From: Desulfovibrio sp.
GTDB lineage: Bacteria; Desulfobacterota; Desulfovibrionia; Desulfovibrionales; Desulfovibrionaceae
Assembly: GCA_016284885.1 (NCBI GenBank)
Contig: JAEEPQ010000004.1
Span: 1-57,100, forward strand
Length of the DNA stretch: 57,100 bases
Direction of reading: 5' to 3'
The notes below the pieces were generated by a model. The model worked only from the letters and a program-made list of their open reading frames with translations. It did no database searches and was not told the origin of the DNA. Shown here piece after piece: positions 1 through 57,100 of the stretch. Within the stretch, counting starts at the first letter, position 1, and each line of letters opens with the position of its first letter. Made by a program: the position numbers and the translations under genes.

Positions 1-2
1 CC

Positions 3-341
3 GGCGGCAACCGCGGCGGCGGAGGCGGCGAAGGCTCAGGTCCCGGCGGCGGCGGCCTACACTCGGTCTACATAGGCCAGGTCATGCTCGCCGTGCGCCC
101 CAACTGGGGATATGCCTCGGCCAGCCGGCGCAACCTCCAGTGCACCGTGCACATCACCGTGTCCAAGCAGGGCGAGGTCAAGACCACGCAGGTCGTGCAG
201 TCTTCCGGCAACGCCCAGTACGACGCTTCCTGCATCAACGCCATCATGCGCACCAGCAAGGCGGGAGACTTCCCGCCTCCGCCAACGCCCATGTACGAGG
301 AGCTGGACATCGTCTTCACCTTAAGCGATCTACGGGGCTAA
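3..341 (+). CDS. TonB/TolA C-terminal domain protein, 5' end outside window, Gly-rich linker
   Basis: Frame 3 is open from the window edge (GGNRGGGGGEGSGPGGGG...) into RRNLQCTVHITVSKQGEVKTTQVVQSSGNAQYDASCINAI, typical of TonB/TolA C-terminal domains. Confidence 0.75.
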   Translation, partial: GGNRGGGGGEGSGPGGGGLHSVYIGQVMLAVRPNWGYASASRRNLQCTVHITVSKQGEVKTTQVVQSSGNAQYDASCINAIMRTSKAGDFPPPPTPMYEELDIVFTLSDLRG

Positions 342-638
342 CGCGGGATTGGCCACAGGGCGTCCTGCGACCTGATCCAGCCGTATCCACCGGAAACGGC
401 CTCCATCACGGGGGATGCGCCGTCTTCCGTCGCATGGACATTCTCTCCGCTTTCCGGCAGGCTGGGCGCGACTGACGGCGCCGGCATGGCCGAGTCCGCT
501 TCGTCCGTGCTTGCACCCCGCCTTCACGTCCCGCCTTCACGTTTCGAGGGTGCGGGGGGATCCTGCGCCACGGTCGCCTGACGCTCTCGCTTGTCCCGCC
601 ACCGAGAGGCCGGGCTTCCTATTCCATCGGGGGATGCC

Positions 639-2195
639 ATGTCCACAGGTCTTCATTTTGGTGCGCTTCCTGCGCTTCTGCTTGCCGTCCTGCTCGCGGA
701 CGCGCCTTCGCCCGTGCTGGCCGCAGGGGTCGTCACAGGCGGCACAGCCGACGACGGCTATGTTGCCAGCGCATTCGAGAAGCTTGGGCGGCACTGGAGT
801 CCGCCGCCTGGCCTGCACGGCGACTTCAAGGTCCAGGTGGAAGTGCTCGTCGACGGGCACGGCGACATTGCCGGCTGCAAAACGAGACAGTCCTCCGGCA
901 TGGACGCCTTTGACGCAGCCGCCTGCGGCGCGGTGGAGCAGGCTGGCAACCTGGGCGTGCCTCCCGGGGGCAAGCCCTTGACGCTGTACTGCACCTTCCA
1001 GTCGCAGCGCGAGCGGGAACGCCGTCCCGATCCCGACGAGGAGCTGCAGAAGGACATCCGGGCCCGCATGGAGGCGCAGAACCGCTTCAGCACCCAGCGG
1101 GCCGGCTGGGCTGAGGAAGACGCCCGGTACAAGGCCGAAAAGGCTGCCCGAGCACAGGGGCAGACCTTTGAGGGCTATGACTTCGTGCCAGGCCAGAACC
1201 TTCCCGGTGCCAGGGAGATACTGGATCGGCCCGTACGCGTGCAGCCAGGCCCCCAGCATCCAGCAGCAGGTGCCGGCAGGAGCGATTCGGCCACAGACGC
1301 TACGGCCGCGAGGCCAGCACCCGGCGCGGCCGCAGGTTCGCCAGCCTCCCGCGCTGGAGAGGACTCGTCCCTGCCGGAAGACGAAGCTGATCTTGCGGTT
1401 GCGCCCGGCAGGCATCCTTCGCAGGAAAAGCCTGAAGACGCCAAGGAGGTGACGCCACAGGCACAAGGGGCGAAGGCAGCGCCTGCTCCTGTCCGAATGG
1501 TGACGCTTGGCGACATCTCTGCCGGCATCGCCGTGCGGCGCAAGGCCTCGACTGGCGCTCCGGTGCAAGCTCCCGCCCGTTCCGCCGTGCCGTCTGGATC
1601 TGCCGCCGGCGGGAAGGCTCCAAAGAAGAGCGCTGGGGGGCCGGCAGGAAAGGCCAAGGGGCGCCCTGCGGCTCAGGAGAAGGCACAGGCGTCTGGCGCT
1701 CCGTCGGACACGCCGGGTGCCGCGGACACCATGCCCGTCGTGCGCCAAGACGCGTCAGACGGCCCAGCTTCGCCGGAGAGGAAGGAGGCGGAAGCTTTGT
1801 CTGCACCGCGTTCGGCACGCCAGCCCCGTGCGGTCCAGAGCCAGCCTGGCAAGGCGTCCTTTCCTTCGCCGGCGCGCCAGCCCTCCAAGGTGGCGCCAGA
1901 CGGAGACGCTTCGAAGACGCCCTCCGCGCAGGCTTCCTCCCAGCCTGTGCCTGCTGACGCCGCGGCAGGTCCTCTTGGCGGCATGCAGGAAGCCACGAGG
2001 CCTGTGCCGGCCACGGCAGGGACAGCGTCAGTTCCGGGCGGCAGGACAGCCACCCCGCAAGAGGCCGGCGTCACGCCAGTCAAGCCTGCCACGCCGTCCA
2101 GGCCGTCTGCGGACGGTCCCGCTCCGTCCTCGCCATCGGGCGAGGTGCGGGGGGCTGTGGTGTACCCGCCGGAGTACAGCAGTGAGACGAAGTAG
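639..2195 (+). CDS. Secreted TonB-like-domain protein with long Pro/Ala/Ser-rich C-terminal tail
   Basis: ORF 591..2195; internal ATG at 639 gives a signal peptide (MSTGLHFGALPALLLAVLLADAPSPVLA), then a TonB-like domain (FKVQVEVLVDGHGDIAGCKTRQSSGMDAFDAAACGAV), then a low-complexity tail. Confidence 0.65.
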   Translation: MSTGLHFGALPALLLAVLLADAPSPVLAAGVVTGGTADDGYVASAFEKLGRHWSPPPGLHGDFKVQVEVLVDGHGDIAGCKTRQSSGMDAFDAAACGAVEQAGNLGVPPGGKPLTLYCTFQSQRERERRPDPDEELQKDIRARMEAQNRFSTQRAGWAEEDARYKAEKAARAQGQTFEGYDFVPGQNLPGAREILDRPVRVQPGPQHPAAGAGRSDSATDATAARPAPGAAAGSPASRAGEDSSLPEDEADLAVAPGRHPSQEKPEDAKEVTPQAQGAKAAPAPVRMVTLGDISAGIAVRRKASTGAPVQAPARSAVPSGSAAGGKAPKKSAGGPAGKAKGRPAAQEKAQASGAPSDTPGAADTMPVVRQDASDGPASPERKEAEALSAPRSARQPRAVQSQPGKASFPSPARQPSKVAPDGDASKTPSAQASSQPVPADAAAGPLGGMQEATRPVPATAGTASVPGGRTATPQEAGVTPVKPATPSRPSADGPAPSSPSGEVRGAVVYPPEYSSETK

Positions 2196-2549
2196 CCCGC
2201 GTGCAGGCGCCTGTCCGCTGAGGCCACCTGCCGCTGAGCGGTCCGCCAGCCCGCGCACCGTCCGGGGAGCAGCTCCTGCGGAGGCCACGGCCGTGGCGGG
2301 GGAGCGCCGACCCGGGATGCCTCCGTCCATCCCGCCACGCCACGGGGGCCGAGGGCGTCCTTGCGATGCATCTGCTCTGGCAGGCCGGCTAGTGCGCCTT
2401 GCATTCCTCTCTGCGTTCAGTTAAAGCTTGACTTTAAGTTGCAACGCCATGCGGCGCCTGCGCCGGCAGGCTCCCCCCGCCCCCCGAAGCTCCGGCCTGG
2501 CGGCCCCTCGCCCTTGAGGGCCATTCCGCACCACCTGAAGGATGTCCAC

Positions 2550-3842
2550 ATGAACAAGCCCCAGAGCGCGTCCGACGCGAAGACGCCTGAACAGCCCACG
2601 GAAACGACGAACTTCACCAAGGCCCGTGCCAAGCTCTCCTTCGACAGGATGATCGAGCACGGCGCCAAGATGGGCATGCCGAACCCCCTCTTCCACTGCG
2701 CCGACCGCGCCGCCAAGGCGACCATACACATCGACGGCAAAGACTACATCAATTTCTCCACCTACGACTACCTCGACATCAACGGGCATCCGGAGATAAC
2801 CGAGGCCGTCACGGCAACGGCCAAGGTCTACGGCACCTCGGCCGGCGCCAGCCGTCTGGTCGGCGGCGAGCGCGTCCCGCACCGCGAGCTCGAGCAGGCC
2901 CTGTGCGACTTCCTCGGCACCGAGGACTGCATCGCCTACGTGTCCGGCCACGCCACCAACGTGACCACCCTGGGCTTCCTCTTTGGCCCCCGCGACCTCA
3001 TCCTGCACGACAACCTCGCCCACAACTCCCTCGCCCAAGGCGCCCGCCTCTCGGGCGCAACCCGCTTCTCCTACCAGCACAACAGCTGCGAAGACCTCGA
3101 GCGCCTGCTCAAGACCAAGCGCGCGGAGCACAAGAACTGCGTCATCGTCACCGAAGGCCTCTTCAGCATGGACGGCAACATCCCGGACATCCCCCGTCTC
3201 ATCGAACTGAAGAAGCAGTACAACTGCATGCTCATGGTGGACGAGGCCCACTCCCTCGGCGTGCTCGGCGAGCACGGCCGCGGCGTTGCCGAATACTTCA
3301 ACGTCGATCCTAGCGACGTGGATCTCTGGATGAGCACGCTCTCCAAGACCCTCTGCGGCTGCGGCGGCTACATCGCGGGCCGCAGGGACGTGGTCCAGTT
3401 CCTCAAGTACGGCGCCCCCGGCTTCGTCTTCAGCGTCGGCATGCCGCCCGTCATCGCAGCTGCCTGCACCACAGCCCTCAAGATCCTGCGCCGCGAGCCC
3501 GAGCGCGTGAAGCGGGTGCAGCACATCTCCCGCTACTTCCTCGAGTACGCCCAGAGCAAGGGGCTCAACACAGGCGAGGCCCAGGGCTACGCCATCGTCC
3601 CCATCATCACGGGCGAATCCTTCTTCACGGGCTTTCTCTCCGCCCGCCTCTTCCAGCGCGGCATCTACGTCATGCCCATCTCCTTCCCTGCCGTGAAGGA
3701 GGGCGAAGGACGCCTGCGCTTCTTCCTCTCTGCCGCCCAGACCGAGGAGAACGTGCGCAAGACCATCGATGCCGTGATCGAAGAGATGCCGGAAGCCCAG
3801 AAGATGGTGGACCGCTACCGCGCCGAACACCCCGAGGGATAG
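2550..3842 (+). CDS. Alpha-oxoamine synthase family PLP-dependent aminotransferase (serine palmitoyltransferase/KBL/BioF-like)
   Basis: ATG at 2550 inside ORF 2361..3842; YINFSTYDYL, YGTSAGASRLVGGERVPHRELE, VDEAHSLGVLGEHGRG, TLSKTLCGCGGYIAG motifs. Confidence 0.88.
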   Translation: MNKPQSASDAKTPEQPTETTNFTKARAKLSFDRMIEHGAKMGMPNPLFHCADRAAKATIHIDGKDYINFSTYDYLDINGHPEITEAVTATAKVYGTSAGASRLVGGERVPHRELEQALCDFLGTEDCIAYVSGHATNVTTLGFLFGPRDLILHDNLAHNSLAQGARLSGATRFSYQHNSCEDLERLLKTKRAEHKNCVIVTEGLFSMDGNIPDIPRLIELKKQYNCMLMVDEAHSLGVLGEHGRGVAEYFNVDPSDVDLWMSTLSKTLCGCGGYIAGRRDVVQFLKYGAPGFVFSVGMPPVIAAACTTALKILRREPERVKRVQHISRYFLEYAQSKGLNTGEAQGYAIVPIITGESFFTGFLSARLFQRGIYVMPISFPAVKEGEGRLRFFLSAAQTEENVRKTIDAVIEEMPEAQKMVDRYRAEHPEG

Positions 3843-3861
3843 TTCGGGACACTTCCCTGCC

Positions 3862-5193
3862 ATGCCCGACACGCCGCACACGGACGCAGCGCCCGTCCCC
3901 GAACCCGCCGCTGAACCCAGCAGGGCGCCCTTTCCCGGCACATGCGCCTATGTCCTCCTGTGGTTTCCGCTCTCCTCGGAGACATTCATCTTCCGCGAGG
4001 TGCGGGAACTGCAGGCCAGGGGCATGCCCATCGACGTCTTCAGCCTCTACGCTGAAAAACGCGCCGGCCAGTCGCAGGAGATGCGCGGCTATCCCGGCAA
4101 GGTCGTCCGCCTTGGCGCCAGGGCCACGTGGACGCTCTTCACAACCTTTCTGCGCCATATCAGAAAGCACCCCCGCCTCGTCTGGCAGCTGACGCGCGAG
4201 GTGCTCTTCCGGCGCCTGCGCAATCTCGAGGCCCTGGGCGAGAACTCCTGGGCCTTCTTTGCCGGCTTCTGGATAGGCGACCGCGCAAGCGAAGCCGGCA
4301 TCACCCTCTTCCACGCCCCCTGGGCCAACGGGCCGGCCACGGCCGCCTGGGTGGCCTCGAGGGTGTCCGGCATCCCCTTCTCCTTTTCGGGACGCGCCGG
4401 CGACATCTACCCCCAGGACGGCTTGCTGCCGGAAAAAATCCGCGACGCGAGCTTTGTCCGCACCAACAACCAGGCGGACGTTGCCTGGCTGGAGCACCAT
4501 GCGCCGGCAGGCTTCGAGGGCAAGGTGCGGCTTGTCTACAACAGCCTCACGCTGAAGACCGAAGCCGACTGCGCCTGCCCCTGCCAGCCGCCCTACAGGG
4601 TGCTGGCCGTCGGGCGCCTCTGCCGCACCAAGGGCTTCCCCTATCTGCTCACCGCCATGGCCCGCCTGCGGCGGGAACGCTTTCCCGTGCGCCTGACCCT
4701 CGTGGGCGACGGCGTCTGGAAGCGGCGCATCCAGGGCCAGATCAAGCGCCTCAGGCTCGAGGACGCCGTGGATCTGCCGGGCTTCGTGCCGCACGACCGC
4801 ATTGCCGAGTACATGCGAAGCCACGACATGCTCGTCATGCCGAGCGTGGTCCACAGCAACGGCGACCGCGACGGCATACCCAACGTCATCATGGAAGCCC
4901 TTTCCCACGCCATGCCCGTGGCCGCCTCCAACGTCTGCGGCATAGCCGAGGTGGTGCGCGACGGCGAGACGGGCCTGCTCTTCCCCCAGCGCGACGCCAA
5001 GGCCATAGCCCACGCCATACGCTGGGTCTGCGGGCACAGAGAGGAAGCGCTGGCCATGGCCAGGCGCGGCATGGAACTCGTCAAGACCATGTTCGATGCC
5101 GAGGCCAACTCCGGCAAGCTCTACGAGCTCTACGCTGCCCACGCAGAGCTGCCCCACGGAGCGGACTCAGGTTCCGGCAGGACGGAGGGCTAG
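3862..5193 (+). CDS. Glycosyltransferase family 4
   Basis: 443 aa; RVLAVGRLCRTKGFPYLLTAMARL, GDRDGIPNVIMEALSHAMPVAASNVCGIAEVVRDGETGLLF. Confidence 0.88.
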   Translation: MPDTPHTDAAPVPEPAAEPSRAPFPGTCAYVLLWFPLSSETFIFREVRELQARGMPIDVFSLYAEKRAGQSQEMRGYPGKVVRLGARATWTLFTTFLRHIRKHPRLVWQLTREVLFRRLRNLEALGENSWAFFAGFWIGDRASEAGITLFHAPWANGPATAAWVASRVSGIPFSFSGRAGDIYPQDGLLPEKIRDASFVRTNNQADVAWLEHHAPAGFEGKVRLVYNSLTLKTEADCACPCQPPYRVLAVGRLCRTKGFPYLLTAMARLRRERFPVRLTLVGDGVWKRRIQGQIKRLRLEDAVDLPGFVPHDRIAEYMRSHDMLVMPSVVHSNGDRDGIPNVIMEALSHAMPVAASNVCGIAEVVRDGETGLLFPQRDAKAIAHAIRWVCGHREEALAMARRGMELVKTMFDAEANSGKLYELYAAHAELPHGADSGSGRTEG

Positions 5194-5196
5194 GCC

Positions 5197-6222
5197 GTGG
5201 CCAGAAGGGCAGTGCGCGTCGTCTGCTCGCTGGACGTCGAGGAGGAGGGTCTCTTCCGGGGCCGCTATCCCGTTGCCTCCCCCCAGACGGCCAACCTCGA
5301 GCACCTGCACAAGCTCAGCGGCATCATGGCCCTTGGCGCCAGGCCCACGCTCTTCTGCGCCTACACGGTCTTCGACAGCGACAGGGCCTGGCAGGCCTGC
5401 GAAGCGCTTGCCGGCGCAAGCCGTGCGAGGGCAGGCGACGAAGCAGCCTGCGAGATAGGCTGCCACCTGCACCACTGGAACACCCCGCCCTTTGCCAGCG
5501 AAGCCAGCTGCCTTGACTCCGTCCCCTCCTGCGAACTTGCGCCAGAGCTGATGCAAGCCAAGCTCCACACGCTCTTCGAGCGCGCCAGAGACCGCCTTGG
5601 GCATCGTCCCACCTCCTTCCGCATGGGTCGCTGGGACGTTCGGCAGCGCCACTGGCCACTGCTCGCCGAGGCCGGCATTCTGGCCGATGCGTCTGTCCGG
5701 CCCCTGCACGCCGAAAACGCCGGCCATACGCGGCCAAGCCACTTTCACGCGCCCCTTGGCCCCTACCGCATTGCCGCAGGCGGCAAGACCATCGTCGAAT
5801 TTCCCCTCACCTGCGCCCCGCTTTTCCCGGGGCTTCCCTGGCTAGCCACGCGGGGTCCCAGAGCGCTCTACCATGCCTTCCACCAGTGGGGCGTGCTGGC
5901 GCTCCTGCCGGTCTATCATCCGCTCTGGGCCATGCAGGCGGCCACCCTTGCCCATCTCGCCAGCGGGGATGCCGCCATCTCCCTCACCTGGCATTCCTCA
6001 GAGATGATGCCTGGCGGCAATCCCCGGCTGCCCACCGAAGCCGCCGTCCAGGGACTGCTCGCCAAGATCCGGCGCTACCTTTCCTGGCTGACGTCAAAGT
6101 ACGACGTCGCCTTCCTGACCCTCGGCGAGTTTGCCAGACAGGCAGGCCCAGGGCTTCCTGTCGCGTTCGCGGAAGAGGATGCCGACTGGGCAACGCCCCG
6201 AACGGCCCCCAAGCCGTCGTAG
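5197..6222 (+). CDS. Polysaccharide deacetylase-like protein
   Basis: 341 aa, GTG start 3 nt after the upstream stop; CSLDVEEEG...ARPTLFCAYTVFD...EIGCHLHHWNTPPF...SFRMGRWDV pattern of polysaccharide deacetylase-type barrels. Confidence 0.65.
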   Translation: MARRAVRVVCSLDVEEEGLFRGRYPVASPQTANLEHLHKLSGIMALGARPTLFCAYTVFDSDRAWQACEALAGASRARAGDEAACEIGCHLHHWNTPPFASEASCLDSVPSCELAPELMQAKLHTLFERARDRLGHRPTSFRMGRWDVRQRHWPLLAEAGILADASVRPLHAENAGHTRPSHFHAPLGPYRIAAGGKTIVEFPLTCAPLFPGLPWLATRGPRALYHAFHQWGVLALLPVYHPLWAMQAATLAHLASGDAAISLTWHSSEMMPGGNPRLPTEAAVQGLLAKIRRYLSWLTSKYDVAFLTLGEFARQAGPGLPVAFAEEDADWATPRTAPKPS

Positions 6223-6295
6223 GCAAAAGGGTCCGCCCCCCGTTCCGCCCGCATTTCGCCAAGGCCCGCACGCTTCCCCTTTCAAGGTTTCAGCC

Positions 6296-7633
6296 ATGCA
6301 CGAACAGGAACCCACGCTCGCTTTCGACAGCAGCGCTCCGCTGCCGGAGGGGCTTCCGCACGTCGGATGCATCCTGCTCTGGTACCCCCTCTTCACCCAG
6401 CCCTTCATCTTCCGCGACGTGGAGGCCCTGAAGCGCCGTCTGCCCGTGACCGTGTTCTCGCTCTACGGCAGGAACCTCAAGCATTGCTCCGAGGAGATGG
6501 CCGAAGCAGCCCCCTCGGTCCGCACCATGGGCATCAAGGCCCTGCCCGCCATGCTGGCCTCCTGGGCCAAGCTCTTTCTGACAAGGCCCCTTGTCGCTGC
6601 CCGGGCCTTCCGTACCTGCCTCTTCCACCGCTGGACCTCCTGGGAGACCTTCGGCGAGGACATCTGGTCCCACGTGGCAGCCGTCCATCTGGCGCCCCGC
6701 TTCGTCGAGGCCGGCATCGACGTCATCTACGCGCCCTGGCCCCGCGGCACGGCCACGGCAGCCCGCACCATCAGCCTGCTCACCGGCATCCCCTACGCCA
6801 CCTCGGCGCGCGGGGACAATCTGAACCCGCCGGATCCCGACCTCAAGGACAAGCTCCAGCACGCCCTCTTCATCCGCGCCAACAACGCGGCCGACGCCAG
6901 GCGCATCGCCGACCTCGCCGGCCCCGAAGCAGGCGAACGCACCCGCCTCGTTTACAACAGCCTCACCCTCCATGTCGACGAGCTGGCGCCCCTCCCCTTT
7001 GCCAACCCCTGCCGCATCCTTGCCGTGGGGCGCTTCGACGTCACCAAGGGCTTCGACGTGCTCATGCAGGCCTGCGGCATCCTGAAGGCGCAGGGGCGCA
7101 GCTTCAACGTCACGCTTGCCGGCGGCGGCGGACGCGCCATGGGCCTTGGCGCCATGACGGAAACCATCCTTGGCCTGCGCAAAAGCCTCGGCCTGGAAGA
7201 CATCGTGGAGCTTCCCGGCATCGTCGGCCACGATCACCTGCCCGACATCATCAAGGCCCACGACATTTTTGCCGCCCCCTGCGTGATCCACGAGTCCGGC
7301 CGCCGGGACGGCATCCCCAACACCGTCATCGAGGCCATGAGCTTCGGCCTGCCGGTGGTGGCCACCAGGACCAACGCCCTGCCCGAGGCCGTTCACGACC
7401 GCGAGACGGGCCTGCTCGTGGAGCAGAAGGATCCCAAGGCGCTGGCCGACGCCCTGGCCTGGCTCATGGATCATCCCGAGGAAGCGCGCGCCATGGGCAA
7501 GGCCGGCGCCAGGCTTGCCAGCGACATGTTTTCGCCCAAGGCCAACGGCGACAGGCTCGCCCAGCTCTTCGTCGACGCACTGCCTGCCGGAGAGGCCACG
7601 CGCTCTGTGAGAGGTGACGCATGTGCGGAATAG
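6296..7633 (+). CDS. Glycosyltransferase family 4 (paralog of 3862..5193)
   Basis: ATG at 6296 in ORF 6131..7633; RILAVGRFDVTKGFDVLMQA, GRRDGIPNTVIEAMSFGLPVVATRTNALPEAVHDRETGLLV. Confidence 0.88.
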   Translation: MHEQEPTLAFDSSAPLPEGLPHVGCILLWYPLFTQPFIFRDVEALKRRLPVTVFSLYGRNLKHCSEEMAEAAPSVRTMGIKALPAMLASWAKLFLTRPLVAARAFRTCLFHRWTSWETFGEDIWSHVAAVHLAPRFVEAGIDVIYAPWPRGTATAARTISLLTGIPYATSARGDNLNPPDPDLKDKLQHALFIRANNAADARRIADLAGPEAGERTRLVYNSLTLHVDELAPLPFANPCRILAVGRFDVTKGFDVLMQACGILKAQGRSFNVTLAGGGGRAMGLGAMTETILGLRKSLGLEDIVELPGIVGHDHLPDIIKAHDIFAAPCVIHESGRRDGIPNTVIEAMSFGLPVVATRTNALPEAVHDRETGLLVEQKDPKALADALAWLMDHPEEARAMGKAGARLASDMFSPKANGDRLAQLFVDALPAGEATRSVRGDACAE

Positions 7634-9528
7634 CCGGCATAGCGGCCCTTGACGCCAAGACGGCGCTTTCGCCTGCAGCGAAAAGGCAGGTCAAGGCCAT
7701 GACCGACAGCATGGCCTACCGCGGACCCGACGGCGAGGGCGTGGAGCTTATGGGCAGCGTCTGCCTTGGCCACAGGCGGCTTTCCATCATCGATCTCGCC
7801 GGCGGCGCCCAGCCCATGCAGGACGCCGCAGGACAGCTTGCCATTGTCTTCAACGGCGAAATCTACAACTTCAAGGACATACGAAAGGAGCTCGAGGCCC
7901 GGGGCGCCCGCTTCCAGACCCGCTCCGACACCGAGGTCGTGCTCGAGGCCTACCGCGTCTGGGGCACGGACTGCCTTGCCCGCTTCGACGGCATGTTCGC
8001 CTTTGCCCTCTGGGACAGCCAAGCCAGGCGCCTCTTCTGCGCCCGCGACCGCTTCGGCAAGAAGCCCTTCTTCTACACCGTCCAGCAGGGGCGCTTTGTC
8101 TTCGCCTCGGAGCTTGGCTGCCTCAGGCAGATCCCGGATCTCGCCTTCACGCTCGATCCCCAGTCCCTCTCGCGCTACCTCGCCTACCAGTACGTGCCCT
8201 GCCCTGCCACCATGTTCCGGGAGGCCAGCCAGCTTCCGCCGGCCCACGCCCTGGTGCTTGAGCAAGGAAGCCTCACGGTCTTCCGCTGGTGGGACATGCC
8301 CCCGGCTGCAGACAAGGGGCCGGACGAGCATGAGGCCATGCAGACCCTGCGCAGCCTCATGCAGAAGGCCGTAGCCAGGCGCATGGTGAGCGACGTGCCG
8401 CTCGGCGTCTTCCTCTCCGGCGGCATCGACTCCTCCATCGTGGCCGGCCTCATGGCGACCCAGTCGGCCAAGCCCATCGAGACCTTCTCCATAGGCTTCA
8501 CGGAGGCGAGCTACGACGAAAGCGCCTACGCCCGCTGCGTGGCCGAGGCCTTCAAGACCCGCCACCACGAGCGCATCCTCTCGGCCGAGGCCTGCGCCGA
8601 CATCCTGCCCGAGGTGGCCGGCGCCATGGACGTCCCCATGGCCGACGCCTCCTGCGCTCCGACGTGGCTGCTCTCCAAAACCACGCGGGAACACGTCACC
8701 GTCGCCCTTGGCGGCGACGGCGCCGACGAGCTCTGGGCCGGCTACGAGCACTACATCGGCTTCGACATCGCCGAGCGCTACAACGCCCTGCCGGGCTTTT
8801 TGCGCGCCAAGTTCCTCGAGCCCCTATGCCACAGGCTTCCCGCCTCCTCCGGCTACATCAACCCGCGCCTGGCCGTCGAAACCTTTCTGCGGGCAGCCGC
8901 CCGTCCCGCCTGGCAGCGCATCCAGTCCATGCTGACCGCCTTCACGCCGGACATGCAGGCCGAAATCCTCGCCTCGCCAGACAGCGCGTTCCTCAAGGAC
9001 GAGGTCCTCTTTGCGCCCACGCATGCCAACTACAGCCACTGGCCCGACGCCAGCCCGCTGAAGCGCGCCTTCCATGTCTACGCGCGCGAGTTCCTCCTGG
9101 ACGACATCCTCGTCAAGGTGGACCGCTGCTCCATGCTCAACTCGCTCGAGGTGCGCGCCCCCTTCCTGGACCGCGACGTCGTGGACTTCGTCTGCCGGCT
9201 GCCGGTGCGCTGCAAGCTGAAAGGCCTCAAGCGCAAGCACCTGCTCAAGAAAGCCTTCGCCAGCCTGCTGCCGGAGATGATCCTCAAGCGCAACAAGCGC
9301 GGCTTCCAGATCCCCGTGGCCCAGTGGCTGAGGGGCCGCTTGCGCCCGCTCATGGAAGACCTGCTGGGCCGCGACGCCCTGCTCGCCGACGGCTTCTTCA
9401 ATCCTTCCGCCGTGCGCCGGCTCATGGACGACCACGTCTCGGGCAGGAAGGACCTGCGCGTGCCCCTCTGGACGCTCATGGTCTTCCAGCTCTGGCGGCG
9501 CGCCAAGGGCGGAAGCGTCTCCTGCTAA
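7621..9528 (+). CDS. asnB: Asparagine synthase (glutamine-hydrolysing)-type amidotransferase
   Basis: 635 aa; N-terminal MCGIAGI, MAYRGPDGEGVE, FNGEIYNF; synthetase SGGIDSSIVAGLMA; start overlaps the upstream GT gene by 13 nt. Confidence 0.92.
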   Translation: MCGIAGIAALDAKTALSPAAKRQVKAMTDSMAYRGPDGEGVELMGSVCLGHRRLSIIDLAGGAQPMQDAAGQLAIVFNGEIYNFKDIRKELEARGARFQTRSDTEVVLEAYRVWGTDCLARFDGMFAFALWDSQARRLFCARDRFGKKPFFYTVQQGRFVFASELGCLRQIPDLAFTLDPQSLSRYLAYQYVPCPATMFREASQLPPAHALVLEQGSLTVFRWWDMPPAADKGPDEHEAMQTLRSLMQKAVARRMVSDVPLGVFLSGGIDSSIVAGLMATQSAKPIETFSIGFTEASYDESAYARCVAEAFKTRHHERILSAEACADILPEVAGAMDVPMADASCAPTWLLSKTTREHVTVALGGDGADELWAGYEHYIGFDIAERYNALPGFLRAKFLEPLCHRLPASSGYINPRLAVETFLRAAARPAWQRIQSMLTAFTPDMQAEILASPDSAFLKDEVLFAPTHANYSHWPDASPLKRAFHVYAREFLLDDILVKVDRCSMLNSLEVRAPFLDRDVVDFVCRLPVRCKLKGLKRKHLLKKAFASLLPEMILKRNKRGFQIPVAQWLRGRLRPLMEDLLGRDALLADGFFNPSAVRRLMDDHVSGRKDLRVPLWTLMVFQLWRRAKGGSVSC

Positions 9529-9655
9529 GCAGGCCTCCAAGCTGGCAGCCATAAGCCGCTTCCCTCTTGCGGGAAGGGCTCTTATATTGACGCCATAGGC
9601 GCCCCGCGATCCCCGCGTCCTGCCTCAAGCCCTTCACGGCACATAAGGAGCCCCC

Positions 9656-10534
9656 ATGAACGGCCATACCAAGACTCTTCTCCTCCTGGCCTCCCTCACC
9701 GGCCTCATCCTCCTCATAGGCGCCATGCTCGGCGGCCGCGGAGGCGTCATGATGGCCTTCCTCTTCGCCCTCGCCATGAACGTGGGCAGCTACTGGTTCT
9801 CCGACAAGATCGTGCTGCGCATGTACCGCGCCCAGGACCTCTCTCCTGCCGAAGCGCCGCTCATCTACCAGATCGTGGGCGAGCTCGCCCAGAACGCCAA
9901 TCTCCCCATGCCGCGCATCGTCCTCGTGCCTGAGCAGGCGCCCAACGCCTTTGCCACGGGCCGCGACCCCGAGCACGCGGTGGTGGCCGTGACCGAAGGC
10001 CTGCTCAACATCCTCAATCCCGAGGAAGTCAAGGGCGTGCTTGGCCACGAAATGGCCCACGTGGCCCACAGGGACATCCTCATCCAGACCATAGCCGGCG
10101 TCATGGCGACCACCATCACCTACCTTGCCTACTCCCTCCAGTTCGGCGCCATGTTCGGCGGCCGCGGCGGCGACGGCGAGCGCAGCAACCCCCTCGCCCT
10201 CATCGCCATGGCCGTGCTTGCGCCCATCGCGGCCTCCATCATCCAGATGACCATCTCGCGCCAGCGCGAATATCTCGCCGACGAGTGGGGCGCCCAGTTC
10301 GCCCGCTCCCCGCAGTCTCTGGCCAACGCCCTGAAGAAGCTCGGCACCTACTCAGGCCAGATTCCCATGCAGACCGGCACCCAGTCCACGGCCAACATGT
10401 TCATCGTCCAGCCCCTCTACCCCGGCAGATCCATGGCCTCCCTCATGAGCACCCATCCCCCGCTGGAAGAGCGCATCGCCCGCCTCGAACACATGCAGAT
10501 GACCGGCCAGTACCCCACCGAGGGTACCATTTAG
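9656..10534 (+). CDS. htpX: M48 family membrane zinc metalloprotease HtpX
   Basis: 292 aa; GVLGHEMAHVAHRDIL, N-terminal TM segments, QREYLADEWGAQF. Confidence 0.92.
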   Translation: MNGHTKTLLLLASLTGLILLIGAMLGGRGGVMMAFLFALAMNVGSYWFSDKIVLRMYRAQDLSPAEAPLIYQIVGELAQNANLPMPRIVLVPEQAPNAFATGRDPEHAVVAVTEGLLNILNPEEVKGVLGHEMAHVAHRDILIQTIAGVMATTITYLAYSLQFGAMFGGRGGDGERSNPLALIAMAVLAPIAASIIQMTISRQREYLADEWGAQFARSPQSLANALKKLGTYSGQIPMQTGTQSTANMFIVQPLYPGRSMASLMSTHPPLEERIARLEHMQMTGQYPTEGTI

Positions 10535-10558
10535 CAGGCCGGAAGCGGAAGCGTAGCC

Positions 10559-11011
10559 ATGCGAAAACTCCTTCTTGCAGGCTTCATGGCCTTCGGCCTC
10601 TGCGCCTGCGCACCATCGAACCAGCCCCAGCTCATTGATCCGGCCCAGCCCGAGCAGACCTTCCCTGGCCCCGAGGAGCCCTGCGACAAGGTCTACACCT
10701 TCGCGCCCGGCAGCTTCATCGTGGAGCTGGCGCCCGACTCCGAAAACGAGGTCGTGCTCGAGCCCTCGCTTGCCGAGTTCCGGCTCTTCTGCACGCCTGA
10801 GGCTGCCCGCGCCCACGTAGACAAGGGCATGGCCGACGGCACCATCCAGAAGGGCGACTGGAAGATCTACCAGCTGCAGGGCTCCTACAGCGAGATAGGC
10901 AAAGCCAAGGCGCCTGGCGAGTACATCCTTGCCAGGCAGACCGTCATGGTGGACTGGGTGCGCGAGGCGCCCCAGCCCAAGGCCAAACCCAAGAACAAGA
11001 CGGGCAGATAG
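10559..11011 (+). CDS. Hypothetical lipoprotein
   Basis: 150 aa; lipobox-like signal MRKLLLAGFMAFGLCACAPS. Confidence 0.65.
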   Translation: MRKLLLAGFMAFGLCACAPSNQPQLIDPAQPEQTFPGPEEPCDKVYTFAPGSFIVELAPDSENEVVLEPSLAEFRLFCTPEAARAHVDKGMADGTIQKGDWKIYQLQGSYSEIGKAKAPGEYILARQTVMVDWVREAPQPKAKPKNKTGR

Positions 11012-11266
11012 CGCTACTGGGGCGAACTGCACATGCCAGGCACCCCCAGCAGCCTGTGCCTCCATTGGCCCATCAACGGCCTTGCTGCTGGCCATGCCTG
11101 CATGGACGGCATCTCGCTGCCGTCCAGCCCAATGTACAGGGGACACCCTTTCGCCATGCGCAATTGGGCAATGCCTGAACGAGTCCGATGCGACTCCAGC
11201 GAAACCGGCCTTGCCTCCCCTTTGCCTGCCGATGGACTTGGCACAGGGCCTTCGCGCATGTCAGCA

Positions 11267-12409
11267 TCAACGGGGAGACAGACTGCACGTGGGTGAATCG
11301 AGCAGTCGCAAGGCCTCTTCCGCCCCTCTGTGCACATAGTGCTGCATCCGCTCAACGGCTTTTTCCGAAACGGGAATTTCTGGATGCCGCTTAAATTCCA
11401 AATGCAACGCCGTTTCGAGCATGCGCTCGTGCCGTGGACGAACAAAAATCTCGAGTTGCCTGTCTCGACTAAAACTGCGGCAACACTCGTCTTCAGCAAA
11501 AGAAAGTCCGTGATCGAACAAGGGTGCAGGCCTAAGAACTTCTCCCGTATTATTATCAAACAGCATGCCGAAATTGCCTAGATGCCTGTCAGAATTGCCT
11601 ATCAAGGCATCAAAAACCATCATATCCTCGTAAAATTCCACACCCATTGCTTGTGCAAAGGCAACATGTGTTTCTGTCATGCTCAGGGCGTCTACCAGTC
11701 CGTTCCAAGCGCCTTGGGACACAAGGAAAACCCCTGCAGGCATGAATCCTGTCGTTATATCCGTGAAGGCTCTGCATTCGCAGACAGGAGAAAGAATGTC
11801 CCCATGCAGGGGACGCAGAACATAGGTCACAGCTTCCAGCCTCATGGCCTCGGCAGCCTGCCAGGCAAACCATTCCTTGACTGTTTGACAGAGACCATCC
11901 TGATCAGGTGCATCTTTCTTAGCTAAAAATATTTCATTCCCGCGTTTGAACCAATGTTTTGCCATGTCTCCTCCAGTGGAGAATTCTGGAGATCTCGACA
12001 CTTCAGAGAGCATAGGCATTGGCTCTTCAAAGAAAGCTACCTTTGCAACATTTGGATCAAGCTTGTTTTCATAAAAATTGACATCTCGCCAATTATGAGA
12101 GCCATCGTTAATCCACCAAACATCATTGAGAGAAAGCCCTAGTGTCACACCAAGAATGCCTAGTGGACCTTCGTTCCTTTTCTGCACTCTGTTCAATATT
12201 CTTCTGCCAAGAGGTGAAACTCGCGAGTTCAGCCACATGGCCAGATGCATCGGCTCTGCTTGCAGCTTGAGAAGAGGAGGGAAGAGTCTGCTGTTTTCGT
12301 CATAGACACGTACGATCTTCATGCTGTCTGGGTAAAATTCCAGAAGTTTTTTTTCAGCTGACATGAGGTAGTAGGTCTTAGGCATGACGTGCTCCTCTTT
12401 TTGATGCAA
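11267..12409 (-). CDS. HipA/CtkA-like kinase-fold protein (orphan)
   Basis: 380 aa (start may be the internal MPKTYYLM); FSTGGDMAKHWFKRGNEIFLAKK, FDALIGNSDRHLGNFGMLFD, PLFDHGLSF match the HipA-like catalytic core; AT-richer than neighbours. Confidence 0.65.
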   Translation of the reverse strand: MHQKEEHVMPKTYYLMSAEKKLLEFYPDSMKIVRVYDENSRLFPPLLKLQAEPMHLAMWLNSRVSPLGRRILNRVQKRNEGPLGILGVTLGLSLNDVWWINDGSHNWRDVNFYENKLDPNVAKVAFFEEPMPMLSEVSRSPEFSTGGDMAKHWFKRGNEIFLAKKDAPDQDGLCQTVKEWFAWQAAEAMRLEAVTYVLRPLHGDILSPVCECRAFTDITTGFMPAGVFLVSQGAWNGLVDALSMTETHVAFAQAMGVEFYEDMMVFDALIGNSDRHLGNFGMLFDNNTGEVLRPAPLFDHGLSFAEDECCRSFSRDRQLEIFVRPRHERMLETALHLEFKRHPEIPVSEKAVERMQHYVHRGAEEALRLLDSPTCSLSPR

Positions 12410-12557
12410 GATTCTAGTTTAAATCTCCTGTTCTAGACATCGAGCAACGAATACTGATGCGCCATGAATCCAGAATCCGTCTTCCCGCAGATGGTGTGCG
12501 GACTCGCTGCGACCTCGGCCCCTCACTGGAGCAGCCGCCCTTGCCCGCTTTCCTGTC

Positions 12558-12616
12558 CGTGGCAAGGCCCTGGATTTCCCTTGTCAAAAATCCTTGCGAG
12601 AGAGGGCCTTGCCACG
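12558..12616. repeat. 14-bp perfect inverted repeat (CGTGGCAAGGCCCT/AGGGCCTTGCCACG) with 31-nt spacer
   Basis: Read directly: left arm 12558..12571, right arm 12603..12616. Confidence 0.85.
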
Positions 12617-12626
12617 CGACGTCGCA

Positions 12627-13811
12627 TTACGAGCGGTAGTCGGAGTTGAGCTTCACGTAGCCTATGCTGAGATCAGAGGCCTCCAGGGTATAGGAGCCTG
12701 GCCCCTTGCCGATGCAGATGTCCACGGGGATGTCGATCTCCTTGAGCGGAGCCTCCAGCTGGGCGTCGAAGTCGCCCTGCAGGGGCTGGCCCTCGCGGAA
12801 GAGCTCGATGCCGCAGAGGGAGACGGAGACGGCCTCGGGCTTCATGTGGACGCCGGCACGGCCGACGGCGGCCACGATGCGGCCCCAGTTGGCGTCCATG
12901 CCGAACATGGCGGTCTTGACGAGCTGGGAATGGCCGACGGTGCGGGCCACCTGCTCGGCATCCTTGTCGGAGTCCGCGCCGGTGACGGTGATGTGCATGA
13001 CCTTGGTGGCGCCCTCGCCGTCCTTGACGAGCATGTGGGCGGTGACGCGCAGGATCCCGGTGAGTTCGCGCTCGAGCACCTGCATGTCTTCAGCCGAGAG
13101 GGCAACGCCCGAGGCGCCGTTGGCAAGGCCGAGGATGGTGTCGTTGGTGGAGGTGTCGCCGTCGACGGAGACGCGGTTGAAGGTCTTGTTCACGCCGCGC
13201 ACGAACATGGCCTGCCAGGTGTCTTTGTCGACCACGGCGTCGGTGAGCACCACGCAGAGCATGGTCGCCATGTTGGGGCAGATCATGCCGGCGCCCTTGG
13301 CCATGGTGGTAAGGCGCACCTTCCCGCCCTTGAACTCGAGCTCCTTGAAGGCAAACTTGGGGAAGGCGTCGGTGGTCATGAAGGCGCGGGTGAAGCCCTC
13401 GGCGTCGCGGGTGCCGAGGCTTGCGACGAGCTGGGGCACGGTCTTTTCCCACTTGTCCATCTTGAGCTGGTCGCCGATGACGCCCGTGGAGAGGGGCATG
13501 ACGGCCTCGGGTGCGATGCCCAGAGGACCGGCCACCATGGCCTGGGTGGCATGGCAGTTGGCTATGCCTTCGTCGCCGGTGCAGGCATTGGCCTGGCCGG
13601 AGTTGGCGACAACGGCCCGGCAGGAGCCGAAGCGCTTGAGGATGTCCTGGCAGACGAGCACGGGAGCGGCCTTGAAGACGTTGGTGGTGAAGACGCCGGC
13701 AAGGACGCAGTCCCTGTCGGAGACGATGAGGCCGAGGTCGTCGCGGCCCTGGGCCTTGAAGCCCGCGCCGGCGGCGCCGGCCCTGAAGCCGAGAGGCAGG
13801 TCGTTTTTCAT
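12627..13811 (-). CDS. argJ: Bifunctional glutamate N-acetyltransferase/amino-acid acetyltransferase
   Basis: 394 aa; VVANSGQANACTGDEGI, MPLSTGVIG, MTTDAFPK, KGAGMICPNMATML, SVDGDTSTNDTI. Confidence 0.95.
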   Translation of the reverse strand: MKNDLPLGFRAGAAGAGFKAQGRDDLGLIVSDRDCVLAGVFTTNVFKAAPVLVCQDILKRFGSCRAVVANSGQANACTGDEGIANCHATQAMVAGPLGIAPEAVMPLSTGVIGDQLKMDKWEKTVPQLVASLGTRDAEGFTRAFMTTDAFPKFAFKELEFKGGKVRLTTMAKGAGMICPNMATMLCVVLTDAVVDKDTWQAMFVRGVNKTFNRVSVDGDTSTNDTILGLANGASGVALSAEDMQVLERELTGILRVTAHMLVKDGEGATKVMHITVTGADSDKDAEQVARTVGHSQLVKTAMFGMDANWGRIVAAVGRAGVHMKPEAVSVSLCGIELFREGQPLQGDFDAQLEAPLKEIDIPVDICIGKGPGSYTLEASDLSIGYVKLNSDYRS

Positions 13812-13876
13812 GGTGGTGTCCTTTCTTGCCGCAAGGCTGAGCCCTCCCTGAACGGCGGGAGCAGAGCCTTGCGACG

Positions 13877-13914
13877 AAAAATGGCGGAAGCCCGCAGGTT
13901 GCAGACTTCCGCCA
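13877..13914 (-). terminator. Rho-independent terminator downstream of fusA
   Basis: On the minus strand TGGCGGAAG...CTTCCGCCA followed by TTTTT. Confidence 0.7.
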
Positions 13915-13942
13915 CGTTCAGTTCACAGGGTGAGCGGGGATG

Positions 13943-16024
<2,082 letters not shown>

Positions 16025-16111
16025 GGATGTTCCTCCAAAATGTGTCGTTGCCTTTGGACGCAGGCGCCCGGGGCAGAACCCCGGGCGCCCGATTCGCCGA
16101 AAAGCTGCCGG

Positions 16112-16582
16112 CTACCAGCGGTAGTGGGCGAACGCCTTGTTGGCGTCGGCCATTCTGTGCGTGTCTTCGCGCTTCTTCACTGCGCCGCCGCGGCCGTTGA
16201 AGGCATCGAGAAGCTCGGCAGACAGCTTGGCGGTCATGCCCTTCTCGCCGCGGGAGCGGGCGTAGTTGATGAGCCAGCGTATGGACAGGGACACCTGGCG
16301 CTCGGGACGGACTTCCATGGGAACCTGGTAGGTGGCGCCGCCGACGCGGCGGGCCTTGACTTCGAGGCGGGGCTTGACGTTCTCAAGCGCCTTCTCGAAA
16401 GCGTGCATGGGCTCTTCGCCGGTCTTCTCGCTCAGGGTCTGGATGGAGCTGTAGAAGATGCGCTCGGCCGCGCCCTTCTTGCCGCTGTACATGAGGCGGT
16501 TCACGAATTTGGTGACGAGCTTGCTGCCGTAGATCGGATCAGGCAGAACTTCGCGCTTGGAAACAGGACCTTTACGGGGCAT
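16112..16582 (-). CDS. rpsG: 30S ribosomal protein S7
   Basis: 156 aa; [37 protein letters not shown]. Confidence 0.97.
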
Positions 16583-16711
16583 GGTTTCTCTCCTTGAGGG
16601 ACGGGCAAATCGGCGCCATCAGCCCCGCAGCGCCCGGCGCCTCAAAAGGCTGCCTGGTGCGTTGCATGACGAGCGCCTGCTGCAGAAAAAAAAGGCTTGG
16701 GACCAAAGCGC

Positions 16712-17083
16712 CTACTTGGGACGCTTGGCGCCGTACTTGGAGCGGCTCTTGCGGCGGTCGGTGACGCCGGAGGTGTCGAGGGTGCCGCGGATGATGTGGT
16801 AGCGCACGCCGGGAAGGTCCTTGACGCGGCCGCCGCGGATGAGGACGACGGAGTGCTCCTGCAGGTTGTGGCCTTCGCCGGGGATGTAGGCCGTCACTTC
16901 GAAGCCGTTGGTGAGGCGCACGCGGGCGACCTTGCGCAGGGCCGAGTTGGGCTTTTTGGGGGTGGTGGTGTACACGCGGGTGCACACGCCGCGGCGCTGG
17001 GGGCTGGCCTGCAGAGCCGGGGTCTTTTTGTGCTTCAGCACGTCTCTCCGCTCGATGCGGATGAGCTGGTTAATCGTAGGCAT
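16712..17083 (-). CDS. rpsL: 30S ribosomal protein S12
   Basis: [63 protein letters not shown]; internal start within ORF 16712..17116. Confidence 0.97.
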
Positions 17084-17290
17084 GAATACCTCCAATGAGT
17101 GTTGGGCCCGCTCCATGCAGCAAGGGCGTGCAGGAAGGGGGCCAGGGGCGCCTGAAGGGAGCTCTCCCTTCTAAGGGCTGGTTTTTCTATGCAATCAGGC
17201 CCGCTTTGTCAAGGCGAGATTGCAGTGTCTTTCAGAGTTCCTTCAGGATTTCAGAGCCGGCTTCAAGGCCGTGCCGGGACAGCGGCGCGG

Positions 17291-17327
17291 CAGGGCCGCC
17301 CCGGGGAAGCTCCCCAAGGCGGCCCTG
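17291..17327. repeat. 10-bp inverted repeat CAGGGCCGCC/GGCGGCCCTG with nested GGGGA/TCCCC hairpin
   Basis: Read directly; lies just past the stop of 17352..17666, possible terminator without a T-tract. Confidence 0.6.
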
Positions 17328-17351
17328 CGGGAATCGGCATGCAGACCAGCC

Positions 17352-17666
17352 CTACTCGTCTTCGGCGAGGTAGGCGGTCACCTCGTGGTGCAGGTGGCCG
17401 ATGAGGTGCTCCAGATAGTCGGAGCAGTCGTCGCCGAAGGTGTGCTTGAGCAGCCCCAGGACGAACTCGATGCGCTTGGCCGCGCGCAGGGCGCTGGCGC
17501 CGGGAGCGTCTTCCGGGGGCAGGGCGTCGAGGACCTGCCTGAAGTCCTCCACCTGCTCTTCGGTCAGGTACTTGATGGGCTGGGGAGTGTCGTTGATGAA
17601 GACAAGGCCGCCCCTGACCTCCAGGATCTGGGGCTCCCCGTGGAGAAAGCCAATGTTGACTGCCAT
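17352..17666 (-). CDS. Conserved hypothetical protein, 104 aa
   Basis: MAVNIGFLHGEPQILEVRGGLVFINDTPQPIKYLTEEQVEDFRQVLDALP; protein-like composition and downstream hairpin. Confidence 0.6.
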   Translation of the reverse strand: MAVNIGFLHGEPQILEVRGGLVFINDTPQPIKYLTEEQVEDFRQVLDALPPEDAPGASALRAAKRIEFVLGLLKHTFGDDCSDYLEHLIGHLHHEVTAYLAEDE

Positions 17667-17720
17667 GGCGCGTGCAATCCTCCTTGTCGCCGGAAGCCGC
17701 CGCAGGCCTGCACGTCCGGC

Positions 17721-18593
17721 CTAGCGGCCGGCGGCTGCGATGCGGCTCCGCTCATCCTGGCAGATCTTCACCACGCGCTGCAGGTTCTTGAGCGGAGGCC
17801 TGTAGCCGTTGGCGGAGACCAGCCTGAATAGTTCCTTGAGCCTGGCGTCGCGCTCCTTCTGGTGCTTCGCATCGCCGACGAGCCCCTCCCTGGAGAGGGC
17901 CATGAGCACGTCGCGCATTTCGCCGCCTCGGCTCATGTTCACCTGCCAGGCATCGAGTTCGCCGGTTTCGGCCGCGGCCAAGATCATGACGGAGGCGAGG
18001 TAGAAGCGCTCTATCTGGTCGCCGTAGAAGTAGGCGCCAAGGAAGCGCAGGCTCTTCTCGCTCTTGCCCGCCCGCTTCAGCAGCTCGTCCCAGAGGGTCA
18101 TGGTGCGCTCGGCAAGCAGGGCCCTCCCCCGCTTGGTGTCCAGCTTCTGCTGCAGGGCTTCCTGGTCCTTGGGGGCCAGCAGCCTGGCCGGCAGCTCGGG
18201 CACAAGCTCGCGCAGGGTCTCGGTCTCGCGCTTCACGTCGGCATAGGTGCCGAAGAGGAAGGCGGCCGTGCGGTCGGCGGCCACCATGCCGCTGAGAACG
18301 GCCCTCGAGTCCCAGTCGTCCTGAATGGGGCAGGTGCCGGCGCGGGGCACGGTGAGGCCGGGCTGGTAGATGAAGCCCGCATCCTTGAGCCAGCGCACCT
18401 CCTCGAGGCCCTTTTCAAAGGATTCCTTGTCGAAGGCCTCGCGGACGAGGGCCATGATCTGGTCGTTGGTCATGGTGCGGGCGGCAGAAGCCGGATCCGC
18501 CAGGCCCGGCACCAGAGCAAGGGCAAGGGCAAGGGCCAGAACGGCGCGGGAGAACAGCCGGCCAAGGCTATGGGTCAAGAACGCCCCGGCCAT
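17721..18593 (-). CDS. Hypothetical exported protein
   Basis: 290 aa; N-terminal signal (LALALALALVPGLADPASAA); ATG overlaps the valS stop by 1 nt. Confidence 0.65.
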   Translation of the reverse strand: MAGAFLTHSLGRLFSRAVLALALALALVPGLADPASAARTMTNDQIMALVREAFDKESFEKGLEEVRWLKDAGFIYQPGLTVPRAGTCPIQDDWDSRAVLSGMVAADRTAAFLFGTYADVKRETETLRELVPELPARLLAPKDQEALQQKLDTKRGRALLAERTMTLWDELLKRAGKSEKSLRFLGAYFYGDQIERFYLASVMILAAAETGELDAWQVNMSRGGEMRDVLMALSREGLVGDAKHQKERDARLKELFRLVSANGYRPPLKNLQRVVKICQDERSRIAAAGR

Positions 18594-21250
18594 TAGTCTT
18601 CTCCTCCCTGCAGGGCTTCTTCAAAGCGGGCCTTGAGCTTTTCGAGCTTGGCCAGGGAGTCGGCAAGCTCGGCGCCCCTGGCGCGCTCGCTGGCCACGAA
18701 CTCCGGCTTGGCGCGGGCAACGAAGTTCTCGTTCGAGAGCTTCTTCTCCACCATCTCGAGGCCCTTCTGGATCTTGCCCATCTCCTTGTCGAGGCGGGCC
18801 ACTTCGGTGGCCAGATCCACGTTGCCCTTGAGGGGCACGATGATCTGGCAGCCCTGCACCACGTCCGAGGCCGAGGCCTTGGGCGCGTGCACGCCTGCCC
18901 CTGCCTCGATGTCCTCGAGGCGGGCGAGGGTCATGATCACGGTCCTGTTGGCCTCGATGAGGGCCTGCTGGGCAGCGTCTGCCGGGTGGAGCTTCAGGGC
19001 CACCTTGCGGCCCGGCGCAATGCCGAGCTCCGCCTTGATGGTGCGCACCGAGACGATGACGCCCTGGATGAACTCCATCTTCGCGGCCTCGTCGGGACGC
19101 AGGCAGCCGGGACGGGACTCAGGGTAGGGCATGACCGCGATGTCCTCGCCGGCATGGCCGGGCAGGGCCTGCCAGATCTCCGCCGTGACGAAGGGCATGA
19201 CAGGGTGCAGGAGCAGGAGGATTTCCTTGAGCGCGGTGTAGAGCACGTACTGGGATTCGGGCTTGCGGGCCGGATCCTGCATGTCGGGCTTCACGAGCTC
19301 CAGGTACCAGTCGCAGAACTCGCCCCAGAGGAACTTGTAGCCGCCCTGGGCCACGTCGTTGAAGCGGTACTCGTCGAAGGCCTTGTCCATCTCGGCCTTG
19401 AGCACCTCGAGGCGGTGGAGGATCCACTGGCTGGCCAGGCCCTGGACGGACTCGAGCGCCACAGGCGCCGGCGGCTCCTTGTCCAGATTCATGAGCGTGA
19501 ACCTAGCGGAGTTCCAAAGCTTGTTCACGAAGTGGCGGTAGCCCTCGATGCGGTCCTCGGAGAGGCGGATGTCGCGGCCCATGGCCGCAAAGGCTGTCAG
19601 GGTGAAGCGCAGGGAGTCGCAGCCGTACTGCTCGATCATCTTGACCGGATCGATGACGTTGCCCGTGGACTTGGACATCTTGCGACCCTGGGCGTCGCGC
19701 ACCAGCGCGTGGAGGTAGACGTCCCTGAAGGGCACCTCGTCCATGAAGTGCTGGCCCATCATCATCATGCGGGCGACCCAGAAGAAGAGGATGTCGAAGC
19801 CCGTCACGAGCACGCTCGTGGGATACCACTTGGCGAGCTCCTTCGTCCTGTCGGGCCAGCCCATGGTCGAGAAGGGCCACAGCGCCGAGGAGAACCAGGT
19901 GTCGAGCACGTCCTCTTCCTGGTGCAGGTCCGTCGAACCGCACTTGCAGCAGGCCTTCGGCGCCTCCTCCTGCACCATGAGCTCGCCGCAGGCCTGGCAG
20001 GTCCAGGCCGGGATGCGGTGGCCCCACCAGATCTGGCGGCTGATGCACCAGTCGCGGATGGTGTCCATCCAGTGGTAGTAGGTCTTGAGCCAGGCTTCGG
20101 GAAGCAGGCGCGTATACTTGGGCATGGCCTCCCTGGCCCTGGGGGCCAGCTTGGTCATGGCCACGAACCACTGGTCCGAGACATGGGGCTCCACCACGGT
20201 GTGGCAGCGGTAGCAGTGGCCCACGGAGTGGGCGAGCTTCTCGACGCCGACCAGATCGCCCATGGCCTCGATGTCGGCCACGATGGCCTTGCGGCACTCT
20301 TCCTTGGAGAGCCCGTCGTACTTGCCGGACTCGGGCTTCATGCGGCCGTCCTCGTCGATGACCTGGATGAACTCGAGGTCGTGGTTCTTGCCGAGGGCCC
20401 AGTCGTTGTGGTCGTGGCAGGGGGTCACCTTGAGGGCGCCCGTGCCGAACTCGCGGTCCACGTAGCGGTCGGCGATGATCGGCACCTCGCGCCCGCAGAC
20501 GGGCACGATGCAGGTCTTGCCGATGAGGTGCTGGTAGCGCTCGTCGTCGGGGTGCACGCAGACGGCGGTGTCGCCGGGTATGGTTTCGGGGCGGGTGGTG
20601 GCCACGACCAGGCTCTCGTCGGAGTCCTTGACGTGGTACTTGATCTGCCACAGATGCCCCTGCTCGTCCTCGTGTTCGACCTCGTCGTCGGCAAGGGCGG
20701 TGTGGCAGCGCGAACACCAGTTGATGATGTACTTGCCCCTGTATATCAGGCCTTCCTTGTAAAGCTGCACGAAGACCTTGCGCACGGCGCGGGAGAGGCC
20801 CTCGTCCATGGTGAAGCGCAGGCGCTCCCAGTCCACGGAGCAGCCCATGGCGTCGATCTGGTTCAGGATGCGGCTGCCGTACTCCTCGCGCCACTGCCAG
20901 ACGCGGTCGATGAACTTCTCGCGGCCCAGATCCTGGCGGCGCTTGCCCTCCTTGGCGAGGGCGCGCTCGACCACGTTCTGGGTGGCGATGCCGGCGTGGT
21001 CGGTGCCGGGCACCCAGAGGACGTTGCGGCCCTTCTGGCGGTAGTGGCGGCAGAGCGTGTCGATGAGAGTGAGGTTGAGCGCATGCCCTATGTGCAGGGC
21101 GCCGGTCACGTTCGGCGGCGGGATGACGATGGAGTAGGGTTCGCCCGGCGCGTCCGGGTCAGGAGTGAAGGTCTTCTTGTCCCGCCAGTGGGTGCGCCAT
21201 TTCTCTTCGACGCCATGCGGGTCGTAGCCCTTGGGTAGTTCGTCGGACAT
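18593..21250 (-). CDS. valS: Valyl-tRNA synthetase
   Basis: Start MSDELPKGYDPHGVEEKWR at 21250 within longer ORF; PPPNVTGALHIGHALN, KMSKSTGNVIDP, C-terminal coiled coil. Confidence 0.96.
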   Translation of the reverse strand: MSDELPKGYDPHGVEEKWRTHWRDKKTFTPDPDAPGEPYSIVIPPPNVTGALHIGHALNLTLIDTLCRHYRQKGRNVLWVPGTDHAGIATQNVVERALAKEGKRRQDLGREKFIDRVWQWREEYGSRILNQIDAMGCSVDWERLRFTMDEGLSRAVRKVFVQLYKEGLIYRGKYIINWCSRCHTALADDEVEHEDEQGHLWQIKYHVKDSDESLVVATTRPETIPGDTAVCVHPDDERYQHLIGKTCIVPVCGREVPIIADRYVDREFGTGALKVTPCHDHNDWALGKNHDLEFIQVIDEDGRMKPESGKYDGLSKEECRKAIVADIEAMGDLVGVEKLAHSVGHCYRCHTVVEPHVSDQWFVAMTKLAPRAREAMPKYTRLLPEAWLKTYYHWMDTIRDWCISRQIWWGHRIPAWTCQACGELMVQEEAPKACCKCGSTDLHQEEDVLDTWFSSALWPFSTMGWPDRTKELAKWYPTSVLVTGFDILFFWVARMMMMGQHFMDEVPFRDVYLHALVRDAQGRKMSKSTGNVIDPVKMIEQYGCDSLRFTLTAFAAMGRDIRLSEDRIEGYRHFVNKLWNSARFTLMNLDKEPPAPVALESVQGLASQWILHRLEVLKAEMDKAFDEYRFNDVAQGGYKFLWGEFCDWYLELVKPDMQDPARKPESQYVLYTALKEILLLLHPVMPFVTAEIWQALPGHAGEDIAVMPYPESRPGCLRPDEAAKMEFIQGVIVSVRTIKAELGIAPGRKVALKLHPADAAQQALIEANRTVIMTLARLEDIEAGAGVHAPKASASDVVQGCQIIVPLKGNVDLATEVARLDKEMGKIQKGLEMVEKKLSNENFVARAKPEFVASERARGAELADSLAKLEKLKARFEEALQGGED

Positions 21251-21262
21251 CTTGAAATCTCC

Positions 21263-22567
21263 ATGAAAGTCGAGGATAGTACCGGCACTATGCACCAGTC
21301 GCCGCCCATTGCCGTCCTTTGGGACTACTCGCACATCTGGGGCCTGATGGCGTGGAGAGCCCTCAGAGCCCTCGGGTTCCCTGTACGGCTCCTTAAAGGA
21401 AGCGACATAGCCCAAGGGGCGCTTTTTCGCAAGCAAGGCACCGCTTCCGAGCCCGCCTTCCCCCTGCTCGTCGTGCCGGGCGGATCGGCCAGGCTCAAGG
21501 CCGGCTCGCTCGGGGAAGAGGGCAAGCAGGCCATTCAGGACTACGCGGCCCGCGGCGGACGCTACCTCGGCTTCTGCGGAGGCGCCGGCCTTGCCCTCTC
21601 CCACGGCAAGGGCCTCGAGCTCTGCCCCTGGGCCAGGGCCAGCTATCCCGAGCGCATCCTGCACCTCATCTCCGGCCACGTGCAGGCAGCTCCCTGCGCC
21701 GGGGACTTCACGCCCGACTGGCAGGGAAGACACCCCTCGCTGCCGGTCTGGTGGCCTGGGCGCTTTCACAACGCCGGCGGCAACGTGGAGGTCCTTGCCC
21801 GCTACCAGGCGCCAGACAGCGACTTCTGGATAGCCGACATCGAGCTCTCGAAGGTGCCGAGGCACGTCTTTGCCGAATGGCGCGAGCACTACGGCATCAA
21901 CTTCACCGCGGACTTTCTGAAAGGATCCGAGCTCATCGTCCGCGGCTCCTTCGGCGAGGGCGGCTACGTGCTCAGCTACTCGCACCTCGAAACGCCCGAG
22001 AGCCCCGATGCCAACCGCTGGCTCTGCCATCTGCTCTCCAGGCTCACGGGAGCGGAACTGCCGGCGACGACGATCCCCCGCTGGGACCTCTTCGCCGATC
22101 CCTGGGAAGGCCGGTCCGAAGCGAACCCGCCGGAAGCCCTGCTCTACTGGCTTGGCCACATGCGCGAGCTTATGGAACTGGGGGCAAGCCACAGGCTCTT
22201 CTTCAGGCGCACAAGCTGGCTCATGGGCTGGCAGCCGGGACTGCCGGGCATCATGTGCGACAATTTGCTGGCAGCCATGCACACGGCCTGCTGCCTTGCC
22301 CCGACGCCGCAGGCGGCTAGCTACTGGCAGGGCGTCCAGCGGGACTTCGAGGAGCTTGCCGAGCAGTTCTTTGCCTGCACCGAAGGCTACCTGCTCGCCG
22401 TCCGGCTCGCCAACACCCTGCTCCCCACCATGCCAGGCGCCGTGGACCGCGAAGGGCTTGCCAAGGAGCGCGACAGGCTCTTCGGCCATCCCATGAGCGG
22501 AGGCGGCGTGCTCGGCGCCATGCAGGGCATGGTGGACGAGTACATCTTCCGCTGTCAGGAGGGCTAA
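21263..22567 (+). CDS. BPL_N-like (biotin-protein ligase N-terminal/class I glutamine amidotransferase-like) protein
   Basis: 434 aa; PPIAVLWDYSHIWGLMAWRAL, LLVVPGGSARLK, GGRYLGFCGGAGLAL; start may be the internal MHQSPPIAV at 21290. Confidence 0.65.
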   Translation: MKVEDSTGTMHQSPPIAVLWDYSHIWGLMAWRALRALGFPVRLLKGSDIAQGALFRKQGTASEPAFPLLVVPGGSARLKAGSLGEEGKQAIQDYAARGGRYLGFCGGAGLALSHGKGLELCPWARASYPERILHLISGHVQAAPCAGDFTPDWQGRHPSLPVWWPGRFHNAGGNVEVLARYQAPDSDFWIADIELSKVPRHVFAEWREHYGINFTADFLKGSELIVRGSFGEGGYVLSYSHLETPESPDANRWLCHLLSRLTGAELPATTIPRWDLFADPWEGRSEANPPEALLYWLGHMRELMELGASHRLFFRRTSWLMGWQPGLPGIMCDNLLAAMHTACCLAPTPQAASYWQGVQRDFEELAEQFFACTEGYLLAVRLANTLLPTMPGAVDREGLAKERDRLFGHPMSGGGVLGAMQGMVDEYIFRCQEG

Positions 22568-22939
22568 ATAGCCCCTCCCATCATCTCTGCGACAGAGAGG
22601 CCGTCGCACCATGCCCCCCGCGTCTTCGCGACATCGTCGACTTTTAAAGATGCCCAGGAGAGAGCGAAGCCACGACCACGGCAAAGGAGATGCCACGCGG
22701 GCGCTGGAAGAAAGCCAGTGCGACTTGTCAAATCAGCTGCGAATGAGTTCGCCTCAGAGCTAGAGCTCCCCTGCGACAGCCGCGGCGCACGCCTCTGACG
22801 GCGTATGATTCTGAAAAAGCCTCTGCAGCCTTTGTCCGGGAAAACTGGCTAGCCCGCTTCTCTGGATCAAGATCAGTCAGGGATAGACGGAACACGGTGG
22901 ACAGGGGAGAATACCGAAAATCAGTCAACGGCAAACAGC

Positions 22940-23229
22940 ATGATAGTCAATTTCCTCTGCAAGCACACCCAAGCTTTGTTCGAGGGGGAAGATCCAGCAC
23001 GATTCCGCGGCTTCCCAACGGTTGCCCTGCGCAAACGGGCCATGCTGGATGCGTCCGTCCGGCTTGAGGTCTTCGGGTGCCTCCTGCCAATCATCTAGAG
23101 GCGCTCAAGGACGACAGGAAGGGACAGCACAGCATCCGCATCAATGACCAGTGGCGCGTCTGCTTTGTCTGGATCGACGGGGCGGCCTGGAACGTGGAGA
23201 TTGTGGACTATCATAAGCGAGGCACATAT
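22940..23229 (+). pseudogene. higB: HigB/RelE-family toxin with 1-nt frameshift near 23069-23070
   Basis: Frame 22940 MIVNFLCKHTQALFEGEDPARFRGFPTVALRKRAMLDASVRLE, then frame 23071 LRVPPANHLEALKDDRKGQHSIRINDQWRVCFVWIDGAAWNVEIVDYH; first frame stops at 23096-23098. Confidence 0.8.
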
Positions 23230-23544
23230 ATGCGCATCCGCACCCACCCCGGCGAAACACTCCTTGAAGAATTCCTCAAGCCACTCGGCCTAACAGCGCA
23301 CGGACTTGCGTTCGCCATCGGCGTACCGTGCACGCGCATCGCAGACATCGTACGCCAGCGACGCGGCGTCAGCGCGGACACCGCCATCCGGCTTGCCCGC
23401 TACTTCGGCACCACCGCAGAATTCTGGTGCAGCCTGCAAAGCGCACATGAGCTTTCCGTGGTGGTGGAGGCCAAACGGCAGGAGCTTGCGCGCATAATCC
23501 CGCACGGGCAACAAACGGTGCCAGCCCCGGCAGCGCTTTCGTGA
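23230..23544 (+). CDS. higA: HigA family antitoxin (HTH)
   Basis: MRIRTHPGETLLEEFLKPLGLTAHGLAFAIGVPCTRIADIVRQRRGVSADTAIRLARYFGTTAEFW. Confidence 0.9.
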   Translation: MRIRTHPGETLLEEFLKPLGLTAHGLAFAIGVPCTRIADIVRQRRGVSADTAIRLARYFGTTAEFWCSLQSAHELSVVVEAKRQELARIIPHGQQTVPAPAALS

Positions 23545-23745
23545 ACCGACGTAGAGATCGTCATTCTCTGCGGCGACTGCAGGGGAAAGAGCGGCGGACA
23601 TGCCCATTCCGCAGGGACATGGCACCGGCTCTCAGCCAGCTTTCGCTTCCAGCCAAGGCCAGGGCGCGTTCAGGAGCCCTCTCCAATTCCGCGCAGGCTG
23701 CAGGTCTCGTACAGAAATAGAATCCCTTTCATGTCCACGGCGCTG

Positions 23746-23784
23746 AAGGCCCAGCCTCCCCCTAGGCGGGGAAAGCTGGGCCTT
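23746..23784 (-). terminator. Strong hairpin downstream of htpG
   Basis: AAGGCCCAGC...TCCCCCTAGGCGGGGA...GCTGGGCCTT; long T-tract lacking. Confidence 0.6.
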
Positions 23785-23824
23785 GATCGTATAGAGATTT
23801 GCCTCTTGCGGCAGGGCGTTCAGC

Positions 23825-25762
23825 CTAGAGCTTGCGCACCTCGGCGTACCAGGCGGCGGCCTGCTCGAGCAGCTTGGCGGAGCGGGCGGCCACTTCCTGC
23901 GGATCCTTCATGTAGCCGTCCATGAGCTGGGCCTCGTCGAAGAGGGCCTGCACCATGGACTCCAGCGTCTTGTCGGCGGCGTCGGCCTTGAAGATGCGCA
24001 GGAGCGAACGCAGCAGCGGATGGTCCTTGTTGACCTCGAGGGTCTTCACCGGCACGGTGTCGTCCTTGGTCATGACGCGCATGAACTTGTCCATGGCGGA
24101 GGTGACGCCCTCCTCGTTGGCAAGGCAGGCCGCCGTGCCGGAGAGGCGCGTGGAGACGACGACGTCCTTGACCTTGGCGCCCAGGATGTCCTTCATCTTC
24201 TTGAGCAGGTCGTCGAAGGTCTTGGTTTCCTCTTCGGAAAGCGGGGCAGCCTTCTTCTCCTCGGCGCCCTCCTTGTCGGCAAAGGCTTCCAGATCCTTGT
24301 CGGTGGCGGTTTCGACAGACTTGAAGTCCCATTCCTTGTACTTGCCGATGCCGCTCATGACGAACTCGTCCACGGCCTCGTAGAGGTAGAAGACCTCGAT
24401 GCCCTTCCTGAGGAAGCGGTCGATGTGCGGGTTGAGGCGGGCGGCCTCGCGGTTGGGGGCGGAGACGTACCAGATGGTCTTCTGGTCCTTCAGGCCGCGG
24501 GCGATGTATTCGTCGAGGCTCGAGAGGTCGTCGTCCTTGTCCAGGGCGGAGGTGTTGAAGCGCATGAGGGCCGCAATGCGCTCGCGGTTCGCGAAGTCCT
24601 GGTAGCCGAACTTGAAGATGGAGCCGTGCATGTTCCAGAACTTCTTGTACTTCTCGGGATCGTCCTTGGCCATCTTCTCGAGGTGTCCCAGCACCTGCTT
24701 GACGATGGTCTGGTTGATCTTCATGAGCACGCGGTTTTCCTGCAGCGTTTCGCGCGAAATGTTGAGAGGCAGGTCCTCGGTGTCCACCACGCCCTTGAGG
24801 AAGGCCATGTAGTTGGGCATGAGATCCCTGTTCTCGTGCTGGATGAGCACGCGGCGGGAGTAGAGGTCGAGACCCCAGGCCTCGCGGTCGGCCACGAAGA
24901 CGTCCTGCTTGCTGTCCGGGATGTAGAGCAGGGCATTGAACTGCACGGGCATGTCGACGTTGATGTGCAGGTGGTCCTGGGGATCCTTGGAATCGTAGGT
25001 GAAGGACTTGTAGAACTCGTTGTACTGCTCGGCCGTCACCTGGCTCTTGGGCTCGCGCCACAGGGCGGGCTGGGTGTTGACGCGCTCGTCGTCCACGAAG
25101 ACGGGGAAGGGCACGTAGGCAGAGTGCTTCTTGATCACCGAGTCGACGCGGTACTTTTCGGCGTACTCGGAGGCGTCGTCCTTGAGGTAGACGACGATCT
25201 TGGTGCCGCGCACGGGCTCGGCGTCGGCGCAGGGAGACACTGTGTAGGAGCCGAGGCCGTCGCTCTCCCACTTGGAGGCCGAGCCGTCGCCGCCGAAGGC
25301 GGGCCGGGAGATGACCTCGACCTTCTCCGCCACCATGAAGACGGAGTAGAAGCCCACGCCGAAGCGGCCGATGATCTGGGAGGCGTCGGCCGCCTTGGCC
25401 TCGCCCTCCTCGGTGGAGCCCTTGGACTCCTCGGCCAGCTGGGAGAGGAATTCCTCGGAGCCGGAGCGGGCGATGATGCCGAGGTTGTCGGCAAGCTCCT
25501 GGGCGTTCATGCCAAGGCCTGTATCGGAGATCGTCAGGACCTTCTTGTCCTTGTCGAGCTTGATGCGGATCTCGAGGGGCAGGTCGGCGCTGGCCGGGGT
25601 GTCGCCCTTCATCTGGCGGAAGCGCACCTTGTCCAGGGCGTCCGAGGCGTTGCTCACGAGCTCGCGCAGAAAGATCTCTTTATTGGTGTAGAGGGAGTTG
25701 GTCAGGATCTGCAGGACCTTGCGGACCTCAGCCTTGAATTCGCACGTTTTGGCTTCGCTCAT
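23825..25762 (-). CDS. htpG: Molecular chaperone HtpG (Hsp90)
   Basis: MSEAKTCEFKAEVRKVLQILTNSLYTNKEIFLRELVSNASDALDKVR, IGRFGVGFYSVFMVA; start at 25762 within longer ORF. Confidence 0.97.
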   Translation of the reverse strand: MSEAKTCEFKAEVRKVLQILTNSLYTNKEIFLRELVSNASDALDKVRFRQMKGDTPASADLPLEIRIKLDKDKKVLTISDTGLGMNAQELADNLGIIARSGSEEFLSQLAEESKGSTEEGEAKAADASQIIGRFGVGFYSVFMVAEKVEVISRPAFGGDGSASKWESDGLGSYTVSPCADAEPVRGTKIVVYLKDDASEYAEKYRVDSVIKKHSAYVPFPVFVDDERVNTQPALWREPKSQVTAEQYNEFYKSFTYDSKDPQDHLHINVDMPVQFNALLYIPDSKQDVFVADREAWGLDLYSRRVLIQHENRDLMPNYMAFLKGVVDTEDLPLNISRETLQENRVLMKINQTIVKQVLGHLEKMAKDDPEKYKKFWNMHGSIFKFGYQDFANRERIAALMRFNTSALDKDDDLSSLDEYIARGLKDQKTIWYVSAPNREAARLNPHIDRFLRKGIEVFYLYEAVDEFVMSGIGKYKEWDFKSVETATDKDLEAFADKEGAEEKKAAPLSEEETKTFDDLLKKMKDILGAKVKDVVVSTRLSGTAACLANEEGVTSAMDKFMRVMTKDDTVPVKTLEVNKDHPLLRSLLRIFKADAADKTLESMVQALFDEAQLMDGYMKDPQEVAARSAKLLEQAAAWYAEVRKL

Positions 25763-26112
25763 GGTTTCTCCATATGTCTGCCGCCAAGGCCTGGCCTCGG
25801 GGCGGCTTGATGCTTGGGGTTCGGGTGCCGGCGTGCCGGAAGCAGGCCTTCCCGGCGCCGGACGGCTGTTTGGAAGAGAACATAAGCACGGCCGCGCAAA
25901 GGGCAAGGCTTCGCGGCGCAAAAAACCGCCAGGAAGCGCGCATGCATCGGCCGGCTTCTTTCCGCGAACGGGCCTTGAACGGGCAGGGCATTCCTGATAG
26001 CTCTTGAGCGAGGCGCGCCTGAAGCCGGGAAGGCTTTCCCAGCGGGGCGCGGCGCCTGTCCGAGGGCACGTGGCCCTGGCAGGCATCGGCATTTTCCACA
26101 CGGGAGGACCCA

Positions 26113-27417
26113 ATGGATGCAGCAATGCTTTCCAGACTGCAGTTCGCCGTGGCCGTCTTCTTCCACTTCATCTTCGTCCCCCTCACCCTCGGCCTGTCGC
26201 TCATGGTCGCCTGGATGGAGACGAGGTACGTGAAGACCGGCGACGAAGTCTGGCTGAAACACACCAAGTTCTGGGGCAAGCTCTTTCTCATCAACTTCGC
26301 GCTCGGCGTCGTGACCGGCATCTCGCTCGAATTCCAGTTCGGCACCAACTGGTCGCGCTACTCCGAGTTCGTCGGCGACATCTTCGGCTCGCTCCTCGCC
26401 ATTGAAGCCACGGTGGCCTTCTTCCTCGAGTCCACCTTCATCGCCGTCTGGCACTTCGGCTGGAAGAAGATAGGCAAGAAGCTGCACTGCCTCTGCGCCT
26501 GGCTCGTCTTCTTTGCCGGCAACATCTCCGCCCTGTGGATCATCATCGCCAACGGCTTCATGCAGCATCCTGCAGGCTACGTTCTGCGCAACGGCAGGGC
26601 CGAGCTCGAGAGCTTCAGGGACGTGGTTGCCAACCCCTACGCCCTCGGCATCTTCAGCCACGTCATCATCACGGCCTGGATGCTCGCCGGCTTCTTCGTG
26701 CTCGGCATCTCCGCCTGGCACATGCTGAAGGAGACCCACCGCGAGTTCTTCCGCCGCACCTTCAGGATGGCCGCCCCCTTCACCCTCGTCGCGGCCCTGC
26801 TCGTCGCCCTCACCGGCGACATCCACGGCAAGAACGTCAGCGCCTACCAGCCGGCCAAGCTGGCGGCCATGGAAGGCCACTGGGAAACGGCCAAGCCCGC
26901 TCCCTTCTACCTGCTCGTGGTGCCCAACGAGGCCAAGGAAGAGAACAGCATCGAGGCTATCGGCATCCCCGGGCTCCTCAGCTTCCTCTCCTTCGGCGAC
27001 TTCTCCGCCGAGGTGAAGGGCCTCAAGGACTTCCCCAAGCAGGACCGCCCGCCGGTGGCGCCCGTCTTCTGGAGCTTCCGCGCCATGGTGGCCTTCGGCA
27101 TGCTTTTCATCTTCATGGCCTTCTGGGCCACCTGGCAGAGGAAGCAGGAGGTTCCGGACCAGCGCCTCATGAAGCTGCTCCCCTGGATGATACCCCTGCC
27201 CTACCTTTCCATCGCCCTCGGCTGGGCCGTGGCTGAAATCGGCCGCCAGCCCTGGATCGTGTACAAGCTCATGCGCACCTCGGACGCCGTCTCGCCGGTG
27301 CCGGCGGAGCACGTGGCCATCACGCTCACGGGCTTTGTCTGCGTCTACGCGCTCCTCGGCCTGCTCGACATCCTTCTGCTGATCAAATACGCCCGCAAGG
27401 GTCCCGAGGAGGCATAG
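26113..27417 (+). CDS. cydA: Cytochrome bd ubiquinol oxidase subunit I
   Basis: MDAAMLSRLQFAVAVFFHFIFVPLTLGLSLMVAWMETRY; GRQPWIVYKLMRTSDAVSP. Confidence 0.96.
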   Translation: MDAAMLSRLQFAVAVFFHFIFVPLTLGLSLMVAWMETRYVKTGDEVWLKHTKFWGKLFLINFALGVVTGISLEFQFGTNWSRYSEFVGDIFGSLLAIEATVAFFLESTFIAVWHFGWKKIGKKLHCLCAWLVFFAGNISALWIIIANGFMQHPAGYVLRNGRAELESFRDVVANPYALGIFSHVIITAWMLAGFFVLGISAWHMLKETHREFFRRTFRMAAPFTLVAALLVALTGDIHGKNVSAYQPAKLAAMEGHWETAKPAPFYLLVVPNEAKEENSIEAIGIPGLLSFLSFGDFSAEVKGLKDFPKQDRPPVAPVFWSFRAMVAFGMLFIFMAFWATWQRKQEVPDQRLMKLLPWMIPLPYLSIALGWAVAEIGRQPWIVYKLMRTSDAVSPVPAEHVAITLTGFVCVYALLGLLDILLLIKYARKGPEEA

Positions 27418-27419
27418 TC

Positions 27420-28448
27420 ATGTTGGCAACCATCTGGTTCGTGCTCTGGTGCCTGCTCTGGGCAGTCTACTTCGTCCTCGACGGCTTCGACCTCGGCATG
27501 GGCGCCCTGCTTCCCTTCCTCGCAAGAGGCGAGGGCGAGCGCCGGGTCATGTACAACGCAGCCGGTCCTTTCTGGGACGGCAACGAGGTGTGGCTCATCG
27601 CAGCCGGCGGCGTCACCTTCGCGGCCTTCCCCAAGACCTACGCCGTCATGTTCTCGGCCCTCTACCTGCCCCTGCTGCTCCTGCTCTTCATGCTCATCTT
27701 CCGCGCGGTCTCCTTCGAATTCCGCAACAAGATAGACAACAGCCTCTGGCGCAGGTTCTGGGACCTCGTCCACTTCCTGTCCAACTTCGTTGCCGCCGTG
27801 CTCCTCGGCGTGGCCTTCGCCAACCTCTTCAAGGGCATCCCCATCGACCAGGCCGGCGTCTTCAAGGGCACCTTCTTCACCTTCCTCTCGCCCTACGCCC
27901 TGGCCGGCGGCGTCTTCTTCCTCTTCGTCTTCATGCTGCACGGCGCCCTGTGGCTCTGCTTCAAGAGCCAGGACCAGCTCCAGGAAAGGGCCCTGGCCGC
28001 CGTCTGCCTGCTCTGGCCCGTGGTGCTCGTGCTGCTCGGCGCCTTCCTCGTGCTGACCTCCTTCTACACCGGCACCTTCGGCGTCTACCTCGAGCGGCCC
28101 GTGCTCTTCGCCATCCCGCTCGTCGCCGTTGCCGGCTTCGTCGGCGTCAAGGCCATGTTCACGCGCCGCAAGTTCCTCATGGCCTGGCTCTGCAGCGCCG
28201 TCTTCATCATCGGCGTGACCTTCTTCGGCGTGGTCGGCATGTTCCCGAACATGCTCATCTCCTCGCTTGATCCCGCCTTCTCCGTGACGGTCTTCAACGG
28301 CTGCTCCAGCGAGCTGACCCTGAAGATCATGCTCGGCGTCGCCCTCGTCATGGTGCCCATTGTCCTGCTCTACCAGTTCTGGGCCTACCGGCTCTTCTCC
28401 CACAAGCTCGACGCGGACGAGATCGCCAGCGACAAGCACGCCTACTAA
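27420..28448 (+). CDS. cydB: Cytochrome bd ubiquinol oxidase subunit II
   Basis: MLATIWFVLWCLLWAVYFVLDGFDLGMGALLPF, GPFWDGNEVWLI. Confidence 0.96.
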   Translation: MLATIWFVLWCLLWAVYFVLDGFDLGMGALLPFLARGEGERRVMYNAAGPFWDGNEVWLIAAGGVTFAAFPKTYAVMFSALYLPLLLLLFMLIFRAVSFEFRNKIDNSLWRRFWDLVHFLSNFVAAVLLGVAFANLFKGIPIDQAGVFKGTFFTFLSPYALAGGVFFLFVFMLHGALWLCFKSQDQLQERALAAVCLLWPVVLVLLGAFLVLTSFYTGTFGVYLERPVLFAIPLVAVAGFVGVKAMFTRRKFLMAWLCSAVFIIGVTFFGVVGMFPNMLISSLDPAFSVTVFNGCSSELTLKIMLGVALVMVPIVLLYQFWAYRLFSHKLDADEIASDKHAY

Positions 28449-28472
28449 ACGCCCATCCTGACAGAAAGCAGC

Positions 28473-28504
28473 AAGGCGGCGGGGTTCCCCCTGCCGCCTT
28501 TTGC
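28473..28504 (+). terminator. Rho-independent terminator after cydB
   Basis: AAGGCGGC...GCCGCCTT followed by TT. Confidence 0.7.
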
Positions 28505-28715
28505 ATTGTCCTCCTGCCTTGCCCTGCGCGCCCTCCCGAAGGCCGGCTCCTTCCCCTTCGCGTGCCGGCCAGAATCCATCCGCCATCTTTTTTGGCCCCG
28601 CAGGGGTCCAGTGCCTTGAGATGCATCGCGCTTTGGGCCAAAGTCGTTTCTCAAGCAAAGCCAAGCGCTTCGCGCTTCCCCCTCCTAGGCCACATTCGAA
28701 TCAAAGGAGTTTTGC

Positions 28716-30080
28716 ATGTCGCAAGATCCAAGCTACCAGAACGACAAGGGACAGGAACTGAAGGACGATGCCGGCAAGTTCGCCGGCTCCGCCCAGCAGG
28801 CCCCCCAGGCTCCCCTCGGGCAGGTCCAGTACGGACAGCAGGCTCCCTACGGACAGCCCCAGCCGCAGTATAGCCAGCCGCAGTACGGGCAACCCCAGTA
28901 CGGACAGCCCCAGTACGCCCAGCAGCCTGAAGCCCAGTACGGACAGACTGCTCCCGAGCAGGCCCAGCCCGACGCCCAGACGCAGCCAGAAGCCCAGCAT
29001 GGACAGCCCGCTCCGCAGTACGGTCAGCCGGCCTCTGAGCAGGCTCAGCCCGAAGGGCAGCCGGAACAGCCTCAGGCTCCCTACGGACAGCCCGCGCCCG
29101 AGCAGGCCCATCAGCCGGAACAGGCTCCCTACGGACAGCCTGGACAGCCGGCTCCCTACGGACAGCAGCCCCCCTTCCCGCAGCAGGGACAGCCTGGCCA
29201 GTTTGCCCAGCCCTACGGACAGCCCTATCCCGGCATGCCTGCCCAGCCCGGACAGCCCCCGTACGGACAGCCCGGAGCTTTCGGACAGCAGCCGTTTGGA
29301 CAGCCCGGCCAGCAGCCTCCCTTTGGACAGCGTCCGCCGTACGGACAGCCCGGACAGCCTGGCCCCTTCCCGGGGCAGCCCGGCCAGATGCCAGGCCAGG
29401 CGCCCGCCCAGCGCATGCTCGCCTTCCCTGAAGCCGTCGAGATCTGCCTGCGCAAGTATTTCGACGTGAAGGGGCGCGCCAGCCGCTCCGAATTCTGGTG
29501 GTTCGCCCTGGCAACCGGCGTCATTTCGCTGATTCTCGGCCTGGCCGGCAATGCCATCAGCCCCACGGCCGGCCAGTACGCCCAGATCATCTTCAGCCTC
29601 GCCGTTGCGCCTGCCAGCATCTGCGCCTGCGCCCGCCGGCTCCACGACACCGGCAAGTCCGGCTGGTGGCAGCTCCTTAACCTCACCGGCGTCGGCAGCA
29701 TCGTCATCCTCGTCTTCTGCTGCCTGCGCTCCAGCCCCATGCCCAACAAGTACGGCGACTTCCCGAACCGTCCGGGAGAGCCATCCGAGCTTGAGCGCCT
29801 GCGCGGCCAGCGCGCCCAGGGCGGTCCCAGGCCTCCCTTCGGCGGACAGCCTGGCCCCTTCCCCGGTCAACCCAGCCAGCCCCAGCAGCCACCTTTCGGC
29901 CAGCAGCCTCCCTACGGCCAGCCCCAGCAGTTCGGGCAAGCCGCGCCGCAGGCTCCATACGGCCAGCCTGGACAGCAACAAGCCTACGGACAGCAGCCCC
30001 AGGCGCCCTACGGACAGCCTTTCCCGCAGCAGGGCCAGCCGGCTCAGCCCGGCCAGCCGCAGAACTACGGCCAGCAGTAG
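28716..30080 (+). CDS. DUF805 membrane protein flanked by Pro/Gln/Tyr/Gly-rich repeats
   Basis: 454 aa; many [10 protein letters not shown] units around a DUF805-like core ([29 protein letters not shown]...[33 protein letters not shown]). Confidence 0.8.
28830..29410 (+). repeat. N-terminal YGQP-type low-complexity repeat region
   Basis: Repeated TACGGACAGCCC-like units in frame. Confidence 0.85.
29830..30077 (+). repeat. C-terminal PYGQP-type low-complexity repeat region
   Basis: Second block of PYGQP/QPGQP units after the DUF805-like core. Confidence 0.8.
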
Positions 30081-30161
30081 CCGGCAAACGCATTTGACCG
30101 TCTCAATGCCACGGCCCGCTCTTGATGAAGAGCGGGCCGTCTGCTTTTCGGAAACCGGCGC

Positions 30162-31718
30162 CTACAGGACAGCCTGGCGCAGCTGGCCGTCGGCGACGAC
30201 GACGAAGGCCGACACCGCCCTCCCCTCGCCGCCATAGGGCTTGGCATAGTCCCGGCTCCGAATCTGAGCTATGCCTTCCTGCCGCTTGGCGTTCACCTCG
30301 GCGCTTGTCGGGGCAAACTTGAATTCGATGACAACAACCTGCTGCTCGAACTGGATTACGATATCGCTCCGGCCTTTGAAGGTATGCACTTCGGCATAGG
30401 CGATGATGCCGACGCAGCGCAGCAGCATCAAAAAAAGGGCGCGGAAGAAGTACTCGTTGATCTGGTCTTCGAGACCATCGTAGGGTAGTTCACTCAAGGC
30501 AACATTGAAGAAATCAACAATGCGCTGCATCTCGCCCTTTTTGAGCGCATCCCAGATATTATTTCCAATCTCAACGCAATCTTTAATGCTATAGATATCG
30601 CTCAAATACAGTGTTGAAATCGATTCTAAAACCTCTTTGTTAGGAAAATCAAGAGTCAACATGCTTCCATCAATTTTCTCTATTGTTAGATATCCGCTTT
30701 GATATAAAAAACTTGACAATTCAGCTATTTCTATATCATGCGAAGATATAAAGTTTGCATTCACTTCTATATGCCTGAGACTTTCTGGATTTTTTACGCC
30801 ATGAGTTTTCATCCAATCAATAATAAATGATGGAGATCCAGAATCATACCAATAATTTGCATATCTCTTTAATCGAAAATAGCACAGTATAGAGAATGGA
30901 TTATATAACCTTGTTTTTCCATCAAAGGAAAATCCGTCATAATATTTTTTTAATCCTGACAATATTTCTGATGGTTTCTCGTTTAAACTGCTTGCTGTAT
31001 CATCAATCCAGTCGGCAAAGTATTCTTCAAGCTCTTTTTGCGTATACCCAACAATGTCACTGTATTCGTTTGCAAACGAAATATCCAGCAAGTTGTTCAT
31101 CGCAGAAAAGACACCCGTCTTGCTAAATTTCGATATTCCCGTGATAAATAAAAAATATATATATTTGTCGCAATTTTTGATAATATTATAAATCGAATGC
31201 AACTTATCGCGCATTGCTTTTGCATTCTCAGTACTTGTGATATTATCCAAAATTGGCTTGTCGTATTCATCTATTAAAACAACAACCTTGCCATATTTCT
31301 TGTATAAATTTAATATTATGCTACGTAGAAAATCTCCTGCACTATTCTTTATTTCTACATCTATATCGTTTATATATATGTAATCTTTTAAATAAGAAAT
31401 GAATGATTCTTCAAATTCTCTGTCATTTTTATAGTCTGAAATACCACTCATATCGAGATGCAAGACTGGCAAAGGATTGCTACTCTGACTTTTTACCCAT
31501 TCCTCTGCATAGAGCCCCTTGAAAAGTTCAGCTTTCCCCTGAAACATCGCCTGCATTGTCGAAAGCGTCAGCGATTTTCCGAAACGACGCGGACGGGAAA
31601 GAAAATATCGAGTGCCGTTTTCGACAAGATCAACTATCTTTTGCGTCTTGTCGACATAGAGGAAGCCCTTTTCCCGAATGCTTTCGAAGTCCTGCATTCC
31701 TACTGGCAGCTTTTGCAT
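30162..31718 (-). CDS. AAA-ATPase-like protein with C-terminal PD-(D/E)XK nuclease-like domain (PF09820/PF08011-type)
   Basis: MQKLPVGMQDFESIREKGFLYVDKTQKIVDLVENGTRYFLSRPRRFGKSLTLSTMQAMFQGK; FKGRSDIVIQFEQQVVVIEFKF; start at 31718. Confidence 0.88.
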   Translation of the reverse strand: MQKLPVGMQDFESIREKGFLYVDKTQKIVDLVENGTRYFLSRPRRFGKSLTLSTMQAMFQGKAELFKGLYAEEWVKSQSSNPLPVLHLDMSGISDYKNDREFEESFISYLKDYIYINDIDVEIKNSAGDFLRSIILNLYKKYGKVVVLIDEYDKPILDNITSTENAKAMRDKLHSIYNIIKNCDKYIYFLFITGISKFSKTGVFSAMNNLLDISFANEYSDIVGYTQKELEEYFADWIDDTASSLNEKPSEILSGLKKYYDGFSFDGKTRLYNPFSILCYFRLKRYANYWYDSGSPSFIIDWMKTHGVKNPESLRHIEVNANFISSHDIEIAELSSFLYQSGYLTIEKIDGSMLTLDFPNKEVLESISTLYLSDIYSIKDCVEIGNNIWDALKKGEMQRIVDFFNVALSELPYDGLEDQINEYFFRALFLMLLRCVGIIAYAEVHTFKGRSDIVIQFEQQVVVIEFKFAPTSAEVNAKRQEGIAQIRSRDYAKPYGGEGRAVSAFVVVADGQLRQAVL

Positions 31719-31882
31719 CGCGTCTCCTTGCCTTGCCGTCCTGCTCGCCGGGGCGGCAAGCCCTTCTTCCTGTCTGTCCCGGCACCGCAATGCCCGCCGT
31801 TTGGCGCCCCATCCTGAAGCTGTTGTTAGGGGAAAGCACGGCGATTGTCCAACCCCAGCCGCCGGCCAAGCCCCAGACGCAC

Positions 31883-31917
31883 GCGGCCGGCCCCCTCTTC
31901 AGGAAGGAGCCGGCCGC
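31883..31917. repeat. 9-bp GC-rich inverted repeat GCGGCCGGC/GCCGGCCGC
   Basis: Read directly; downstream of the OmpH-like gene on the minus strand, no T-tract. Confidence 0.6.
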
Positions 31918-31941
31918 AGGAAATGCTGTGGGGAGAAGCGG

Positions 31942-32583
31942 CTACTTCTTCTTTTCGTCCTTGGCCTTGGGGGCATCCTTCTTGGCTTCGTCCTTCTTGG
32001 CCTCCGCTGGCTTGGCCGCTTCGGGAGCCTTGGCCTCGTCCTTGCCGGCGCCTTCCTTCCCAGCGTCCGCAGCCTTGGCGTCTTCGGCCTTGGGCTGGTC
32101 GGAGGTCACGGCCTTGAACTCGATGTTCTTCTTGTTGAGCTCGTCCAGGATCATGTCGGTGATGTCCAGAGCCTTGTCGTAGTCGAGGACGGCTTCGGAA
32201 CGCACGATGGCGCCGAGCCCCTGCTTTGCGCGATACTCCTTGACAGTGCGCAGAATGTGGTCGAGCAGCACGTTGTTCACGTTCTGCTCTTCAGCCTGCA
32301 TGCGCTGCTGGAGGCCAAGATAGAGGGACTGGAATTCCGCCCTGACCTTCTCGTCGTCGGCGTTGGCCTGCAGCTTGTTCTGCAGGGCAAGGATCCTGTC
32401 GTTGAAGGACTTCTGGGTCTTCTCCAGGAAGGCGTTGGCGGCCTTGCCAGGCTCGCTGTCGCGCACGAGGCGGGAGAGGTCGACGATGCCCACCGTGGGG
32501 CCGCCCTTGGAGGAGCCCTCCTCGCAGGCGCCGAGACAGAGGGAAAGGGCCAGAAGCAGGGAGAGAATGAAGCGCTTGTGCAT
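31942..32583 (-). CDS. OmpH/Skp-like lipoprotein with Lys/Ala/Glu-rich C-terminal tail
   Basis: MHKRFILSLLLALSLCLGACEEG lipobox; GIVDLSRLVRDSEPGKAANAFLEKTQKSFNDRI coiled coil; charged tail. Confidence 0.7.
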   Translation of the reverse strand: MHKRFILSLLLALSLCLGACEEGSSKGGPTVGIVDLSRLVRDSEPGKAANAFLEKTQKSFNDRILALQNKLQANADDEKVRAEFQSLYLGLQQRMQAEEQNVNNVLLDHILRTVKEYRAKQGLGAIVRSEAVLDYDKALDITDMILDELNKKNIEFKAVTSDQPKAEDAKAADAGKEGAGKDEAKAPEAAKPAEAKKDEAKKDAPKAKDEKKK

Positions 32584-32661
32584 GGTGCGTGATTCCTTGG
32601 GTGTCGGATTGGGGGGATGCGGCAGGCGGCCGCTTGCGTGCGTTGAGGTGAATCCGAACTT

Positions 32662-34635
<1,974 letters not shown>

Positions 34636-34668
34636 GGGCTCCCTCCGCTTCCTTCGCCTGCCTTCCGG

Positions 34669-35532
34669 CTAGGCCATGTTCCGCAGGCGCTCTTCGGCCG
34701 CGTCGATGAGCGCCTTGGGCGTGGACGCGCCGGCGGTGAGGCCGACGGTTGCGACGCCCCTGAAGTCCTCAGCCTTCAGCTCTTCCGCCGTCTCCACGTG
34801 GTAGGTGGCAACGCCGGCCTCGCTGGCAAGGGCGGCCAGCCTGCGCGTGTTGCCGCTCTGGCGGCCGCCGACGATGACCATGGCGTCCACGTGGCCGGCC
34901 AGGGATCGGGCCTCGGCCTGGCGCTCGCCCGTGGCGTCGCAGATGGTGGAGAGCACCTGAAGGTTCGGGAGCATGGCTGCGAGCCAGGCGCGGATCTCCT
35001 CGAAGATGGTGGCGTCCTGCGTGGTCTGCGAGGCGAGCACCCAGGACTTTTCCGGATCGAGGTCCATGGCCTGCAGGGCCTCGAGGGAGGCGAAGACGCG
35101 GCTTGGACCGTGGGAATAGGAGATGAGCCCCCTGACCTCGGGATGATCTGCGTCGCCGAAGAGGAGCAGCGAGGAGCCGCCGGCCGTGGCCCGCTCTATG
35201 GCGGTCTGGGCGTTCTTCACCCGGGGGCAGGTGGCGTCCATGAGCGTGGCGCCGCAGGCCTTGAGCCTCGCCTCCTCGCCGCGCGGTACGCCGTGGGCGC
35301 GGATGATGACCGAGTCGCCGGACCTCGCTTCGCCGGGATCGTTGAGGCAGGCGACGCCCTTTTCCTCGTAGTCCCGCAAGACCTGCGGATTGTGAATGAT
35401 GGGCCCGAAGGTGCAGATGCGGCTGGCGGGCCTGCCGTCCTGGCCGTTCTTGCGCAGGGCGGTGTCGAGCTTGTGCAGGGCAAGGCTTACGCCCATGCAG
35501 AAGCCGGCCGTGGATGCTCTTTTGACTTCCAT
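34669..35532 (-). CDS. ispH: 4-hydroxy-3-methylbut-2-enyl diphosphate reductase
   Basis: MEVKRASTAGFCMGVSLAL, IIRAHGVPRGEE, DATCPRVKNAQ, TVGLTAGASTP; start at 35532 within longer ORF. Confidence 0.95.
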   Translation of the reverse strand: MEVKRASTAGFCMGVSLALHKLDTALRKNGQDGRPASRICTFGPIIHNPQVLRDYEEKGVACLNDPGEARSGDSVIIRAHGVPRGEEARLKACGATLMDATCPRVKNAQTAIERATAGGSSLLLFGDADHPEVRGLISYSHGPSRVFASLEALQAMDLDPEKSWVLASQTTQDATIFEEIRAWLAAMLPNLQVLSTICDATGERQAEARSLAGHVDAMVIVGGRQSGNTRRLAALASEAGVATYHVETAEELKAEDFRGVATVGLTAGASTPKALIDAAEERLRNMA

Positions 35533-35545
35533 GATGTGCTGCTCC

Positions 35546-36676
35546 TTAGTCCATGGGGGCGTCTGGCCCGCAGGAGGTCTCAGGGGGATCAAACTTGTCG
35601 AGCCGAACGGCCCCGCCGGACATGCCGGATGGTCCGGATGGGCCGGAGAGGCCGGGGCTGCCTGCCAGAAAGCTGTCGAGTATGCCGTCCAGCTCGTCGA
35701 GGCTCCGGCAGGCGCAGAGCTTCTGGCGGAGCAGACGGACGCCGGGCAGGGAGCGCACGTAGCGGGGAACAATGCTGCGCAGGCGGTACAAGGCATTATC
35801 CTCAGAGCCGAAGCTGCCGATAAGCTCCATATGGCGTCTGATCAGGCGCCTGAGCTCTCCGGCGGGGATCTCCCCTGCAGGCTCCCCGCCAAGGAGGGCT
35901 TGATGCTCCCTGAAAACCGACGGCCTCGTGAGCGCGCCCCGGGCGTACATGACGCCGTCGGCGCCGGTCTCCTTCAGGCACCTCACCCCGTCTTCGGCGG
36001 TGAAGAGGTCGCCCGAGGCGAGGACCGGAATGCCGAGCCTGCGCTTGGCTTCGGCTATGGCCTCCCAGTGCGCCCGTCCACCAAAGCCCTCCTGGGCCGT
36101 GCGCGGATGGAGCGTCACGAGGCCTGCGCCGGCGTCCTCGAGGCGCAGGGCAAGGTCGAGCCAGTTGACGGCATCGCGGCTGACCCCGAGCCTGAGCTTG
36201 AAGCTCACGTGCCCGGGCAAGGCCGCGGCTATCATGGCTCTGGCGCAGGCCAGGGCGTTGTCCGGATCGCGCAGCATGGCCGAGCCCGCGCCCTGCCGTG
36301 CTACCTTGGGCACCGAGCAGCCCATGTTGAGGTCGAACCAGGCAAAGCCCTTTTCCCGCAGGCGCCTGACGGCCCAGCCAAGGCAGTCTGCCTCGGCGCC
36401 GAAGAGCTGGACGACCAGGGGCGTGTCCCAGGGCACGGTCTCAAGCACCTTCCAGGTGTTGAGCCCGTCGTACCAGAGCCCCTTGGCGCTCACCATCTCC
36501 GTGACGCAGCACGCCGCTCCCTCCTCGCGGCAGAGCGTGCGGAAGGGGAGATCGCTGTAGCCTGCCAGCGGCGCAAGCCAGGGCTTGTCCCAGCCAATCG
36601 GCAGCCTTTCCGGCTGCTGGGGCGCAGGCTCCACCCGCGGCCACGACGACTTCATACCGACCCTTGCCTCCTTCAT
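35546..36676 (-). CDS. tRNA-dihydrouridine synthase
   Basis: WLAPLAGYSDLPFRTLCREEGA, FDLNMGCSVPKV, GAGSAMLRDP, LHPRTAQEGFGGRA; start uncertain. Confidence 0.92.
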   Translation of the reverse strand: MKEARVGMKSSWPRVEPAPQQPERLPIGWDKPWLAPLAGYSDLPFRTLCREEGAACCVTEMVSAKGLWYDGLNTWKVLETVPWDTPLVVQLFGAEADCLGWAVRRLREKGFAWFDLNMGCSVPKVARQGAGSAMLRDPDNALACARAMIAAALPGHVSFKLRLGVSRDAVNWLDLALRLEDAGAGLVTLHPRTAQEGFGGRAHWEAIAEAKRRLGIPVLASGDLFTAEDGVRCLKETGADGVMYARGALTRPSVFREHQALLGGEPAGEIPAGELRRLIRRHMELIGSFGSEDNALYRLRSIVPRYVRSLPGVRLLRQKLCACRSLDELDGILDSFLAGSPGLSGPSGPSGMSGGAVRLDKFDPPETSCGPDAPMD

Positions 36677-38064
36677 GCTTTCTTCCGGCGCAGGCCTTCA
36701 GTCCCGTTCCCGGATCGACCTGCGCCCCGCACTGTAGCCGTAAAACTTGCCAGTGCCTAGACCCGCTGGCGCAAGCAAAAGGCCCCTTTCCCGTGCAGCC
36801 GACCCGATTCCGACACCGCACCCGCAAACGGCCAGCCCGGCAGCTGGACACGCTCCGGCTCCTCCGGCACGCCAGCTGCGTCCGGCCCTGCGCCAGAACA
36901 TGGAGCAGGCTCTGCCGGCAATTCTGGCGCAAAAAAACCGCCAGCTGCGCAAGCCCCGGCGGCTCCCTCCCCTGCAGCTCCGGCCCGTGCAGCCAGCGCC
37001 CCGGCAGGCCAAAACTCGCCAGACGCCTGCAGGGCGCAGGGACGGCGGCCTTCCTTGCCTCCTGCATGGCGGCAGGGCCCGCCTGCCCGCTCGACGCGAA
37101 AGCCGTCGCCCTGGCCGAGGCCGCGCCATCCCCCCAGCAGGCGCAGGGCTCGGCCGTCCGCGGCTCTGTCACCGGCTGGTTCCTCTTCCCTCTGGACGAG
37201 GAGCCGCCGAGCATCGAGCGCAGGCGCGTGGACGAGCGCGTCCTCGCCGTGCGCGAACGGGTGCTCGACGTGACGGAAAAGGAGGAGCGCTCTGCAGCCG
37301 GCGCCACAAGGCCTGTGCCGCTCATCCCGGGCGCCAGGGGCCGGCAGGGGCTCGAGCTCGACGGCTGGCAGTCGGAGCTTGCCGGCGAGGTGCTGGACAT
37401 GGATGGCCTTCCCCTGCGCTGGGGCCGCGAGCGCAGCATGCGCAGGCGCGTCGAGGCCGCCCGGCGCCTGCTGGAGGCGACGGCCATGCTGGACGCTCCG
37501 CGCTGGGTGCCTGCCAGAGGCCAGGCCGCGCAGGCGCTCGGCTTCAGCAAGATAGTCAAGCGCTACGCGGCCGACTACGGGCTGAAGACCCACCTGCTCC
37601 TGGCCATCATCCAGGTGGAGAGCCTCGGCGACGTGCGCTGCGTGAGCAACAAGTGCGCCACGGGCCTCATGCAGATCCAGCCCCACACCGCAGGCCAGGA
37701 GGTGGCCACCTTCCTCAAGGACCGTCCGGCATCCAGCGGTCAGAAGCAGCAGGACCTCTTCTCGCCCGAGCAGAACATACGCTACGGAGCTGCCTACCTG
37801 CACATCCTCGCCACCCGCTACTTCGGCCAGGTGACCGATCCCCTCTCGCGCGAATTCTGCGTCATCACGGCCTACAACTCAGGCCCAGGGCGCTTTTACG
37901 GCTACTTCGGCAAATCCCGGCGGGAGGCCTTCGCCCGCATCAACGCCCTCTCTCCCGAAGAGCTCTTCCGCGACATCTCGACCCGCATCCCGGTCAAAGA
38001 GACGCGGACCTACCTGGGCAAGGTCTACGCGCTCATGAACTACTACCAGTCTCTGGGCTACTGA
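36664..38064 (+). CDS. SLT-type lytic murein transglycosylase (MltC-like)
   Basis: LLLAIIQVESLGDVRCVSNKCATGLMQIQPHTAG, AYNSGPG; true start probably downstream (candidate ATG 37066 or alternative start nearby). Confidence 0.82.
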   Translation: MPPSCFLPAQAFSPVPGSTCAPHCSRKTCQCLDPLAQAKGPFPVQPTRFRHRTRKRPARQLDTLRLLRHASCVRPCARTWSRLCRQFWRKKTASCASPGGSLPCSSGPCSQRPGRPKLARRLQGAGTAAFLASCMAAGPACPLDAKAVALAEAAPSPQQAQGSAVRGSVTGWFLFPLDEEPPSIERRRVDERVLAVRERVLDVTEKEERSAAGATRPVPLIPGARGRQGLELDGWQSELAGEVLDMDGLPLRWGRERSMRRRVEAARRLLEATAMLDAPRWVPARGQAAQALGFSKIVKRYAADYGLKTHLLLAIIQVESLGDVRCVSNKCATGLMQIQPHTAGQEVATFLKDRPASSGQKQQDLFSPEQNIRYGAAYLHILATRYFGQVTDPLSREFCVITAYNSGPGRFYGYFGKSRREAFARINALSPEELFRDISTRIPVKETRTYLGKVYALMNYYQSLGY

Positions 38065-38067
38065 CGA

Positions 38068-38090
38068 AGCCCCGCTCCTTCCTCGGGGCT
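38068..38090. repeat. Hairpin AGCCCCG/CGGGGCT
   Basis: Read directly, 4 nt after the transglycosylase stop. Confidence 0.7.
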
Positions 38091-38097
38091 CTCGCGA

Positions 38098-38164
38098 AGC
38101 CCCTGCCCGAGACCCGGGCAATCCCTCGCCGGGACTGTCCCGGGCCTCGGGTCCGGGCAGGGCT
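38098..38164. repeat. Long imperfect inverted repeat containing internal CCGGGA-CTG-TCCCGG hairpin
   Basis: Left AGCCCCTGCCCGAGACCCGGGC pairs with right GCCTCGGGTCCGGGCAGGGCT. Confidence 0.75.
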
Positions 38165-38191
38165 GGCGGCCCTTGCCAGGTCCCCTTCCAG

Positions 38192-38214
38192 CAGGGGGAT
38201 CTCCCCTGTTTTTT
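38192..38214 (+). terminator. Rho-independent terminator
   Basis: CAGGGGGATCTCCCCTG followed by TTTTTT. Confidence 0.8.
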
Positions 38215-38299
38215 GCCGTGCAAGCACCCGTTATCGCTTGTGAAATTTTTTGCGCGAAAAAACTGTTCAAGCGCTCAATTTTATGCTAGGAACAGATAG

Positions 38300-41977
<3,678 letters not shown>

Positions 41978-41992
41978 CATCTAGACCGAACG

Positions 41993-42027
41993 GTGCGGGG
42001 CGTGAGTCTTCACGCCCCGCACTTTTT
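41993..42027 (+). terminator. Rho-independent terminator after nifJ
   Basis: GTGCGGGGCGTGA-GTCT-TCACGCCCCGCAC followed by TTTTT. Confidence 0.9.
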
Positions 42028-42097
42028 CCTCAGCAAGGCCTTCACCCCCGCCCCTCCTGCGGGCGCACCCCCAGGAAACGAAGCCGGAGATTATTCC

Positions 42098-44209
42098 ATG
42101 ACCAAATCCCTCTACATCACCGCCACCGGGCCGCAGTCGGGCAAGAGCGCCGTTGCGCTCGGCGTCATGCAGCTGCTGGGCTCCCACAAAAGCAAGGTCG
42201 CGATCTTCCGCCCCATCATCGCCGACCCCGACCTTGACGGCAAAGATCCGGATCTGCGCCTGCTCATCGAGTACTTCAAGCTCGAGGAGGACTACGCGGC
42301 CGCCTTTGCCTACACCGAGAGCGAGGCTTTCGAAGTTATCGAGCGCGAGTCCCGCAACGCACTCGAAGAGAACATCCTGAAGAAATTCAAAGCCCTGGAA
42401 GCCCAGTACGACTTCGTGCTCTGCCTTGGCACCGACTTCCGCACCAAGGATCCGGTCTTCGAATTCGGTCTCAACGCCGAAATCGCCGGCAACCTCGGCT
42501 GCCCTGTCCTGCTCGTCGCGGGCGGCAAGGAAAAGAGCCTGCCCGAACTGCGCCAGGCCATCCACACCAGCCTCGAGACCATGTCCGCCAACTGCGACGT
42601 GGCCGCCATCGTCATCAACCGCGCGAGCTTGAGCAAAGCCGAGCTCGAAGGCCTGCGCGCCGGCTACGGCCCCAAGAGCAAGATGCTCATCTACGCCATC
42701 CCGGACGACAAGACCCTCGGCTGCCCCACCCTCGGCGACGTGGCCCGCGCTCTGGACGCCGAGTTCCTCTGGGGCGGCGACCAGCCCGAAGCCCCGGTGT
42801 CCGGCTCCGTCGTCGCGGCCATGCAGGTGGAGCACTTCCTCTCCTACCTTGAGGAAGGCGTGCTCGTGATCACCCCCGGCGACCGCTCCGACATCCTGCT
42901 CGCCACCATGGCGGCCAAGCTCTCCAGCAACAAGCCCAGCGTTTCCGGCATCCTGCTCACCGGCGGCCTGAAGCCCGCCGACGCCACCCTCGACATCATC
43001 AAGGGCATCACCGCCTCCCCGCTGCCCGTGCTCCTCACCCAGCACCACACCTTCCGCGCCACCCAGTTCGTGCAGAAGGTGACCGGCGTCATCGAGCCCA
43101 CGGACGCCAGGAAGGTCAACACCGCCCTTGGCCTCTTCGAGCACTACGTCGACGGCAAGGCCATTGCCGCCCTGCTCGCCGGCGGCGACGCGCCCCAGCG
43201 CACCACGCCCCTCATGTTCGAGTACAGCCTGCTCGAGCGCGCCCGCGCCAGCCGCCAGCGCATCGTGCTGTGCGAAGGCGAGGAGCCCCGCATCCTCAAG
43301 GCCGCCGACATCCTGCTGCGCCGCGAGGCCGCGGATATCGTCCTGCTCGGCGACGTCGAGAAAATCGAGGCCAAGGCCCGCGATCTCGGCGCCGACATCA
43401 GCAAGGCCACGGTCATCGACCCGGTCAAGTCCCCCGACTTCGAGGACTACGCCAACACCTACTACGAAGCCCGCAAGCACAAGGGCATGACGCCTGAGCG
43501 CGCCCGCGACGCCATGGCCGACGCCACCTACTACGGCACCATGATGGTCAAGAAGGGCGCAGCCGACGGCATGGTCTCCGGCGCCGTCAACACCACGGCC
43601 CACACCATCCGCCCGGCCTTCGAGTTCATCAAGACCCGTCCCGGCTACTCCGTCGTGTCCTCGGTCTTCCTGATGTGCCTCAAGGACCGCGTCCTCGCCT
43701 TCGGCGACTGCGCCGTCAACCCCAACCCCACCGCCGAGCAGCTGGCCGAAATCGCCATCACCTCGGCCGCGACGGCCAAGGTCTTCGGCATCGAGCCCCG
43801 CGTGGCCATGCTCTCCTACTCCACCGGCAAGTCCGGCAAGGGTCCGGACGTCGACGTGGTCAAGGAGGCCGTGCGCATCGCCCAGGAGAAGGCCCCCGAG
43901 CTCGCGCTGGAAGGCCCGCTCCAGTACGACGCAGCCATCGATCCCACGGTCGCCCAGACCAAGCTGCCTGACAGCAAGGTCGCCGGTCGCGCCACGGTCT
44001 TCATCTTCCCCGACCTCAATACCGGCAACAACACCTACAAGGCCGTCCAGCGCGCTGCCGGCGCCATCGCCATCGGTCCTGTCCTCCAGGGCCTGCGCAA
44101 GCCCGTCAACGACCTCTCCCGCGGCTGCCTCGTTCCCGACATCGTGAACACGGTCATCATCACCGCCATCCAAGCCGCTGCCGAGAAGGAAGCCGAAGCC
44201 GCCAAGTAG
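42098..44209 (+). CDS. pta: Phosphate acetyltransferase, long form with N-terminal P-loop/DRTGG-type domains
   Basis: MTKSLYITATGPQSGKSAVALGVMQLL; C-terminal SVFLMCLKDRVLAFGDCAVNPNPTAEQLAEIAI. Confidence 0.95.
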   Translation: MTKSLYITATGPQSGKSAVALGVMQLLGSHKSKVAIFRPIIADPDLDGKDPDLRLLIEYFKLEEDYAAAFAYTESEAFEVIERESRNALEENILKKFKALEAQYDFVLCLGTDFRTKDPVFEFGLNAEIAGNLGCPVLLVAGGKEKSLPELRQAIHTSLETMSANCDVAAIVINRASLSKAELEGLRAGYGPKSKMLIYAIPDDKTLGCPTLGDVARALDAEFLWGGDQPEAPVSGSVVAAMQVEHFLSYLEEGVLVITPGDRSDILLATMAAKLSSNKPSVSGILLTGGLKPADATLDIIKGITASPLPVLLTQHHTFRATQFVQKVTGVIEPTDARKVNTALGLFEHYVDGKAIAALLAGGDAPQRTTPLMFEYSLLERARASRQRIVLCEGEEPRILKAADILLRREAADIVLLGDVEKIEAKARDLGADISKATVIDPVKSPDFEDYANTYYEARKHKGMTPERARDAMADATYYGTMMVKKGAADGMVSGAVNTTAHTIRPAFEFIKTRPGYSVVSSVFLMCLKDRVLAFGDCAVNPNPTAEQLAEIAITSAATAKVFGIEPRVAMLSYSTGKSGKGPDVDVVKEAVRIAQEKAPELALEGPLQYDAAIDPTVAQTKLPDSKVAGRATVFIFPDLNTGNNTYKAVQRAAGAIAIGPVLQGLRKPVNDLSRGCLVPDIVNTVIITAIQAAAEKEAEAAK

Positions 44210-44263
44210 TCCCCCAGGAGCAGCTCCACTGAGCAGCTTCACTGACCACAAGGAACAAACTGC

Positions 44264-45481
44264 ATGAAAGTACTGGTTGTGAACGCAGGATCCTCCTCCT
44301 GCAAATATCAGCTCATCGAAATGGACAGCAACAAGGTCCTCTGCTCCGGCCTCGCCGAGCGCATTGGCCTTGAAATGGGCAAGCTCACCCACAAGATCGA
44401 TCCCGACGGCCCCAAGGAAGAAAAGATCGTCAAGGAGCAGCCCTTCCCGACCCACAAGGAAGCCATCGAGCTCGTCATCGCCCTGCTCACCGACCCCGAA
44501 AAGGGCGTCATCAAGAGCAAGAGCGAGATCTACGCCATCGGCCACCGCGTGCTCCACGGCGGCGAGGCCATGACCGAGCCCGTGCTCGTCGACGAGAACG
44601 TGAAGAAGGTCATCGAGGACTGCTTCCCGCTCGGCCCGCTCCACAATCCGCCGAACCTCACCGGCATCAAGACCTGCGAAGCCCTCTTCGAAGGCATCCC
44701 GAACGTGGCCGTCTTCGACACCGAGTTCGGCATGGGCATGCCCGAAGAGTCCTACATGTACGCCCTGCCTTACGAGTACTACGAGCGCCTGAAGATCCGC
44801 CGCTACGGCTTCCACGGCACCTCCCACAAGTACATTGCCAAGGCGACGGCCAAATACCTCGGCAAGCCCCTCAAAGAGCTCAACTCCATCACCATGCACC
44901 TCGGCAACGGCTCCTCCATCAGCTGCGTGAAGAACGGCAAGTGCCTTGACACCAGCATGGGCCTGACCCCGCTGGAGGGCCTGGTCATGGGCACCCGCTG
45001 CGGGTCGATCGATCCCGCCATCGTGCCCTTCATCATGGAGAAGGACGGCCTCACCCCCGCTGAGATGGACACCTTGATGAACAAGAAGTCCGGCCTCGCC
45101 GGCGTGTGCGGCTTCACCGACATGCGCGACGTGCACGCGGCCAGGGAGAAGGGCGACAAGCGGGCTGAGCTGGCCTTCCGCCTCCTCGTCCACTCCATCA
45201 AGAAGATCCTCGGCGCCTACTTCTTCGAGCTGGGCGGCAAGGTCGATGCCATCACCTTCACGGCCGGTATCGGCGAGAACGACAACCTCTGCCGCGCCGC
45301 CGTCGTGGAAGGTCTCGAGGCCATCGGCTTCAAGCTCGACGAGAAGGAGAACAACACCCGCAAGCCTGGCGCCCGCACCATCTCTGCGGCCGACAGCCGC
45401 TTCCCCATCCTCGTCATTCCCACCAACGAGGAGCTCCAGATTGCCGAGACCGCCGTCGAAGTGGTCAGCGCCAAGAAATAG
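44264..45481 (+). CDS. ackA: Acetate kinase (copy 1)
   Basis: MKVLVVNAGSSSCKYQLIEMDSNKVLCSGLAERIG; RRYGFHGTSHKYIA; HLGNGSSISCVKNGKCLDTSMG. Confidence 0.97.
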   Translation: MKVLVVNAGSSSCKYQLIEMDSNKVLCSGLAERIGLEMGKLTHKIDPDGPKEEKIVKEQPFPTHKEAIELVIALLTDPEKGVIKSKSEIYAIGHRVLHGGEAMTEPVLVDENVKKVIEDCFPLGPLHNPPNLTGIKTCEALFEGIPNVAVFDTEFGMGMPEESYMYALPYEYYERLKIRRYGFHGTSHKYIAKATAKYLGKPLKELNSITMHLGNGSSISCVKNGKCLDTSMGLTPLEGLVMGTRCGSIDPAIVPFIMEKDGLTPAEMDTLMNKKSGLAGVCGFTDMRDVHAAREKGDKRAELAFRLLVHSIKKILGAYFFELGGKVDAITFTAGIGENDNLCRAAVVEGLEAIGFKLDEKENNTRKPGARTISAADSRFPILVIPTNEELQIAETAVEVVSAKK

Positions 45482-45529
45482 CTCCAAGGCATAGCTCAAC
45501 GGCTAGAGCCTGAAAAAACCTGAACTTCA

Positions 45530-45564
45530 GGGGAGGCAGTCTGCACGGACTGCCTCCCCTTTTT
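45530..45564 (+). terminator. Rho-independent terminator between the two ackA copies
   Basis: GGGGAGGCAGTC-TGCACG-GACTGCCTCCCC followed by TTTTT. Confidence 0.9.
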
Positions 45565-45723
45565 CTGTGCCGCTTCCCTGCCGCATCGCGCGAGTTCGAC
45601 AAAACTTCGCCACGGACTCTCGCCATGGCGGACCTGTTCGTGTAGGATGCCACCACCGTTCCGGCCCAGAGCCGCGAACGAGGCCCTCCCCGCCAGCCCC
45701 CCCTGACGGCAAGGAATCGATGC

Positions 45724-46986
45724 ATGAAGGTACTGGTTGTGAATGCAGGCTCCTCGTCCTGCAAATATCAGCTCATCGAATTGGCCGGAAGCTCCGTCAA
45801 AGTCCTCTGCGCAGGCCTTGCTGAGCGCATCGGCCTTGACAGGGGCCGGCTCACCCACAGGATCGATCCCGACGGCCCCACGGCCGAGAAGATCGTCAGG
45901 GAGCGGCCCTTCCCGACCCACAAGGAAGCCATCGAGCTCGTCGTCTCCCTGCTCACCGACCCCGAAAAGGGCGTCATCCGGAGCAGGGACGAGCTCTACG
46001 CCATCGGGCACCGCGCCGTCCACGGCGGCGAGGCCATGACCGAGCCCGTGCTGGTCGACGATCGCGTCAAGCAGGTCATCGAGGACTGCACCCCCCTCGG
46101 CCCCCTGCACAACCCGCCAAACCTCGCCGGCATCAGGGTATGCGAGGATCTCTTCCCAGGCATTCCCAACGTCGCGGTCTTCGACACCGAATTTGGCACG
46201 GGCATGCCCGAAGAATCCTACATGTACGCCCTGCCCTACGAATACTACGAGCGACTGGGCGTGCGCCGCTACGGCTTCCACGGCACCTCCCACAAGTACA
46301 TCGCCAAGGCGGCAGCCAAATACCTCGGCAAGCCCCTCAGGGAACTCAACGCCATCACCCTGCACCTCGGCAACGGCTCCTCCATCAGCTGCGTGAAGAA
46401 CGGCAAGTGCCTTGACACCAGCATGGGCCTCAGCCCGCTCGAGGGCCTGGTCATGGGCACCCGCTGCGGATCGATCGATCCCGCCATCGTGCCCTTCATC
46501 ATGCAGCAGGACAAGCTCAGTCCCGCCGAGATGGACGCCGTGATGAACAGGAAGTCCGGCTTCGGCGGCGCGTGCGGCCTCACCGACATGCGCGACGTGC
46601 ATGCAGCCAGAACAAAGGGCGACAAGAAGGCGGATCTCGCCTTCCGCCTCTTTATTCACGCCATCAAGAAGACCCTCGGCTCTTTCTTCTTCGAACTCGG
46701 AGGCCAGGTCGACGCCGTCACCTTCACGGCCGGCATAGGCGAGAACGACAGCATCACCCGCCAGGCCGTCATGGAAGGCCTCGAGGCCATCGGCTTCAGG
46801 CTTGACGAGCAGGAAAACAGCCTGCACAAGCAAGGCCCCCGCACCATCTCCGCGCCCGACAGCCTCTTCCCCATCCTCGTCATTCCCACCAACGAGGAAC
46901 TCCAGATCGCCGAGAGCGCCGTCGACGTGGTCAGCGCCCAAAGGACGCTGGGCATTGGCACAAAGCAGCTCCTCAAGCTGCAGTGA
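45724..46986 (+). CDS. Acetate kinase (copy 2, tandem paralog)
   Basis: MKVLVVNAGSSSCKYQLIELAGSSVKVLCAGLAERIG; same catalytic motifs as copy 1; 420 aa with C-terminal extension AQRTLGIGTKQLLKLQ. Confidence 0.95.
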   Translation: MKVLVVNAGSSSCKYQLIELAGSSVKVLCAGLAERIGLDRGRLTHRIDPDGPTAEKIVRERPFPTHKEAIELVVSLLTDPEKGVIRSRDELYAIGHRAVHGGEAMTEPVLVDDRVKQVIEDCTPLGPLHNPPNLAGIRVCEDLFPGIPNVAVFDTEFGTGMPEESYMYALPYEYYERLGVRRYGFHGTSHKYIAKAAAKYLGKPLRELNAITLHLGNGSSISCVKNGKCLDTSMGLSPLEGLVMGTRCGSIDPAIVPFIMQQDKLSPAEMDAVMNRKSGFGGACGLTDMRDVHAARTKGDKKADLAFRLFIHAIKKTLGSFFFELGGQVDAVTFTAGIGENDSITRQAVMEGLEAIGFRLDEQENSLHKQGPRTISAPDSLFPILVIPTNEELQIAESAVDVVSAQRTLGIGTKQLLKLQ

Positions 46987-47596
46987 CGGCAGCCTCTGCT
47001 GTTCCCGGGCTGCCGGGGTGAAGCGTATGCCCGGCAGGCCGCGACGCTCAGAAAACAGCCTGTCCCAGAGCCTTGGCCTCTTCTGCAAACCTCGCCACCT
47101 GCGATGCATCAAACCCGCCCTCCCTGGGAAGGGCCATGTCATGCCGCTTGCCACCTTCAGCATTGGTGGCGAATCTTTCAGCGAACAACGGTGTCAACGG
47201 AAAAACAAGACGTGCTATGCCAGCAAGACCGGCATTTTTGAAGAGTTGTTCAAGCGCGACGTCTCGGAGATGCCGCACATCGCCCGTCTGCGTCGTTTTG
47301 CCCCCTTCCCCCGGCCCCAGAAGCAGACAGGCTGGACGCCCCCCTGCGCGAAGCGCTGGGGCAGATCGAAGCCGTCCGCTGCACAGCTGGACTGCCCTCC
47401 GGCATAGCTATGGTCCCTGCCTGCGGCATTGCCTTCTGCAAGAAGGCCTGCCTTGCCAGGCGCGTTGAAGCATAGCGGACGTCCCGCCCTTCCCCTCGGC
47501 GCCAGCCGGCGACACGGCATTTCCCCTTGCGCGAGGCCCCGTCCCGGCCTACAACCGCAGTCCCGGCTGGCCGGCATCCCGACTGGCCAGAGCGCC

Positions 47597-48838
47597 ATGC
47601 CAGACAGCCTCTGGCGTCTCCTCCCGCACCCCCTCTCTGCCTTGTACAAGGACGCTTCCCCCGTGCCCAGCTTTCCTTCCCTCCGCTTCCTGGCCTTGCC
47701 AGGCATAGCCCTGCTCCTCTCGTTTTTGCTCTGCACCGCATCCCCGGCACCTTCCCTAGGCGCCCCCGTGGTCGACGTGAACGATCCAGTCCAGGTCCAG
47801 TCCACCATGGTGATGGACCTGAAGCGGGACAAACTGCTCTTCGAGCAGAACTCGCGCGACAGGATCCCCCCCGCATCCCTCACCAAAATCCTCTCCCTTT
47901 ACGTGGCGCTCGATGCCGTGAAGGCGGGAAAGGCCAGCCTGGAGAGCATGGTTCCCGTCTCCAGGCGGGCTGCCACGACAGGCGGAGCCCGCATGGGACT
48001 GATTGAGGGCGAGATCGTCCCCCTGAAGGAGCTCTTCCTCGGCATGGCGGTAGCCTCGGGCAACGACGCCTCCACCGCCGTGGCGGAGTTCATCGGCGGA
48101 TCGGAGGAGGAGTTCGTCAAGCTCATGAACGCCAAGGCCAAGCGCCTCGGCATGGCGGACAGCGTCTTCGCCAATCCCCATGGCCTGCCCGCCAAGGAGC
48201 AGTGGACCTCGGCGAGGGACATGATGCTGCTCTCCCGCGCCTATCTGCTCGAGCATCCGGAAATGCTCGAGTACCACAACACCCATTTCATGCGCCACGG
48301 ACAGCGCATTGCCTACAACCGCAATCCCGTGCTCGGCAACTATCCGGGCGGCGACGGCCTCAAGACGGGTTGGATACGCAAGTCCGGCTACAATATCGTC
48401 TCCACGGCCTCGCGCGGCGGCGAGCGCATTCTGGCCGTCATCCTCGGCGGCCCCGATCCCGAGACCCGCGCCTGCGAGGCCTGTCGCCTGCTGGAGGCGG
48501 GCTTTGCCAGCACCTCAAGCGGACAGCCCTTCGAAAAGGCCCTCGAAGCGATTCCCGCCTGCACCTTCCAGCCCGATATGCGCCTCACCAGCAGGGAGGC
48601 GCTGGCCCACTGGAACATCCAGCCTCGGACACGGCGACTGGCACGGCCGACCGGAAGCACCGCACGAAGCAAGGCTGACAGGCGCAAGAACGCCAAAGCT
48701 GAAGCCCGCGGCAAGGGAGCCAGATCCGCCAGAAACGCCAAATCTGCCAAGGCAGCGAAGCATGCCAAGGTGGCCAAGCAGGGCAAGCCCGCCAGGCAGG
48801 CCAAGGCAGGACGGCGCCGGGGCGGCGCCCGCAGATAG
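47597..48838 (+). CDS. D-alanyl-D-alanine carboxypeptidase (PBP5/6 family) with Lys/Arg/Ala-rich C-terminal tail
   Basis: ATG 47597 within ORF 47429..48838; PPASLTKILSLYVALD (SxxK), SGN motif ASGNDAS, KTGW motif DGLKTGWIRKSGYN. Confidence 0.92.
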   Translation: MPDSLWRLLPHPLSALYKDASPVPSFPSLRFLALPGIALLLSFLLCTASPAPSLGAPVVDVNDPVQVQSTMVMDLKRDKLLFEQNSRDRIPPASLTKILSLYVALDAVKAGKASLESMVPVSRRAATTGGARMGLIEGEIVPLKELFLGMAVASGNDASTAVAEFIGGSEEEFVKLMNAKAKRLGMADSVFANPHGLPAKEQWTSARDMMLLSRAYLLEHPEMLEYHNTHFMRHGQRIAYNRNPVLGNYPGGDGLKTGWIRKSGYNIVSTASRGGERILAVILGGPDPETRACEACRLLEAGFASTSSGQPFEKALEAIPACTFQPDMRLTSREALAHWNIQPRTRRLARPTGSTARSKADRRKNAKAEARGKGARSARNAKSAKAAKHAKVAKQGKPARQAKAGRRRGGARR

Positions 48839-49375
48839 GGAACCAGATCGCAGGCCGCAGAGCCCTGGCTGCCGGCAAATGCATTGTGGCATGCAGGCCT
48901 TCCAGCTTTGCTGCAAGGACGTTCCGCTTGACGAACTTAGGCTGGATGCAGGGTCGCAGGATAGAGGCTTGCCGCCTCCGTGAGCGCTCGCCCGCCTTTT
49001 TCCCCACGCCATGCAGGACCAAGAGCCCATGGAGGTCCTTGCCGGCTGGCGCCCTCGCCGCATTTAGCCTTCCGCCCGCCGGCCGCTGGCTGAAGGCACG
49101 TTCCAAGCGTGCGGCATGCCGCAGGACTTCCCCCCGTTCCTGGCGGCAGCCTGCACCCTCTTCCTCGCCGTCGCCTTCCGGGTGCACGACGGCTCGAAGT
49201 CCTGGGCCAGGGAGAAGCTCTTCGAGAACGGCTTGAGCGAGGAAGCCTCCAGCCCCGCCATCTCCCGCGGCCTGCCCCCGCAGAGAGCCGGGCACCTAAA
49301 TGCGACCGGCGCCGGAACGGGAGTCCCCGCGCCGGCGCCGCTTTGACGCAGATTGAGATGCAGAACTGACGAAAC

Positions 49376-50014
49376 CTACTTGATGAGGCCGCCGATGCGG
49401 TTCCAGCGCACGGCTGTGTCGCCGCCCCAGGACCAGTAGATGCGCCAGGCCTTGGCCACGATGGCATCACGGTCCACAAAGCCCCAGAAACGGGAGTCGA
49501 GGGAGTTGTCCCTGTTGTCTCCCATCATGAAGTACTTGCCGGCAGGAACCGTGACCGGCCCCCAGTTGTCGCGCCGGGGCTGGAGGTTGCTGGGCTCGTC
49601 GATGCGGATGTAGTCCTCCTTGACGGGCTGGCCGTTGCGGAAGAACTGCTTGCCGCGCATCTCGAGCACGTCGCCGGGCACGCCTACGATGCGCTTGATG
49701 AAGTCGACGCTGGGATCTTCGGGATATTCGAAGATGACGATGTCCCCGCGCTGGGGATCGTCGCCCTTGTAAAGGGATATGTCGGTGAAGGGAATTTTCA
49801 GGCCATAGTCGAACTTGGTGCCGAGCAGGTGGTCGCCCACGAGAAGGGTGTCGAGCATGGATTCGGAGGGAATCTTGAATGCCTGGAAGGCGAAGGTGCG
49901 GATGACGAGCGCAAGGCCGAGGGCCACCAGCAGCGCTTCGCCGTACTCCCGCCAGAGGGGCTTTTCCTTCTTCTGGCCCAGGGTAGTCGTGTCGTCTTTC
50001 ATCTGTATGAACAT
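49376..50014 (-). CDS. lepB: Signal peptidase I
   Basis: FKIPSESMLDTLLVGDHLLGTKF, RGDIVIFEYPEDPSVDFIKRIVGVPGD, MMGDNRDNSLDSRFWGFV. Confidence 0.95.
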   Translation of the reverse strand: MFIQMKDDTTTLGQKKEKPLWREYGEALLVALGLALVIRTFAFQAFKIPSESMLDTLLVGDHLLGTKFDYGLKIPFTDISLYKGDDPQRGDIVIFEYPEDPSVDFIKRIVGVPGDVLEMRGKQFFRNGQPVKEDYIRIDEPSNLQPRRDNWGPVTVPAGKYFMMGDNRDNSLDSRFWGFVDRDAIVAKAWRIYWSWGGDTAVRWNRIGGLIK

Positions 50015-50083
50015 CTCCTTTGCGCGCCGGGGCGCAAGGCCGAAGGGGGTGCGGAGAACGGAGTTTCGGGAGAAGGGGCGACG

Positions 50084-50239
50084 TCAGCGCCCTGAGCCCA
50101 CGGACATGCCGGTGACAATCTGGCCCTTGGGCTTCACCTCGATGCCGGCGCAGGAGGAAAGGCAGATCGCTGCCAGGCACAGCAGGACTCCAAGGCAGAG
50201 GCTGAAGCGGGGAAGGCTCTCATGGCGCGGGGAAGGCAT
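50084..50239 (-). CDS. Small predicted lipoprotein, 51 aa
   Basis: MPSPRHESLPRFSLCLGVLLCLAAICLSSCAGIEVKPKGQIVTGMSVGSGR with lipobox LSSC, upstream of lepB. Confidence 0.55.
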   Translation of the reverse strand: MPSPRHESLPRFSLCLGVLLCLAAICLSSCAGIEVKPKGQIVTGMSVGSGR

Positions 50240-50550
50240 GGCGGTCCATCCTAAGCCAAGCGGTCCCGCAGGACGAAGGCGCCCGCGGCTTGACCGGATG
50301 GCCCGCCTCCTATAGCACAGGCCCTCTGCAAGCGCAAAACCGGAGCGCAGGGCCTTCCCGCAGGCGCCATCCTCCATTGCCCAGCCGGAGAGAAACTGGC
50401 ATGAATTCTTGAATCTGCACGGCGATTTCTGTAGGATTCCTCTCTCAGGGCTTTGCTGTATCAGCCCGCTTTTCCTCAGGTTTTCTGCATGTTTTCCTCC
50501 TCTTTACCGCAGGCGCCCGGAGTGCCTGCGGACCAACGCAAGGCGCTCCC

Positions 50551-52182
50551 ATGGCCGACGAACTGGTTGCCGAAATATGCCGCCCCCTTTCCGCTGAAAG
50601 CCCGGCAGGCGAAGACGCGCGCTACGAGCCTGAATACGCCGAACTGACGGACATGATCGAGAAGCTCAGCTCCGTCACCCAGGACGGCTTCGACTGGCAC
50701 GTGGTCAGGGATCGGGCCGTGGACGTGCTCAAGGCCAAGTCCAAGGACTTCCAGGCCGCCACCTACCTAGCCATAGCCCTGCTGCACACGGACGGCCTCC
50801 AGGGCGCCGTCGACGGCGTGCGCATCCTCAACGGCCTGGTCGCCGGCTTCTGGGAGACGGGCTTCCCAGTTCTGAAGCGCCTACGCGGCCGCATCAACGC
50901 CTTCAACTGGTGGAAGGAGCGCCTGCTCGTCTACCTCGAGGAATATCCGGCAGACCAGCCGGCAAGCTTTGCCCTCTACACGGGCCTTGGCGAGGCCCTT
51001 TCCGAGCTCGACAGCGCCTTGGGGACAGCTCTCCCCGACTTTCCGCCCCTGCGCGAGATCATCGAGGCCGCCGGGCGCCTGCCCAGCGAAGCGGAGCCCG
51101 AGCCTGAGCCTGAACCTGCTCCCGAACCGAAGCCTGAACCGCTTTCCGAAGAGGCGCAAGCCTCCGCGCCGAGCGCGCCGGATCCCAAGCCGGAACCGGC
51201 TTTCCAGCCTGTCCAGCCTGCGCCCGAACCCGAGCCTGTCCAGCCTGCGGCAAAGCCTGCAGCCAGCGCGCCCGCACCTGCGCCGGAGGCGCCTTCCGAA
51301 GACGCGCAGGCCACCCGCAGAACGCTTCTGCGAAGCCTCGCCGACTTCGCCGACTGGGGAAGAACCCAGGCGCCCGCAGACCCGCTTTTCTGGCAGGCCG
51401 GCTGCCTTGCCTGCTGGGGCGGCATCGGCCAGCTTCCGCCGAACGAGACAGGCGTCACCATGGTGCCGGAGCCCGATCCCTATCCGACGGAAGCCGTGCT
51501 GGCGCTCGTGCATGCCAACGACATTGCTGGCGCCGCACGTCTTGCCATGGAATCTCTGGCCGCGGCTCCCCTGGCCCTCGATCTCGCGCATCTGGCGCAC
51601 ATGGCCCTTAAGGAGCTTGGCGCCCAGTACGCCCCCTGCGCCTTGGCCGTTGAGGCATGCTGCATGTCCCTGCTCCACCGCCTGCCGGGCCTGGAGCGGC
51701 TCCAGTTCAGCTCAGGCCGCCCCCTAGCCGGCGCCAAGACCCAGGCTTGGCTTGCCTCGCTGGTCCAAGGTTCCGGCCAGGGCAAAGCCGAATCCCGGCC
51801 GTCCCGCGATCCGGCCATTGTCGAAGCCGAAAGCCTGGCCGCCGAGGGAAGCCTGGCCCGCGCCCTCGACCTTTTGGACGAGGCCATGGCCAAGGCGCCC
51901 GGCATGGAGGTCAAGTGCTCCCTGCGCATCGCCCAGGCCCGCCTGCTGGCTCAGGCAGAGCAGTGGAACGCGGCCAGCGCCCTTGCCGAAGAATTCTGCC
52001 AGACCTTTGCCGAAGGCTCGCCCCTGGCAGCCTGGCATCCCCAGCTTGCCTGCGACGCCCTGAAGGCAGCGGCCCGCATCTGGGAGGGCGCCGGCGGCGA
52101 AAGGGGCATGACGCGGACCTCGGAAACCTTGCGGCGCCTGGCAGCCATCCGGCCCTCGCAGGCTCTGCGCGGCCTGACATAA
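50551..52182 (+). CDS. tssA: Type VI secretion protein TssA (ImpA N-terminal domain)
   Basis: ICRPLSAESPAGEDARYEPEYAEL...AIALLHTDGLQGAVDGVRILNGLVAGFWETGFP; Pro/Glu-rich linker. Confidence 0.88.
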   Translation: MADELVAEICRPLSAESPAGEDARYEPEYAELTDMIEKLSSVTQDGFDWHVVRDRAVDVLKAKSKDFQAATYLAIALLHTDGLQGAVDGVRILNGLVAGFWETGFPVLKRLRGRINAFNWWKERLLVYLEEYPADQPASFALYTGLGEALSELDSALGTALPDFPPLREIIEAAGRLPSEAEPEPEPEPAPEPKPEPLSEEAQASAPSAPDPKPEPAFQPVQPAPEPEPVQPAAKPAASAPAPAPEAPSEDAQATRRTLLRSLADFADWGRTQAPADPLFWQAGCLACWGGIGQLPPNETGVTMVPEPDPYPTEAVLALVHANDIAGAARLAMESLAAAPLALDLAHLAHMALKELGAQYAPCALAVEACCMSLLHRLPGLERLQFSSGRPLAGAKTQAWLASLVQGSGQGKAESRPSRDPAIVEAESLAAEGSLARALDLLDEAMAKAPGMEVKCSLRIAQARLLAQAEQWNAASALAEEFCQTFAEGSPLAAWHPQLACDALKAAARIWEGAGGERGMTRTSETLRRLAAIRPSQALRGLT

Positions 52183-52246
52183 GCAGAACGATTTTTCCTC
52201 AGATCCTGATCTCGCAACCAACATCCTGCAGCAATGGAGAAGACAT

Positions 52247-52744
52247 ATGGCTAAAGAAGGTTCCGTCGCCCCCAAGGAAAGGGTGAACATCGTCTACCGC
52301 CCGGCCACGGGCGACGCCAAGGAGGAGGTCGAGCTTCCGCTGAAGCTCGTCGTGCTCGGCGACTTCACCCTGCGCCCCGACGACCGCATGGTCGAGGACC
52401 GCGCGCCTGTCAGCATCGACAAGGACAACTTCAACGACGTCATGAAGGGCCAGGGCTTGGGCCTGCAGTTCAGCGTGCCCAACAAGCTCGCCGACGATCC
52501 CGAGGCCCAGATGCCCGTGGATCTCAAGTTCGAATCCCTGAAGGACTTCGAGCCCGATGCCATCGTGCAGAAGGTGCCCGAACTCGCCAAGATGATGGAG
52601 CTGCGCGACGTGCTCAAGGCCCTCAAGGGCCCGCTGGCCAACGTGCCCGAGTTCCGCAAGAAGCTGCAGGAGCTCGTGGGCGACGAGGAAGCCCGCAAAA
52701 AAGTCTTGAAGGACCTCGGCATCGCCGAGGGCGGGGAGGGCTAA
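52247..52744 (+). CDS. tssB: Type VI secretion sheath small subunit TssB/VipA
   Basis: 165 aa; SVAPKERVNIVYRPATGDAKEEVELPLKLVVLGDFT; immediately upstream of tssC. Confidence 0.95.
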   Translation: MAKEGSVAPKERVNIVYRPATGDAKEEVELPLKLVVLGDFTLRPDDRMVEDRAPVSIDKDNFNDVMKGQGLGLQFSVPNKLADDPEAQMPVDLKFESLKDFEPDAIVQKVPELAKMMELRDVLKALKGPLANVPEFRKKLQELVGDEEARKKVLKDLGIAEGGEG

Positions 52745-52747
52745 GAC

Positions 52748-54226
52748 ATGAGCCAGGAAATGGAAGCGCAGGGAGCGCAGGCTGAAGCCCAGACCCAGCA
52801 GATGGACCTGCTCGACGAAATCGTGCAGGCCACCAAGCTGCGCCCCGAGGACGAAGGCTACACCAGCACCAAGGCCGGCATCGAGGCCTTCCTCAAGAAC
52901 CTCGTGGGCACGAGCGGCGAGCAGAAGATCTCGGGCAACCTCGTCGACGAGATGATAGCCGAGCTCGACGCCAAGCTCTCGGCCCAGGTCAACGAGATCC
53001 TGCATTCCGAACAGTTCTCGAAGATGGAGAGCGCCTGGCGCTCCCTGAAGTTCCTAGTGGACCGCACGGACTTCCGCCAGAACATCCGGATCGAGTTCGT
53101 CAACGTATCCAAGGAGGACCTGCTCGCGGACTTCGAGGACGCCCCCGAAGTGGTGAAGTCCGGCCTCTACAAGAGCATCTACACGGCGGAGTACGGCCAG
53201 TTCGGCGGCAAGCCCGTGGGCGCCATGATCGCCAACTACGACTTCGGCCCCAAGCCGCAGGACATCCAGCTGCTCCAGTACGTGTCCAGCGTGGCGGCCA
53301 TGGCCCATTCGCCCTTCATCGCCGCGGCCGACAAGAGCTTCTTCGGCATCGACTCCTGGGAGGCCCTGCCCAACCTCAAGGACCTGCACTCCATCTTCGA
53401 GATGCCCCAGTACGCCAAGTGGCGCTCCTTCCGCGAGTCCGAGGACGCGCGCTACGTGGGCCTCACCCTGCCGAAGTTCCTCCTGCGCCTGCCCTACGGC
53501 CAGGACACCGTGCCCTGCAAGAGCTTCGACTTCACGGAGAAGGCCACCAGCAACAGCGAGTTCTGCTGGGGCAACACGGCCTTCGCCTTTGCCTCCAGGC
53601 TCACGGAGAGCTTCGCCAAGTACCGCTGGTGCGTGAACATCATCGGCCCCCAGGGAGGCGGCTCCGTGGAGAACCTGCCCCTCTACCAGTTCGAGCAGGA
53701 CGGCCAGATCCAGACCAAGATCCCGACCCAGGTGCTCATCTCGGAACGCCGCGAGTACGAGCTGGCCGAGGAAGGCTTCATCGCTCTCACCATGCGCAAG
53801 GGGTCGGACAACGCGGCCTTCTTCTCCGCCAACTCCTGCCTCAGGAACAAGGTCTTCGCCAACACTCCCGAAGGCAAGGCCGCGGAGACCAACTACAAGC
53901 TTTCCACCCAGCTCCCCTACATGATGATCATGAACCGGCTGGCCCACTACGTGAAGGTCATCCAGCGCGAAAGCCTCGGCACGGCCAAGGAGCGCGTCGA
54001 CCTCGAGCAGGAGCTCAACACCTGGATCAGCCAGTACGTCACGGAGATGGACAACCCCGATCCCGTCACCCGCGCCAAGCGCCCCCTGCGCATGGCATCG
54101 GTGGAGGTCAACGACGTCGAAGGCGATCCAGGCTGGTACACGGTCGCCATCAAGGCCCGCCCCCACTTCAAGTACATGGGCGCCAGCTTCACGCTCTCGC
54201 TGGTCGGCAAGCTCGACAAGGACTAA
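52748..54226 (+). CDS. tssC: Type VI secretion sheath large subunit TssC/VipB
   Basis: 492 aa; ESAWRSLKFLVDRTDFRQNIRIEFVNVSKEDLLADFED, FIAAADKSFFGIDSWEALPNL. Confidence 0.96.
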   Translation: MSQEMEAQGAQAEAQTQQMDLLDEIVQATKLRPEDEGYTSTKAGIEAFLKNLVGTSGEQKISGNLVDEMIAELDAKLSAQVNEILHSEQFSKMESAWRSLKFLVDRTDFRQNIRIEFVNVSKEDLLADFEDAPEVVKSGLYKSIYTAEYGQFGGKPVGAMIANYDFGPKPQDIQLLQYVSSVAAMAHSPFIAAADKSFFGIDSWEALPNLKDLHSIFEMPQYAKWRSFRESEDARYVGLTLPKFLLRLPYGQDTVPCKSFDFTEKATSNSEFCWGNTAFAFASRLTESFAKYRWCVNIIGPQGGGSVENLPLYQFEQDGQIQTKIPTQVLISERREYELAEEGFIALTMRKGSDNAAFFSANSCLRNKVFANTPEGKAAETNYKLSTQLPYMMIMNRLAHYVKVIQRESLGTAKERVDLEQELNTWISQYVTEMDNPDPVTRAKRPLRMASVEVNDVEGDPGWYTVAIKARPHFKYMGASFTLSLVGKLDKD

Positions 54227-54284
54227 TCTTCCCCCCTTCCAACCACAGGTTCCGGGGCCAACCTCCCGGCGCAAACTATAAAAA

Positions 54285-54300
54285 CCACCTAAGGAGGTGG
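54285..54300 (+). promoter_or_regulatory. Perfect hairpin CCACCT-AAGG-AGGTGG containing the hcp Shine-Dalgarno
   Basis: Read directly, 4 nt upstream of the hcp ATG at 54305. Confidence 0.7.
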
Positions 54301-54304
54301 CATT

Positions 54305-54784
54305 ATGGCACTCACCGCATATCTCAAGATCAAGGGCAAGACCCAGGGCGACATCAAGGGCGGCTGCACCCAGGGCGGCGACAAGAAGGACGCCGTGCTG
54401 GTCTACGCTGTCGAGCACACCGTCGAAATCCCCAAGGACACCCACACCGGCCTTCCTACCGGTCAGCGCATCCACCATCCGCTGAAGATCACCAAGGCCG
54501 TGGACGTTGCCTCGCCCAAGCTCTACAGCGCCTGCTGCAAGGGCGAACAGTGCGAAGTGACCCTCGACTACTACCGCATCAAGCCCGACGGCATGGAAGA
54601 GAAGTACTTCACCGTGAAGCTCGAGGACGCCATCATCGTGTCCATGGAGCGCAACACGCCCCTGACCTTCCTGCCTGAGAACAAGCCCTACCACGACATG
54701 GAGTCCGTCTCCTTCACCTACTCCAAGATCACCTGGACCTACAACGACGGCAACGTCGAGTTCGTCGACGACTGGAAGGCGTAG
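54305..54784 (+). CDS. hcp: Type VI secretion tube protein Hcp (TssD)
   Basis: 159 aa; MALTAYLKIKGKTQGDIKGGCTQGGDKKDAVLVYAVEHTVEIP, TGQRIHHPLKITKAVD. Confidence 0.94.
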   Translation: MALTAYLKIKGKTQGDIKGGCTQGGDKKDAVLVYAVEHTVEIPKDTHTGLPTGQRIHHPLKITKAVDVASPKLYSACCKGEQCEVTLDYYRIKPDGMEEKYFTVKLEDAIIVSMERNTPLTFLPENKPYHDMESVSFTYSKITWTYNDGNVEFVDDWKA

Positions 54785-54805
54785 TCATCTAGTCGTCTAG
54801 CCAAC

Positions 54806-54843
54806 GCGGCATGCCTAGAGGGCCCGCCCTTCCGGCATGCCGC
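54806..54843 (+). repeat. 10-bp perfect inverted repeat (GCGGCATGCC/GGCATGCCGC) with nested hairpin between hcp and clpV
   Basis: Read directly; inner AGGGC-CC-GCCCT, 22 nt after the hcp stop. Confidence 0.85.
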
Positions 54844-54866
54844 CGACGAGAGGAGAGGAGGGCTCC

Positions 54867-57100
54867 ATGGTAGGAGTGGACATCAAATCGCTAGTGGGAC
54901 GGTGCGGAAGGGACTGCACCGAAGTGCTCTACGCGGCCGCTGGCCAGGCCGTGAACCGCCAGCACTATGAAGTGGCCGTGGAGCACTTCCTGCTTGCCGC
55001 CCTGGAACGTCCGGGAACGGACATCCCCCTGGCTCTGGCGAAGGCAGGCATCGACGAGGCCAGGGTGCGCAAGGCGCTCTCGGGCGCCCTTGAGCAGTTC
55101 CGCTCAGGCTCCGCTGGCCGGCCCGTCTTCTCCCCTCTCCTTCTGGATCTGCTGGAAGCGGCCTGGCTTGTCTCCTCGCTGGATCTCGGCCTTGGCGCCA
55201 TCCGCACCGGCGCCGTGCTCATGGCCTTCCTTGACAAGCCCGCCGTCTACGCCCAGGGCTCCTACCTGGAGGCCTTCGGCACGGTCAACCGCCAGGATCT
55301 GCGCAGAAGCTTCCGCCAGCTCGCCGAGGAATCCAAGGAAGACGTGCCGGCACTGGGCCATGAACCGGCGCCGTCAGCATCCGGCTCGCCGGCGGCGGCC
55401 CAGCAGGGCGAAGCCTTCTGCGCCAAGTTCTGCCAGGATTTCACCGAAAGGGCCAAGGCCGGCAAAATCGATCCCGTCTTCGGCCGCGACCAGGAGATCC
55501 GCCAGATCGTTGACATTCTGGCCCGCCGACGCAAGAACAATCCCATCCTCGTGGGCGAGCCCGGCGTCGGCAAGACCGCCGCCGTCGAGGGCCTTGCCCT
55601 GCGCATCGCCGAGGGCGACGTTCCCGAAACCCTGCAGGGCGTAACCCTGCTCGGACTCGATCTCGGCCTGCTCGAGGCCGGCGCCGGCATGAAAGGCGAA
55701 TTCGAGCGCCGGCTCAAGGGCGTGCTCGACGAGATCAAGGCGAGCCCCAAGCCCATCGTGCTTTTCATCGACGAGGCCCACATGCTTGTGGGCGCAGGCG
55801 GGGCCGCCGGCGGCTCGGACGCCGCCAACCTCATGAAGCCCGCCCTGGCCCGTGGCGAAATCCGCACCCTGGCGGCCACGACCTGGAAGGAATACAAGAA
55901 GTATTTCGAAAAGGATCCGGCTCTCGCCCGCCGCTTCCAGCCCGTCAAGCTGGACGAACCCTCGGTGGAGAGCACCAAGCTCATCCTCCACGGCATCAAG
56001 GGCGCCTACGAGAAGTCCCACGGCGTCTTCGTGCGCAGCGATGCCGTGGCCGCGGCTGCCGAGCTCTCGGACCGCTACATCACGGGCCGATTCCTGCCCG
56101 ACAAGGCCATCGACCTGCTCGACACGGCCTGCGCCCGCGTCAAGGTGAGCCAGAGCGCAAAGCCTGCCCCTCTGGAAGACAAGGAGCGCGCCGTCCAGGC
56201 GCTCGATCGCGAAATCCGGAGCCTGCGCGCGGATCTGGCAAGCGATCTCGCCGAAGCTGGCCCTGAGCTTGCCGAGATGGAGGAGCGAAGGAATGCCCTC
56301 GAGGCCGAGTGCGAGGCGCTTCGCGCCGAATGGCAGGCCCAGCGCGAGGCGGCCCAGGCCTTTGTCCTGGCACGGGATCAGCTGCTTGCCTTCGACAAGC
56401 CGGAATTGACTTCTGAAGGCGCCCCCGCAGGAGCCCTCGAAGGCGAAGGCCGCCCCCGGACGCGGGAGGAGGCGCTCAAGGCCTTCACCGAAGCCAGGGA
56501 GGCCTACGCCAGCCTCTGCACGGGCGACAGGACCATGGTCCAGACCGAGGTCGGCACCGAGGCCATAGCCCGCGTCGTTTCCGACTGGACGGGCGTGCCC
56601 GTAGGCAAGCTAGCCCGCGAGCAGGCCGGCACGGCAGCCAATCTGGCAGAGCTGCTGGGCCGGCGCATCAAGGGCCAGGATCCTGCCCTGGCCGCCATTT
56701 CCAAGGGCATCCAGGCCTCGTTTGCGGGCCTGCGCTCGCCGAGCCAGCCACTCGGCGTCTTCCTGCTCGCCGGCCCTTCGGGCGTCGGCAAGACCGAGAC
56801 AGGCCTGGCGCTTGCCGACATCCTCTTCGGCGACGAGAAGAGCGTGGTCTCCGTCAACATGAGCGAGTTCCAGGAGAAGCACACCGTCTCCCGCCTGGTC
56901 GGCTCCCCGCCAGGCTACGTGGGCTACGGCGAGGGCGGCATGCTGACCGAAGCCGTGCGCCGGCGCCCCTACTCGGTCGTGCTGCTCGACGAGGTGGAGA
57001 AGGCCCACCTCGACGTCATGAACCTCTTCTACCAGGTCTTCGACAAGGGCGTGCTCACCGACGGCGAAGGCAAGGAAGTCAGCTTCCGCAACACCGTCAT
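54867..57100 (+). CDS. clpV: Type VI secretion AAA+ ATPase ClpV (TssH), 3' end outside window
   Basis: Open from ATG 54867 to the window edge, absent from the supplied ORF track; Walker A GEPGVGKTA and GPSGVGKTE, PDKAIDLLDTACARV, GSPPGYVGYGEGG. Confidence 0.94.
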   Translation, partial: MVGVDIKSLVGRCGRDCTEVLYAAAGQAVNRQHYEVAVEHFLLAALERPGTDIPLALAKAGIDEARVRKALSGALEQFRSGSAGRPVFSPLLLDLLEAAWLVSSLDLGLGAIRTGAVLMAFLDKPAVYAQGSYLEAFGTVNRQDLRRSFRQLAEESKEDVPALGHEPAPSASGSPAAAQQGEAFCAKFCQDFTERAKAGKIDPVFGRDQEIRQIVDILARRRKNNPILVGEPGVGKTAAVEGLALRIAEGDVPETLQGVTLLGLDLGLLEAGAGMKGEFERRLKGVLDEIKASPKPIVLFIDEAHMLVGAGGAAGGSDAANLMKPALARGEIRTLAATTWKEYKKYFEKDPALARRFQPVKLDEPSVESTKLILHGIKGAYEKSHGVFVRSDAVAAAAELSDRYITGRFLPDKAIDLLDTACARVKVSQSAKPAPLEDKERAVQALDREIRSLRADLASDLAEAGPELAEMEERRNALEAECEALRAEWQAQREAAQAFVLARDQLLAFDKPELTSEGAPAGALEGEGRPRTREEALKAFTEAREAYASLCTGDRTMVQTEVGTEAIARVVSDWTGVPVGKLAREQAGTAANLAELLGRRIKGQDPALAAISKGIQASFAGLRSPSQPLGVFLLAGPSGVGKTETGLALADILFGDEKSVVSVNMSEFQEKHTVSRLVGSPPGYVGYGEGGMLTEAVRRRPYSVVLLDEVEKAHLDVMNLFYQVFDKGVLTDGEGKEVSFRNTV

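Follow-up and report, generated by a model that had tools for sequence, protein, structure and literature searches.

RkpG is the AOS (alpha-oxoamine synthase) partner of RkpA in the rhizobial RkpA/RkpG capsule loci, which combine a PKS with an AOS. The rkp and wcb clusters make capsule (PMC3908369). In the SgaAB cluster of Pseudomonas fluorescens MYb115, an iterative PKS feeds SgaB, for which serine palmitoyltransferase (SPT) activity was shown, and SgaAB makes sphinganines (PMC12134224). An SPT using a dedicated ACP is known from the rhodobacterial AasR/AcpR/Spt system (PMC9386255). In Sphingomonas and Sorangium, sphingolipids replace LPS, according to work cited in PMC11324152.

The window analyzed here comprises 57,100 nt of contig JAEEPQ010000004.1 from a Desulfovibrio sp. 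(GCA_016284885.1) and carries an AOS at the head of a five-gene operon. The locus resembles SgaAB in its PKS-linked type of AOS and, by prediction, in a thioester supplied by a type I PKS-like carrier and in a long-chain 2-amino-3-ketone product. In place of the adjacent iterative type I PKS of SgaAB and RkpAG stands an AT-ACP protein without KS, termed c1, and compared with SgaAB, loci of the window type add GT4 glycosyltransferases, a deacetylase, AsnB and flippase/efflux genes. Unlike the RkpA/RkpG and WcbR capsule loci, they have no complete PKS, and genes for capsule export were not seen in them. AOS chemistry and a specialized acyl carrier protein are shared with the rhodobacterial SPT system; however, the AOS belongs to a separate clade (grouping rejected by the AU test), the ACP is embedded in an AT-ACP-KR-DH protein with degenerate-looking KR and DH, and no acyl-ACP synthetase was seen in the window-type cluster. 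As in Sphingomonas and Sorangium, lipid A genes appear to be lost alongside an amino-lipid pathway, here a predicted one, whereas the AOS clade and the tailoring genes are different. The five genes are best explained as one half of a divergently organized pathway belonging to the core of the genus.

Layout and conservation of the operon

The following genes were assigned in the first part of the window:

3..341, + strand: C-terminus of a TolA-like gene, start on contig C284 (L073); based on the end overlap with L073
591..2195, + strand: TonB_2-domain periplasmic protein between the tol genes and AOS (PF13103, 6e-10)
2550..3842, + strand: AOS, alpha-oxoamine synthase, RkpG/SgaB-like, 430 aa (PF00155, 5.6e-49)
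3862..5193, + strand: GT4a, GT4 glycosyltransferase, EpsE/WcaL-like (PF13692, 1e-33; synteny)
5197..6222, + strand: CE4/NodB-type deacetylase-like protein, GTG start (fold match and invariant motifs)
6296..7633, + strand: GT4b, GT4 glycosyltransferase, paralog of GT4a, ATG start (PF13692, 1e-29)
7621..9528, + strand: AsnB-type glutamine-dependent amidotransferase (PF00733, 1.5e-102; PF13537)

The preliminary description had reported five co-directional genes of these families at these positions, which was confirmed by ORFs and Pfam matches and, for the deacetylase, by fold; its view of the two GT4 proteins as paralogs also held (38% identity, blastp 4.7e-89). AOS and GT4a are separated by 19 nt, GT4a and the deacetylase gene by 3 nt, and the deacetylase gene and GT4b by 73 nt, and the start of AsnB overlaps the end of GT4b by 13 nt. 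Both GT4 proteins were matched by PF13692 and PF00534, and the best NCBIfam model for GT4a was EpsE (131 bits, cut-off 400). The catalytic features of AsnB are intact (Cys2, SGGIDSS). The protein scored above the cut-off of the NCBIfam asparagine synthase model and could be an ordinary asparagine synthetase, which would count against a role in a lipid pathway. An exosortase XrtA/PEP-CTERM system was rejected, with AsnB at 603 bits (TIGR03108 cut-off 817) and the glycosyltransferases also under the respective cut-offs.

No Pfam or NCBIfam model, including those of the CE4 family, matched the deacetylase-like protein at E 0.001. Its AlphaFold model (pLDDT 80, built with 11 sequences) was matched by Foldseek to 3rxz (3e-8), ArnD (8t0j, 2e-7) and HP0310 (3qbu, 3e-7). 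The acidic and histidine-containing motifs DVEEEG, HLHHW, FRMGRWD and WHSSE were invariant in 16 homologs. As judged from the model, the third gene product is assigned to the NodB-type fold of CE4 polysaccharide deacetylases.

Named records of the group to which the genome of the window belongs bear the name Desulfovibrio. An AOS of the window type (E < 1e-100) was found in 76 of 79 genomes of this genus, including all 55 of high quality. The order AOS-(GT4a)-deacetylase-GT4b-AsnB recurred in all inspected loci of the genus and of the sister genus that extended far enough, a conservation that lends support to the preliminary description. GT4a was absent from a good part of the inspected loci and is thus an optional member, so that the invariant core consists of four genes. 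This recurrence of gene order is far beyond chance, and the five-gene set (GT4a optional) together with c1 is a genus-wide core. Genes for an HtpX-like protease and a DVU_2496-family lipoprotein (window 9656-11011) trail the operon in most loci of the genus as well.

Conserved order could also reflect a loose syntenic block, in which AsnB is a housekeeping asparagine synthetase, the glycosyltransferases and the deacetylase modify some other surface glycan, and the AOS belongs to a pathway of its own. Because the htpX and lipoprotein genes travel along in most loci, synteny alone is no proof of shared function, and both the occasional absence of GT4a and the asparagine synthase score of AsnB are in line with such a block. 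It is nevertheless very improbable in view of the tight spacing and overlap of the operon genes and because the four-gene core is found again both in the sister genus and in a genome of 1.4 Mb with c1 located 55 kb off.

Assignment of the alpha-oxoamine synthase

The AOS has the PLP lysine Lys266 as well as His158 and Asp231, aligned with BioF, KBL, SPT and HemA, which places the predicted protein in the alpha-oxoamine synthase family of fold-type I PLP enzymes. In a tree of 44 rows that did not include the SgaB and RkpG references, the window-type AOSs formed a single clade (100/100) nested among PKS-adjacent or PKS-fused AOSs. Grouping with the PKS set was not rejected by the AU test (p 0.33). 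Assignment to KBL was rejected (AU p 3e-6; NCBIfam KBL 318 bits, cut-off 460), as was assignment to BioF (AU p 4e-5 with E. coli BioF; NCBIfam bioF 349 bits, cut-off 426) and to canonical SPT (AU p 2e-38; NCBIfam bits/cut-offs 287/640, 238/500 and 178/670). HemA and CqsA-type enzymes were dismissed on scores under the NCBIfam cut-offs. By sequence, the enzyme is therefore classified as a PKS-linked AOS of the RkpG/SgaB-like type. The preliminary description had named an SPT/KBL-type PLP enzyme; the family was right, and the nearest kin are PKS-linked AOSs of capsule and sphingolipid loci, not SPT or KBL. The outcome that it had named as refuting, an AOS inside the BioF or KBL clade with a neighborhood not conserved in relatives, did not occur.

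The AOS shares approximately 46-50% identity with AOSs that adjoin a PKS in Pseudomonas, Caballeronia and Shinella, in loci with capsule genes. A Planktothrix PKS carries an AOS of the PKS-linked type fused at its C-terminus (51% identity in the aligned region). Loci with a PKS next to the AOS, both within the family and on plasmids of Pseudomonas, Caballeronia and Shinella, have the RkpA/RkpG-SgaAB arrangement of PKS and AOS, mostly with added SDR and LTA-synthase-type genes and often with GNAT and capsule genes.

This kinship allows for a lipid anchor of a capsule or exopolysaccharide of the RkpA/RkpG or WcbR type, in which the aminoketone lipid would end a long polysaccharide instead of forming a free glycolipid. 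The AOS shares its clade with enzymes of capsule PKS-AOS loci in which KpsC/S-like, poly-export and ABC genes occur, the GT4 proteins resemble EpsE/WcaL, and the flippase encoded near c1 resembles Wzx. Such an anchor is still judged unlikely, as the scanned genes of window-type loci included none for PF05159 (KpsC/S), poly-export or ABC export, the glycosyltransferases number only two, and capsule loci do not usually belong to the core of a whole genus.

The carrier-protein gene c1 and the proposed pathway

The protein c1 (approximately 1,050-1,200 aa) contains an AT (PF00698, 3e-28) and an ACP (PF00550, 8e-7) and is without a KS; the rest of the protein gave no Pfam match. The AT retains an invariant GHSLGE, a conserved Arg and FHxP, and resembles malonyl transferases (fabD, 121 bits). 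The ACP motif is DLRxDLxLRSS with an invariant Ser, preceded by Arg where Asp is usual. The C-terminus was modeled with the double hot dog fold of PKS dehydratases (5hst, 4e-14), and the catalytic His of this region is not conserved. From the alignment, both the KR and the DH regions look degenerate, the middle part being without a clear KR nucleotide motif.

All 55 high-quality genomes of the genus have c1. It lies within 2 kb of AOS, divergently oriented, in 52 of 74 genomes, and both genes are present where they are unlinked, as in a 1.4-Mb single-contig genome with 55 kb between them. In the inspected loci, c1 is followed by genes for TolC-like (OEP), HlyD-like and Wzx-like proteins, and the layout c1-OEP-HlyD-Wzx / AOS-deacetylase-GT4b-AsnB recurred in the intact loci inspected. 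The Wzx-like assignment is far under the NCBIfam cut-offs and had no match among solved structures. An SDR of the SgaC/RkpH-like (3-ketosphinganine-reductase) type was not found in window-type loci at 1e-10.

In the genome of the window, contig C284 carries c1 (- strand) followed by tolQ, tolR and tolA (all + strand). Its right end and the left end of the window share 113 bp at 91% identity inside tolA, an overlap suggestive of a junction. The local order is likely c1 leftward and then tolQ, tolR, tolA, the TonB_2 gene and the AOS operon rightward. The closest relative (L038) is without the tol insert, and the upstream DNA differs from L038. In the genome of the window, the tol gene insert and the contig break appear to separate c1 and the flippase gene from AOS. 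The c1/OEP region of another contig, C58 (L075), is 98% identical to L038, versus 87-91% for C284; the MAG may mix two strains, with C58 from another strain.

The contig of the window gave no ACP or KS Pfam match. In the preliminary description, the lack of an ACP and a flippase had been taken to mean that the pathway is short or needs remote partners; the contig is indeed without an ACP match, but c1 adjoins AOS in most relatives and is followed by the OEP, HlyD and Wzx-like genes. A short pathway was not borne out, since the c1, OEP, HlyD and Wzx-like genes add to it.

Other Thermodesulfobacteriota (L123-L129) encode NMO-KS-AT-ACP-KR-DH megasynthases of 2,600-2,700 aa, whose AT and ACP region is 33-37% identical to c1 and whose I/L-R-S-S ACP motif (instead of DSL) matches c1 in the two checked. 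These proteins share the architecture of c1 but keep NMO and KS in front, both missing from c1, which therefore looks like a truncated derivative. A megasynthase-AOS link was rejected, the neighborhoods of L123-L129 being without AOS, GT4 or AsnB.

KS-less loading of the SxtA type is a precedent for reading c1 as a protein loaded with no more than a malonyl or acetyl unit. The AOS product would then be a small aminoketone, not a lipid, and would serve as precursor of a sugar or head group. The degenerate look of the reducing domains of a KS-less protein fits this reading, as does an AT that matches malonyl transferases and in which the Arg with a presumed role in malonate binding is conserved. 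The position of the AOS within a PKS-linked clade whose characterized member makes long-chain bases and the envelope-type neighbors (flippase, HlyD, TolC) make it improbable, more so than a capsule anchor.

We consider it moderately probable that c1 supplies the AOS with an acyl or polyketide thioester and that the aminoketone is then elaborated by GT4a/b, the deacetylase and AsnB and exported in the manner of Wzx/HlyD/TolC. The substrates, chain length, amino acid, sugars, step order, product and export route are those that we infer from the predicted enzymes. The phosphopantetheine arm of c1 would carry the chain, and the AOS would condense this thioester and an amino acid (by analogy with SgaB, probably serine) under loss of CO2, giving a sphingoid-like 2-amino-3-ketone. 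The two GT4 enzymes would add sugars, one of which the CE4-type enzyme would deacetylate, and AsnB would convert a carboxyl group to an amide. Finally, the Wzx-like flippase together with the HlyD-like and TolC-like proteins may move the glycolipid to the outer membrane, where it could stand in, at least in part, for LPS.

This c1-AOS lipid pathway is supported by the placement of the AOS in the PKS-linked clade and by the presence of both c1 and AOS in all 55 high-quality genomes, mostly in adjacent position. Counting against it are the missing KS and the degenerate-looking KR and DH of c1 with respect to chain source and length, the Arg in place of Asp before the ACP serine with respect to the predicted activation of the carrier, the lack of an SgaC/RkpH-like SDR, and the weak Wzx assignment. 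Of the glycosylated and amidated amino-lipid put forward in the preliminary description, an AOS-based pathway with glycosylation is thus supported; the amidation and the product itself we infer.

LPS genes in the family and further PKS-type loci

LpxC, LpxB and LptD were screened as the three LPS markers in 149 genomes of the family, and all positive controls (E. coli, Caulobacter) were found. LpxC was present in 104, LpxB in 104 and LptD in 103 genomes, and none of the three was detected in 39. These 39 included all nine sampled genomes of the genus, one of them a single contig of 3.3 Mb with a completeness rating of 100%, and all three sister-genus genomes carrying the AOS cluster. Any AOS of this enzyme family was found in 18 of the 39 genomes without the LPS genes versus 8 of the 110 others (Fisher 4e-7, a value that ignores phylogeny). 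Perfect complementarity of AOS and LPS genes was rejected, as 21 of the 39 were without AOS at E 1e-80 and eight AOS genomes have the LPS genes.

It is conceivable, yet rather doubtful, that the genus lost lipid A synthesis and Lpt and builds its surface from an AOS-derived, glycosylated and amidated lipid loaded on c1, with Wzx/HlyD/TolC export replacing Lpt. The 21 genomes with neither AOS nor LPS genes imply that such a surrogate cannot be at work in every relative without LPS. Lipid A chemistry was reported for D. desulfuricans strain DV/A (PMC3354558), and a paper in FEBS Lett of 2015 reportedly deals with lipid A from D. desulfuricans isolates as well. These publications, on strains that go by the name D. 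desulfuricans, are in conflict with the undetected LPS genes. In two Desulfovibrio symbionts from the termite gut, a loss of several LPS genes has been noted (PMC7608387). Literature searches on AOS and PKS, and on LpxC and LptD, in Desulfovibrio yielded no account of this cluster or of LPS gene loss across the genus.

The LPS of Desulfovibrio, sulfate reducers of the gut, is frequently cited as a factor in inflammation. If LpxC, LpxB and LptD are truly missing from the genus, claims on Desulfovibrio endotoxin need re-examination, and the core cluster offers a concrete candidate, based on named genes, for a surface-lipid pathway of Desulfovibrio. The proposed pathway, if true, would represent a new bacterial amino-lipid design, in which a PKS remnant, left with AT and ACP after the loss of its KS, feeds the AOS.

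Approximately 20 genomes of the genus have a second, more distant AOS copy, and the single one inspected (G087, L061) adjoins a PKS. In the genome of the window, a partial KS match on contig C189 (L087, 5275-7753) adjoins a divergent AOS-like enzyme with 28% identity to the window AOS and a very long branch in the tree. Long ORFs on the 12.3-kb contig C136 (L074) encode a KS, an AT and four PP-binding domains and represent a separate NRPS/PKS-type cluster.
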